A stretch of 49,643 bases of DNA from Sneathiella sp. GTDB lineage: Bacteria > Pseudomonadota > Alphaproteobacteria > Sneathiellales > Sneathiellaceae. The notes below the pieces were generated by a model. That model did not search any database and had not been told where the DNA came from. It worked only from the letters and a program-made list of their open reading frames with translations. Location of the stretch: NCBI RefSeq assembly GCF_029233945.1, contig NZ_JARGOQ010000015.1, positions 20,526-70,168 on the forward strand, given 5' to 3'. A program made the position numbers and the translations under genes. This document shows, in pieces, positions 1-49,643 of this stretch (its first letter is position 1; the number at the start of each line of letters is the position of its first letter).

Positions 1-1719
1 ACCATGCGCGGATCGATCGGGATTTGCTTTGAGTTCCAGCACTTCTGCCTGCAGGAGAATTGCCTCTTGCAACTTGTCGAGACCGGCACCGGTTTTCGCG
101 GAAACTTCCACGTCTAGAACGTCACCGCCCATATCTTCAACAAAGATTTCATGCTGGAGCAATTCCTGCCGTACCTTGTTCGGATCGGCGGCAGGTTTGT
201 CACATTTGTTGATGGCGACAATAATTGGCACTTCTGCCGCCTTCGCATGTTTGATCGCCTCAATCGTCTGGGGCATCACGCTGTCATCTGCGGCAACAAC
301 CAGAATAACGATATCAGTGACCTGCGCGCCGCGCATGCGCATTGCCGTAAAGGCTTCATGGCCCGGAGTGTCCAGGAAGGTAATGATCTCACCGGAGGCA
401 AGGGTTACCTGATATGCACCAATGTGCTGAGTAATACCGCCCGCCTCGCCGGAGACAACGTCCGACTTGCGAAGGGCGTCCAGCAGCGATGTTTTACCGT
501 GATCGACATGGCCCATGACGGCAACAACCGGCGCACGGGGCAGGAGGTTTTCAACTGAATCCTCCTCTTCACCGCCCAGGCCGATTTCCACGTCGGACGC
601 GGCAATTCGGCGTGCTTTATGGCCAAGTTCTTCAACAACCAGCTCCGCCGTGTCCGCATCGATGGTCTGGTTGGCTGTCGCCATGATCCCGAGTTTCATC
701 AGCGCCTTGATCACATCAACAGAGCGTTCAGTCATGCGATTGGCAAGTTCCTGCACGGAGATAACTTCCGGAATGGTAACTTCGCGGAAAATCTTCTGTG
801 GCGGTTCTGCATCTTGCTGCTGCTTTTTGCGGGCGCGCCGAATAGAGGCGAGGGACCGCTGTTTCGGCCCGCGGTCATCAAGCGCTTCCCCAATGGTCAG
901 GCGGCCTGAGCGGCGGCGTTGCTCATTCGGTTTGCGAGTAGGCGTGGGACGTTCTTCACCCCCGCGTGTGTTTTTCGTTGGTTTCTTGCGGCCACCAGCG
1001 AGATCATTACCTGCCGTGTCGTCGCCTTCAACGGTTCGCAGATTGCGTGGCGGTGGCGCTTTCGCTTCGCGCCGAAGTTCCTCATCTTTCGCAGTTGACT
1101 TAACCTTCTCACGATGGACGGCAACTTGCGCATTTTTGGTCGCATTCGCTTCTTCTGAAAGGCGACGCGCCTCTTCCTCTTCTGCACGGCGTCTTTCTTC
1201 AGGAGAGCGACGCTTCGGCGCTTTCGCGGGTTCCGCTGCGGCTTCCGCCTCTTTTGCGGCGTCATCGGCAGCTTTTGGTTCTTCTGCCGCTTTGCGGGCG
1301 TCCTCTGCGGCTTGAGCTTCTTCGCGGGCTTTTTGCTCCGCGGCATCACGCAAGGATTGTTCGCGGGCGAGACCTAGCGCCGCTGCCCGCGCCGCCTTCT
1401 CGTCATTAGTCAGAATAACAGCTGCGTCTTTGGAGCCGCTGGATTTTGACGTTTCCGTTGATTTTTTCTTGCCTGCCGCAGGCTGCGCGACATGGAGAGT
1501 CTTCTTTGCCGCCGGTGCAGCGGGGCTCGCTGTAGCGGGCTTCTGACCGCCAAGGCCGAGGGTACTGCGCTTTTTCCGCACTTCCACCTGTACCGTTTTG
1601 GAGCGGCCATGGGTAAAGCTTTGACGGACCTGACTATTGCCGCCAGCGGATTTTTTCGCTTCTAACGGTTTATTCAGGCTAAGCGACTTACGCCCATCCT
1701 TGTCATTTGTCTCAGTCAT
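1..1719 (-). CDS. infB: Translation initiation factor IF-2, C-terminus cut by window edge
   Basis: IF-2 is the GTPase that brings fMet-tRNA to the 30S subunit and promotes subunit joining. The frame opens at ATG 1719 ([15 protein letters not shown]) and runs 573 codons off the left edge, still open. Residues about 100-330 are a low-complexity Ala/Lys/Glu/Arg-rich linker, usual for alphaproteobacterial IF-2. An IF2 N-terminal fold follows ([20 protein letters not shown]), then the G domain with G1 GHVDHGKT near residue 401, DTPGHEAF and NKCD. The visible end (ANPDRSAHG) is the start of domain II. It begins 2 bp after the ylxR stop, so it is cotranscribed with nusA-ylxR. Identity is certain; only the C-terminus is missing. 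Confidence 0.97.
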
Positions 1720-1721
1720 TC

Positions 1722-2384
1722 TTACTCCGACACTTCGGTATTTAAGTTGCGTTGGCCCCTGAACATTTTCAGTCGGGAGGCCGCCGTCAAAATCTTTTTC
1801 GTCAGGGCGCTGTTTGTCAGGCAGGCATGGATCGCATTTTCCAAACCCAACGCCTGACTTAATTCGGCGCCGCTGAATATTTCTATCACTGGCAGCGGTC
1901 CAGCGATCCGCTTGAGCTTCTGTCGTCCGTCTTCGGCACCATCGTCGGCGGCAATCAACAAGGTTGCTTTCCCCGATTTCAGCGCCTTCTCGACCTTGGC
2001 AAACCCGACGGTCACCAGCGCGCCTTTACGTCCAAGCCCAATCAGGGACAGACACCGTTGCGCCAGGGACCGGTCAATCATCGTCGCCAGATCGTCCGGC
2101 ACAGTCACCGCCTGCTTCGCAGACTTGGCGAACAACCGCTTTTTTACAGCGAGTTCAACGGCGTTTGCATCGCAGCTTACCCAGATTCCGCGTCCAGGCA
2201 AGTTAAAGCCAATATCATGAACCAACTGACCATCAGGTGAGATCGCAAAGCGAAGTAGTGCGTCCTTTTCCTGTATTTGTCCAGTGGCTATACACCGGCG
2301 CTGCGGATCACTCAAGTCTACTTCTCCGCCCGTTGTCTCAATCGGCTGAAATTTCTTCCTCTGTTTCTTCTTCTGCGGCGGCAT
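1722..2384 (-). CDS. ylxR: YlxR/DUF448 RNA-binding protein with L7Ae-like domain
   Basis: Small RNA-binding protein of the DUF448 family. The signature RRCIATGQ and GRGIWVSCD lie in the first 75 residues, and an L7Ae-like region follows (about 95-190: [21 protein letters not shown]). This two-domain form, between nusA and infB, is the usual alphaproteobacterial arrangement. As drawn from ATG 2384 the gene overlaps the end of nusA by 47 bp. An alternative TTG start at 2315, with GGAGAAG just upstream, would begin after the nusA stop and give about 197 residues starting just before the RRC motif. I cannot decide between them. Precise role in the cell is not established from sequence. Confidence 0.9.
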
Positions 2385-3903
2385 CCTCGTCTTCGAACCA
2401 ATGCGCGCGTGCTGCCATTACGACCTGGTTGGCTTCATCTGCTGTCAAACCGAATTCGCGTAAAATTCCGTCTTCCGGGCTGACAAGTTCGTCGCCGGAC
2501 AGATCCGCGAGATCGTCTAGTTCCTTAACACCGGCTTCGCCCAGAGCGACAATCATGGCAGGGGTCAGGAGCTGCAAATTCACGATGTCATCACTGACAC
2601 CCATTTCCTGCCGCTTTTCTTCCAGCTCGGAATTAGTCTGTTCGACATATTCCCGCGCACGATTGCTCAGCTCAGCTGCGATTTCTTCATCGAAGCCTTC
2701 GATTTCGGCAATTTCGCTGACATCCACATACATGACGTCTTCAACAGAGGTGAACCCTTCCGAGGCCAATAGTTGGGCAATCGTCTCGTCCACATCAAGA
2801 GCCGTCATGAAGTTTTGTGTGCGTTCAGTGAATTCAGCCTGACGCCGGTTGCTTTCCTCTTCCTCCGTCAGGATATCGATATCCCAGCCGGAAAGCTGCG
2901 AGGCAAGCCGAACATTCTGTCCGCGCCGGCCAATAGCGAGAGAAAGCTGATCATCGGGAACCACTACTTCAATGCGGTTGGCATCTTCGTCCAGCACGAC
3001 TTTTGCGACTTCCGCCGGGGCCAGCGCATTAACGATAAAGCTCGCCTGATCCGGGGACCATTGAATAATATCGATTTTCTCGCCCTGTAACTCATTGACA
3101 ACAGCCTGCACGCGAGACCCGCGCATACCCACGCAAGCGCCAACCGGATCGATACTCGGGTCGCTGGAGAGAACGGCAATCTTCGCCCGGCTTCCCGGAT
3201 CGCGAGCGACCGCCTTCACCTCGATAATGCCGTCATAAATTTCCGGCACTTCCTGACCGAACAGCTTCGACATAAACTGCGGATGGCTGCGGGAGAGGAA
3301 AATCTGCGGTCCGCGCGGTTCCTGCCGGACGTCGTAAATATAGGCGCGAATACGGTCGCCTTGCCGGAATGTTTCCCGTGGCAGCATTTCGTCGCGGCGG
3401 ACAACGGCGTCGGCTTTACCAAGATCAACCGTCACATTGCCATATTCGACACGCTTAACGATGCCGTTGACAACTTCGCCAACGCGATCCTTATATTCCT
3501 GATACTGACGCTCCCGTTCCGCTTCACGGACTTTCTGGACAATAACCTGTTTGGCTGTCTGGGCGGCGATGCGGCCAAAATCGATCGGCGGCAGCGGATC
3601 AACCAGCAGATCGCCAACGACGGCGCCTTCTTTTTCCGGCTGGGCGTCGGCAACCGAAATCTGGGTGGCCTCGTTCTCAACTTCCTCGGCAACCTCCCGG
3701 ATGCGGGCGAGACGAATTTCACCCGTTCCCCGGTCGATATTGGCGCGAATGTCGTTCTCATGCCCATATTTGGCGCGCGCCGCTTTCTGGATGGCCTCTT
3801 CCATTGCCTCCAGAACGATATCCCGATCAATGACCTTTTCCCGCGCAACCGCATCAGCGACTTGCAACAATTCCAGGCGGTTTAAACTAGCTGCGTTTTC
3901 CAT
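2338..3903 (-). CDS. nusA: Transcription termination/antitermination factor NusA
   Basis: NusA binds RNA polymerase and nascent RNA and modulates pausing, termination and antitermination. The 521 residues carry an N-terminal polymerase-binding domain, an S1 domain (VGEVVNGIVKRVEYGNVTVDLG), tandem KH domains (DPVGACVGMRGSRVQAVVNE, then LAIGRRGQNVRLASQL) and two C-terminal acidic helix-hairpin repeats (TIAQLLASEGFTSVEDVMYV and MIVALGEAGVKELDDLADL), the extended form seen in Proteobacteria. I chose ATG 3903 (MENAASLNRLELLQ) because homologues start there; the open frame reaches a TTG at 3921. It lies 34 bp after rimP and overlaps ylxR. Confidence 0.96.
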   Translation of the reverse strand: MENAASLNRLELLQVADAVAREKVIDRDIVLEAMEEAIQKAARAKYGHENDIRANIDRGTGEIRLARIREVAEEVENEATQISVADAQPEKEGAVVGDLLVDPLPPIDFGRIAAQTAKQVIVQKVREAERERQYQEYKDRVGEVVNGIVKRVEYGNVTVDLGKADAVVRRDEMLPRETFRQGDRIRAYIYDVRQEPRGPQIFLSRSHPQFMSKLFGQEVPEIYDGIIEVKAVARDPGSRAKIAVLSSDPSIDPVGACVGMRGSRVQAVVNELQGEKIDIIQWSPDQASFIVNALAPAEVAKVVLDEDANRIEVVVPDDQLSLAIGRRGQNVRLASQLSGWDIDILTEEEESNRRQAEFTERTQNFMTALDVDETIAQLLASEGFTSVEDVMYVDVSEIAEIEGFDEEIAAELSNRAREYVEQTNSELEEKRQEMGVSDDIVNLQLLTPAMIVALGEAGVKELDDLADLSGDELVSPEDGILREFGLTADEANQVVMAARAHWFEDEDAAAEEETEEEISAD

Positions 3904-3937
3904 GACCAAATGTCCGTCCAAAAAACATGTTTACGAT

Positions 3938-4477
3938 TTAACCGCGTTGCGTACTCGCTGCGATCAGTTCGTCTGTCAAAATCAATTTTGCCTTTCTCAC
4001 TTCCGAAAAAGGCAGTTCCAGTCGGTTGCCATCATCCAGCTGCATGACGACCATATCATTTTCGAGGCCCAACAGCTTTCCGCGATATCGGCGCTGGCCG
4101 TCAACAGCCTGCTCCAATTCCACTTTTGCCTCGAACCCGGACCAGCGCTGAAAATCCTTGGGACGTGTCAGCGGCCGGTCAATTCCAGGAGAGGAGACTT
4201 CAAGATTATAGGCACCCGAAATGGGATCTTCCACATCTAACAGCGCCGATACCATCTGGCTTACTTCCGCGCAACCCTCAATGGTCATTGTCCCGTCCGG
4301 CTTCTCCGCCATAATCTGAAGCACTTTGCTTTCGCTTCCCGTCAGGCGTACCCGCACGACGTCATAGCCCATATCATTCAGGGACGGGGTGATCAGATCC
4401 TCTATTTTCTCGATCGCGTTCAGGGTACTTCTCGCAGTTGTGACAAACCATAAAAAAACAGCGGACCAGAGGCCCAC
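3938..4477 (-). CDS. rimP: Ribosome maturation factor RimP (start uncertain)
   Basis: RimP assists 30S subunit assembly. The body matches the family: DMGYDVVRVRL near the N-terminus, NLEVSSPGIDRPLTRPKDFQRW in the centre and GNRLELPFSEVRKAKLI in the C-terminal domain. The start is doubtful. The longest frame opens at GTG 4477, but its first codons form a terminator-like hairpin and U-run (4452-4488), so they are unlikely to be coding. A CTG at 4423, with GAGAAG just upstream, would give a natural N-terminus (NAIEKIEDLITPSL). The next ATG is about 4372 and would remove conserved sequence. Gene order trmB-rimP-nusA supports the identity. Confidence 0.88.
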   Translation of the reverse strand: MGLWSAVFLWFVTTARSTLNAIEKIEDLITPSLNDMGYDVVRVRLTGSESKVLQIMAEKPDGTMTIEGCAEVSQMVSALLDVEDPISGAYNLEVSSPGIDRPLTRPKDFQRWSGFEAKVELEQAVDGQRRYRGKLLGLENDMVVMQLDDGNRLELPFSEVRKAKLILTDELIAASTQRG

Positions 4478-4488
4478 CGCTCAAATGC
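4452..4488 (-). terminator. Terminator/attenuator hairpin at the front of rimP
   Basis: On the minus strand GTGGGCC, loop TCT, GGTCCGC (4477-4461) pairs over 7 positions including two G-U pairs. G-U and C-G pairs can extend the stem outward, and seven T follow (4458-4452). This is an intrinsic terminator shape placed immediately upstream of rimP. A conserved attenuator called the rimP leader is known from alphaproteobacteria; the match here is by position and shape only. Confidence 0.6.
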
Positions 4489-4524
4489 TCATCCTGACGG
4501 TGAGCGAACAGTATGTGTATAGCT

Positions 4525-4552
4525 ATAATAGCTGAGATACCAGCAAAGCCAA
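4525..4552 (-). promoter_or_regulatory. Candidate sigma-70 promoter for rimP-nusA-ylxR-infB
   Basis: Minus strand TTGGCT (4552-4547), 16 bp, TATTAT (4530-4525). It sits in the 109-bp gap between trmB and rimP and would start a transcript just ahead of the terminator hairpin, the arrangement needed for attenuation. Recognised by eye only. Confidence 0.4.
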
Positions 4553-4586
4553 GCTTTTTATTTACCTTGGCCCCGCAGGAACCGGT

Positions 4587-5279
4587 CTATTGGCGGCGAA
4601 ATCGATAGTAGACGGGCCGCAACCCTTTTTCGACCGCCTTCATCTCATAGCGCGTTGGAGGCCAGTCGCTCCCACGCTCCCGCCAATCCTCCGGTTTTTC
4701 GGATATCCATATGAACTTATCGGATTGCAGCATGTGCCAGAGGATCCAGGCTCCGTAATCCTCATGGTCAGTACCGATTCGAAGTTCTCCACCAGGTTTT
4801 ATCACCCGGGCGAGAGTATCAATATTTTCCTTTGAGACGAATCGCCGCTTTTTATGTCCACTTTTTGGCCAGGGATCGGGGAAGAGAATAAAGGACCGTT
4901 CAATGCTTGCATCGGGCAGTTTTTCGATCAGCAACTCCGCCGCGTCGTTATGGAGACGCACATTTTCCGCATCATTTTCTTCCAGCTTGCCAAGAAGGGT
5001 CGCGACACCGTTAATATAAGGCTCGCATCCGATAAAGCCGATATCAGGATTGGCATTCGCCTGCCACGCCAGATGCTCCCCGCTGCCAAAGCCAATTTCC
5101 AGCCAGAAGGTGCGGCAAGGCGCGTCAAAAAGGCCGGGAAGATCCAGCATGTCTGCATCCAATGGAATGGTAAGCGCCGGAAGGCGGGAATCAATCAGGC
5201 GCTGCTGCCCCTTGCGGAGGGGCTTCCCCCGGCGGCGGCCATAAAGAATACGCGTGCCCTTCGCCTGTCTGTCAGACAT
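4587..5279 (-). CDS. trmB: tRNA (guanine-N7-)-methyltransferase TrmB
   Basis: Uses SAM to methylate guanine at N7 in the tRNA variable loop. The 230 residues have the family landmarks: the SAM-binding motif LEIGFGSGEHL (about 60-70), FIGCEPYINGV, the substrate motif LFPDPWPKSGHKKRR (about 132-146), and the C-terminal GTDHEDY and PPTRYEMKAVEKG. It lies 10 bp downstream of metK, whose product is its cofactor, and is probably cotranscribed with it. Confidence 0.96.
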   Translation of the reverse strand: MSDRQAKGTRILYGRRRGKPLRKGQQRLIDSRLPALTIPLDADMLDLPGLFDAPCRTFWLEIGFGSGEHLAWQANANPDIGFIGCEPYINGVATLLGKLEENDAENVRLHNDAAELLIEKLPDASIERSFILFPDPWPKSGHKKRRFVSKENIDTLARVIKPGGELRIGTDHEDYGAWILWHMLQSDKFIWISEKPEDWRERGSDWPPTRYEMKAVEKGLRPVYYRFRRQ

Positions 5280-5289
5280 TGCTACGCCG

Positions 5290-6459
5290 TCAGGAGAGCG
5301 CGGATTTCAGGCTCTCCACAAGATCGGTTTTTTCCCAGGAGAAACCGCCATCCGCTTCGGGCGCTCTGCCGAAATGGCCATAGGCGGCGGTCCGGGCATA
5401 TATCGGCTTGTTCAGGCCAAGATGCTCCCGTATGCCGCGCGGCGTCAGATCCATAACTTCCATCAAGGCTTTAGCGAGTTTATCCTCGTCAACCTGGCCA
5501 GTGCCATAAAGATCGACATATAGCGATAACGGCTTGGAAACACCGATTGCGTAGGAGACCTGTATGCAGCACCGATCGGCAAGGCCGGCGGCAACGACAT
5601 TTTTCGCGAGATAGCGGGAGGCGTAGGCGGCAGAACGGTCAACCTTGGTCGGGTCTTTACCGGAAAAGGCGCCGCCACCATGAGGTGCGGCACCACCATA
5701 GGTATCCACAATGATCTTGCGACCGGTCAGTCCAGCGTCACCGTCCGGGCCACCGATAACAAATTTTCCGGTCGGGTTGACGTAGAATTCATCCTCCGGG
5801 CACATCCAGCCGTCCGGCAATACATCGACGACATATTTGCGAACAATCTCCCGCACGGTATCGGTGTCAAGGCCGTCATCATGCTGGGTGGAGACAACAA
5901 TTGAGGTTGTGCGCACAGGTTTGCCATCTTCATAAGCGAGAGTGACCTGGCTTTTCGAATCCGGTCCCAAGCCTTTTTCCGCGCCGCTGTGACGCGCGTC
6001 CGCTAGCGCTTTCAGGATGTTGTGGGAATAATAAATCGGTGCGGGCATCAAGACATCCGTCTCGTTCACCGCGTAACCAAACATAATACCCTGATCGCCG
6101 GCGCCTTCATCCTTATTGCCGGCGGCATCAACTCCTTGCGCGATGTCCACGGACTGCGCATGCAGATACACATCGACGGACGCATTCTTCCAGTGAAAGC
6201 CATCCTGTTCATAGCCGATGTCCTTGACGGCGGCGCGGGCGGTTTCTTCTATCAGGGATTTCGTGATCTCGGCGGGCCCGCGAACTTCGCCGGCAAGCAC
6301 AATTTTATTCGTTGTGGTCAGAGTTTCGCAGGCAACGCGGGAAAAGGGGTCCTGCGAAAGATATAAATCGACGATACTATCTGAAATCCGGTCACAAACC
6401 TTGTCAGGATGCCCTTCCGATACCGATTCACTTGTGAAAAGAAAATTTTTGCTAGGCAC
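5290..6459 (-). CDS. metK: S-adenosylmethionine synthetase MetK
   Basis: Makes SAM from methionine and ATP. The N-terminus [20 protein letters not shown] holds the ATP/methionine site. [10 protein letters not shown] and [19 protein letters not shown] (the phosphate-binding loop) are intact, and the 389 residues match the family length. I chose GTG 6459 (MPSKNFLFT): AAAGGA lies 7 nt upstream and the family starts there. The longer frame opens at a TTG at 6504, inside a leader that can fold (6465-6520). The gene precedes trmB and follows an xre regulator. Confidence 0.97.
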
Positions 6460-6464
6460 GCGAA

Positions 6465-6520
6465 CATCCTTTTGTTTTAGTCGATGGCGCTTTATGGAAG
6501 CCAAAGGGGACGGCGCCGAC
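6465..6520 (-). promoter_or_regulatory. Possible SD-occluding pseudoknot in the metK leader
   Basis: On the minus strand GGCGC (6517-6513) pairs with GCGCC (6490-6486), and GUC/GAC can extend the stem across a three-base bulge (6520-6518 with 6482-6480). CCTTT in the loop (6507-6503) is complementary to AAAGG of the metK ribosome binding site (6472-6468). The fold is an H-type pseudoknot that would hide the ribosome binding site. Short SAM-sensing riboswitches of this shape precede metK or other methionine genes in alphaproteobacteria. The conserved cores of those classes are not clearly present here. Confidence 0.35.
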
Positions 6521-6543
6521 CACCCAATTTGAAAGTCTGCCGC

Positions 6544-6571
6544 ACTCTATCAAAATCGAAGTTACGGTCAA
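6544..6571 (-). promoter_or_regulatory. Candidate sigma-70 promoter for metK-trmB
   Basis: Minus strand TTGACC (6571-6566), 16 bp, TAGAGT (6549-6544), just after the xre stop at 6590. The implied RNA would start near 6537 and contain the foldable leader. Confidence 0.5.
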
Positions 6572-6589
6572 GAAAATCTGCGTCCCGGT

Positions 6590-7012
6590 CTATTTCGCCG
6601 AAGCAGACGTGTCTTTATCCGTCTCATCAGAGGCCAATGCCTTGATGACATCGAACACCCGCTTGCGAACATCCAGATTATCAATTTTGTAGTAGGCGCG
6701 GACAAGCTCCAGCGTTTCGCGCTTTCCGAGAAACTCATGCTCGAATTCGTCCGTTGGTTCTTGAATGCCGGGGGTTTGTGAGGTGCCCCCCGTTGGCATC
6801 TCATCAAAGAAGAAGGAGGGCTTTACATCCAGAATACGGCTGAGCTCGAACAGGCGGCTCGCACCGATGCGATTGGCGCCGCGCTCATATTTCTGGATTT
6901 GCTGGAACGTCAGGCTCAGCTTTTCTCCCAGCTTTTGCTGGCTAAGACCGAGTAATGTCCGGCGCATCCGGAGTCGGCTCCCTACATGCGCATCTACCGG
7001 ATGATTTGGCAT
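6590..7012 (-). CDS. XRE-family helix-turn-helix regulator
   Basis: A 140-residue DNA-binding protein with an N-terminal Cro/CI-type HTH (about residues 10-65: GSRLRMRRTLLGLSQQKLG, then FQQIQKYERGANRIGASRL). The C-terminal half (LVRAYYKIDNLDVRKRVFDVIKAL) is a helical tail found in related alphaproteobacterial regulators. I chose ATG 7012 (MPNHPVDAHVG): AGGA sits 7 nt upstream and homologues start there. The longer frame to 7126 adds 38 unlikely residues. It sits between lnt and metK, a conserved neighbourhood, but its targets are not apparent. Confidence 0.88.
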   Translation of the reverse strand: MPNHPVDAHVGSRLRMRRTLLGLSQQKLGEKLSLTFQQIQKYERGANRIGASRLFELSRILDVKPSFFFDEMPTGGTSQTPGIQEPTDEFEHEFLGKRETLELVRAYYKIDNLDVRKRVFDVIKALASDETDKDTSASAK

Positions 7013-7122
7013 CGATATTCCTCGTACTATCTGATGGTTCGAAAAGAAACCATACGTGCTAACAGTTTGCACTTCTAAACCTTCAAGTTGTTTTTTATCA
7101 GTATCGCCAAAGAAATTCCTAG

Positions 7123-8700
7123 TCAAGAAGACAGGCGCGTGTTTTTCGGCGGTCGACGGCGAAGACCGACCCCAATTCCGATAAAGGCGATCACCAGGGC
7201 AACCGGGATTGCTTCGCCATATTGTGCATACAGGGTCCGCTCCGGTATCGGTAGAGGCAATTCTCCGTCGATAAAGCCGGTTTCATTCAACGCGAGTTCT
7301 TCTCCGGCGCGGCCATAGGGATCAATGATTGCCGATATGCCCGTATTCGCGGCCCGCACGACCGCGACGCCCTGCTCAATGGCGCGGGTGCGGGTCATGG
7401 CAAAATGCTGATAGGGCCCCGATGTCGTGCCAAACCATCCATCGTTGGTGATATTGAGGATCCAGGAGAAGGCGGTGTCGGGGTCGACCTCCCACGGAAA
7501 GACAATTTCGTAACAAATCAGGGCGCGGGCGGGCGGCAGGCCGGGAATGGAGATTACCTTTTTCGCGGAACTATCCGGCGTGGCAAAATCCGACATCTGA
7601 TCGAGTGCGGGAATGATTTTAGAGAGGCCCGTTGCCGCCATAAATGAGCGGAGCGGCATATACTCGCCGTAAGGCACCAGATGCTGTTTGTCATAGATAT
7701 CCAGTATCTCACCGGTTTCGCCCAGAACCTGCAGGCTGTTCCATGATTGCCGGACAACCGGATCGCGGCGCGGCGCGCCGGTAACGATGGCGCCGCCAGA
7801 CGGGATAATTTGCGCCAGTTCTTTTTGCAACGGTTTCGTCGTTGTCAGGTAATAAGGTACTGCCGTTTCCGGCCAGATAAAATAGCGAGGGGAATTGCCG
7901 TCATCGGTCAGGCTGAGTGCCACAATCTTCCGCAAATGATCAAGAAGGAGATCATGTTTCCATTTGTCTCTTTGTGAAATGTTCGGCTGAACAATGCGCA
8001 TCGTTGAATTTTCGAAGGACTGCACGGGGCTGTCCGGAACCCGCAAAACCCCGACGCCATAGAGCGCAACAAAGAGCCCCAAGGTAATAGTGAGCGAAAC
8101 AAGCGCCGTTCTTCGCGGCGTCCCAGCTTCTCCCAAAAGCGCGGGCAGGGAGCTTAGGAAAACAGTCAACAGGGTCAGGCCATACACCCCGATAAAGGCG
8201 GTTGATTGCAATACCGGGAGAATACCGCTCCAGCTATAGCCAATAGTGTTCCAGGCGAATCCGGTGAAAATCACGCCGCGGACATATTCAAATGCGATCC
8301 AGGCCCCGCTGAATAAAAATACTCTCGCAAGCGATTTCGCGCCGGACATATGGGTTACAAGTGTCGCGCAGCCTGAGACAATGGCAAGAAACGCAGGCAA
8401 TACAAGAACGGGCAGGGGCATCAATAGGGCATGCGTTTTTGCATCCACCGTGAAGGCGACGCCGATCCAGTATAGGCCAGCAATAAACTGACCCCAACCG
8501 AACCACCATCCCGCGAGGAAGGCTTGCCAACGCGTCTTTGCAACGCTCAGAATCCAGAGAAGCCCCGTGAAACTGACTGGCAGTAGAAAGATGAGGTTGA
8601 GCGGTGGCAACGCGGCCGCGATAAGCATGCCCAAAACAAAAGCGAGAAGATATTTTTTAAGCCGGGGCAGGCTAGAAACCCAGGCGTTCAGGGCTGTCAT
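7123..8700 (-). CDS. lnt: Apolipoprotein N-acyltransferase Lnt
   Basis: Inner-membrane enzyme adding the third acyl chain to the N-terminal cysteine of lipoproteins. The 525 residues start with several membrane segments (about 15-220), followed by a nitrilase-like periplasmic domain. The catalytic triad is visible as Glu278 (WPETA), Lys338 (YDKQHLVPYGEY) and Cys396 (ALICYEI). A final hydrophobic helix and Arg-rich tail (about 497-518) anchor the C-terminus. Its ATG overlaps the corC stop (ATGA), so the two are translationally coupled. Confidence 0.97.
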   Translation of the reverse strand: MTALNAWVSSLPRLKKYLLAFVLGMLIAAALPPLNLIFLLPVSFTGLLWILSVAKTRWQAFLAGWWFGWGQFIAGLYWIGVAFTVDAKTHALLMPLPVLVLPAFLAIVSGCATLVTHMSGAKSLARVFLFSGAWIAFEYVRGVIFTGFAWNTIGYSWSGILPVLQSTAFIGVYGLTLLTVFLSSLPALLGEAGTPRRTALVSLTITLGLFVALYGVGVLRVPDSPVQSFENSTMRIVQPNISQRDKWKHDLLLDHLRKIVALSLTDDGNSPRYFIWPETAVPYYLTTTKPLQKELAQIIPSGGAIVTGAPRRDPVVRQSWNSLQVLGETGEILDIYDKQHLVPYGEYMPLRSFMAATGLSKIIPALDQMSDFATPDSSAKKVISIPGLPPARALICYEIVFPWEVDPDTAFSWILNITNDGWFGTTSGPYQHFAMTRTRAIEQGVAVVRAANTGISAIIDPYGRAGEELALNETGFIDGELPLPIPERTLYAQYGEAIPVALVIAFIGIGVGLRRRPPKNTRLSS

Positions 8701-9617
8701 TCAGCCAGTTCCGCATCCGGTGCGCGACGCCGAATTCTAACCTTTTTGACTTTTCTGGGATCCGCGTCGATAATTTCGAAATCCAACCCGCCGGAGTGGG
8801 AGATAATTTCCCCCCGCGCAGGAATCTGACCGGCGAGCTGAAAAACAAGGCCGCCAACGGTGTCCACTTCATCGTCTTCCTCTTCGGGAAGCAGATCCAT
8901 ATCCACCAGCGATTCAAGTTCCTCGATCGAGGCGCGCGCGTCGGCCTCCAGCATTCCATTCGCGCCGATAACGATCAGGGGGCCCTCCTGCTCGTCATGT
9001 TCATCCTCGATATCTCCGACAATTTCCTCAACCAGATCTTCGATCGTGACGAGACCGTCGATACCGCCATATTCATCGACAACGGCGGCCATATGGATAT
9101 GGGTTGCCCGCATTTTAAGGAGAAGGTCGGGCACGGTCATCGATGGCGGAACAAACAGGATTTCCCGCCGGAAATTGAGCCAGTCGCCGCCGTCTTTCTC
9201 GTTCCAGAAATTAATAAGGTCCTTGATATGGAACATGCCGGTTACATTATCCAGCGTCTCGCTGTAAACCGGCATGCGCGAATGGCTCGTTTCTTTGAAC
9301 CGCTCCACCACCTCATGCAGAGCCGAGTTCGCGTCGATCGCCTCAATATCCGCGCGAGGAACCAATACGTCGCTGATGCTGAGCTCACTGAAACTCAGGA
9401 TGTTGGTCAACATCAGTTTCTCAGTGGCGTTTATGGATTGTTCCGGGTCGTCATGTTCCTCGATCAGTTCTTCCAGCGTAGAGCGAACGCTCCTGTCCGT
9501 TTGCTGGCCGATCCCCAGAACCCGCTTGAGCATACGTAGGACACCATTTGAGGATTTTGGTGATGTCGGGCCTTCCGGCGTTTCGGGAAGGCTCTCGCTC
9601 GACACATTCTCGGTCAT
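8697..9617 (-). CDS. corC: CorC/TlyC-family CBS-domain protein
   Basis: Cytosolic CBS-pair protein of the CorC/HlyC/TlyC group, related to magnesium/cobalt efflux proteins. Two CBS motifs span about residues 75-200 (VLVPRADIEAIDANSALHEV and ILFVPPSMTVPDLLLKMR, ending VDEYGGIDGLVTIEDLVEEI). A CorC_HlyC domain (about 220-295: RASIEELESLVDMDLL) follows. There is no DUF21 membrane domain, so it is the short soluble form. It overlaps ybeY upstream and lnt downstream by 4 bp each. The name follows family and synteny; hemolysin activity should not be assumed. Confidence 0.93.
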   Translation of the reverse strand: MTENVSSESLPETPEGPTSPKSSNGVLRMLKRVLGIGQQTDRSVRSTLEELIEEHDDPEQSINATEKLMLTNILSFSELSISDVLVPRADIEAIDANSALHEVVERFKETSHSRMPVYSETLDNVTGMFHIKDLINFWNEKDGGDWLNFRREILFVPPSMTVPDLLLKMRATHIHMAAVVDEYGGIDGLVTIEDLVEEIVGDIEDEHDEQEGPLIVIGANGMLEADARASIEELESLVDMDLLPEEEDDEVDTVGGLVFQLAGQIPARGEIISHSGGLDFEIIDADPRKVKKVRIRRRAPDAELAE

Positions 9618-10192
9618 TTTTGGTCAGGGGTCTCCTGTCGCGGTTGTTCAGAAAGCTCGTAAGGACTGGAAATATGTAAGCTTTGCAAGATCATGATTTC
9701 AAGATTTTCCATCTTTTCAGCTTCATTTTCTTCCATATGATCAAAACCGGCAAGGTGTAAAACGCCGTGGACCAGCAAATGTGTCAAATGATCGCGGATG
9801 CTCTTGTTCTGCTCGGCAGCTTCGCGGATCAATGTTTCCCGCGCCATGACAACATCACCAAGCATCAGTGGCTCTTTCATCCACATAGCATCTGCAAGTT
9901 CCGTCTGATCAAGCGGTGTGTTCGGAAAAGAAAGAACGTTTGTAGGCGCATCCTTGTTACGGTGATCCCGGTTCAGGATTTGAACTTCCGCATCATCCGT
10001 GAACACAAGGCTGATCTCTACCGCTGGCTTTTGGGCGTCGGCAAGAGGCGCAAGATTAAACTCCTTGCTGACAGCGCCAAGAGTTGTCTGGATGGCTTCC
10101 GTCGTCAGGCTGTCGATGTCTGAAACATTTTTCCGCCACGCGTCGTCGTTGATGGATATGGCTAGATCAATGGTAAAGGGGAGGTCGTCCAT
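9614..10192 (-). CDS. ybeY: Endoribonuclease YbeY
   Basis: Zinc-dependent RNase needed for 16S rRNA 3'-end maturation and ribosome quality control. The metal-binding motif HGVLHLAGFDH is at residues 142-152, and the upstream part has NRDHRNKDAPTNVLSFP (about 74-90). At 192 residues it is slightly longer than the E. coli protein because of the tail after ILQSL. It starts 7 bp after the phoH stop and its own stop overlaps the corC start (ATGA). Confidence 0.96.
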   Translation of the reverse strand: MDDLPFTIDLAISINDDAWRKNVSDIDSLTTEAIQTTLGAVSKEFNLAPLADAQKPAVEISLVFTDDAEVQILNRDHRNKDAPTNVLSFPNTPLDQTELADAMWMKEPLMLGDVVMARETLIREAAEQNKSIRDHLTHLLVHGVLHLAGFDHMEENEAEKMENLEIMILQSLHISSPYELSEQPRQETPDQK

Positions 10193-10199
10193 CAGGGCA

Positions 10200-11240
10200 T
10201 CAGGATTTCCGCGACTTCAATGCCAACTGTTTTTCCCGGTCATGTTCCCCATAGGCGCGGACAATGCGGGTGACCAGCGGATGGCGGACAACGTCAGATT
10301 CACCAAAATTGATAAAATCGACACCTTTGACGCCCTTTAAAATTTCAACCGCCTCATGCAAACCGGAGCGCATCCCGAGTGGCAGGTCGATCTGGCTCAA
10401 GTCGCCAGTCACGGCCATGCGGGAATTTTCACCCATCCGGGTGAGCAGCATTTTCATCTGTACCGGTGTTGTGTTCTGTGCCTCATCGAGGATAATTGCC
10501 GCGTTGGAAAGCGTCCGCCCTCGCATGAAGGCAAGCGCGGCCACCTCAATTTCCCCGTTTTCAAGGCGTTTGACGACTTCTTCAGCGGGTAGCATGTCAT
10601 AGAGCGCGTCATAAAGCGGCCTGAGGTAAGGATCGATTTTATCGCGCATATCACCGGGCAGAAAGCCGAGCTTCTCTCCGGCTTCCACGGCGGGCCGCGC
10701 CAGGATCAGCCGGTCGACTTTATTCTCGATCAGCATGGCGACGGCATTCGCCACGGCTAGATAGGTTTTACCCGTACCTGCCGGCCCAAGACCGAATACC
10801 AGTTCATGGGTACGCAAGGAATTGACGTAAACGCCTTGATTGGTGGAGCGGGGCGTGATCCGCCGACGCTTGGTGACAATCAAGCCATTTTCGCCGGAAA
10901 CGGAGCCGCGACTGCCGTCTTCCGCCGGCGCGTCATTGGCCATGCGGATGGCGCCATCGACCTCACCTTCGGTGACATCCATCCCTTTTTTCAATCGCTC
11001 GTAAAGATCGAGCAGAACGGTTCTTGCGGCGGCCTTCGCCGTGTTACTACCGGACACTGCCATTTTGTTGCCGCGAGATACAACAGAAACATCAAGTCCC
11101 TGCTCAATCCGTGCAAGATATCGATCATGCTCTCCGACGAGCTGGGCGAGCAGATGATTGTCATCAAATTCAAGAATGGTTGCGTTGTTCTTGTCGGGGC
11201 TGGATTTCGAAGGTTTGGTGCTGGTTTGATTTTTTGCCAC
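10200..11240 (-). CDS. phoH: PhoH-like ATPase
   Basis: PhoH/YbeZ-type P-loop ATPase, thought to work with YbeY in RNA metabolism. Walker A is GPAGTGKT at residues 152-159 and Walker B is IILDEAQN near 248. The sensor region TGDLSQIDLP and FGESDVVRHPLV follow. An N-terminal KH-like segment (about 20-100) precedes the ATPase. The start is GTG 11240 with AGGAAC upstream, 8 bp after the miaB stop. The 346-residue length is normal. Confidence 0.95.
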   Translation of the reverse strand: MAKNQTSTKPSKSSPDKNNATILEFDDNHLLAQLVGEHDRYLARIEQGLDVSVVSRGNKMAVSGSNTAKAAARTVLLDLYERLKKGMDVTEGEVDGAIRMANDAPAEDGSRGSVSGENGLIVTKRRRITPRSTNQGVYVNSLRTHELVFGLGPAGTGKTYLAVANAVAMLIENKVDRLILARPAVEAGEKLGFLPGDMRDKIDPYLRPLYDALYDMLPAEEVVKRLENGEIEVAALAFMRGRTLSNAAIILDEAQNTTPVQMKMLLTRMGENSRMAVTGDLSQIDLPLGMRSGLHEAVEILKGVKGVDFINFGESDVVRHPLVTRIVRAYGEHDREKQLALKSRKS

Positions 11241-11248
11241 GTTTGTTC

Positions 11249-12610
11249 CTATGCCGCGTCTGCGACACTACCGGGTTTCAATTCGCCACGTAGAGAGTTT
11301 GCATTTCCCTCTTGTACGATGACAGTTGCGATGCGCCCAATTCGATGGGAGGGAGAGGGAACAAAGACGGATTGCATATAGGGGCTGCGACCGACGAGTT
11401 GCCCTTCGCGCTTTCCTTCCCGCTCCAGCAGGACATCGATTTCCTTGCCGACAAAAGCCTGGTTATAGGCAAGCTGTTGTTCGTTCAGCAGGGCCTGTAG
11501 CCGTGCCAATCGCTCTGATTTCACCGCCTCGTCAATCATGTCGCCGTCCAACGCGGCTGCGGGTGTTCCCGGGCGCGGGCTGTATTTGAAACTATAGGCC
11601 TGCGCATATTCAACATCGCGCACCAGTTGAAGGGTATCTTCGAACTCCTGATCCGTCTCGCCGGGGAAACCGACGATAAAGTCTCCCGACAGTGCGAGGT
11701 CCGGCCGGTGATGACGGAGCTTGTCAATAATACGTCGGTATTCGTCGGCTGTATGGCGACGGTTCATCGCGGCGAGGATACGGTCAGAGCCAGCCTGAAC
11801 GGGCAAGTGAAGGTAGGGCATCAGGACATCTACATCCCGGTGGGCTTGGCAGAGGTCTTCGGTCATCTCCAAAGGATGCGATGTCGTGTAACGCAGCCGG
11901 TCAATCCCCTCAATCTCTGCCAGTTCGTTGATCAGGCGCGCAAGGCTTGCCGGATTTCCGTCCGCTCCCTCACCGTGATAGGCGTTCACATTCTGTCCGA
12001 GCAGGGTGATTTCCCGGGTTCCGCCAGCGACCATGCGTTTTGCCTCATCCAGAATCGCGGCGACCGGGCGGGAGAATTCCGCGCCGCGCGTATAGGGCAC
12101 GACACAGAAGGCGCAGAATTTGTCACAGCCCTCCTGCACGGTGAGGAAAGCGCTCAGATTCTTGTCGATTGCCTCTTCCGGCAGATAGTCAAACTTGGGC
12201 TCGACCGGGAACTCAGTCTCCAGAATATGGCCGACACCGCGGGTGGCCTGCGCCACCATTTCGGGAAGCTGGTGATAGGACTGTGGCCCGAACACCATAT
12301 CCACATAGGGCGCCCGTTTCATGATCTCTGCGCCCTCGGCCTGCGCGACGCATCCGGCAACGGCGATAATCATGTCACCTTCCTCACGGGATTTCTTGCC
12401 CTCCCGCATATTGCGCAAACGACCCAGTTCAGAGAATGTCTTCTCCGATGCTTTTTCGCGAATGTGGCAAGTGTTGAGAATTGCCATATCCGCATCTGCG
12501 GGTTTATCTGTCAGGGTGTAGCCGAGTGGGGCCATCAAGTCTGCCATGCGGGCTGAATCATAGACATTCATCTGGCAGCCATATGTCGAGATATAGAGTT
12601 TCTTGTTCAC
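11249..12610 (-). CDS. miaB: tRNA-2-methylthio-N6-dimethylallyladenosine synthase MiaB
   Basis: Radical-SAM methylthiotransferase acting on i6A37 of tRNAs. Cys12, Cys48 and Cys87 ([24 protein letters not shown]) would bind the auxiliary cluster. The radical-SAM cluster is C162-x3-C166-x2-C169 ([16 protein letters not shown]). A TRAM domain closes the protein (about 380-445). Start is GTG 12610 with AGGA just upstream; [15 protein letters not shown] fits the family. The 453-residue length is typical. Confidence 0.97.
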
Positions 12611-12770
12611 GCGTCCTAGTCAACCTCACCGGTTTCGAGGGTCTTGTCCATCAATCCAGACAATCATTTTATCATCGGTAAATTAGCAGTTATATGACAA
12701 ATAGAGAAGCACGGTCTGGAATTCACGGGAAAAATTGCCAAATGCGCATTTTCCCCTAAATTGCAGGGCG

Positions 12771-13553
12771 TTAAGGCTCTTCTCGGCCTGTTAATGCCCG
12801 GCTAAGGCTTTTCGCAATGGTCAATTGACAGTCACTCGCCATTGTTTTTCGAGAATCATAGTCATCAATCGTCACTGGCGGGTGGAAGCGCAGCTCCGCC
12901 GTGATTGTGCCTCGTTTCAGAAACTCCCAGATATGGCTGAGCAATTCTTCATCCCCGACCCAGGCGACAATCCGCATGGTGCCGCGGGTCAATGGAATTC
13001 CGTTCAATCGGCTATAGGCGACGGTGACAGGCTGTACAAGAAGATGGCGATCGTTAATTTCCCGCTCCGCCAGCCCGAAATAGGCGCTCTTGAAATTCTG
13101 GATAATAATCCCGTTTGACGAGGTGCCCTCGGGGAACAGGAACAGGTTATCGCCATTTTCAAGATGTTCCTGCATCTCACCTTTATGGCCTTTGATGGCA
13201 GGGCGGGTGCGTTCGATAAAGATTGTCTGTTGCAGCTTGGAGATCGCCCCGACGAGAGGATATCGCTCCACCTCTTTCTTGGCGACAAAGCTGCCCGGAA
13301 GAACCTTTCCGACTACCGGAATATCGAGCCATGAAATATGGTTGATCACGAACAGGGTCGGGTTGCCATGCTCAATCTTGCCCGAAACAACAACCTTAAC
13401 CCGCAGCAGCCAGCAAAGCCCCGTATGGAAAAGCTGAGGAATGCGATACCGGTGCCGTTTAAAGAACAGAAGAGAGATCAACTGAAAAGGCACCAGAATC
13501 GCCGCCCACAAAAGGACGGCCAGCACGGTAAGAATTGGACGGATGTTACTCAT
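12771..13553 (-). CDS. plsC: 1-acyl-sn-glycerol-3-phosphate acyltransferase
   Basis: Membrane-bound PlsC-family enzyme making phosphatidic acid from lysophosphatidic acid. A hydrophobic N-terminal helix (about 8-32) is followed by the NHxxxxD box (NHISWLD, 71-77; the usual form is H-x4-D), FVAKKEV, and FPEGTSSNG (140-148). It starts 21 bp after fur and ends 160 bp before miaB. That gap may hold a separate miaB promoter, but none stands out. Another lysophospholipid acceptor is possible. Confidence 0.92.
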   Translation of the reverse strand: MSNIRPILTVLAVLLWAAILVPFQLISLLFFKRHRYRIPQLFHTGLCWLLRVKVVVSGKIEHGNPTLFVINHISWLDIPVVGKVLPGSFVAKKEVERYPLVGAISKLQQTIFIERTRPAIKGHKGEMQEHLENGDNLFLFPEGTSSNGIIIQNFKSAYFGLAEREINDRHLLVQPVTVAYSRLNGIPLTRGTMRIVAWVGDEELLSHIWEFLKRGTITAELRFHPPVTIDDYDSRKTMASDCQLTIAKSLSRALTGREEP

Positions 13554-13574
13554 AAATGGAGACGCGCGGAACCA

Positions 13575-14060
13575 TTAATCGAATTTCTTGCTGTGGATTG
13601 TCTGCTTGATATTGACGACGGATTCCTCGGGAGACACTTTCGTCATCTTCGATTTTGACAGTGGCTTTCCATAAAGTTCAAGCCGGTGGTCGATCAATTC
13701 AAAACCAAGTTCTTCGGCAATCTTCTTCTGCAATTCTTCGATCTGATCGCTGGTAAATTCAATCACCTGGCCCGTTTGCACATTGATCAGGTGATCATGA
13801 TGATTTTCGGAGGCTTCCTCGTAGCGAGCCCGACCGTCGCCGAAGTCATGCCTCTCCAGAATGCCGTTTTCTTCGAACATGCGAACGGTTCGATATACCG
13901 TGGAAATACTGATGGTATCGTCAAGCTCCGAGGCCCGCTTATAAACCAGCTCAACATCAGGATGGTCCTGCGACTCCGAAAGGACGCGCGCAATTACGCG
14001 GCGCTGCTCTGTCATGCGCAGGCCCTTGTCAAGGCAGATTTGTTCCAGACGAGTAGGCAT
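13575..14060 (-). CDS. fur: Fur-family metalloregulator (Fur/Mur type)
   Basis: Iron- or manganese-responsive repressor. A winged helix occupies the first 80 residues (ISTVYRTVRMFEENGILER). The metal-binding HHDH is at 87-90, and the dimerisation domain follows (VIEFTSDQIEELQKKIAEELGFELIDHRLELYG). Both CxxC pairs of classical Fur are absent, as in alphaproteobacterial Mur proteins, and the Irr-type haem motif is not seen. I chose ATG 14060 (MPTRLEQICL) with GAGG 5-6 nt upstream; the longer frame begins at a TTG at 14081. A leader hairpin lies at 14085-14106. Confidence 0.94.
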   Translation of the reverse strand: MPTRLEQICLDKGLRMTEQRRVIARVLSESQDHPDVELVYKRASELDDTISISTVYRTVRMFEENGILERHDFGDGRARYEEASENHHDHLINVQTGQVIEFTSDQIEELQKKIAEELGFELIDHRLELYGKPLSKSKMTKVSPEESVVNIKQTIHSKKFD

Positions 14061-14084
14061 ATGAACCTCTGTTACATTCAACGA

Positions 14085-14119
14085 ACGCTGAACTTGCTGT
14101 CAGCGTCCCTGATTTTATA
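14085..14119 (-). promoter_or_regulatory. fur promoter -10 with downstream inverted repeat
   Basis: On the minus strand a TATAAA -10-like box (14119-14114) is followed at the expected start point by a perfect 7-bp inverted repeat, ACGCTGA, 8 nt, TCAGCGT (14106-14085). The -35 is poor. The repeat could be an operator or a 5'-UTR hairpin. It does not resemble the classical Fur box. Confidence 0.4.
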
Positions 14120-14152
14120 CAAATTATTTTTTAGGGCCAGCGAAAGTAGATA

Positions 14153-14569
14153 TTACTTGCTCTTCGCTTTTCTGCGGCGGGTGCCAAGGCCAATTTTCTT
14201 CGCGAGAGTGCGGCGCTGTTCAGCATAATTGGGAGCCACCATCGGGTAATCGACCGGCAGACCCCAACGTTCCCGATATTCATCCGGCGTCATGTCATAA
14301 GAAGTCTTGAGATGCCGTTTAAGCATTTTCAGCTTTTTACCGTCTTCCAGACAGATGATGTAATCCGGATGCACGGATTTGCGGATGGCAACGACCGGCT
14401 CCGGTTTGTCTTCTTCCTCGACTGCTTCACCAATGGTTGAAAGAGTCTTATATACATCATTAATCAGTGCCGAAATTTCCCCGGTGCTGACAGAGTTGCG
14501 AGACAGATGTGAGGTAACGATATCCGTCGTCAAAGCGAGAAGCTCCAGCTTTTCTATTTTCTCGGACAT
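14153..14569 (-). CDS. mucR: MucR/Ros-family transcriptional regulator
   Basis: MucR proteins bind AT-rich DNA and act as global, partly H-NS-like repressors. The 138 residues include the family core YIICLEDGKKLKMLKRHL, TPDEYRERWGLP and DYPMVAPNYAEQRR. The zinc finger is altered: the spacing reads C-x2-D-x9-H-x4-Y instead of C-x2-C...H...H, so it should be metal-free or bind metal differently. Other alphaproteobacterial MucR proteins share this form. I chose ATG 14569 with GAGGAAGG upstream. It lies between rimI and fur, after a very AT-rich gap. Confidence 0.93.
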   Translation of the reverse strand: MSEKIEKLELLALTTDIVTSHLSRNSVSTGEISALINDVYKTLSTIGEAVEEEDKPEPVVAIRKSVHPDYIICLEDGKKLKMLKRHLKTSYDMTPDEYRERWGLPVDYPMVAPNYAEQRRTLAKKIGLGTRRRKAKSK

Positions 14570-14587
14570 TGTAATAACCTTCCTCAA

Positions 14588-14709
14588 TATCGAATGACTT
14601 AAAGTGTATAGTCAATATAATCCAAACAATGAAATATAAAATAGAATAAATAAAAAAAATATTATAATCTAACATTATTCTAATGTTATAATTTGTAACC
14701 TTATACAGG
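14588..14709 (-). promoter_or_regulatory. AT-rich mucR upstream region with inverted repeat
   Basis: This gap is strikingly AT-rich compared with its surroundings and contains a perfect 8-bp inverted repeat, TAACATTA, TTC, TAATGTTA (14670-14688), and long A/T runs. It lies directly upstream of mucR. MucR proteins bind AT-rich sites and often repress themselves, so an autoregulatory region is the natural reading. The repeat followed by a T-rich run on the minus strand could also be a weak terminator for rimI. Confidence 0.5.
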
Positions 14710-15168
14710 TTAAAGGATTTTCTTCATCATGATCGCGTCTTCCCGCTTCCCGCCATGGTTGTAATAATTTCTCCGAAGACCGATTTTTTGAAATCCTTCT
14801 GTAACGTAAAGACGGTTCGCAGTGAAATTTTGCGACCCAACTTCTAGATGTAGAAACCGCACGCCGGCTGTCTTTAGTTTTTTTATGCCCACGTCCAGAA
14901 GTTGCGTGGCAATTCCCTGATTGCGAAATTCTGGCAGGGTCCCGAGCGTAAGAATCTCCGCTTCATCCGATACAATCCGGTAAAGCGAAAAGGCGGCAGG
15001 CTCTCCGTCGCGGCTTAGTATCTGCAACAGGGTCCCCTGAATGCCAAGCGCGGAGGTAAACTCAGCTTCACTCCAGCCTGCTGCGAAACAACGGGCGTGC
15101 ATCTCCGCCGCGAGAGTTACAGCAGATTCATCGGTGAAGAAGTCGATGGATATATTATCTTCCTGCAT
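14710..15168 (-). CDS. rimI: Ribosomal protein alanine N-acetyltransferase RimI-like
   Basis: GNAT-fold acetyltransferase of 152 residues. The acetyl-CoA-binding segment is EILTLGTLPEFRNQGIATQLL (about 70-90, with the RNQGIA loop). HLEVGSQNFTANRLYVTEGF and the terminal YNHGGKREDAIMMKK follow, as in RimI. It begins 12 bp after tsaB with GAGG upstream. The tsaB-rimI pairing is widespread. The substrate, S18 in E. coli, is inferred from the family. Confidence 0.9.
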   Translation of the reverse strand: MQEDNISIDFFTDESAVTLAAEMHARCFAAGWSEAEFTSALGIQGTLLQILSRDGEPAAFSLYRIVSDEAEILTLGTLPEFRNQGIATQLLDVGIKKLKTAGVRFLHLEVGSQNFTANRLYVTEGFQKIGLRRNYYNHGGKREDAIMMKKIL

Positions 15169-15180
15169 GGATCGCCTCGA

Positions 15181-15885
15181 TCAGCCCGCCAGCGGATCTT
15201 TCCCGCCCGGTAGTTTCGCGTCTGGGGCGCGAAGATAGAGCGGGGCGGGTGACGGTGCCCCTGCCGCCGGCAAACCGCGCACAGCCGCGAGATGGACAAG
15301 ATTAACCGCATCAGGATCGTCAAGAAAATCCAGGATTTTATATTTCTCGGCGTCAAAATCGGGCATGCTTTCCAACAGACGCGCGCCCGAGCCGACAACA
15401 ACTGCCGTTTCAATATCAAGTGAGACCAATACCAGCTCCGTCCTGATCGCGGTGGGGGTTGTGAGAGGGAGAATGATCTCGCCCTGATCCAGACGCTTGA
15501 ATGCCTGCACATAAACTTCCCCGCGCCGGGCGTCGACGGCTGCAATCACCGGGCGACCCTCCGTAAGGGCAACAGGCACAGCGGCGGTAAGCGTCTCAAG
15601 CGTGGTGAGGCCGATGATTGGCTTTCTGGCGGCAATGGCAATCCCGCGCGCAGCGGCGAGCCCGATCCGAAGCCCTGTAAAAGTGCCCGGGCCGACAGTG
15701 ACGGCAATCAGATCAAGATCCTTATATGCCAGACCGGCTTTCTTCATCTCGGCTTCGATCATAGGCAAAAGGGTTTCCGCATGTCCCCGGCGACGTTTCT
15801 CATGCACATGGGCAAGAATATTGGTCCTGTCGGCAATGGTAACGGAACAGGCATTCAGGGCCGTATCAAATGCCAGTATCTTCAT
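15181..15885 (-). CDS. tsaB: tRNA t6A37 biosynthesis protein TsaB
   Basis: Non-catalytic partner of TsaD in forming threonylcarbamoyladenosine at tRNA position 37. The ASKHA fold is shown by MKILAFDTALNACSV at the N-terminus, RRRGHAETLLPMI, and TVGPGTFTGLRIGLAAARGI (about 65-84). I chose ATG 15885 with GGAAGG 7 nt upstream; the open frame extends to 15921 but adds unrelated residues. It heads the minus-strand array and is divergent from the dipeptidase gene. Confidence 0.95.
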   Translation of the reverse strand: MKILAFDTALNACSVTIADRTNILAHVHEKRRRGHAETLLPMIEAEMKKAGLAYKDLDLIAVTVGPGTFTGLRIGLAAARGIAIAARKPIIGLTTLETLTAAVPVALTEGRPVIAAVDARRGEVYVQAFKRLDQGEIILPLTTPTAIRTELVLVSLDIETAVVVGSGARLLESMPDFDAEKYKILDFLDDPDAVNLVHLAAVRGLPAAGAPSPAPLYLRAPDAKLPGGKDPLAG

Positions 15886-15977
15886 TATATTGCCTTCCGT
15901 AATCCAGCCATGTAGGGTCACCGTGAGGCGAGAGTGTTACGCTCAATGCCGCGTGATTTCAAGTCAACAGGTTCAAG

Positions 15978-16568
15978 ATGCCCTTAAATGAGTCGTTAGT
16001 CGAAATAACCGCTGAAAATTTCAAAGTCGACCTTGATCTGCGTTATGCAACAACGAATAATTTCACCGATAAGGCGATATATAGCCGGGGCGCCTGTTTC
16101 CTGAATCAGGAGGCGGCGGAGAATTTGCGGCTTGCTGTCGACTTGGCGGCGGATATCGGTTTGCGGTTCAGGCTATTTGACGGTTTTCGCCCAACCGAGG
16201 CGGTGCAGGCGCTCTGGGATCATACACCGAACCCGGATTTTCTTTCCGCGCCGGGCAGTGGCTCACCGCATTCAAGAGGGGCGGCAATCGACCTTACCCT
16301 GATCGATAGTGCCGGGCAGGAGCTGGAGATGGGAACCGAATTCGATGCGATGACACCTACGTCTTATCATGGCGCGCGCGATATATCGGCCGAAGCGCAG
16401 CGAAACCGGGCCATATTGCTCGGTGTGATGACAGCGGCGGGCTGGGATTTTTATCGAAATGAATGGTGGCATTACCAATTGTTTAGACCCCGCCGATATC
16501 CTACTCTTTCGGACAAGGCAGCCGGCAGCCGGATGATGGAGAGAACCGGCCATTCAGGGGCGGATTAG
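15978..16568 (+). CDS. ddpX: D-alanyl-D-alanine dipeptidase (VanX/DdpX family)
   Basis: Zinc metallopeptidase that splits D-Ala-D-Ala. Zinc ligands are in SPHSRGAAID (His98, Asp105) and EWWH (Glu162 as catalytic base, His165), and FDGFRPTEAVQALW (68-81) carries the conserved Arg. There is no signal peptide, so it should act in the cytoplasm. No vancomycin-resistance partners are nearby, so salvage of peptidoglycan dipeptide fits better than resistance. It starts divergently from tsaB and ends 6 bp before the deacetylase, suggesting an operon. Confidence 0.92.
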   Translation: MPLNESLVEITAENFKVDLDLRYATTNNFTDKAIYSRGACFLNQEAAENLRLAVDLAADIGLRFRLFDGFRPTEAVQALWDHTPNPDFLSAPGSGSPHSRGAAIDLTLIDSAGQELEMGTEFDAMTPTSYHGARDISAEAQRNRAILLGVMTAAGWDFYRNEWWHYQLFRPRRYPTLSDKAAGSRMMERTGHSGAD

Positions 16569-16574
16569 AGAGAC

Positions 16575-17615
16575 ATGAGACAGACAAGAAAAGCAACAAC
16601 ACGCATCTTACAGGCCGTTTTAACTGCCGCCGCAATTCTGGGCATGAGTGGCCTTGCGCAGGCGGCGGACTGGGCGAGCGTGATCATGTATCACCGCTTC
16701 GGCGAGGACCAGTACAGCTCGACAAATATTCGCGTTGAACAGTTTAAAGAACATATCGCGGAACTTCAGAACGGCCAATATACTGTTCTCCCGCTTAACG
16801 AAATCGTAGATCGTCTGGAAAAAGGAGAAGAGCTGCCCGATCGTACCGTTGCCCTTACCATTGATGACGCCTACGCCTCTGTTTATGATGTTGCCTGGCC
16901 TTTGCTGAGGGAGGCAAAACTGCCGTTTACGGTTTTTGTCGCTGTCGAAGGGGTCGACAAACAGTTTGCGGACTATATGAACTGGGATCAGGTCAGGGAA
17001 CTTCGTGATGCAGGCGTTCATATCGGCCATCATACCTATTCACATACCCATCTACCGCTCCTGAGCCCGGAAGAAATTGAAGCCGATATCAATCTGGCGA
17101 GCGAACGGTATGAGGCGGAACTGGGCTTCGTTCCCGCCATATTCGCCTATCCCTACGGTGAATATGGCAATGATGTGAAGGCGGCTATTCGTAAAATCGG
17201 TTTCAAGGCCGCCTTCGGCCAGCAGTCTGGCGTCTCTTATTCCGGACATGACCGGCTTGAGCTGCCGCGCTTTGCGATGAGTGAGAATTATGGCGGCATC
17301 GGGCGCTTTCGTCTGGCGGCCAATGCGTTGCCGTTGCGGGTAACGGATGTGACGCCGTCGGATAATGTATTGAAGCGCAATCCGCCCAATTTCGGTTTCA
17401 CCATTGCCGAGGATTATGGCGGTCTTAACGGTCTTTCCTGTTTCTCCTCCAACCAGACCGGGGGTGCGGTGCCGATTGAGAAAATCGGCAATGCCCGCAT
17501 TGAAATACGGCTGGCATCAGAATTTAAGCCCGGACGCGGCCGCATAAATTGTACGCTTCTCGGGCCGGATCGCCGTTGGCGCTGGTTCGGTTCGCTGTTT
17601 TACATCCCGAAATAA
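16575..17615 (+). CDS. Secreted polysaccharide deacetylase family protein
   Basis: NodB-like carbohydrate esterase family 4 protein with a signal peptide (residues 1-30, cleavage near AQA|AD). The metal-site motifs are TIDDAY (Asp97/Asp98) and HTYSH (His153, His157), and YPYGEY (about 195-200) corresponds to motif 3. After about residue 230 comes a C-terminal domain of about 110 residues that I do not recognise. The substrate, peptidoglycan or an exopolysaccharide, cannot be read from sequence. It follows the dipeptidase by 6 bp. Confidence 0.88.
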   Translation: MRQTRKATTRILQAVLTAAAILGMSGLAQAADWASVIMYHRFGEDQYSSTNIRVEQFKEHIAELQNGQYTVLPLNEIVDRLEKGEELPDRTVALTIDDAYASVYDVAWPLLREAKLPFTVFVAVEGVDKQFADYMNWDQVRELRDAGVHIGHHTYSHTHLPLLSPEEIEADINLASERYEAELGFVPAIFAYPYGEYGNDVKAAIRKIGFKAAFGQQSGVSYSGHDRLELPRFAMSENYGGIGRFRLAANALPLRVTDVTPSDNVLKRNPPNFGFTIAEDYGGLNGLSCFSSNQTGGAVPIEKIGNARIEIRLASEFKPGRGRINCTLLGPDRRWRWFGSLFYIPK

Positions 17616-17639
17616 TATTAACGAAAACGAGGAATGCCG

Positions 17640-18410
17640 ATGTCGCGTCCGAACACCCTAAAAGAAAAACTAAAAGCAGGTGAAAAAGCGGCGGCCTGCT
17701 GGCTCTTCTCAAATTCCTCGGACATGGCGGAGATTGTGGCGGGCGCCGGGTTCGATGCGCTTATGATCGATCATGAGCATGGTTCCGGCAGTTTAGAGAC
17801 CGCAATTGATCAACATCGGGCAGTCCGATCAGTCAGTGACGTGATCGTTCTGATGCGGGTTCCCTGGAATGATACTGTGCTGATCAAGCGGGCACTGGAT
17901 AGCGGAATGGATGGCATCATGGTACCATCTGTCAATACCGCAGAGGAAGCAAAAGCGGCCGTTGCCGCCTGTCGCTACCCGCCTACGGGAATAAGAAGTG
18001 CAGGGTTTGGCGCGGCGCGCGCAGGCGGATATGGTCGCTCGGCACAGGCATATCGCGACAATCTGGACAAGGATCTGATGATTATCTGTCAGATCGAAAC
18101 AAAGGAAGCCGTCGGTAATATCGACAGCATTGCGGCCGTTGATGGCGTGGACATGCTGTTTATCGGTCCCAACGATCTCTCCGGCAGCATTAATAAACTC
18201 GGTGAATTTGATGATCCTGAAGTCAAGGCCCTCTTTGAAGAAGCGAGGGACTGCATAAAGGCGAGCCCAGCCTTTCTGGGGTGTATTTCGAAAGGCATAA
18301 AACAGACCAATGACCTGTTTGCACAAGGGTTCGATTTTCTGCTTTGCGCCGGGGATACTGGCCTTGTATCAAGCGCAGCGGATGAGTTACTGAAGAACAT
18401 CAAGAAATAG
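17640..18410 (+). CDS. HpcH/HpaI-family aldolase
   Basis: Class II, metal-dependent pyruvate aldolase fold, typically cleaving 2-oxo-3-deoxy acids to pyruvate and an aldehyde. Visible motifs are ALMIDHEHG (about 40-48), MVPSVNTAEEAK, ICQIETKEAVGNID and FIGPNDLSGS (metal ligands Glu and Asp). I chose ATG 17640 because GAGG lies 7 nt upstream; the ATG at 17634 would sit on top of the ribosome binding site. It runs with the deacetylase (24-bp gap) and converges on a dehydrogenase. The substrate is unknown. Confidence 0.9.
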   Translation: MSRPNTLKEKLKAGEKAAACWLFSNSSDMAEIVAGAGFDALMIDHEHGSGSLETAIDQHRAVRSVSDVIVLMRVPWNDTVLIKRALDSGMDGIMVPSVNTAEEAKAAVAACRYPPTGIRSAGFGAARAGGYGRSAQAYRDNLDKDLMIICQIETKEAVGNIDSIAAVDGVDMLFIGPNDLSGSINKLGEFDDPEVKALFEEARDCIKASPAFLGCISKGIKQTNDLFAQGFDFLLCAGDTGLVSSAADELLKNIKK

Positions 18411-18412
18411 CT

Positions 18413-18446
18413 CTGCCGTCTAAGGGTAGATGTTCTCAGACAGCAG
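18413..18446. terminator. Hairpin between convergent genes, weak terminator
   Basis: CTGC-c-GTCT (18413-18421) pairs with AGAC-a-GCAG (18438-18446), with one mismatch, in the 42-bp gap between two convergent genes. There is no T-run on either side, so intrinsic termination is uncertain. Confidence 0.35.
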
Positions 18447-18452
18447 AACCGA

Positions 18453-19496
18453 TTATAATGTCACATTATGACTCGCGGCGGCTTCGGTGATCTGACGCCA
18501 GGTTTCCTCGTCAATCTCGATGCCATCGGCGCGACGTTTCTCCCGCTGCTCCCGCTCTGGATCCCCCGGCACAATGACGTTGTCATACCCTGCGCGGGGC
18601 GGAGAATCGCGCACATAATCGCACATGGCTTTCATCTCGCTTGCGATATAGTCCGCCTCCGTCAGGCGGGCCGGATCGATGACGATCGAGAGCATGTTGT
18701 TGATGATGCGGGTATCACGGACATTCTTAGGCTGGATTGTTCCGCCGCCGCCGATGGCGCCGGTTAGTAACTCGCACATCAGCGCGAGGCCATATCCCTT
18801 ATGCTCCGCCAGCGGAAGGAGAGAGCCTACTTCATCTGCGAACATGACACCGGGATCGGTGGAGGCGTTGCCATCCTTGTCGATGAGCAGGCCCTCTTCC
18901 AGTTTCTTGCCACTGTTGTGGGCAACCCGGATCTTTCCAAGCGCGACCTTGCTTGTTGCGAAATCGAGGATGATGCGGGGCTCTTCCGCGGTATCGGGGA
19001 GAGAGATACAGATCGGGTTGGTGCCGTAGCGGGCATCCGCGCCACGATGTGGCGCGACAAGCCCCCGGTGGCCCGTGACATTGACAAAGTGGATAGAAAC
19101 AAGGCCTGCATCAGCGCATTGTTCCCCATAGGTGCCGACGCGGCCGATATGATGGGCATTTCGAAGCGCGGAGAGCGCGAGGCCGGTTTCCTTGGCGACC
19201 GAGATGGCCGCGGCCATTGCTTCGCGGGCGACGACTTGGCCAAAACCGGCCCTGCCATCAAAAACCAGGATTGAACCGTCCTTCTTGACCTGCTCCACAT
19301 GCTCATTGGGATGAAGCGAGCCGGCCTTGATGTTGTCGATATAGCGGGGGATCATCCCGACGCCATGGCTGTCATGACCGGAAAGATTAGCGAGGACGAG
19401 ATGATCGGCAATGATGGCCGCCTCTATGGGCTCGCTCCCGGCGGCTTTAAAAATATTCTCGACAAAGGCCTGTAGGACGTCATGCTCAATACGCAT
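18453..19496 (-). CDS. Ldh_2-family malate/lactate/ureidoglycolate-type dehydrogenase
   Basis: NAD(P)-dependent 2-hydroxyacid oxidoreductase of the Ldh_2 family, which does not use a Rossmann fold. The family motif SGHDSHGV (39-46, catalytic His44) is intact, with ALRNAHHIGRVGTYGE (about 110-125), YGTNPICISLP and LLPLAEHKGYGLALMCELLTG further on. The 347 residues are normal. It is followed upstream by an SDR on the same strand (31-bp gap) and faces the aldolase. Malate, lactate, ureidoglycolate or a sugar acid are all possible substrates. Confidence 0.9.
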   Translation of the reverse strand: MRIEHDVLQAFVENIFKAAGSEPIEAAIIADHLVLANLSGHDSHGVGMIPRYIDNIKAGSLHPNEHVEQVKKDGSILVFDGRAGFGQVVAREAMAAAISVAKETGLALSALRNAHHIGRVGTYGEQCADAGLVSIHFVNVTGHRGLVAPHRGADARYGTNPICISLPDTAEEPRIILDFATSKVALGKIRVAHNSGKKLEEGLLIDKDGNASTDPGVMFADEVGSLLPLAEHKGYGLALMCELLTGAIGGGGTIQPKNVRDTRIINNMLSIVIDPARLTEADYIASEMKAMCDYVRDSPPRAGYDNVIVPGDPEREQREKRRADGIEIDEETWRQITEAAASHNVTL

Positions 19497-19527
19497 AGAT
19501 CGGTTTCTCCCGCTAATTGTTATTATT

Positions 19528-20298
19528 TTATATCGCTGTCATGCCACCATCGACTACAAGCTCTGACCCCGTGACATGGCGCGCCTCACTGGAGGCGAGA
19601 AAGAGGATGCAATTGGCTATGTCAACGGGTTCCGCAGCGGCTTTCAATGGCACACGTCCGGGGATGGCGTCCCAGCCTTTATCGATATTCCCGCCATACA
19701 TCTCCATCAGTTCGTCTCCCATATTGGTGCGGACCGGATCGGGATGTACGGAGTTACAGCGGATACCATATTCATTGTTTGCGCAGTGAATGGCGACCGT
19801 TTTGGTCAGTTGCCGCACCGCTGCCTTCGACGCGCCATAGGCCGCGAGGGTCGGCGTGCCGATAATGGCAGCAACGGAGGATATATTGACGATGGAGCCG
19901 CCCCTGCCCTTCATCGCCTTGACGGCTGCCTGGCACCCCAGAAAAACGCCTTCGACATTGACCTTCTGAATAGCCTGCCAATGGGCGAGATCCGTATCCT
20001 CAATGGTTTGATGATCGCCGATTGAGAGAATGCCGGCGTTGTTTACGAGAATATCGAGCCCCTTGGTATCAGAAGTGATCGTTGCCATTACTTGCTGCCA
20101 GTCTTCTTCTTTTGAGACGTCCTGAGCGATGAACCGGGCATTTTTACCAAACTCCTTCACGGAGGCTTCCCCTGCCTCTGTATTTTTGTCGGTCATCAGG
20201 ACATAAGCCCCTTCCTCGACAAACCGCCGGGTGGTTGCAAGCCCGATACCGGTTGCAGCCCCGGTTATCAGCGCGACCTTGTTTGCTAGTCTATCCAT
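19528..20298 (-). CDS. SDR-family NAD(P)-dependent oxidoreductase
   Basis: Classical short-chain dehydrogenase of 256 residues: TGAATGIG (12-19) for cofactor binding, Asp37 in LMTDKN suggesting NAD(H) preference, NNAG (86-89), and the catalytic Ser140/141, Tyr154 and Lys158 (YGASK). It probably forms an operon with the Ldh_2 gene 31 bp downstream. Its resemblance to cyclopentanol/2,3-butanediol-type SDRs does not fix a substrate. Confidence 0.9.
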   Translation of the reverse strand: MDRLANKVALITGAATGIGLATTRRFVEEGAYVLMTDKNTEAGEASVKEFGKNARFIAQDVSKEEDWQQVMATITSDTKGLDILVNNAGILSIGDHQTIEDTDLAHWQAIQKVNVEGVFLGCQAAVKAMKGRGGSIVNISSVAAIIGTPTLAAYGASKAAVRQLTKTVAIHCANNEYGIRCNSVHPDPVRTNMGDELMEMYGGNIDKGWDAIPGRVPLKAAAEPVDIANCILFLASSEARHVTGSELVVDGGMTAI

Positions 20299-20446
20299 GT
20301 TTCCCCCTTTATTTTTCTTATGGCGTGCTCTGGATGAAGCACCGCCTTTTTTCAGCTTTGCGCTCGCCTATCTTTCCACATACTTCGGCAATATGCGAGA
20401 TGGAAAGTCATCGCACTAAAACGGAGAAACAGAAAGACAAAAGGGG

Positions 20447-21436
20447 TTACGGTCGGCTGTCCGCTAGTTGCTCAGGAGAAAGGGCCGCATCTTCGAAATC
20501 ATCGAACTGGTTTGTTTCAATCAACGACCGCAGATTATCCACATATTCCGGTCCCTTTTCGGAATAGACATGCAGCGTATCAAGGAGAGGGGAGGTATCA
20601 TGTGTGATTTGCATGCCCGAATGACGACGCGCGCGAATTTCCCGGAATTCAGCATAGGCTGAATGGGAATTGAGATTATGGATATAGGCTGCGATCGAGT
20701 CGCCAATTGACCTGAACGCCTTTACCTCGTGGGATTTGTCCTCAGCCCTGCCTTCGGGCACAATCCCCTTGCCGGTCGACCAGATCCGCTGACCGAAGAG
20801 GGCATTTCCCTCCCGCGCGAAGCGTGACGTGCCCCATCCGGACTCTTCCACGGCCTGAGCAAGTGCCAGTGATACAGGAATCTTATCGACCTTTAACAAA
20901 AGCTGTTCCGGATCGGTCGCTTCCTCACGGTATTGGATGGCTATCTCATCAAGCCATTTTTGGTCTGCAGGGGGGAGGTTATCATTCCGGGACTTATCTT
21001 GAAGAAGGACCGAAAGACGTTCCCGTCGTTCCAAGATTTTCTCATTGGTGCTCAGAATGAGGGGTAAAACAATCTTGATAAAGGCCTTTTTGCGCTGGTC
21101 TACGTCCGTAATATCGGCAATATCAACCGGAATCTGAGGAACATAGAAGCGTGGCACAGGTTGCCCATTCCGAATGTCTTGCAGTTGGTAGTCAACCTGA
21201 TCAAGGGCGGTATCCAGCGAGGCCATGTCGAATTGATCCGACTTGGACATGCGCCCCGGTCTGCCAACAGGAAATGCCCCGTTCTTGGCGGAGAATACTC
21301 GGGCTTCACCGTTGGACGCAGTGCGGACATCATAAGTGCTTTCAACGAGCTCAGGCACCAGATATGCCGCCGCCAGAACAAGTCCTGCTAACGTCGCGAT
21401 CTTGTTTGATTTAATACCAGATTTAAATAGCTGCAT
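20447..21436 (-). CDS. Bax-like glucosaminidase, membrane-anchored
   Basis: Bax/FlgJ-type endo-beta-N-acetylglucosaminidase (GH73) domain attached to an N-terminal membrane helix (about 12-30). The catalytic glutamate lies in AQAVEESGWGTSRFAREGNA (about 193-212), followed by LFGQRIW and YIHNLNSHSAYAEFRE. The residues between about 40 and 110 look disordered. It is probably periplasmic, acting on peptidoglycan. The ribosome binding site is weak, so the start is moderately sure. It is monocistronic with a long upstream gap. Confidence 0.87.
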   Translation of the reverse strand: MQLFKSGIKSNKIATLAGLVLAAAYLVPELVESTYDVRTASNGEARVFSAKNGAFPVGRPGRMSKSDQFDMASLDTALDQVDYQLQDIRNGQPVPRFYVPQIPVDIADITDVDQRKKAFIKIVLPLILSTNEKILERRERLSVLLQDKSRNDNLPPADQKWLDEIAIQYREEATDPEQLLLKVDKIPVSLALAQAVEESGWGTSRFAREGNALFGQRIWSTGKGIVPEGRAEDKSHEVKAFRSIGDSIAAYIHNLNSHSAYAEFREIRARRHSGMQITHDTSPLLDTLHVYSEKGPEYVDNLRSLIETNQFDDFEDAALSPEQLADSRP

Positions 21437-21745
21437 GATTAAGTTTGCGTTGTGTCCCTAGCAATCAAAATGCATCACATAGTGTAAAGCACAATATATA
21501 GGTGGTACTATCGATTTTCTACACAATATATAGGCCCAAAATGCATTTTATGCCACTTTGAGCCGAGGATGGAATATGTGGGTCTCTCACCAGGATATCA
21601 AGAGCAGATTTTTTTGATCCCATTTTAGCAATCGATTCAACTGGTTATAAAATTGCCGTCAATTTTTTGCAAATTCGGCCCAAATTAAATTGGGCTGAAT
21701 CGCGAATCGAGAGGTTGATGCAAACGGTAACGAGAACTGGCGAGA
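21437..21745. other. 309-bp intergenic region with short direct repeats
   Basis: No gene seen. CACAATATATAGG occurs twice (21490-21502 and 21522-21534), with starts 32 bp apart, about three helical turns. AAAATGCAT also occurs twice, flanking them (21467-21475 and 21538-21546). The repeats lie upstream of the Bax-like gene and could be regulator sites or carry a TATATT-like -10. A hairpin near 21674-21699 belongs to the stress-protein gene's 3' side. Confidence 0.5.
21674..21699 (-). terminator. Hairpin after the universal stress protein gene
   Basis: TTCGGCCCAA and TTGGGCTGAA pair over 10 positions with one mismatch around a 6-nt loop, 47 bp beyond the usp stop. The following minus-strand sequence is AT-rich but lacks a clean T-run, so it is a probable, not certain, terminator. 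Confidence 0.45.
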
Positions 21746-22231
21746 TCAAGTCACCGCATCCAGCTGCCGGGTTGTCAGATTTCCCGGAACAACGGTAATC
21801 GGGATGGCGAAGGTGCCGGACATTTCCCCGACAAGGCTCTTGATCAGAGGACCTGGCCCACCCGTATCGGGCGATGCGGCGAGAACAAGGACGCGGATAT
21901 CAGAGTCTTCCTCGATCAAGGCCAGGACTTCTTCTTTCATATGGCCGTCGCGGATGACAAATTCCGGGACTATCGTTGTTTCCTTCTGAATCTCTTCGGC
22001 GAGATTCTGGAGAAGTTCTTCCGCTGCTTCACGGGCCTCTTCCCGCATCGCCTGCTCCACTCCCATCCAGTGCTGGAACTCGGGTGGTTCAATAACATAA
22101 AGCAGGATCACGCCGCCCCCGACGTGCCAGGCCCGGCGGCTGGCGAAGCGTATTGCCGACTTGCATTCCGGCGTTTCGTCGACAACGACAAGAAATTTGT
22201 TGCGCACGCTGCTTTGGGTCTCCTCTGACAT
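21746..22231 (-). CDS. Universal stress protein (UspA family)
   Basis: Single Usp domain of 161 residues: KFLVVVDETPECKSAIRFASRRA at the N-terminus, VILLYVIEPP, and VLVLAASPDTGGPGPLIKSL, which replaces the canonical ATP-binding Gly-x2-Gly-x9-Gly-Ser/Thr loop. The Gly-rich spacing is not a good match, so nucleotide binding is uncertain. Acidic helices occupy the middle (EEAREAAEELLQNLAEEIQKE). GGAG lies 5 nt before ATG 22231. It follows DUF2333 by 51 bp. Confidence 0.88.
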   Translation of the reverse strand: MSEETQSSVRNKFLVVVDETPECKSAIRFASRRAWHVGGGVILLYVIEPPEFQHWMGVEQAMREEAREAAEELLQNLAEEIQKETTIVPEFVIRDGHMKEEVLALIEEDSDIRVLVLAASPDTGGPGPLIKSLVGEMSGTFAIPITVVPGNLTTRQLDAVT

Positions 22232-22282
22232 AAAGACTCCGTCAGTTGTTTTGGGAAAATTATCCTGCCACTATCGGCACGG

Positions 22283-23272
22283 TTATTTCAAGAGAATGTT
22301 GCTGATCTCTTGCAGCTGTGTCCGGGCGCGCAATACATAGAAGCCCTGCGCGGTCAGGTGATTGGGGAGGAACTGGGAATCCGGTGCGGCATTGACGACG
22401 ATAAAGGGATCAAGGTCAATCACGGATTTGAAGCTTGCCAGCATCTGCGCCCAGGCATTGGTGAGGCCCCGCTCCTTGATCAGGCTTTCATAATCCTGCG
22501 ACAGCGCCTTGAGCAGAAGGTAGTAGCCATAGGCCTGCCCTTTGACGCCATAGAAAATATCATCTGCCTTGAAATCAATGAGATCGCCGGAATTTTCATC
22601 GATATGCTTGTCGATTGTCGCCGTGGATGACCCGATATCAAGGGCAATCCGGTCAAGCGTTGCCAGCAGGTTATCGGCGCGCTTCTCGAACACGGCCTTA
22701 CCTTCGGCCAGCCGCTTGTTATAGCTGATCAGGGAAGTGCGTGCCTTCTCGTACTGCTCCTCAGAGGCAGCCGTCGGCAGCAATGAGACCGACGGATCCC
22801 AGGCCCATTTTGTGCCCGAATATTGCAGCAAACCAGCGGCTTCCTGCAAATCGGGGTCTGTCTGGCTGGACCCGCGTGTCCGGCCGATCTGATCGGTCAA
22901 TTCAAACCCGAACCGGGCAAGCGCGGAGATAATCCCCTGCTGGTAATTCGGCATATTGTCGAGAGCGGCGGAGGGCATGAAGAAAGGGTCATTCGCCGTC
23001 CAGCGATTGACATTGATTTCCCGGTCAATAAGCCCGGCCATCATATCTACCGCATGGCTACCCCCGGCAACGACATTTGTCCCGGTGGGCACGAATTCCG
23101 TATCATCCTCGATATTATGGATCATGATCATCCCGACGGGATAATAGAGAAGCAGGAAGAGCAGAATAAGCAAGGCAAAGACTTTCCAGCTTCGCTTTGC
23201 GCTCTCCCGAACTGCTGCGGCACGCCGACCGATCCGTTTGGTTTCCGTCCCGCTACTGCCGATTTCGCTCAT
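22283..23272 (-). CDS. DUF2333 family membrane-anchored protein
   Basis: A 329-residue protein with a basic cytoplasmic N-terminus, one membrane helix (about 29-51) and a large periplasmic part. It matches DUF2333 in layout: GSHAVDMMAGLIDREINVNRW, YQQGIISALARFGFELTDQIGR and KADDIFYGVKGQAYGYYLLLKAL. The function of the family is not known to me. AGG precedes ATG 23272. It sits between trpS (87-bp gap) and the stress protein and may be cotranscribed with either. Confidence 0.85.
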   Translation of the reverse strand: MSEIGSSGTETKRIGRRAAAVRESAKRSWKVFALLILLFLLLYYPVGMIMIHNIEDDTEFVPTGTNVVAGGSHAVDMMAGLIDREINVNRWTANDPFFMPSAALDNMPNYQQGIISALARFGFELTDQIGRTRGSSQTDPDLQEAAGLLQYSGTKWAWDPSVSLLPTAASEEQYEKARTSLISYNKRLAEGKAVFEKRADNLLATLDRIALDIGSSTATIDKHIDENSGDLIDFKADDIFYGVKGQAYGYYLLLKALSQDYESLIKERGLTNAWAQMLASFKSVIDLDPFIVVNAAPDSQFLPNHLTAQGFYVLRARTQLQEISNILLK

Positions 23273-23359
23273 CTAACCTGTCCCGTCACCGCGTGATCCG
23301 TTCATCTGGCTTTAATGAAAGATGTATGTTGTTTCGATCAGACTTACAAGCAGCCTTAC

Positions 23360-24358
23360 TCAAGGGCGAATAAATCCGACAACTTCCTTCACCTCCGCCA
23401 TGACCGGCGCCGCGAGGGCAGCGGCACGTTCCGCCCCTTCTTTCAGGATGGCATCCACATGCGCTGGATCCGCCATTAGCCGCTTCATCTCCTCGCCTAT
23501 AGGACCGAATTTCTCGACGGCCAGATCGGTAAGCGCAGGTTTGAAGGTCGAAAACGCGGCTCCGGCGAATTCATCGAGAACGGCCTGTTTGTTAAGGTCG
23601 GCAAGCGCGGCATAGATACCAACAAGATTGGCGGCTTCCGGGCGGCCTTCCAGCCCCTCTTCCTTTTCAGGGAGCGGATCTGCATCCGTCCGCGCCTTGC
23701 GGAGTTTCTTCGCAATGCTGTCGCGATCATCGGTGAAGGTGATGCGCGAATAATCACTCGGATCGGACTTCGACATTTTCTTCGACCCATCGCGCAAAGA
23801 CATGACCCGCGTTGCCTCGCCGAAGATTAAAGGTTCCACCAGCGGGAAAGTTTCGGTTTCGTAGTCATTATTGAACTTCTGCGCGATATCGCGAGTTAAC
23901 TCCAAATGCTGCTTCTGATCTTCGCCAACCGGAACATGGGTTGCCTTATAGGCGAGGATGTCGGCTGCCATCAGGCTAGGATAGGCATAGAGGCCGAGAG
24001 AGGCATTCTCGCGGTTTTTGCCAGCTTTTTCCTTGAACTGGGTCATGCGATTCAGCCAGCCGAGACGCGCAACGCAATTAAATATCCAGGCAAGCTCCGC
24101 ATGAGCCGCAACAGTGCTTTGCGCAAAAATTATCGAGCGCTTGGAATCTACCCCCGCCGCCAGATAAGCGGCGGCCACTTCGCGGGTATTGCTGCGCAAA
24201 TCGGCCGGGTCCTGCCAGACCGTGATGGCATGCATATCGACGGCGCAATAAATGCATTCATAGTCATCCTGCAGTCCGACGAAATTGCGGATTGCGCCGA
24301 GATAGTTACCGAGATGAAGATTTCCGGTTGGCTGAACGCCGGAGAAAATACGAGACAT
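23360..24358 (-). CDS. trpS: Tryptophanyl-tRNA synthetase
   Basis: Class I aminoacyl-tRNA synthetase charging tRNA-Trp. The HIGH-equivalent is GNLHLGNY (residues 12-19) and KMSKS is near residue 194. [26 protein letters not shown] carries the usual active-site segment. The 332 residues match the bacterial enzyme. It follows murJ after a 136-bp gap with inverted repeats. Confidence 0.97.
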
Positions 24359-24432
24359 AACTTAAAGCTCCTCACGCTTTGGACACGGGCCCCAAATTGA
24401 CGAACTGACGATCAGGCCGCCGGGACCGGGAT

Positions 24433-24459
24433 GGGCAACTGCCCGGGAATTGATCCCGG
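24433..24459. repeat. Overlapping inverted repeats between murJ and trpS
   Basis: GGGC-AACT-GCCC (24433-24444) and CCGGGA-ATTGA-TCCCGG (24443-24459) share two bases and so exclude each other. They lie in the trpS leader/murJ trailer. There is no T-run after them on the minus strand. Function unknown. Confidence 0.4.
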
Positions 24460-24494
24460 CCTTATTGCAGGCGCCTTGAGGAACGTCAACAGAT

Positions 24495-26051
24495 TTACGC
24501 GCCCGACCGGCGTTTCAGCATGGATTTTATTTCGTGAAGATGGGCCGTGCCGGTAAGAAGACTGCTGATCGCGTAAAGCGCGCCGCCACCCGCCACAAGT
24601 GCGATCAGTGCGCCCACTCTTTCCGCCAGGTCTCCTGTGAAGGCACTGGCCAGATACTCCCGCGCGAAATAGAGCCCGGCGGCCATGATGGCGGACGCGA
24701 CGATCATCCCGACAAGCCGCCGCAAGAGCCGCGCGTCCGCAGCATAGTGTCCGCGGCGATGTAGAATCACGAACAGAAGGACCACATTAAACCAGGAGGA
24801 GAGGGATGTTGCGAGCGCAATCCCCACATGATCCAGATAGCGGATCAGAATGAGGCTCAGCACCACATTCAGTATCATGGCGAGAACGCCGACAATCACG
24901 GGCGTGGTCGTATCCTCCCGCGCGAAAAATCCGGGCGCGAGGATTTTCACAAGAACATAGGCCGGAAGGCCTGTCGCGAAGGCAAGGAGGGCCGCCGCTG
25001 TTGCGCGGCTTGCCTCTGGAGTGAATTCCCCATGCTGAAACAGGACAGAGGTAATTTCTTCCGGGATAACAATCAACGCCGCCGCCGCAGGTAACGTCAG
25101 CAGCATGGAAAGCTCCATCGCGCGGTTCATACTGTTCATCGCGGTTTTATCTTCGCCTGAACGGAGTTGACGTGAAAGCATCGGCAGCAACGCCGTGCCG
25201 ACCGCAATGCCGATCACCCCGAGCGGCAGCTGATACACCCGGTCAGCGTAATACAGATAGGAAATGGAGCCGGTCGCCAAAAATGACGCGATAATCGTGC
25301 CAACAAGTATATTGATTTGCATTACGCCAGCACCGAGCGCGCCGGGGAGCATCAGGCGGAAGAGACGTTTGATATCCGCGTTGAAGACGGGCCGACGAAA
25401 CTTTATTGCGATTTCCGCGCGTTTGCACGCGACGGCAAGAAATATAACCTGCGCCAGTCCAGCAAGGGCAACCCCGATGGCGAGTAGCATGCCGACGTGG
25501 GCCTCCGTCTGGCCGATCCCGATCAGCAGGCAGGCAATCAGGATAATATTGAGCAGGATTGGCGCCGCGGCCATCGCTGCGAATTTATAGAAGGCATTCA
25601 GGATGCCGCCCAGAAGGGCGACAATCGCCATCGCGGTAAGGTAGGGAAAGGTGATGCGGGTAAATTCAACTGCCAAGTCAAAGCGCAAACCATCGGGCGT
25701 AAATCCGGGCGCGAGCATAAGCATCATCACCGGCATGAAGATCATGAACAGGGCGGAGAAGATAAGAAGAAAGCCAACCAGAATGCTGAGCGCATGGCCA
25801 GCGAACTCCAACGCGATTTCTTTGCCCTCTGCCTCCAGTTTGCGGGCGAAAAGCGGAATAAAGGCAGCGGAAAATGCGCCCTCTGCCACTAGTCGGCGAA
25901 ACATGTTCGGAATGCGAAAGGCGATGAAAAATGCGTCCGCTACCGGTCCGGCGCCCAAGACCGACGCCATCAGAATGTCGCGTAGAAACCCGAGGACGCG
26001 ACTGATCATGGTAAAGCCACCGACTGTGGCCACGGACTTAATCAAACTCAT
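24495..26051 (-). CDS. murJ: Lipid II flippase MurJ
   Basis: Multidrug/oligosaccharidyl-lipid/polysaccharide-superfamily transporter moving lipid II across the inner membrane. The 518 residues contain about 14 hydrophobic segments. The N-terminus SRVLGFLRDILMASVLGAGPVADAFFIAF and FRRLVAEGAFSAAFIPLF are the MurJ signature, with conserved Arg residues lining the cavity. ADRVYQLPLGVIGIAVGTALLP is also typical. It follows glnD by 36 bp, a pairing common in alphaproteobacteria. Confidence 0.96.
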   Translation of the reverse strand: MSLIKSVATVGGFTMISRVLGFLRDILMASVLGAGPVADAFFIAFRIPNMFRRLVAEGAFSAAFIPLFARKLEAEGKEIALEFAGHALSILVGFLLIFSALFMIFMPVMMLMLAPGFTPDGLRFDLAVEFTRITFPYLTAMAIVALLGGILNAFYKFAAMAAAPILLNIILIACLLIGIGQTEAHVGMLLAIGVALAGLAQVIFLAVACKRAEIAIKFRRPVFNADIKRLFRLMLPGALGAGVMQINILVGTIIASFLATGSISYLYYADRVYQLPLGVIGIAVGTALLPMLSRQLRSGEDKTAMNSMNRAMELSMLLTLPAAAALIVIPEEITSVLFQHGEFTPEASRATAAALLAFATGLPAYVLVKILAPGFFAREDTTTPVIVGVLAMILNVVLSLILIRYLDHVGIALATSLSSWFNVVLLFVILHRRGHYAADARLLRRLVGMIVASAIMAAGLYFAREYLASAFTGDLAERVGALIALVAGGGALYAISSLLTGTAHLHEIKSMLKRRSGA

Positions 26052-26087
26052 GCATCCCCTATAGCACAGGCGCGCTAGAACTGCCCA

Positions 26088-28880
26088 TCAGCTTCCGCTA
26101 CTCGCCGCTTTTTTTGTCCGGGTTGTTTTTCGTTTCGGTTCCATATCCTCGGTAAGAGCGAGAAGCAGTTTCTTCTCGATATTGGCAAGTTTGACCTTGT
26201 TGGTGATTTTCAGACCGAAACTGTCCTTCACATAGAAGACGTCAACAGCCCGTTCGCCATAGGTGGCAATATGCGCTGAAGAAATCGACAGGGATAACGT
26301 GAATAAGGTCCGCGCGAGGTTCGCGAGGAGGCCAGGGCGATCACGGCCTCGCACCTCGATCACTGTATGGGTGTTGGAGGCCTTGTTATCGAGAATGACA
26401 GCCGGCTGGACTGTAAAAATCTCTGTCCGGCTCGGCAGGCTCGACTCCCGTCGGTCGACAATCTCCAGATGCGGTTTGCGCGTCCCCTGCAGGGTGTCTT
26501 CAATCGTTTGACGCAATTTTTTCATGCGCCCTCGCTGATCGTAAACCTTGCCTTCTGAATCCTGAATAAAGAAGGTGTCGAGCGCCATGCCGTCCGTCGT
26601 CGTATGAATTTTCGCGTCCACGATATTGGCGCCGCTGACAGACATCGCCCCGGTAATCCGGGAAAAGAGGCCCGGATGGTCGGCCGTATAAACAATAACT
26701 TCCGTAATCGAACGGAAGGGGTCGCTTTTTGACTCGATAGTAAAAAGGGCTTTTTCCTTGTCCGCCTTTCGCATCAGTTCCGCTTGGGTGACGCGGTCTT
26801 CACTGCTGGTTCCGATCCAGTAGGATTGATAGAAACGCCTGATATGGGCATCGATTTCCCCTTTTTTCCAAGATTTCAGAAGCTCACGCAGCTCTTCCTG
26901 ATAATGCGTGGCCCGCTCTGCCCGACCTTCAGAGATATGGCCGCCAGTAAGGGCGTTTTCGGCCGCGTAATATAGCTCGCGTAGAAGCTGGCCTTTCCAA
27001 CCGTTCCAGACGTTCGGCCCGACCGCGCGAATGTCCGCGACCGTCAGGACAAGCAATAGCCTCAGCCGCTCCGGGCTTTGAATGATTTTGACGAAATCCT
27101 CGATAGTTTTTGGATCCGAGATGTCCCGCTTGAACGCGAAACCGCTAAACACCAGATGATATCGCACGAGCCAGGCAACCGTCTCCGTTTCCGATGGAGA
27201 CAGCCCAAGCCGGGGGCAGAGTTTCTCCGCCACCTCGGCCCCGAGGATGGAGTGATCCCCGCCGCGTCCTTTGGCGATATCATGGATCAGAACGGCGCAG
27301 TAGAGGACGTTCCGCGAGACAATCTTTGGCATGATGTTGTGGGAAAGCGGGTGATCCTCTTTCAACACCCCGTCTTCAATCTGCGAGATGATGCCGATCG
27401 CGCGGATCGTATGCTCATCCACTGTATAGACATGATACATATCATGTTGCATCTGCGCGACGACGCGCCCGAAATCCGGAATAAAGCGACCGAAGACACC
27501 CGCCTCATTCAGGCGCCGCAGGGTCGTTTCCGGGTCCTTGCGGCTGGTCATCATTTCAAGAAAGAGCTGATTGGCGCGTTCGTCGCTGCGGATATTGCGA
27601 TTGATCAGCTTGAGGTCCTGACGGATCAGACGGAGCGCATTCGGGTGGACATCCAAGCCTTTTTCCTGGGCTAGATGGAACAATTCCAGCATCCGGACGG
27701 GGTCTTTCTGAAAATCATCATCTTGTGTCACGTCAATGCGCCCGCTTTCGACGACATAGCCTTTCAGCTTTCGTTTGGCGAGTCCGAACCGCGGGATTGG
27801 CAGGCGGTTTTTCTTCTGCTGTTCGGCCTCCAGATTGGCACAGAAAATACGCGTCAGGTCACCGACATCTTTCGCAACGAGGAAATAATGCTTCATGAAC
27901 CGCTCAATTCCGCTGGTGCCGGCGTGATCCTTATATTGCAGCCGTTTGGTGAGCTCTGTCTGAACGTCAAATGTAATGCGCTCTTCCGGTCGTCCGGTCA
28001 GATAGTGAAGATGGCATCGCACGGAACGGAGGAAATTCGATGCCTTGGTAAATCTGCGGCGCTCCTTCTCGGTGAAAACGCCAAGCTTCACAAGCTTTGA
28101 AATATCTGTAGTCCCGTGCAAAAATTTCGCTATCCAGAACAGGGTCTGCAAATCTCGAAGGCCGCCTTTTCCCTCTTTGATATTTGGTTCGACAACGTAC
28201 CGGGAATTGCCAAACCGGTCATGGCGTTCTTTTCTTTCCTGCAGCTTGGCCTCGATAAATTCGCGGCTGTGCCCGGAAACAACATCCTTCATATATTTGC
28301 GATACATCTCCTTGAACATATCCTGATCGCCCCAGACATAGCGCGCCTCCAGCAGCGCAGTCTGGATCGTTGTATCTTTTTTGGAGAGACGGATGCATTC
28401 ATCCACAGTGCGGGTGGAATGCCCGACTTTCAGGCCGAGATCCCAGAGCATATACAGAACGAATTCAATCACCTGTTCACACCAGGAGGTCTGTTTGTAG
28501 GGAAAGAGAAAGAGCAGGTCGACATCGGAGAAGGGCGCCAGTTCCCCCCGGCCATATCCCCCGACAGCAACAAGTGACAGCTTTTCTTCCGGTGTGGGGT
28601 TGCTCAATTGATAGACATACTGGGTTGCGACATCGAAAATACCGCGAATTAGCTGATCGACCAGGAAGCATTGGGCATACATCATCGCCCGGCCCTTGTT
28701 CGACTGCATAAAGCGTTGCTCCACCGCCTTGCTGCCGTGATCGAGACTTTTCTTGAATTGACGCAGGACTTCCTGCCTGAACTCAAAACTGTCCGGCGCG
28801 AATTTGTCTGCTGCTTTGGCAATCGACTGAACTAATGCGCGTCGGTCGATAATCTCTTTACGGTTTGGAATTTTTTCCAT
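26088..28880 (-). CDS. glnD: Bifunctional PII uridylyltransferase/uridylyl-removing enzyme GlnD
   Basis: Nitrogen sensor that uridylylates and deuridylylates PII proteins in response to glutamine. Domains in order: nucleotidyltransferase (GGYGRGELAP 107-116, SDVDLLFL), PII-UTase linker, HD domain (LIHDIAKGRGGDHS near residue 525), and two ACT domains (TADHPGLFSRITGAM near 718, GRDRPGLLANLARTL near 843). The 930 residues are normal. With ptsN and rpoN 15-18 kb away, the window has three nitrogen-related regulators. Confidence 0.97.
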   Translation of the reverse strand: MEKIPNRKEIIDRRALVQSIAKAADKFAPDSFEFRQEVLRQFKKSLDHGSKAVEQRFMQSNKGRAMMYAQCFLVDQLIRGIFDVATQYVYQLSNPTPEEKLSLVAVGGYGRGELAPFSDVDLLFLFPYKQTSWCEQVIEFVLYMLWDLGLKVGHSTRTVDECIRLSKKDTTIQTALLEARYVWGDQDMFKEMYRKYMKDVVSGHSREFIEAKLQERKERHDRFGNSRYVVEPNIKEGKGGLRDLQTLFWIAKFLHGTTDISKLVKLGVFTEKERRRFTKASNFLRSVRCHLHYLTGRPEERITFDVQTELTKRLQYKDHAGTSGIERFMKHYFLVAKDVGDLTRIFCANLEAEQQKKNRLPIPRFGLAKRKLKGYVVESGRIDVTQDDDFQKDPVRMLELFHLAQEKGLDVHPNALRLIRQDLKLINRNIRSDERANQLFLEMMTSRKDPETTLRRLNEAGVFGRFIPDFGRVVAQMQHDMYHVYTVDEHTIRAIGIISQIEDGVLKEDHPLSHNIMPKIVSRNVLYCAVLIHDIAKGRGGDHSILGAEVAEKLCPRLGLSPSETETVAWLVRYHLVFSGFAFKRDISDPKTIEDFVKIIQSPERLRLLLVLTVADIRAVGPNVWNGWKGQLLRELYYAAENALTGGHISEGRAERATHYQEELRELLKSWKKGEIDAHIRRFYQSYWIGTSSEDRVTQAELMRKADKEKALFTIESKSDPFRSITEVIVYTADHPGLFSRITGAMSVSGANIVDAKIHTTTDGMALDTFFIQDSEGKVYDQRGRMKKLRQTIEDTLQGTRKPHLEIVDRRESSLPSRTEIFTVQPAVILDNKASNTHTVIEVRGRDRPGLLANLARTLFTLSLSISSAHIATYGERAVDVFYVKDSFGLKITNKVKLANIEKKLLLALTEDMEPKRKTTRTKKAASSGS

Positions 28881-29032
28881 TTCTGATCCAATTGGTCTGC
28901 CAAGCTTGCCATATGGCAGACGGCCTTTTAAACTTTATTGAAAGGCTGTTTAGCAAATATCGGGATCAAAAGCCCGAAATATATGCTCAGCCCGACTATG
29001 TAGCGCGGCATTCTATCAACAGGCTCAGCATC

Positions 29033-29455
29033 ATGAAACAGTTCGATATAGAAGATTTATCGGTTGCTGCGGCGTATAAATCCTATCCCGAAAAACAAAG
29101 GAACAAACTGTTGGCGCTGCGGCAGCTCATTTTCGAGACGGCTGATACTATTGGCAATGTGACGCTCACTGAGACCCTGAAATGGGGGGAGCCGAGCTAC
29201 AATGCAAGCAGCAAGGCGGGAACGCCAATCCGGCTTGCGCCATCCAAGGAAAAGGGGGTGTGCGGCCTTTTCGTGCATTGCCAGACCAGCCTTGTCGATG
29301 AATTCAGGGATAAATATCCGCAGGCGTTTCAATACAGCGGCACGCGTGCCCTTCTTTTTGCGCCTGATGATAAACTTATAAAGCCGGAGCTTCGTGAGTT
29401 TATTACCGCGGCGCTGACCTATCATCGGCGAAAATCCTCCGCCACTAAGAGCTGA
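29033..29455 (+). CDS. DUF1801 domain-containing protein
   Basis: A small soluble protein, 140 residues from ATG 29033 (MKQFDIEDLSVAAAYKSYP). YPEKQRNKLLALRQLIFETAD, ETLKWGEPSYNASSKAGTPIR and the C-terminal YSGTRALLFAPDDKL fit the DUF1801/YdhG-like family. The open frame extends upstream to 28865, but the extra residues look non-coding and overlap the glnD start. No strong ribosome binding site decides the start. The gene ends 4 bp before the lysE start. Function unknown. Confidence 0.78.
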   Translation: MKQFDIEDLSVAAAYKSYPEKQRNKLLALRQLIFETADTIGNVTLTETLKWGEPSYNASSKAGTPIRLAPSKEKGVCGLFVHCQTSLVDEFRDKYPQAFQYSGTRALLFAPDDKLIKPELREFITAALTYHRRKSSATKS

Positions 29456-29459
29456 CTTT

Positions 29460-30089
29460 ATGAATTTTCTGGCATTTGCTGATGGCGCGGTGCTGGGTGC
29501 CGCCCTGATTATCGCCATCGGCGCACAGAACCTGTTTGTTCTGCGGCAGGGCGCGCGGCGGGATCAGATATTTATCATCTGCCTGCTGTCTTCCTTGATA
29601 GACGCATCGTTGATCTTGTTGGGCGCGATGGGACTCGGTTCCATCATAGCAGCCTTTCCCTCTCTGGTCCCCTGGGCGAGTTGGGGCGGCGCGCTTTTCC
29701 TGATCGTTTTCGGGGTTCTTTCCTGTCGGCGGGCGATCTGGCCGGAGCCCCTGCAAACAGGCGAAGATACACCGACCACCACTTCACGGCGAAAAGCGGT
29801 TCTGCTGACGCTTGCGTTCGGATTTTTAAACCCGCATGTCTATCTGGATACGGTAATCCTGTTGGGCGGGATTGCGGCCGGATATGCGATGCATGCGCGA
29901 ATCTACTTTGTCATCGGGGCAGTTATCGCCTCCTTCGCCTGGTTTTTCGCTATTGGATATGGCGCCCGCGTGCTTGCGCCGTTGATGCAAAACCCGACGG
30001 GTGCCCGTAGTCTTGATGTGATTGTTGCCGCGATGATGTTCTTTATTGCGGCCAGCCTGATCCATGAGCAGCTGACCGCAATAGATTAA
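29460..30089 (+). CDS. LysE/ArgO-family amino-acid exporter
   Basis: Inner-membrane exporter of 209 residues with six hydrophobic segments. The LysE signature is at the N-terminus (GAVLGAALIIAIGAQNLFVLRQG), and FGFLNPHVYLDTVILLGG (about 120-137) carries the NPHVYLDT motif of LysE/ArgO. Lysine or arginine export is the likely activity. It follows the DUF1801 gene closely. No LysR partner lies next to it. Confidence 0.91.
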   Translation: MNFLAFADGAVLGAALIIAIGAQNLFVLRQGARRDQIFIICLLSSLIDASLILLGAMGLGSIIAAFPSLVPWASWGGALFLIVFGVLSCRRAIWPEPLQTGEDTPTTTSRRKAVLLTLAFGFLNPHVYLDTVILLGGIAAGYAMHARIYFVIGAVIASFAWFFAIGYGARVLAPLMQNPTGARSLDVIVAAMMFFIAASLIHEQLTAID

Positions 30090-30097
30090 GGGCTGAA

Positions 30098-30868
30098 TCA
30101 GGTGATCGTCTGGCCGCCATCAATCACAATCGTCTGGCCGGTCAGGAACGTACCGGCATCGGACGCCATCAGTATGGCGGCGCCGGCAATTTCTTCAGGC
30201 TGTCCGATCCGTTGAAGCGGTGCGCGTGATGTCGCGCGTTTCAGGATCTCAGGATCTTCCCAGAGCGCGCGGGCGAAATTTGTCTGAATCAACCCGGGCG
30301 CAATTGCATTCACGCGAATATTATCCGCGCCATGTTCCACGGCGAGGTTGCGGACGAGCTGCATATCGGCCGCCTTGGAAATACTATAGGCGCCCAAAAC
30401 AGCAGAGCCACGAATGCCGCCGATCGAGGAGACAATAATGATTGCGCCATCCTTGCGGGCCTTCATCTCCGGGAGGACCATGTTGCAGAGCCAGTGGTTG
30501 GACTTGATATTGGCGGACATGATCTTGTCAAACGCGTCATCGGGAATATCTGTGGACGGACCGAAGAAGGGGTTGAGGGCTGCATTACAAACCAAGGCAT
30601 GGATATCGCCCAACTCTTTATGCGCCTCATCCACCAGATTTTGCAGCGACTCCTTGGAATTGATGTTGCAGGGGATGACAATTGCCTTGCCGCTGCTTCC
30701 CTCTGGCAGACTGTCATTGATTTCCTTGGCAACCTCTTCACAAACATCGGCTTTCCGGCTTGAGATCGTGACTTTTGCGCCCGCCAGCGCCATCTGATGG
30801 GCAATTGCCTTGCCGATGCCCTTGCTGGAGCCGGTAATGACAATATTTTTTCCGGACAGATCAAACAT
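30098..30868 (-). CDS. SDR-family oxidoreductase
   Basis: Short-chain dehydrogenase of 256 residues with TGSSKGIG (12-19), Arg38 after the second strand suggesting NADP preference, and catalytic Ser147/148, Tyr161 and Lys165 (YSISK). The usual NNAG is CNAA (94-97), a tolerated variant. The C-terminal TGQTIVIDGGQTI is typical. It converges on lysE with an 8-bp gap and lies 84 bp after mutS. The substrate is unknown. Confidence 0.89.
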   Translation of the reverse strand: MFDLSGKNIVITGSSKGIGKAIAHQMALAGAKVTISSRKADVCEEVAKEINDSLPEGSSGKAIVIPCNINSKESLQNLVDEAHKELGDIHALVCNAALNPFFGPSTDIPDDAFDKIMSANIKSNHWLCNMVLPEMKARKDGAIIIVSSIGGIRGSAVLGAYSISKAADMQLVRNLAVEHGADNIRVNAIAPGLIQTNFARALWEDPEILKRATSRAPLQRIGQPEEIAGAAILMASDAGTFLTGQTIVIDGGQTIT

Positions 30869-30952
30869 ATAATGTCTCCCTTATTGTTTTTTTGTGGTTT
30901 TTGCTGAGTTGAAACCTAATGAGTTGTGACAGTCTTGTCATTAACAAGTTGG

Positions 30953-33619
30953 TCAATCGCGGCCCAGTTTCTTAAGCTCATAAAGCAGGTTGAGCGCGTC
31001 ACGAGGGGATAGGTCGTCAACATTGACGGACTTGAACCGTTCTTCAAGCTCGGATGGTGTTTTCCTTTTTTCCTGTGCCGCTGTTTCCTCAATTACCGCA
31101 GAGAAAAGGGGCAGGTCATTGGCGAGCCGCGTCGCCGCCGATCCCTGGTCTTTTTCCTCCAGCGCGGTCAGAACAGCTTCCGCCCGCTTGATCACGGCTT
31201 TTGGAAGACCGGCCAGCTTGGCGACCTGAATGCCATAAGACCGGTCTGCCGATCCGTCTCCAACTTCATGGAGGAAGATGACGTCGCCTTTCCATTCCCG
31301 GACGCGCATGCTGTGGTTCTGGAGTGCGTCAAGCTTGGAGGCAAGCGCCGTCAGTTCGTGGTAATGGGTCGCGAACAGGGCTCGGCATTGATTGATATCA
31401 TGCAGATTTTCAACGGTTGCCCAAGCGATGGACAATCCGTCATAGGTGGCAGTTCCTCGCCCGATCTCATCAAGGATCACCAACGCGCGCGGTCCCGCCT
31501 GATTGAGGATGGAGGCAGTCTCCACCATCTCGACCATAAAGGTTGACCGACCCCGGGCTAAATCATCGGCGGCGCCCACCCGGCTGAACAAGCGATCGAC
31601 GATGCCTATATGGGCGGCGTTCGCGGGCACAAAGGCGCCCATTTGTGCCAGGATGGTAATGAGGGCGTTTTGCCTTAAAAAAGTACTTTTACCCGCCATA
31701 TTCGGGCCGGTCAGAAGCCAGAGGCGTTGGGTTTCGTTGAGGCAGCAGTCATTGGCAACGAAATCTGCTTCGGCGCTCGTTTTAAGCGCGGCTTCAACAA
31801 CCGGGTGACGTCCTCCGGTAATTTCAAAGCTGAGACTGTTATCTACGATAGGACGGCAATAGGATTGCTCAATCGCCAGTTCCGCATGGCTGGCGGCGAC
31901 GTCTATGCGGGCAATGGCTTCCGCAGCGGACAAAATGGCCGGACCCGCTTTCTTCACCTTATCGACCAGTTCATCAAATAAAGTTATTTCCATCGCAAGT
32001 GCCCGGTCCGCCGCGCGGGAGATTTTACCTTCCAATTCCCCGAGCTCGATCGTTGAATAGCGCACTGCATTTGCCATGGTCTGGCGATGGATGAAATTCT
32101 CCGTCATTTTGTCGACGAATCTTGGGGTGATCTCGATAAAATAACCTAGCACATTATTATGCTTGATCTTGAGCGACGGGATATCGACCTCTTTCGCGTA
32201 AGCCGCCTGCAAATTAGCGATATGGCGGCGGCTTTCGTCGCGGAGCGTGCGGAATTCATCCAGATCGGCACGAAAACCGCGAGCGATAAAGCCGCCATCC
32301 CGGGCGAGCAAAGGAACATCCGGTGCAAGGGCCGCGCGAAAAAGGTCAACAAGCTCCGCATGGTACCCAAGCTGTTCGCTTGCCTCTATTAAGCCAGCGG
32401 GCAGGGAATCAAGCTCGCCTGTTGCCATGCCTGCCCGGATATTGGCAGTCTCCGCGAGGCCATCTCGAATAACCGCAAGGTCGCGTGGTCCGCCACGGCC
32501 CAGCATCAGACGCGACAGCGCCCGCTCTGTATCGGGGCAGCGCCGCAGGATGTCGCGAAGCTGCTCTCGTCGGCCACGGTCGCTCGTAAAAAAGCTCACC
32601 ATATCGAGCCGCTTTGCGATTTTCGCGGGATCGGTCAAAGGGCTCGACAGATCGGCGGCGAGGCGTCGGCCGCCACCGCCGGTGACCGTCCGGTCGATTG
32701 TGGAAAGCAGGCTTCCGTTCCGTTCTCCGCTCATTGTGCGGATCAGTTCAAGATTACGGCGGGTGGCCGCATCAATGGACATGACATCATTTGCCGCGAG
32801 CTTCACCGGTGTTTTGATCAGGGGGAACTTTCCCTTCTGCGTCAGTTCCACATAATCCACCAGCGCCCCGGCCGCAGCCAGCTCCGCTCGGTTGAAAGCC
32901 CCAAACGCATCGAGGGTTGCCACATCGAAGAGGGATTTAAGGCGGTTTTCACCATTCTGGCTGTCAAAGCGGACAGACGGCAGTGGAGTCAGCGCTTTTC
33001 CCCAGTCGCTTACTAGCTCTGAAAAATTCTCTTCATCCAGCCACTTGTCCGAAATAAGAATTTCGCCGGGTTGCAGGCGCGCAATCTGCGCAGACAGTTC
33101 CTCCGGCTCGGTCCCGGCCGCGAAAAATTCGCCGGTCGAAATATCAAGCCACGCCATTGCATAGTCTTTCCCGGCACGCGCGAGCGCGAGCAGGAAATTA
33201 TGGCTTCTGGCGTCAAGAAGGCTGTCTTCGGTAATGGTACCGGGTGTGACCAGACGGACAACTTCGCGCGCAACCACGGCCTTATAGCCGCGTTTCTTCG
33301 CCTCCGCCGGGCTTTCCGTCTGTTCAGCAACTGCGACGCGATGTCCTTTCCGGATAAGCTTTTGCAAATAGTTGTCCGCCGCATGAACGGGAACGCCGCA
33401 CATGGGTATGTCGCCCCCTTCGTGCTTGCCGCGTTTCGTCAGCGCAATATCCAGCGCTTTCGACGCGACTTCGGCGTCGTCAAAAAACAACTCGTAAAAA
33501 TCGCCCATCCGATAGAACAGCAGGCTATCAGGATGTGCCTCCTTGATAGCGAGATATTGCGCCATCATGGGCGTTACTGCTTTATTCGGTTGCGACTTGG
33601 TTTTGACTAGGGTAGGCAT
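30953..33619 (-). CDS. mutS: DNA mismatch repair protein MutS
   Basis: Mismatch-recognition ATPase of 888 residues. The N-terminal mismatch-binding domain has [17 protein letters not shown], with the Phe-x-Glu motif displayed as FYE. The clamp and lever region spans about 260-560. Walker A is GPNMAGKST near residue 637, followed by Walker [18 protein letters not shown] and [10 protein letters not shown]. It is divergent from maeB (94-bp gap). In many alphaproteobacteria mutS lies next to glnD; here three unrelated genes separate them. Confidence 0.97.
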
Positions 33620-33646
33620 GGGGGAAAACTACCATAGCAGGCCATT

Positions 33647-33675
33647 TTGCCAACTGCTTAATCGTAATTTTTAAA
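33647..33675 (+). promoter_or_regulatory. Candidate sigma-70 promoter for maeB
   Basis: TTGCCA (33647-33652), 17 bp, TTTAAA (33670-33675) in the divergent mutS-maeB gap. The implied start is about 33682. Confidence 0.38.
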
Positions 33676-33713
33676 CATGAAAAAATACAAGAGTTTTTTG
33701 GGGACAGGGGTCG

Positions 33714-35981
33714 ATGAGCGATAAACCGGATTTCAGCCAGTATGAAGAGGCATTGCGTTACCATGCGCAGGGTAAGCCCGGGAAACTTGAAATTGTGGCG
33801 ACCAAGGCCGTGGCTACTCAACAGGATCTTTCCCTTGCCTATTCACCAGGTGTTGCGGGGCCGTGCCTTGCGATCGCTGACGATCCCGAGCGAGTGTATG
33901 ACTACACCACGAAAGGAAATCGCGTCGCCGTTATTTCCAATGGCACGGCTGTCCTTGGTCTTGGCAATCTGGGTGCTCTCGGTTCCAAGCCGGTAATGGA
34001 AGGGAAGGCAGTTCTTTTCAAGCGCTTTGCCGATATCGATTGTTTTGATCTTGAGCTTGATACCGAGGATGTGGATGAATTTGTCAATTCGGTCCGTCTG
34101 ATGGGACCGAGCTTTGGCGGGATTAACCTTGAGGACATCAAGGCACCGGAATGCTTTATTATCGAGCAGCGCCTGCGCGAACTTATGGATATTCCCGTCT
34201 TTCACGATGACCAGCATGGCACGGCGATTATCTGCGCCGCTGGAATCATCAATGCGCTGGACCTGACGGGACGGTCGCTCAAGAATTGTAAAGTTGTGGT
34301 AAATGGCGCGGGAGCTGCCGCTATCGCCTGCCTTGAGTTGATCAAGGCAATGGGGCTGCCGCATGACAATGCCATTCTTTGTGACACGAAGGGCGTTATC
34401 TATCAGGGCCGTGAAGACGGGATGAACCAGTGGAAATCTGCCCATGCGGTCACGACGGATTCCCGCACGCTGGAAGAAGCCATGGTGGGCGCGGATATAT
34501 TCCTTGGACTATCCGTAAAGGATGCCGTCAGCAAGGAAATGGTCACGACCATGGCGGACAAGCCGATCATTTTTGCCATGGCTAACCCGGACCCGGAGAT
34601 ACGCCCGGAGGAAATCGCCGAGGTGCGAAAAGATGCGATTGTCGCGACGGGACGTTCCGACTTTCCGAATCAGGTGAATAACGTTCTCGGCTTTCCCTAT
34701 ATATTCCGCGGGGCGCTCGACGTGCGGGCGACGACGATTAATGAGGAAATGAAGATCGCCGCCGCCGAAGCGCTGGCCGAACTGGCGCGGGAGGATGTCC
34801 CCGATGAAGTTGCTGCTGCCTACAAGGGAAAACGCCCGATCTACGGCCCTGAATATATCATTCCGGTACCGTTCGATCCGCGGCTGATTAGTCATGTGCC
34901 GACGGCGGTCGCGAAAGCGGCCATGGATAGTGGCGTTGCCCGCCGCCCTATCATAGATGAACTGGCCTATCGCAATGAGCTTCGGGCGCGTCTCGACCCG
35001 ACAGCAGGGTCCTTGCAGCTCATCCTCGATGAAGTGCGCGCCGCGCCGCGCCGGGTTGTTTTCGCGGAAGGTGAGGAAGAAAAAGTCATCCGTGCAGCCG
35101 TCGAATTCCAGAAAGCCGGGTACGGTATTCCGGTCCTTATCGGGCGTGAGGACGAAGTTAAAAAAATCATGACCGGAATCGGTATTGAAGGTTCCGAGAA
35201 TATCGAGATTTACAATGCCCGCGAGATGGAAAATCGGGAGAAATACTATAATTTTCTCTATGAACGGCTGCAGCGAAAAGGATATCTGCTTCGGGACTGC
35301 GCGAGACTCGTAAACCGGGATCGTAATATCTTCGCTGCCTGTATGGTTGCGATGGGGGATGCGGATGCGGTTCTTACCGGTGTTACCCGCCGTTTCTCCG
35401 TTGCCTTCAAGGAAATCCAGAAAGTGATCGATCCAAAGCCTGATCAGCGCGTGATCGGGGTTTCCGTCATTGTCGGTCGCGACCGCACGGTTTTCATGGC
35501 CGACACAACTGTTACCACTTTGCCAACGGCGGAAGAGCTTGTCGCGATTTCCAAGGAAACAGCGGAAGTTGCAAGGCGTTTGGGACATGAGCCACGCGTC
35601 GCGCTTCTGTCCTATTCCAATTTTGGAAACCCGAAACATTATACTGCCGACAGCGTTCGCGAGGCAGTTGAGATGATGGATCGCGAAGAGCTCGATTTTG
35701 AATATGAGGGTGATATTTCCGCAGATGTCGCACTGGATCCGGATTTGATGGCCAGCTTCTACCCGTTTTGCAGATTGTCCGGCCCGGCTAATGTTTTGGT
35801 CATGCCCGGGCTGCATTCCGCCAATATTGCAGCGAAACTGCTGCCAGTGCTGGGTGAGAGCAAGGTGATCGGCCCGTTGCTTGTCGGGTTGTCAAAGCCA
35901 GTGCAGATTGTCCCGATCGGGGCAACTGTTTCCGATCTGGTCAATATGGCGGCGCTTGCCGCGCATGAGGCCAGCCAGTAG
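33714..35981 (+). CDS. maeB: NADP-dependent malic enzyme, hybrid form with phosphotransacetylase-like domain
   Basis: Decarboxylates malate to pyruvate with NADP reduction. The malic-enzyme part (about 1-430) shows SLAYSPGVAGPCLAI, KGNRVAVISNGTAVLGLG, HDDQHGTAIICAAGIINAL and the nucleotide loop VVNGAGAAAIACLEL. Residues about 440-755 resemble phosphotransacetylase (RRVVFAEGEEEKVIRAA; FGNPKHYTADSVREAV; VMPGLHSANIAAKLL). In characterised MaeB enzymes that domain is regulatory and responds to acetyl-CoA. The 755 residues match the family. Confidence 0.96.
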   Translation: MSDKPDFSQYEEALRYHAQGKPGKLEIVATKAVATQQDLSLAYSPGVAGPCLAIADDPERVYDYTTKGNRVAVISNGTAVLGLGNLGALGSKPVMEGKAVLFKRFADIDCFDLELDTEDVDEFVNSVRLMGPSFGGINLEDIKAPECFIIEQRLRELMDIPVFHDDQHGTAIICAAGIINALDLTGRSLKNCKVVVNGAGAAAIACLELIKAMGLPHDNAILCDTKGVIYQGREDGMNQWKSAHAVTTDSRTLEEAMVGADIFLGLSVKDAVSKEMVTTMADKPIIFAMANPDPEIRPEEIAEVRKDAIVATGRSDFPNQVNNVLGFPYIFRGALDVRATTINEEMKIAAAEALAELAREDVPDEVAAAYKGKRPIYGPEYIIPVPFDPRLISHVPTAVAKAAMDSGVARRPIIDELAYRNELRARLDPTAGSLQLILDEVRAAPRRVVFAEGEEEKVIRAAVEFQKAGYGIPVLIGREDEVKKIMTGIGIEGSENIEIYNAREMENREKYYNFLYERLQRKGYLLRDCARLVNRDRNIFAACMVAMGDADAVLTGVTRRFSVAFKEIQKVIDPKPDQRVIGVSVIVGRDRTVFMADTTVTTLPTAEELVAISKETAEVARRLGHEPRVALLSYSNFGNPKHYTADSVREAVEMMDREELDFEYEGDISADVALDPDLMASFYPFCRLSGPANVLVMPGLHSANIAAKLLPVLGESKVIGPLLVGLSKPVQIVPIGATVSDLVNMAALAAHEASQ

Positions 35982-35994
35982 CGCGCATCACGTC

Positions 35995-36771
35995 TCAGTC
36001 ATAAAGCCTCTGGCGCAACTTGCGATGGGCAATCCAAAATGCAGCCGCACTAAAGACGGTGATGTAGCCGGTATGCAAGAAGATGGCGGCGATATCCAAC
36101 TCCGTGCCCGCAGTAAGCGGACGAATGGCCGCGACCAGATGCGTCATGGGGAATAACCAGGCGAAATACTGGATAAAGTCTGGAAAGCGGTCAATGTCGA
36201 AGAACACGCCGCAAAATATAAACATGGGCGTCACCCAGAAGGTGAAGAAATAGCTGAAAAACTCATATCCCTTGGCGTAGGCAGTCGCGATCAAACCGGC
36301 ACAGGCAAAACAGATTGATCCCAGAAACACAATTGGCAGGGTGAGAAGCGGCTCAAAGGAAGTCGGCACGCCGCCCCATAGCCAGCCAACAATCAGGACA
36401 CAGATGGCAGAAAACAGGGCCTTCACCGACGCCCAGAGAATTTCCCCCATCATCAGTTCCGCTAACGTAACCGGGGTTGAGAGAATGGCGTCCCAGTTTT
36501 TTTGCAGAAAATAGCGGGTGAAGGCGCCGATAGATGTTTCGAAACTCGCAGCGAAGGCGGCTGAATAACCGATCATGCCGGCGACCACGAACGTCAGGTA
36601 GCTCATCCCCGACATTGTGTCGATGAAGGATCCCATGCCAAAGCCGAAGGCGAACAGGAACAGAATGGGGTTGGCAACGTTCGCGACAAGGGAAGAACCA
36701 AGAAGCTTTCTAAACACCCTGTATTGGCGGTCATAGACGGCCATCACATAAACGGATTCCGGCATTTTCAT
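35995..36771 (-). CDS. ABC-2 type exporter permease (NodJ-like)
   Basis: Integral membrane permease of 258 residues with about six hydrophobic segments. The ABC-2 signature FWVTPMFIFCGVFFDIDRFPDFIQYFAWLFPMTHLVAAIRP (about 182-222) is of the NodJ subgroup. It starts 4 bp after the ATPase stop, so the two form one exporter. The cargo is unknown; NodIJ export lipo-oligosaccharides, but NodJ-like permeases are common outside nodulating species. It converges on maeB with a 13-bp gap and no terminator in it. Confidence 0.9.
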   Translation of the reverse strand: MKMPESVYVMAVYDRQYRVFRKLLGSSLVANVANPILFLFAFGFGMGSFIDTMSGMSYLTFVVAGMIGYSAAFAASFETSIGAFTRYFLQKNWDAILSTPVTLAELMMGEILWASVKALFSAICVLIVGWLWGGVPTSFEPLLTLPIVFLGSICFACAGLIATAYAKGYEFFSYFFTFWVTPMFIFCGVFFDIDRFPDFIQYFAWLFPMTHLVAAIRPLTAGTELDIAAIFLHTGYITVFSAAAFWIAHRKLRQRLYD

Positions 36772-36775
36772 GGGC

Positions 36776-37678
36776 TTAATTCTCCCTCAGAATTCGCCCG
36801 GTCAGGCGCAGGAAAACATCCTCAAGGTTGGCGGGGCGATGCAGATAGATGGCATCTTCGGGCAAATCGGTTATGAACTCTGCTGTATCATCGACAAAAT
36901 AAAGCACAGAATCGCCGATATCCTCCTGATCCCAGCGATTTTCGGGGGAGATGGCGAGGTTGGGTTTTTGAACCTCAAACACATACCCTTTTACATGGCG
37001 GGCAATGAGCTCCTCCGGCGTACCCTGATCGAGGATTATACCGTTATCAATGACGACAATCTGGTCACAAAGCCGCTGCGCTTCATCCATATAATGGGTG
37101 GTCAGAAGGAGCGTGCGCCCCTCCTTTTTAAGTTCCGTCAGCTGTTTCCAGATGAGTACACGAGCCTGGGGATCAAGGCCGGTCGTTGGTTCATCCAGGA
37201 TCACCATTTCCGGATCGCCGATAAGGGCGCGCGCAATGGTCAGCCGCCGTTTCATGCCGCCGGAAAGAGCGTTCACCGGTGCGAATTTCTTGTCGTTAAG
37301 CTGCATGAATTCCAACAGCTTATTGCTTCGCTGATCGATTGCGGATTTGGAAAGGGCAAAATATCGGCCGAATGCGACAAGATTTTCAAGAACCGAGATG
37401 TCTGGGTCGAGATTGCTTTCTTGCGGAACCAGACCGATTTTCGCCTTTATTTCCCGCCGCATGTCGCTGGCGGGTTCCCCGAATACCTTCAGCTCTCCGC
37501 CAGTTACCTCGGATAACCCCATGATCATCCGCATGGTCGTTGATTTTCCCGCTCCATTGGGTCCAAGCAGGCCGAAACATTGTCCTGCCGGAACGGAAAA
37601 ATTAATTCCCTTAACCACTTCCAGCTTGCCGTATCGCTTGACAAGATGGGTGGCGGTGATGACAGCTGTACTCTCCAT
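36776..37678 (-). CDS. ABC transporter ATPase (NodI-like)
   Basis: ATP-binding subunit partnered with the adjacent permease. Walker A is GPNGAGKST (39-47), the Q-loop is GLVPQESNLDP, the ABC signature LSGGMKRR (138-145), Walker B plus D-loop LDEPTTGLDP (161-170), and the H-loop TTHYMDEA. I chose ATG 37678 with AGAGGG upstream; the longer frame uses TTG 37729. It follows the AhpD-like gene by 102 bp and may be read from the same promoter. Confidence 0.93.
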   Translation of the reverse strand: MESTAVITATHLVKRYGKLEVVKGINFSVPAGQCFGLLGPNGAGKSTTMRMIMGLSEVTGGELKVFGEPASDMRREIKAKIGLVPQESNLDPDISVLENLVAFGRYFALSKSAIDQRSNKLLEFMQLNDKKFAPVNALSGGMKRRLTIARALIGDPEMVILDEPTTGLDPQARVLIWKQLTELKKEGRTLLLTTHYMDEAQRLCDQIVVIDNGIILDQGTPEELIARHVKGYVFEVQKPNLAISPENRWDQEDIGDSVLYFVDDTAEFITDLPEDAIYLHRPANLEDVFLRLTGRILREN

Positions 37679-37780
37679 GGGGGTCCCTCTCGCGCAATCA
37701 GAGCGGGAGGGTATGAAGTTTGACCTCAAAGCGCAAGGCTTTGGTCTTCAATATCGAGCTTTGATTGGTTGCGGAGGAGT

Positions 37781-38359
37781 TTAAGTGTGCGCCGCCCCGG
37801 CGACGTTCTCGTCATTCTTTTCGTACACACCAAGACCAAGCACGGTACGGTTGACATATGAAAAGTAGGAAACGGCCTGATTGATCTCGAGAATTTCGCC
37901 ATCCGAAAGGCCGGAATTACGAAGTTCATCAATCATGCTGACGGAAATCTGGTTTGGTCGTGTCGTCAACAGGTTGGCATAGAGCATCATCGCGAGATCT
38001 GGCCCGGCGAGAATGTGATCGGGCTGGTCTGCCTCAAATGCGGTCCAGAGCCTGTTCAAATAATCCTCATCATCCAAAAGCTCGGAGAGTCCCTTGAAGT
38101 AGAAATCTGCACAGTAGTCACAGCCATTCAGTTGACTGACATAGACTCCGATTGCGGCAATTTTCCACTGCTCAAGCGCATTGGCACTGTTATTGAGAAC
38201 GTTCTGGGACAGGGCTATATGCCCTTCCATCATATGCGGTCGGAGAGAGTGGGCGACCATGATGGTGTCAAGTTCACCGTCCTCACCCCTGATGCGCTCA
38301 TAAAGGCTTTTAAGGGGGCCGTCCGCATGTTCCATCGGGATTGTTCTGATCCAGGTCAT
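37781..38359 (-). CDS. AhpD-like/carboxymuconolactone decarboxylase-family protein
   Basis: A 192-residue AhpD-fold protein of the peroxidase-related group, with the redox motif C80-DY-C83 in LNGCDYCADFYF. The histidine that normally follows the second cysteine (C-x2-C-x3-H) is absent; the matching position is Tyr87. Classical AhpD chemistry is therefore doubtful, though disulfide exchange is still possible. GGGGAG lies upstream of ATG 38359. It is divergent from the nitrile hydratase operon and shares its upstream region. Confidence 0.82.
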   Translation of the reverse strand: MTWIRTIPMEHADGPLKSLYERIRGEDGELDTIMVAHSLRPHMMEGHIALSQNVLNNSANALEQWKIAAIGVYVSQLNGCDYCADFYFKGLSELLDDEDYLNRLWTAFEADQPDHILAGPDLAMMLYANLLTTRPNQISVSMIDELRNSGLSDGEILEINQAVSYFSYVNRTVLGLGVYEKNDENVAGAAHT

Positions 38360-38445
38360 TTTACTCCCCTTGCAATAGCGCTGTGGGTGAATAGTACAGG
38401 GTTAAGCCAAATGGCAAGGATACTGCCTATTTTTCGCAAATGCTT

Positions 38446-38503
38446 TTGTACTCCGTAAAAATGCAGCCTATATTCGCTGATAGGGCCTTAACGAACTGTT
38501 AAG
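38446..38503 (+). promoter_or_regulatory. Nitrile hydratase promoter and adjacent inverted repeat
   Basis: TTGTAC (38446-38451), 17 bp, TATATT (38469-38474) is a good sigma-70 match with a start near 38481. Just downstream is a perfect inverted repeat, CTTAAC-GAACT-GTTAAG (38487-38503). A third GTTAAG half-site lies at 38401-38406 on the side of the divergent AhpD-like gene. The arrangement suggests a shared repressor. No regulator gene sits in the cluster. Confidence 0.5.
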
Positions 38504-38532
38504 AGAATAATTTACCGCCGAGGGAGGATGAA

Positions 38533-39153
38533 ATGGGGGCCAATCACAAGCATGGAGATCCGTTGCCGGAAACAGTTCTTCGGGTTAAAAGCCTTGAATC
38601 CCTGCTTATTGAAAAGGGACTTGTCGAGGCGGAGGCACTCGATGCGCTGGTTGATCGGTATGAAAACAAGGTGGGTCCTAAGAATGGCGCGAAGGTTGTT
38701 GCCCGGGCCTGGGTGGATGACGCTTATCGCGAGCGACTGCTGAAGGACGCGACTTCGGCGGTGGCGGAATTCGGATTTACCGGCGCACAGGGAGAAGAAC
38801 TGGTGGCGCTGGAGAATACGGACAAGGTTCATAATGTTGTCGTTTGTACGCTTTGCTCCTGTTACCCATGGCCGGTGCTGGGCTTGCCACCCGTCTGGTA
38901 TAAATCCGCTCCATATCGTGCGCGCGTGGTTCGTGAACCTCGAAAAGTGCTGGAAGAGTTTGGAACCCGGCTTCCCGAGGGCACGGAAGTCCGGGTGTGG
39001 GACAGCACGGCGGAAACCCGTTATCTTGTTATCCCGAAACGGCCCGAAGGGACGGAAGAAATGGATGAAGACGCTCTTGCAGAACTTGTCAATCGTGACA
39101 GCATGATCGGCACGCGGGAAGCGGATAGCCCGACCATGGCGGAAGGAGCCTGA
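38533..39153 (+). CDS. nthA: Nitrile hydratase alpha subunit, cobalt type
   Basis: Metal-binding subunit of the enzyme that hydrates nitriles to amides. The active-site loop is V-C105-T-L-C108-S109-C110 followed by [10 protein letters not shown]. The CTLCSC form and YPWP mark the non-corrin cobalt class; iron enzymes have CSLCSC. Two cysteines should be oxidised after translation. [23 protein letters not shown] follows. GGAGG precedes ATG 38533. It is the first gene of alpha-beta-activator, separated from beta by 1 bp. Confidence 0.96.
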
Positions 39154-39154
39154 C

Positions 39155-39820
39155 ATGGATGGCATTCATGATATGGGCGGCATGCATGGCATGGGCCCGA
39201 TAGAGCCCGAGGAGAATGAACCGGTTTTCCATGCGAACTGGGAAAAGCGAATGTTCGCCATGAATAATGCAATGCCTGCCGGGATACGTAGTATAGACGA
39301 ATCCCGCCATGCGCGCGAACGCATGAACCCCGGCACCTATCTTTCAAGCAGCTATTACGAAATCTGGCTTGATGGTCTCATTCGTATCCTGAGTGAGAAA
39401 GGCATTATTTCGGAAGAAGAGCTGACCGGCGGTGTTGCGCCGAAGCCAGTATCAACACCAAGGCCAGCCTTGAAAGCCGAAGATGTCGACGCGGTTATGA
39501 GCAAAGGTGGAAACTATATTGCGGACGCGGGAAAGCCAGCCCGTTTCAGGGTGGGGGATAAGGTGCGCGCAAGAAACATACATCCGGTGGGGCATACGCG
39601 ACTCCCTCGTTACGCAAGGGGGCATATTGGTGAGATCGTTGCCGATTACGGCCCGCATGTTTTCCCGGATGCAAGTGCTGCGGGCAGGAGCGATCCGCAG
39701 CCGCTTTACAGCGTCAAGTTCGCCTCCACCGAACTTTGGGGCCCGGACGGCACCGAAGGTGACTATATTTATATTGATCTGTGGGACGATTATCTGGAGG
39801 CGGCAAGCGATGGCGCTTGA
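39155..39820 (+). CDS. nthB: Nitrile hydratase beta subunit
   Basis: Structural partner of the alpha subunit. The N-terminus (MDGIHDMGGMHGMGPI, then EPVFHANWEKRMFAM) is the family signature. SYYEIWLDGLIRILSEKGI follows, and the C-terminal SH3-like domain (about 128-221) has FRVGDKVRARNIHPVGHTRLPRYARGHIGEI and YSVKFASTELWG. The 221 residues are normal. Its end overlaps the activator start by 11 bp. Confidence 0.96.
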   Translation: MDGIHDMGGMHGMGPIEPEENEPVFHANWEKRMFAMNNAMPAGIRSIDESRHARERMNPGTYLSSSYYEIWLDGLIRILSEKGIISEEELTGGVAPKPVSTPRPALKAEDVDAVMSKGGNYIADAGKPARFRVGDKVRARNIHPVGHTRLPRYARGHIGEIVADYGPHVFPDASAAGRSDPQPLYSVKFASTELWGPDGTEGDYIYIDLWDDYLEAASDGA

Positions 39821-40172
39821 TCCCACTCTGCAGTCTATCAGCATCCCGCAGGATGAAGAGGGTCCTGTGTTCGATGAACCCTGGCAGGCGCAGGCTTTTG
39901 CTCTGACGGTCAAGCTGAATGAGGCGGGGCAGTTCAGTTGGAGTGAATGGGCGGAAGTCTTTGGTGCCGAAATCGCGGCGGATACAGAGTCAGGGCAAGG
40001 GGTCGGCAATACCGCCTATTACCATTGCTGGCTCTCGGCACTAGAAAAAATCGTCGCTCTAAAAGCATTGCTCACGCCAGAACAGTTGTCGGTGCGCAAG
40101 GCGGAATGGCGGGAGGCGTCGGAACATACGCCACATGGCCAACCGATTGAAATTCGCAAATCGCCGAAATAG
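39810..40172 (+). CDS. Nitrile hydratase activator/accessory protein
   Basis: A 120-residue protein (MALDPTLQSIS) of the nitrile hydratase accessory family, related to the beta-subunit N-terminal domain. GPVFDEPWQAQAFALTVKL parallels EPVFHANWEKRMFAM of beta, and NTAYYHCWLSALEKIV parallels SYYEIWLDGLIRIL. In cobalt enzymes this protein helps insert cobalt and oxidise the cysteines. I chose ATG 39810 with GGAGG 9 nt upstream; the open frame reaches back to 39507 in the wrong place. Confidence 0.9.
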   Translation: MALDPTLQSISIPQDEEGPVFDEPWQAQAFALTVKLNEAGQFSWSEWAEVFGAEIAADTESGQGVGNTAYYHCWLSALEKIVALKALLTPEQLSVRKAEWREASEHTPHGQPIEIRKSPK

Positions 40173-40237
40173 ATTTGCGTATCGCGCTCCAAAGACTTAT
40201 GTCTCTGGTCAAATCAAACTAGAATACTGGAAAGCCC

Positions 40238-40501
40238 GTGTCTGATAATTTTTCACCGCCATCGCCCGATCCCGAAATTAAGGACAAGCTCGACAAAGCT
40301 GCGGAGATAATCACGGGCCATCTCGACAAAGCCTTGCAGGATTGCGTGTCCGCCGGGCTTGAGCGCGAACATTTCACAGCGGCCGTGATTGCTACCATGA
40401 TGCAAGCGGTGGAAACGAGCCTGGGTGGGAATGCCGCGGGCGCTCTTCAGGAAATGGCGCAGATGGCGGCGGAACGCGAAGACGAAACGCCCGTCCAGTA
40501 G
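40238..40501 (+). CDS. Small hypothetical protein after nitrile hydratase
   Basis: I do not recognise this 87-residue protein. It starts at GTG 40238 with GGAAAG upstream and is likely all helical: IKDKLDKAAEIITGHLDKALQDC, then EHFTAAVIATMMQAVETSLGG. It has one cysteine, no signal peptide and no membrane segment. It lies 65 bp after the activator and ends inside a terminator hairpin, its stop codon TAG partly in the loop. Cotranscription with nitrile hydratase is possible. Confidence 0.7.
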   Translation: MSDNFSPPSPDPEIKDKLDKAAEIITGHLDKALQDCVSAGLEREHFTAAVIATMMQAVETSLGGNAAGALQEMAQMAAEREDETPVQ

Positions 40502-40512
40502 ACGGGCGTTTC
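40484..40512. terminator. Bidirectional terminator
   Basis: Perfect 12-bp inverted repeat, GAAACGCCCGTC and GACGGGCGTTTC, with loop CAGTA. It lies between convergent genes and includes the stop codon of the small upstream gene (40499-40501). Only three T follow on either strand, but the stem is very stable. Confidence 0.75.
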
Positions 40513-40516
40513 AGCA

Positions 40517-42028
40517 TTAATCCAATGTATGGATCGGCAGATCCAGAAGTGCACGGCGACGGAGCCACTGGCTCGGCCGATAACGGTCTTCCCCGGTAAT
40601 TTCCTGCAGTGTCTTCATAATCTTGAGGCAGTTCCGGGTGCCCATATTTTCGGCGAGTTCAACCGATCCCAACGGATAATTGAGCCCCAGCTTCATCCCC
40701 TTGTCGATATCCTCCGGTGTTGCGACTCCAATTTGAGCCATTTCGCAGCCGAGATTCGCGATCATGGCTCGGATGCGTTGGGCGACAAAACCCGGGTTAT
40801 CCTTGATGCGCGTGACACCGCCGGAAACCTCGCTCAACATTGCCATAACGGATTGAACGATTTCTTCGTTGACACCGGGAGCGGCCATCACGGTCGCGCG
40901 GGAGAAAACGCCTGTATGGGTATCGATGGCGACAAGGCGCTTCGGATCAAGGTCGAGACGGGCGCATAGCGCCGTACAGTCTTCCCCGATCGGATCGGCA
41001 AGAATAGGCGACGCGCCGTCGTCCTCAGAGAGAACACTCACGCCAAGATCCCGTAATAGACCATCCAGCGCAGCGGAAGGTTCGGCAAGGATAACGCGGC
41101 GCGCCGGACTTGCGGAGATTTCTTCTGCTACATCCGGCCGGATGATGGTGCCATCTTCGGTGTATTCATAGAATCCGGCCTTCGTCTTTTTGCCAAGGCG
41201 GCCCGCCTCCATCATGCTTTCATGCAGGGGATAGGTGGAGAGGCGCTTGTCTTGGAAATAGCCGTTGTAAATGATCTGGCTAACCGGAAAATTAACGTCA
41301 ATACCGGTCAGGTCGATAAGCTCGAACGGACCCATGCGGAAACCGCAGGCCTCCCGCATGATGGCGTCTACCTGAAACGGCGTTGCCACGCCTTCAGATA
41401 CGATCCGAAGGGCCTCCGTGGTATAAGCACGACCGCCAAGATTGACAAGGAAACCGGGCGCATCCTTGACGACTACGGGAACGCGGCCCATTCGCTTTCC
41501 GATGACTTCCAGCGCCTTGGTGACATCCTCGCTGGTGTCGGTGCCATTAATGACCTCGACCAGTTTCATCAGGGGAACCGGGTTGAAGAAATGCAGACCC
41601 GCAATCCGACCGCGATGGGTGCAGGCGGAGGCGATGGAGGAAATGCGGATGCTGGACGTGTTGGAGGCAATAATGGTGTCCGGCTGGACAACGTTTTCCA
41701 ACTGCTGGAAGACCTTCTGTTTGATATCGATATTTTCAATAATCGCCTCAACGACCAGATCGCATTCAGAAAGCCCTTCGATGCCGTCCGCGACATGGAG
41801 GCGCTCAATCGCTTCGTCGCCTTCACTCTTCTCCAACCGGCCCTTTTCAACGGACCGACTAATCATGGAGGTGATAAAATCTTTTGCCGCGGCTGCCGCA
41901 CCGTCGGCGGCGTCGTAAATATAAACCAACATGCCGCCGGTTGCGGATACCTGTGCGATGCCCCTGCCCATTGCGCCAGCGCCGACGATACCTATCTTTA
42001 AATCCCGCTTTTGCGGATCGATGCTCAT
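40517..42028 (-). CDS. 3-hydroxyacyl-CoA dehydrogenase, two-domain (PaaH-like)
   Basis: NAD-dependent oxidation of 3-hydroxyacyl-CoA in fatty-acid or aromatic-acid breakdown. The Rossmann loop is GIVGAGAMGRGIA (about 13-25). IASNTSSIRISSIAS and GLHFFNPVPLMKLVEVI carry the catalytic His, with Glu in the same family segment. A second 3HCDH domain closes the protein (DNPGFVAQRIRAMIANLG). With about 503 residues it resembles PaaH. I chose ATG 42028 (MSIDPQKRDLK) with GGAAAAG upstream. No enoyl-CoA hydratase or thiolase is adjacent. Confidence 0.92.
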   Translation of the reverse strand: MSIDPQKRDLKIGIVGAGAMGRGIAQVSATGGMLVYIYDAADGAAAAAKDFITSMISRSVEKGRLEKSEGDEAIERLHVADGIEGLSECDLVVEAIIENIDIKQKVFQQLENVVQPDTIIASNTSSIRISSIASACTHRGRIAGLHFFNPVPLMKLVEVINGTDTSEDVTKALEVIGKRMGRVPVVVKDAPGFLVNLGGRAYTTEALRIVSEGVATPFQVDAIMREACGFRMGPFELIDLTGIDVNFPVSQIIYNGYFQDKRLSTYPLHESMMEAGRLGKKTKAGFYEYTEDGTIIRPDVAEEISASPARRVILAEPSAALDGLLRDLGVSVLSEDDGASPILADPIGEDCTALCARLDLDPKRLVAIDTHTGVFSRATVMAAPGVNEEIVQSVMAMLSEVSGGVTRIKDNPGFVAQRIRAMIANLGCEMAQIGVATPEDIDKGMKLGLNYPLGSVELAENMGTRNCLKIMKTLQEITGEDRYRPSQWLRRRALLDLPIHTLD

Positions 42029-42102
42029 TTGCTTTTCCATTATTGTTCTTGTCGAAAGTTGATGTGACTTATACCGTGCGCAGGAAATTTGTAAAACCCT
42101 AC

Positions 42103-42132
42103 CTTGATGCCACGGCACCTAGTCCTTACATA
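42103..42132 (+). promoter_or_regulatory. Candidate heat-shock/sigma-70 promoter for hsp20
   Basis: CTTGAT (42103-42108), 16 bp, CTTACAT (42125-42131) resembles an alphaproteobacterial RpoH promoter. Read as sigma-70 it is TTGATG, 17 bp, TACATA (42127-42132). Either gives a start near 42139, exactly where the first leader hairpin begins. Confidence 0.45.
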
Positions 42133-42140
42133 AATAAGCA

Positions 42141-42222
42141 ATAGTGCCTTTTTGGGCTATTCAGGGCTGCGGTTAATGGCTAACCGGCAGCAGGCTCGCT
42201 CATTTGGAGGAGAATATGTATG
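42141..42222 (+). promoter_or_regulatory. ROSE-like RNA thermometer in the hsp20 leader
   Basis: Three tandem hairpins: ATAGTGCC/GGGCTAT around TTTTT (42141-42160, one bulge); GCTGCGGTTA/TAACCGGCAGC (42166-42191, one bulge); and CTCGCTC (42195-42201) against GAGGAG of the ribosome binding site (42207-42212). The last contains TCGCT (42196-42200), matching the UYGCU consensus that faces the SD in ROSE elements, with G facing G. ROSE thermometers are known to control small heat-shock genes in alphaproteobacteria. Confidence 0.6.
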
Positions 42223-42678
42223 CCGCGCGCATCATCATTTAATCACCCGCTCATGCTGGGGTTTGATCGGTTTGACCAGATTCTCGACCAGCTTTCGAAA
42301 TCTTCAAAGGAAGGTTATCCGCCCTATAATATTGAGCAGATGAGCGATAACGCATTGCGAATTACGCTTGCTGTCGCCGGTTTTACCGAGGATGATCTCC
42401 AGATAACACTGGAACAAAACCAACTTATCATTCATGGTAAGCAAAGGGACGAGTCGGAGCGTGTTTTCCTTCACCGTGGAATCGCAGCTCGTCAGTTCCA
42501 GCGTAAATTTGTTCTTGCGGAGGGGTTGAAAGTTACCGGCGCTGATATGGAAAACGGGCTTCTACATATTGAATTGCAGCTGCCGACGCCGAAAATGGAA
42601 AGTCACCAAATCAAGATCAGAAAAAAAAGTTCTAAAAAAGAAATGAAGCCCGTCAATTCGTCGGAATTTATTGACTGA
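42220..42678 (+). CDS. Small heat-shock protein, Hsp20/alpha-crystallin family
   Basis: ATP-independent holdase chaperone of 152 residues. The N-terminus has SSFNHPLMLGFDRFDQIL, as in IbpA-like Hsp20. The alpha-crystallin domain spans about 35-125: YNIEQMSDNALRITLAVAGF, IHGKQRDESERVFLHRGIAARQFQRKFVLAEGL, and ADMENGLLHIELQ, the A-x-x-x-x-G-L-L signature. A Lys-rich tail follows. The strong GGAGGAG ribosome binding site is 8-9 nt upstream and may be thermally masked. DUF1150 follows by 34 bp. Confidence 0.95.
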   Translation: MPRASSFNHPLMLGFDRFDQILDQLSKSSKEGYPPYNIEQMSDNALRITLAVAGFTEDDLQITLEQNQLIIHGKQRDESERVFLHRGIAARQFQRKFVLAEGLKVTGADMENGLLHIELQLPTPKMESHQIKIRKKSSKKEMKPVNSSEFID

Positions 42679-42712
42679 TAATTTATTGGGGTCGCGTTAA
42701 GGAGTTTTAAAA

Positions 42713-42931
42713 ATGCAATATCAGGAAGCTACTCTCCGCCATTTAAGTCCCGCCGCTTTCGGCATGTTGGGCTCAATGGATATGGCTTATATCCGTGCCG
42801 CTGAAGAAGACGGAGGCATTGTCTTTCGCATTTTTGCCGCCAACGGCCAGCAACTTGGAGAAGAGAAGTCGGCCGATGCTGCTATGGTTGTCGCCCGCCA
42901 GAATGATTTCGAGGCGTTTCTCGTCAACTAG
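42713..42931 (+). CDS. DUF1150 family protein
   Basis: A 72-residue protein of the DUF1150 family, which usually sits directly after hsp20 in alphaproteobacteria. Visible core: YIRAAEEDGGIVFRIFAANGQQLG and AMVVARQNDFEAFLVN. AAGGAG lies 8 nt before ATG 42713. A role linked to heat shock is inferred from the constant neighbourhood only. It converges on ptsN with a 34-bp gap containing a run of seven T. Confidence 0.9.
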   Translation: MQYQEATLRHLSPAAFGMLGSMDMAYIRAAEEDGGIVFRIFAANGQQLGEEKSADAAMVVARQNDFEAFLVN

Positions 42932-42965
42932 GCACGGAAGCGGATTTTTTTCCCTTAGATTAAGA

Positions 42966-43430
42966 CTAGGCTGCGGACTGTGCGCCTTCTTCTGTCAAGA
43001 TGGCGTACAGGGCATCCGCATCCTGACTGCCTCTCAGCTTTTCACACCGCCCCTTGTCCCGAAGCGTGCGGGATACCCGGGCCAGCGCCTTGAGGTGATC
43101 GGCGCCGGATGATTCCGGCGCAAGCAACAGGAACAGAAGATCGACCGGAAGGTTATCCATCGAATCGAAATCAATGCCAGTGTTCAGTTTTGCGAACACC
43201 CCATATACCTTGTCAATTCCAGGCAGTTTACCATGAGGGATGGCAATACCCTTGCCGATACCCGTGGTGCCGAGACGTTCGCGTTCAATCAGAACGTCCA
43301 GAATATCCCGCTCGGCGCAGCCGGTAGCAACGGCGGCACGGCGTGCCAACTCCTGCAAGGCTTGCTTTTTGCTTGTTGCTTTCAGATCCGCAAAAACTGT
43401 CTGCGGCTGAATAAGATCACTGATTTCCAT
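42966..43430 (-). CDS. ptsN: Nitrogen-regulatory PTS EIIA component PtsN
   Basis: EIIA-Ntr of the phosphoenolpyruvate-dependent nitrogen PTS, which signals rather than transports. The phosphorylated histidine is His66 in GKGIAIPHGKLPG, and VDLLFLLLAPESSGADHLKALARVSRTLRD is typical. The 154 residues match. It lies 41 bp after hpf and downstream of rpoN, the classic arrangement. The upstream kinase PtsP and NPr are not in the window. Confidence 0.95.
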   Translation of the reverse strand: MEISDLIQPQTVFADLKATSKKQALQELARRAAVATGCAERDILDVLIERERLGTTGIGKGIAIPHGKLPGIDKVYGVFAKLNTGIDFDSMDNLPVDLLFLLLAPESSGADHLKALARVSRTLRDKGRCEKLRGSQDADALYAILTEEGAQSAA

Positions 43431-43471
43431 GATACCTGATCTGGTTGCTCATTAAGACGGCAAAATAAAAT

Positions 43472-44065
43472 TTATGCGGATTTTTCGACCTTGGGGTCGA
43501 TCCAACCAATATTGCCGTCAGGCCGTCGGTAAACCACGTTCAGCTCCTGCGTTGAGGAATTCTGGAACATCATCGCAGGCAGATTCGCAAGATCCATCCG
43601 CATAACTGCTTCGCCAACCGAGCAATCGGGGATATTTGCACTGCTTTCTGCAATGATCATGGGTTGCCAATCGTCCTGGGTTTCCGTGTCCGACGGTTCT
43701 TCCTCCGGCTCTGGCGCCAGAATATAGCTTTGGGCGGCAAAGGCCATTTTCGCCTGATACCGCTCCTTACCATGATGGCTTTTGAGGCGGCGTTTATATC
43801 GACGGAGTTGCTTCTCAACACGTTCCAACGCGGAGTCGAAACTGCTATACGCATCGGTGTGGTCGGCCGAAGCAGCGACATCAATGCCAGAGCCGATATG
43901 GACATTGCATTCCGTGTGAAAGTTATGACTGTTTCGGCTCAATGTCACCTGCGCATCAATTGCGTTATCAAAATATTTGGAAACGCCGATTTCCAGACTC
44001 CCTTCAATATGTTCGCGAAGGGCGTCGCCGACATCAATCTGCTTACCTTTTACAATCACATGCAT
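43472..44065 (-). CDS. hpf: Ribosome hibernation-promoting factor, long form
   Basis: Binds 30S subunits and dimerises ribosomes in stationary phase. The N-terminal domain (about 1-100) has MHVIVKGKQIDVGDALREH and YSSFDSALERVEKQLRRYKRRLK. The C-terminal dimerisation domain (about 135-190) has GEAVMRMDLANLPAMMFQNSS and LNVVYRRPDGNIGWI. The long-form length, 197 residues, fits. I chose ATG 44065 over GTG 44068. A strong promoter lies upstream. It is separated from rpoN by a terminator. Confidence 0.93.
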   Translation of the reverse strand: MHVIVKGKQIDVGDALREHIEGSLEIGVSKYFDNAIDAQVTLSRNSHNFHTECNVHIGSGIDVAASADHTDAYSSFDSALERVEKQLRRYKRRLKSHHGKERYQAKMAFAAQSYILAPEPEEEPSDTETQDDWQPMIIAESSANIPDCSVGEAVMRMDLANLPAMMFQNSSTQELNVVYRRPDGNIGWIDPKVEKSA

Positions 44066-44138
44066 CACAATGATCCAATCTTAAGAAGTGAGACCAATAT
44101 CCGCCAAAAAATAGCGCTAAATTCCATTTGAGGGCGGG

Positions 44139-44167
44139 ACCATAGTTTTTGCGCGTGGCAATGTCAA
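44139..44167 (-). promoter_or_regulatory. Strong sigma-70 promoter for hpf-ptsN
   Basis: Minus strand TTGACA (44167-44162), 17 bp, TATGGT (44144-44139). The -35 is perfect and the spacing ideal. It gives hpf-ptsN transcription separate from rpoN. Confidence 0.7.
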
Positions 44168-44186
44168 CACGCGCTATTTGAAACGG

Positions 44187-44209
44187 AAAAATGCCGTGCC
44201 AGAGGCACC
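44187..44209 (-). terminator. Intrinsic terminator after rpoN
   Basis: Minus strand GTGCC, TCT, GGCAC (44208-44196), then GGCA and five T (44191-44187). It lies 17 bp beyond the rpoN stop and just before the hpf promoter. Confidence 0.65.
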
Positions 44210-44225
44210 ATTTGTTGCATCCCAT

Positions 44226-45773
44226 TTATGAAGCAATCAGTTGCTTCTTCATTCTCCGCCGTTCCACGGACGACGGTATATTCATAGCATCACGATACTT
44301 TGCAACAGTACGCCGTGCAATATCTATCCCCTGAAGTTTCATCAATTCGACGATTTTGTCGTCAGAAAGAATGCGATTTGGGGCTTCGTCATTAATAAGC
44401 TGTTTTAATTTATGTCGGACGGACGCCGCCGAGTGGGAATCGCCTCCGGATGTTGAATTGATGGCGGAGGTGAAAAAATATTTCAGCTCGAACACCCCGC
44501 GGGAAGTGGCCAGATATTTATTAGAGGTAACCCGGCTCACCGTGCTTTCATGCATCGAAATCGCCTCGGCAATGGTTTTCAGGTTAAGCGGACGGAGAAA
44601 TTCAATCCCCTGGGTGAAGAACATTTCCTGCTCCTCAACCAGTGCGGTGGCAACCTTCAGGATAGTATGGGCACGTTGATCCAGAGATTTCACCAGCCAG
44701 TTGGCCGAGTTCAGGCATTCGGACAGATACTCCTTTTCCTCCTTACGCCGCGACTTGTTGCTGATAACCGAATAGTAGCGGTTATTGACAAGCACCTTGG
44801 GTAGGGTTTCGCTGTTCAGCTCGATTTGCCATCCACCGTCGGGTCGCCGGTGAACAAAGACATCGGGTACGACGGTCTGTGCCACCTCTCCCCCGAACTG
44901 CAAACCGGGTTTCGGGTCCAGCGCCTTGATCTCAGAAATCATGTCGGCGAGATCTTCCTGATCGACGCCGCAGACCTCCAGCAAACCTTTGAGATTACCC
45001 TCGGCCAGCATCTGCAGGTTTTGAAGAAGTGCCGCGATCGCCGGATCGTAGCGGTCCTTTTCCTTTAGCTGCAATGCAAGACATTCGGTGAGATCGGCTG
45101 CAAAAACGCCTGTAGGCTCCATACCTCGCAGGATTTCGAGGACAGACTTTATCCGCTCCGCAGTGCAGCCTAGGCTTTCTGCTGCCTCGATCAGATCGCC
45201 AACTAGGTATCCCGTATCGCTCACCATATCAATAAGGTATGACGCGATCAGTTTGTCTGCAGGCGAAAGAGACAGGAGATTTAGCTGCTGGCTGAGATGG
45301 TCGTGAAGGGATAGATCCTCACTTAAGGTATTCTCTAGATTAAGATCAGCCCCGGAAAAGGAATTGCTGCCCCCAGAGCTTGCGCCTAGAACACCGGTAT
45401 TGGCGGCATCCGCGCCAATCGCATCTGACGGAGCATCAAGAGGGGAGTCACTTGTATAGATATTGTCGTAATCGGTATCGATGGCGGTATTTTCGGCGGC
45501 GGAGAGGGGCACTTCTTCAGAAATATTTATTTCCTCAAGTGATGTGGGGTCTCCGTCAATTTCGATGTCTGCGTCACCATCCGTGGCAGGATATTCATCT
45601 TCGCCGGGTTGCGTCTCGTCGCGTTCAAGAAGGGGGTTTTTCTCCAGCTCCTGTTCCACATAGGCAGCTAGGTCCAGATTGGACAATTGCAACAGCTTAA
45701 TTGCTTGCTGCAACTGTGGCGTCATCACAAGTTGCTGGCTTTGCCTTAGATCAAGTCTGGGCGTTAGCGCCAT
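44226..45773 (-). CDS. rpoN: RNA polymerase sigma-54 factor RpoN
   Basis: Sigma factor for nitrogen and other enhancer-dependent genes. The N-terminal region I has LDLRQSQQLVMTPQLQQAIKLLQLSNLDL. An acidic region II follows (about 60-130), then the core-binding and DNA-binding domains (KTIAEAISMHESTVSRVTSNKYL). The RpoN box is ARRTVAKYR (486-494). The 515 residues are normal. It follows lptB by 33 bp, so it is likely read through from the lpt genes. Confidence 0.97.
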   Translation of the reverse strand: MALTPRLDLRQSQQLVMTPQLQQAIKLLQLSNLDLAAYVEQELEKNPLLERDETQPGEDEYPATDGDADIEIDGDPTSLEEINISEEVPLSAAENTAIDTDYDNIYTSDSPLDAPSDAIGADAANTGVLGASSGGSNSFSGADLNLENTLSEDLSLHDHLSQQLNLLSLSPADKLIASYLIDMVSDTGYLVGDLIEAAESLGCTAERIKSVLEILRGMEPTGVFAADLTECLALQLKEKDRYDPAIAALLQNLQMLAEGNLKGLLEVCGVDQEDLADMISEIKALDPKPGLQFGGEVAQTVVPDVFVHRRPDGGWQIELNSETLPKVLVNNRYYSVISNKSRRKEEKEYLSECLNSANWLVKSLDQRAHTILKVATALVEEQEMFFTQGIEFLRPLNLKTIAEAISMHESTVSRVTSNKYLATSRGVFELKYFFTSAINSTSGGDSHSAASVRHKLKQLINDEAPNRILSDDKIVELMKLQGIDIARRTVAKYRDAMNIPSSVERRRMKKQLIAS

Positions 45774-45806
45774 TGTCTCTCCTGATCTCTGTCAATCTCA
45801 AGCTGT

Positions 45807-46580
45807 CTAGAGATTGAAGCGATCCCCCAAATATACGCGTCTCACTCCTTCATCGGATACGATCTCCGACGGGTTTCCTTCCTTTATGACACGACCTTCG
45901 TTAAGAATATATGCACGGTCAATGATATCAAGCGTTTCACGCACATTGTGTTCGGTAATCAGAACACCTATCCCACGGTCTTTGAGGTGAGAAACCAGAT
46001 CGCGTATATCGCCAACCGCGATTGGGTCAATGCCCGCCAATGGCTCGTCGAGCATAATGTAGTTAGGCTGGCCCGCGAGCGCGCGGGCTATCTCAACACG
46101 GCGGCGCTCCCCACCTGACAGGGCAATCGATGGCGTGCGGCGAAGGTGAGAGATGGAAAACTCCGCGAGCAGACTCTCCAACTGGTTCTCGCGCTTTTCC
46201 CGGACAGGCTCGATAAGTTCCAGAACGGAGCGGATATTCTGCTCCACATTCATGCCACGGAAAATTGATGCTTCCTGCGGCAGATAACCGATACCCAGAC
46301 GGGCACGCCGATACATCGGGAGTTCCGTGACATCCCGGCCATCAAGATAAATTGTGCCATAGTCGGGTCGCAACAAGCCTGAAATGATATAGAAGCTGGT
46401 CGTCTTGCCGGCACCGTTGGGCCCGAGGAGGCCAACGGCCTCACCGCGGCTGACGGTTATGTCGACGCCGCGAAGGATCGGTCTCTTTTTGAAGGCCTTG
46501 CCGATGTTTTGCGCTCTCAAGCCGGAGTTTTCGGCTACCAGCCGCGGGCCCCGCTCCACTTCCTCTGTTCCTGTTGTCAT
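45807..46580 (-). CDS. lptB: LPS export ABC transporter ATPase LptB
   Basis: Cytoplasmic ATPase powering LPS extraction from the inner membrane through LptFG. Walker A is GPNGAGKT (53-60), the Q-loop [19 protein letters not shown], signature LSGGERRR, Walker [13 protein letters not shown] and H-loop TEHNVRETL. The 257 residues include an N-terminal extension of about 20 residues. It begins 14 bp after lptA. lptF and lptG are not in the window. Confidence 0.96.
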
Positions 46581-46594
46581 ATCCGTCTCATACT

Positions 46595-47152
46595 CTACTC
46601 GCCGGTTTTTTTCTCAGGAACAAAAATCCCTTTCACACGGCCCGTGTTTCCGCCTGTCGCGCCGCCGCCTTCGACCCGGCTTTTGCCGGTAATCAGGTCA
46701 AGGGTCAGCGTGTTACCACGTAGAACGTTCTTTCCTTGCGTTAATACCACATTTCCCTGCAATTCAATCTGCTTATTTATGACATCATAAACGCCCTTGT
46801 CTCCCTGCGCCGTTTCTCGCGGGCTGGAAAGGAATACATTTCCCAAAGCATCGATCTGGCGGATGTTGGCAGGCTCCCCATTCTCAGACTGGTTCTTGTC
46901 GGCGTAATGCACCATCAGCTTGGCGGCCCGCATCCTGATCTCGCCCTGCACAACCTGAACATTTCCTTCGAAGATGGCGAGCTGGTTGGCCTGTTGCACC
47001 TCAAGCGAGTCCGCGGTGATCTCGATCGGCTGATTGGTATCGAAACTGCCCCCGGTGAGGGCGGATTGCGCCATGGCGCTCTCGGGAGACCCTGCAGCAA
47101 ACAGGCCAATGGCAAGGATCAGTATTATTAGTTTTTTTGTCAGCCTGCGCAT
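46595..47152 (-). CDS. lptA: LPS transport periplasmic protein LptA
   Basis: Periplasmic bridge protein carrying LPS to the outer membrane. It has a signal peptide (about 1-28, cleavage near AMA|QS). The OstA/LptA beta-jellyroll shows [35 protein letters not shown] and [20 protein letters not shown], then [28 protein letters not shown]. The 185 residues are normal. It lies 22 bp after lptC. Confidence 0.94.
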
Positions 47153-47174
47153 TTGGGGATGTCCAAGATTCTTT

Positions 47175-47852
47175 TTAAGGATTGATAGTCATTTTGACAT
47201 TGCCGTCAAATCGTATGTTACCAGTAATCTGGTCGGCGGCAAGGCTATCCGCTTCAATGGCGCCGAGCGGACCATGGCCTTTCAACGGATTTTTACTTGT
47301 GATCGTCCGCTTCTTCAGGTTGACTTGGGCCGAGTTGGCGGAAAACTGATTGCCGCTGTCGCTGAAAATATCAATCTCGCCATAAAGGTCCAAAACGCCG
47401 GTTTCCGTATCCAGTTCTCCCGCCGGTGCCGTGATGGAAATCCAGTCCTGACTGGGAAGGGTGATATCCGCCTGAATATTTTTGAGCGAGACAAGGGACG
47501 CCGTTGCTGTCTTCTGCGTTGCTGTATCCGCCGTCACGACATACTGCCGCTCGTTAATATCGCTTGCGACATATTGCGGGTTCTTCATCGTCAGCCCGTC
47601 ATCGGATACCGTGACGTCCGCGTAATCGAGCTTGAACCCCTCCGGCTTATCAAGATTAGGAAGGATAAAGGCAAGCCCGACAAGCAGGATAGCAAGTCCC
47701 AACAATATGAACTTAATAATCGTAACAAAATGGCTGTAGCGGGCGTTGAACTTCATTTCCACCAGCCCCGGCGTGCCAATGAAGTCAGTCGTGCCGGCAA
47801 GCGTCTCGTTCGAGATTTCGTCCTTTGTTGGTATGGCATCCACGCGTTTCAT
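47175..47852 (-). CDS. lptC: LPS export protein LptC
   Basis: Inner-membrane bitopic protein linking LptB2FG with LptA. A cytoplasmic N-terminus of about 40 residues leads to one membrane helix (about 45-66, IIKFILLGLAILLVGLAFIL) and then a periplasmic beta-jellyroll (PQYVASDINERQYVVTADTA; TGVLDLYGEIDIFSDSGNQF). It is longer than the E. coli protein, as usual in alphaproteobacteria. It starts 3 bp after the kdsD stop, which implies coupled translation. Confidence 0.9.
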   Translation of the reverse strand: MKRVDAIPTKDEISNETLAGTTDFIGTPGLVEMKFNARYSHFVTIIKFILLGLAILLVGLAFILPNLDKPEGFKLDYADVTVSDDGLTMKNPQYVASDINERQYVVTADTATQKTATASLVSLKNIQADITLPSQDWISITAPAGELDTETGVLDLYGEIDIFSDSGNQFSANSAQVNLKKRTITSKNPLKGHGPLGAIEADSLAADQITGNIRFDGNVKMTINP

Positions 47853-47855
47853 TTG

Positions 47856-48872
47856 TTACATGACTCCGCTGCGCAGGCAGTCATGCACACTGATGATGCC
47901 GATCGTTTGCCCTTCATCGACCACAAACAGGCAGGTAATACCATTAAACCCTGTAGAATTCATCTGCGCGAGAGCTTCTCCGGCCAGCGCCCTTGCGGAA
48001 ATCGTCTGCGGATTACGGGTCATCACCTCATTTACAGGTTTACCGAGAAGGTCTGCCCCCATATGCCGGCGCAAATCTCCATCGGTAATTATCCCGACAA
48101 GGGCATTTTTCTCGTCCAGAACGCCGACGCAACCGAAACTTTTTGCGGAAATCTCGATAAGCGCTTCGCTCATTAACGTGCCTTCGCGGGCGAGTGGCAT
48201 GGCATCTCCGGTGTGCATCAGGTCCGCGACTTTGATAAGGGAGCCACCCAGCTTGCCACCTGGGTGAAAAACGCGGAACTGTTCGGCATCGAAGCCGCGG
48301 CGCGAAAGCAGGGCAACCGCAAGGGCATCTCCCATCGCCAGCGCTGCCGTTGTCGATGTTGTTGGCGCGAGACCCATCGGGCAGGCTTCCGGTGCGTCGG
48401 GTAGGAGTAACAGCGCATCGGCGCGGCGACCAAGCGTGCTGTCGGCTTTGCCGACAATCGCGATGAGAGGGATATGGAACCGCCGGGTGTAGGCAATGAT
48501 ATCGCTCAGTTCTTTTGTGCCGCCGGAATTGGAGAGGCACAGCACCACATCATTCTTTGTGATCATGCCAAGGTCCCCGTGGCTCGCCTCGGCCGGGTGA
48601 ACGAATTGCGCAGGGGTGCCAGTGGATGCGAGTGTCGCCGCAATCTTGTTGCCGATATGCCCGCTTTTGCCCATGCCGCTGACAATGACGCGACCGCGCG
48701 CCTTGAAGATAAAATCAAGGGCTTTGATAAACTCTCCGTCGAGATCGTCCAGAAGCTGTAGAAGCGCATCCGCTTCAGTTTTCAGCACTTTCCGGGCGGC
48801 AACGAGATCGGCTGTCTCGTCAACTCGGGCTGTCGCCACGTCCTTTGAAAATGCCATTAACCGATCCGCCAT
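47856..48872 (-). CDS. kdsD: D-arabinose 5-phosphate isomerase KdsD
   Basis: Converts ribulose 5-phosphate to arabinose 5-phosphate, the first step of Kdo synthesis for LPS. The SIS domain (about 50-185) has VSGMGKSGHIGNKIAATLAS and PAEASHGDLGMI. Two CBS domains (about 210-338) follow, with LVGIITDGDLRRHM. I chose ATG 48872 (MADRLMAFSKD, 338 residues); GGAAAG lies about 11 nt upstream, which is a little far. The frame extends to a GTG at 48920. Its place before lptC joins Kdo supply with LPS transport. Confidence 0.92.
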   Translation of the reverse strand: MADRLMAFSKDVATARVDETADLVAARKVLKTEADALLQLLDDLDGEFIKALDFIFKARGRVIVSGMGKSGHIGNKIAATLASTGTPAQFVHPAEASHGDLGMITKNDVVLCLSNSGGTKELSDIIAYTRRFHIPLIAIVGKADSTLGRRADALLLLPDAPEACPMGLAPTTSTTAALAMGDALAVALLSRRGFDAEQFRVFHPGGKLGGSLIKVADLMHTGDAMPLAREGTLMSEALIEISAKSFGCVGVLDEKNALVGIITDGDLRRHMGADLLGKPVNEVMTRNPQTISARALAGEALAQMNSTGFNGITCLFVVDEGQTIGIISVHDCLRSGVM

Positions 48873-48990
48873 CTGTTTGCGCTTTCCGGCGCCGTTACAA
48901 CCGGTCCGACACACTATCACTGAAGTCCATCAATATATAAGAAAATTGCGTCTTCTTAACAAGGATAATAGCGCTTTGCCGTCCCTACCT

Positions 48991-49605
48991 CTAGCTATGT
49001 GCGAAGATGTCTGTATCCGCCCATCCCGCAAGATCGAGCCTTGCGCGGGTCGGCAGAAATTTGAAACATTGCTCCGCGAGTTCCATTCGTCCTTCGCGTA
49101 TCAGCATTTCATCTAGGTTTTCTTTCAACTGATGCAGATAGAGAACATCGGACGCGGCATATTCCATTTGTGCGTCACTGAGTTCTTCGGCGCCCCAATC
49201 TGAGGACTGTTGTTGCTTTGAAATATCAATGCCGAGAATCTCCTGACAGAGGTTCTTGAGTCCGTGGCGGTCGGTGTAGGTCCTGACCAAGCGGGACGCG
49301 ATTTTCGTGCAGTAAACAGGCGCGCAGGTCACATTGAGGTAATGTTCCATCACAGCAATATCGAACCGGCCGAAATGAAATATCTTGAGCCGCTCCGGAT
49401 CGCCAAGCTGCCGGACGAGGTTTGGAGCGTCATAGCTTTTGCCATCGAACTTGACGAGATGCGCATTTCCATCGCCGGACGAGAGCTGCACAAGGCAGAG
49501 CCGGTCACGATGCGGGAGAAGCCCCATCGTCTCGCTGTCCACCGCGATGGACGGACCGAGGTCGATATCGTCGGGAAGGTCGCCATGATGCAGAAAAATT
49601 GCCAT
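48991..49605 (-). CDS. nrnC: NrnC-like 3'-5' exonuclease (RNase D family)
   Basis: DEDD exonuclease of 204 residues, without the HRDC domains of full RNase D. Exo I is AVDSETMGL (Asp23, Glu25), exo II HFGRFDIAVM (Asp near 81), and exo III has QMEYAASDVLYLHQ (Tyr, Asp). Length and sequence (FLHHGDLPDDIDLGPSIAVDSETMG) resemble NrnC, which degrades very short RNAs in alphaproteobacteria lacking Orn. It lies 118 bp upstream of kdsD. Confidence 0.9.
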   Translation of the reverse strand: MAIFLHHGDLPDDIDLGPSIAVDSETMGLLPHRDRLCLVQLSSGDGNAHLVKFDGKSYDAPNLVRQLGDPERLKIFHFGRFDIAVMEHYLNVTCAPVYCTKIASRLVRTYTDRHGLKNLCQEILGIDISKQQQSSDWGAEELSDAQMEYAASDVLYLHQLKENLDEMLIREGRMELAEQCFKFLPTRARLDLAGWADTDIFAHS

Positions 49606-49643
49606 TTCATCCTCCGGTAACGGCTAGTGCGGCGAGAAGGATG

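Follow-up and report, generated by a model that had tools for sequence, protein, structure and literature searches.

A candidate ROSE-like RNA thermometer ahead of a predicted hsp20–larA heat-shock operon in Sneathiella and other Alphaproteobacteria

ROSE-like RNA thermometers are described as leaders in which a U(U/C)GCU motif masks the Shine–Dalgarno (SD) sequence with a predicted bulged G and opens on heating (PMC3669281, PMC11342760). The ibpA leader of Escherichia coli is counted among the best-studied examples (PMC3669281), and a miniROSE RNA reportedly no longer allows translation, at low or at high temperature, once its conserved G is deleted (PMC4288164). A prediction made in 2005, as cited in PMC3669281 and PMC4166951, gave more than 40 alpha- and gammaproteobacterial ROSE candidates, and ROSE leaders of alphaproteobacterial heat-shock genes are already on record (PMC5756330, PMC2873474). 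The 2005 candidates may already include some of the hsp20 leaders treated below, for example in Caulobacter. In that genus LarA, a DUF1150 protein, is encoded directly after the small heat-shock gene shsp2, and the shsp2–larA operon is described as directly regulated by sigma-32 (PMC10665427). According to the same source, LarA activates the Lon protease via its last five residues, and its C-terminal histidine is important for the interaction with Lon (PMC10665427).

Here, we report a computational analysis of the leader ahead of an hsp20 gene of Sneathiella sp., located in a window, i.e. the whole stretch of DNA analysed, of 49,643 nucleotides. The leader is very probably a ROSE-like RNA thermometer that controls the first gene of an hsp20–larA heat-shock operon. 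An earlier note on this DNA had read it as a ROSE-like thermometer; anatomy, position, a heat-shock-type promoter and comparative evidence support that reading, to which the thermal switch is added by analogy.

Three sets of leaders were compared. The 23 family leaders come from 22 genomes of the window's genus, its own included, and one genome of a sister genus; the pool comprised 24 genus genomes and the one of the sister genus, and outside the 23 are G002, where the locus is split between contigs, and G007, which is without a clear ortholog. The named set consists of the best 80 class loci of a scan, from other genomes, and includes Acetobacteraceae, Azospirillum, Thalassospira, Tistrella, Magnetospirillum, some Rhodobacteraceae, Kordiimonas and many MAGs. 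The third set holds the leaders of 17 further class genomes. Start codons were picked by an SD-seeking rule, which favours starts with an SD.

Promoter, leader fold and operon

The leader sits between hsp20 and a divergent 3-hydroxyacyl-CoA dehydrogenase gene (Table 1). Its predicted promoter, with CTTGAT at −35 (42103-42108) and CTTACAT at −10 (42125-42131) separated by a 16 nt spacer, is close to the alphaproteobacterial RpoH1 consensus, given as CTTGAA-N15-16-CCTATAT (PMC4843759). A scan for sigma-70 promoters did not list it. Transcription would plausibly start at about 42138-42140, a position predicted from the promoter; a start near 42139 at the foot of the hairpins, as the earlier note had it, is thus plausible, and the start downstream of 42190 that the note had named as counting against its reading disagrees with a promoter that places the predicted start upstream of all three hairpins.

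Table 1. Predicted features of the leader and the operon that it heads (window coordinates)
Feature	Position	Strand	Basis
RpoH (sigma-32) type promoter, predicted	42103..42131	+	Sequence match; family conservation
Hairpin SL1, 8 pairs, bulged G 42146, YGCC/GGR motif	42140..42161	+	Fold; covariation
Hairpin SL2, most stable of the three	42166..42191	+	Fold
Anti-SD CUCGCUC with ROSE motif UCGCU, bulged G 42198	42195..42201	+	Fold
SD GAGGAG, wholly paired within SL3 (42195-42212)	42207..42212	+	Fold
hsp20, small heat-shock protein, 152 aa	42220-42678	+	Pfam HSP20, E 2e-17
SD of the DUF1150 gene, AAGGAG	42699..42704	+	Sequence; fold
DUF1150 gene, 72 aa, likely larA orthologue	42713..42931	+	Pfam DUF1150

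The minimum-energy fold of 42139-42240 forms three hairpins ahead of the start codon. The last of them contains the pairing of GAGGAG with CTCGCTC that had been claimed, as six standard pairs, CUC(G)CUC/GAGGAG, and one bulged G. UCGCU lies opposite the SD as the earlier note had stated, but the G facing a G that it had also drawn is replaced in the predicted fold by the single bulged G 42198. That wording is founded in the literature, where a G–G contact is described in the NMR structure of the Bradyrhizobium ROSE element (PMC11342760), and not in the fold of the window. The order of promoter, three hairpins, masked SD, hsp20 and DUF1150 is otherwise as described, judged from the fold, Pfam and the promoter sequence. 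In the window and the closest relatives, SL2 has an unpaired G on its 3′ side (42186), a shape that differs from that of more distant members of the genus. A further observation is that SL1, and in some relatives SL2 too, presents its bulged G in a YGCC/GGR setting resembling that of the SD hairpin, without contact to the SD.

The sequence of events that the ROSE-like family suggests by analogy, from use of RpoH and the start site to melting and a translational switch, would be as follows. The RpoH-type promoter would give a transcript with a 5′ leader of about 80 nt and three hairpins; at growth temperature the weak third hairpin would pair UCGCU with the SD and block ribosome loading, and on heating this hairpin would open and allow hsp20 to be translated.

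The nearest NCBIfam model to the Hsp20 protein is IbpA, with a score under that model's cut-off. The DUF1150 ORF, which starts 34 nt past the end of hsp20, matches its Pfam family at 22.4 bits (E 0.00014) and does not reach the cut-off of 25. It combines this family resemblance with a position directly after a small heat-shock gene, as LarA does, and ends in FLVN in place of a C-terminal His; from its sequence it is likely a larA orthologue. A DUF1150-like ORF follows hsp20 at 72 of the best 80 named loci, 22 of the 23 family loci and 12 of the 17 other class loci. One class DUF1150 protein compared with plasmids by tblastn gave no match. The AAGGAG of the DUF1150 gene is computed to be about 0.42-0.45 unpaired between 25 and 42 °C, and no ROSE-type masking hairpin was seen over it. 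Since larA thus has its own, apparently unmasked SD, any effect on larA would come through transcription or translational coupling.

Two side observations concern the wider setting. A C-terminal His, as in Caulobacter LarA, is present in 71 of 84 class DUF1150 relatives outside the family and in none of 21 within the window's genus (one of which, L018, appears cut short); the sister-genus protein (L025) has it. On these sequences, Lon activation may have been lost or changed in the window's genus. Elsewhere in the window, at 38533-40172, lie ORFs resembling cobalt-type nitrile hydratase subunits, with VCTLCSCY in the translation.

Conservation and computed temperature response

Within the family the promoter is well preserved: the −35/−10 spacing is identical in 22 of 23 leaders (20 by regular expression, L010 and L013 by eye) and shorter by one base in L025. 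The promoter pattern of a separate count occurs in 21 of the 23, against 0.36 expected from shuffles, and beyond the family in 3 of the best 80 named and 2 of the 17 other class leaders; a second pattern occurs in 21 family leaders, 13 of the best 80 named and 1 other class leader. As these patterns are rare in the wider leaders, promoter conservation is not established outside the family.

The core of the third hairpin is more strictly retained. TCGCTC is invariant across the 23 family leaders, all of which form a bulged-G helix over the SD (1.93 expected after shuffling everything but the SD arm); in all 23 the helix also carries U(U/C)GCU (0.41 expected). RNAalifold, with no structure supplied, recovered SL1, four of whose pairs vary on both sides, together with an SL3-like pairing partly out of register. 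In a model-fitted alignment of the same 23 leaders, five pairs of SL1, and 11 of 21 pairs overall, are changed on both sides; the double-change cells number 53 against 16.2 in shuffles, and 96.1% of cells are paired against 42-52% with slid partners. Such an alignment leans towards the structure to which it is fitted, a bias guarded against by the slid and shuffled controls and by the structure-free RNAalifold result. SL2 and the exact register of SL3 were not judged from the MAFFT alignments, in which variable loops are mis-registered.

SL3 itself is nearly fixed in the family, its outer pair being C-G in 22 leaders and U-G in one. This near-invariance is expected if the SD fixes the sequence, and the pairing of SL3 within the family therefore rests on conservation and not on covariation. 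An absence of covariation, which the earlier note had named as evidence against its reading, is not what was found: stems 1 and 2 covary within the family, and stem 3 does so only class-wide. The leader of G002 (L154), added later and used in none of the models, agrees with the others in promoter spacing, in SL1 and in its CUCGCUC-GAGGAG hairpin; over 569 bases, the covariance model R2 described below gives it 46.2 bits.

The folding energy of the leader is ordinary (z 0.45), being equalled or bettered by 132 of 200 shuffles, so that the case for a structure exceeding chance rests on conservation. SL3 is the weakest hairpin, at −4.2 kcal/mol at 37 °C and −3.4 at 42 °C, compared with −12.1 kcal/mol for SL2 and −5.3 for SL1 (in an alternative fold) at 37 °C. 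Nearest-neighbour folding, a method that here does not separate leaders from controls, gives the SD in the window an unpaired fraction that rises from 0.04 at 25 °C to 0.15 at 42 °C. Between the same temperatures the median goes from 0.147 to 0.161 in the 23 family leaders, from 0.235 to 0.261 in 79 of the best 80 named leaders, from 0.377 to 0.363 in the 17 class leaders and from 0.317 to 0.407 in 32 control ORFs. At 25 °C the SD is more hidden than in controls for the family (p 0.005) and the named set (p 0.003), but this does not hold for the other 17 class leaders. The rise on going to 42 °C has a median of 0.013 in the family, 0.018 in the named set, 0.022 in the other class leaders, 0.019 in the controls and 0.040 in 30 leaders of a paralogous hsp20 gene. 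The same folding applied to the known E. coli ibpA thermometer yields a fall from 0.43 at 25 °C to 0.32 at 42 °C, which is the wrong direction; since the computation fails on ibpA, the computed opening of the SD cannot decide whether the leader is a thermometer.

Distribution among alphaproteobacterial hsp20 leaders

Judged by sequence and predicted pairing, the leader is one of a widespread alphaproteobacterial set found before hsp20–larA. A six-pair bulged-G helix over the SD occurs in 73 of the best 80 named leaders (8.91 expected) and 11 of the 17 others (1.53 expected); with U(U/C)GCU the counts are 67 (1.34 expected) and 10 (0.18 expected), respectively. Because counts of this kind select helices that pair, the evidence lies in the comparison with the shuffle expectation and not in the pairing as such. 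At the threshold used, the helix is absent from 7 of the best 80 named and 6 of the 17 other leaders. With no threshold applied, 79 of 97 class leaders, the best 80 named included among the 97, have the exact U(U/C)GCU within their best helix.

Across the class, SL3 changes in step: its outer pair is C-G, U-G, U-A, G-C or A-U, and its inner pair mostly C-G or U-A. Among 44 class model matches, two of them off target, both-side changes affect 17 of 21 pairs, including 5 of the 6 SL3 pairs, and the double-change cells number 114 against 30.8 in shuffles. Three Amylibacter leaders (Rhodobacteraceae; L123, L134, L148) read GUCGCUU/AAGGGC, with both arms of the SD hairpin jointly different from those of the window.

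Two covariance models were used. R2, trained on six relatives with the window excluded, found its best match in the window at 42139-42216 (20.5 bits, E 0.0016; the next match had E 0.79). On the best 80 named loci (342 kb) it gave 44 matches at E ≤ 10, 42 of which, including all of ranks 1-37, lie directly upstream of hsp20 on the same strand; the off-target matches are at L147 and L117. No upstream match was obtained at 38 of these 80 loci, and the reach of R2 is therefore limited. R3 is a wider model built from 55 leaders, with the window and class leaders in training and with training sources that omit the off-target loci L117 and L147 as well as L004, L006 and L009. In 142 whole class genomes it gave 20 matches at E ≤ 0.1, of which, among the matches listed, 19 stand directly before an Hsp20 gene (the exception is G104:C15). 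Under these stricter filters 122 of the 142 genomes had no R3 match, and an Hsp20 match at E ≤ 1e-20 is present in at least 95 of them all. Some of the 142 may coincide with named training loci. As the window and class leaders were in its training, the R3 genome scan is a test of specificity rather than an independent discovery.

An Infernal search against the ROSE families, which the earlier note had proposed as a check, lent no support, with no match in the window. No Rfam family reached its gathering score there, and within 41900-42400 no ROSE family appeared at E ≤ 10, the sole match being isrN (E 1.2, far under its cut-off). The element lies below the cut-offs of both RF00435 ROSE (45 bits) and RF01832 ROSE_2 (65 bits). 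The 20 family leader loci scanned, of the 23, gave no Rfam family at E ≤ 1, and the 40 scanned of the best 80 named loci gave no ROSE family at gathering score, with a tRNA as the only match. The element is therefore ROSE-like by anatomy and not a member of the Rfam ROSE families; in anatomy, position and evolution, as read from sequence comparison, it is a ROSE-like candidate thermometer of a known kind, outside the Rfam models.

A second hsp20 in the same genome (L003:1501-1593; G000 contig 105, 31300-31392) has a classical ROSE leader of the UUGCU type, which RF00435 matches at 37.7 bits, under its cut-off of 45. RF00435 appears at E ≤ 1 in 9 of 20 paralogue loci scanned from a set of 30, always under the cut-off. 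In none of the 142 class genomes does it exceed the cut-off, and in 7 it reaches E ≤ 0.01; at least 5 of these 7 matches stand immediately ahead of an Hsp20 gene of the paralogue type and, among the matches listed, none before the window's type. R2 is weak on the paralogue leaders (14 matches at E ≤ 10 and at most 13.0 bits in 31 sources, E. coli included). As RF00435 reaches the paralogue leaders and R2 scores them low, one genome holds two separable subfamilies of one kind. Both have a bulged-G YGCC/GGR hairpin, which occurs in 22 of 23 family leaders (0.36 in shuffles), 66 of the best 80 named (3.3), 10 of the 17 other class leaders (0.7) and 28 of 30 paralogue leaders (0.44). This shared hairpin favours, short of proof, a common origin of the two subfamilies.

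Alternative explanations and comparison with known thermometers

The strongest rival to a thermometer is a static, conserved 5′ UTR that would protect the mRNA or keep translation constantly low, with heat control exerted only at transcription via RpoH. It would agree with the covariation of stems 1 and 2 beside a stem 3 that hardly varies in the family, with the great stability of SL2, with the slight computed melting and with the direct sigma-32 regulation described for Caulobacter shsp2–larA (PMC10665427). The conserved core, however, is exactly the SD and the anti-SD with its bulged G; the exact U(U/C)GCU recurs in the best helix across the class leaders counted above; the hairpin that masks the SD is the weakest of the three; and a very similar hairpin is found in the known E. 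coli ibpA thermometer (PMC3669281). We regard a static leader as improbable.

It is very unlikely that temperature acts indirectly, through a small RNA, a ribosomal or other RNA-binding protein or the operon's own small heat-shock protein, that binds the bulged-G hairpins in trans and governs translation. We know of no trans-acting factor of such a kind. The YGCC/GGR hairpin upstream of SL3 is conserved though it does not touch the SD, which speaks for such a factor and suggests a role beyond simple spacing; yet the same bulged hairpin is present in the Rfam ROSE consensus and in nearly all paralogue leaders, and thus fits a ROSE-type leader. In another ROSE-like element, moreover, the SD stem alone is reported to give full heat induction (PMC11342760). 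That an ordinary purine-rich SD merely happens to lie near a pyrimidine stretch would explain a fold energy equal to that of shuffles and the silence of Rfam, but conservation and covariation far above the shuffled and slid controls, and covariance models specific to leaders before hsp20, make a chance resemblance scarcely credible.

Taking the leader as a ROSE-like thermometer, we can propose a broader reading only tentatively, and consider it rather doubtful: an ancient family across much of the Alphaproteobacteria, distinct from Rfam ROSE and from the paralogous leader of the same genome and dedicated to hsp20–larA, in which one RNA switch atop RpoH would gate both Hsp20 and LarA and two to three tandem bulged-G hairpins would act jointly. 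If this is true, the holding of aggregates (Hsp20) and the activation of Lon (LarA) would be gated by a single RNA switch. The candidate thermometer heads an operon from which Caulobacter obtains the Lon activator LarA, and temperature gating of Lon activation at translation, besides transcription, becomes directly testable. In the open-access literature DUF1150 was met only in the LarA paper (PMC10665427), whose main text contains neither 'thermometer' nor 'untranslated'; open-access papers that join LarA, Lon protease and thermometer treat, by title and the start of the abstract, other subjects. From this distribution, ROSE-like control ahead of small heat-shock genes seems to be more widespread in the Alphaproteobacteria than Rfam annotation indicates, and the covariance models supplied here find such leaders.

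The leader shares with described ROSE-like elements an imperfect pairing of U(U/C)GCU with the SD, in the 3′-proximal hairpin and with a predicted bulged G, a number of hairpins (three) within the two to four found in 5′ leaders of small heat-shock genes (here by Pfam HSP20), and evolutionary retention of the structure. The four consecutive U on the SD that define FourU thermometers, as that class is described, are not part of its anti-SD, CUCGCUC. Rfam ROSE (RF00435) has in its consensus the same order of three hairpins, UUGCU on the SD and an unpaired G before CC in the first hairpin; it differs in a longer last stem that includes bases around the AUG. The ROSE-G elements, as described, also place a G-containing anti-SD on the SD, but they have CUGCU and two bulged Gs that face each other, and precede ABC transporter genes (PMC12857270), whereas the window has UCGCU and a single bulged G with no facing G in the fold. 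By description only, the leader can be likened to the Rfam-annotated ROSE element before an Hsp20 gene of Gluconobacter oxydans (PMC5756330) and to two ROSE-like leaders of Sinorhizobium meliloti (PMC2873474). The short ROSE-like leaders of Pseudomonas ibpA are described with two hairpins against the three of the window, and have the same short U(U/C)GCU SD hairpin and an AUG predicted to be unpaired (PMC3669281).

The comparison with E. coli ibpA is the most direct. Its thermometer, presumably a member of Rfam ROSE_2 (RF01832), differs in being gammaproteobacterial and in an upstream stretch that folds otherwise, and the window has no RF01832 match; the ibpA hairpin is in the best computed structure at 42 and 50 °C only. 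Nevertheless, E. coli ibpA carries CUCGCUGAUUUCAGGAG, which is nearly SL3 of the window: its SD hairpin reads CUC(G)CUG-AUUU-CAGGAG, compared with CUC(G)CUC-AUUUG-GAGGAG here, and in both cases the AUG lies outside the hairpin and the gene that follows encodes a small heat-shock protein.
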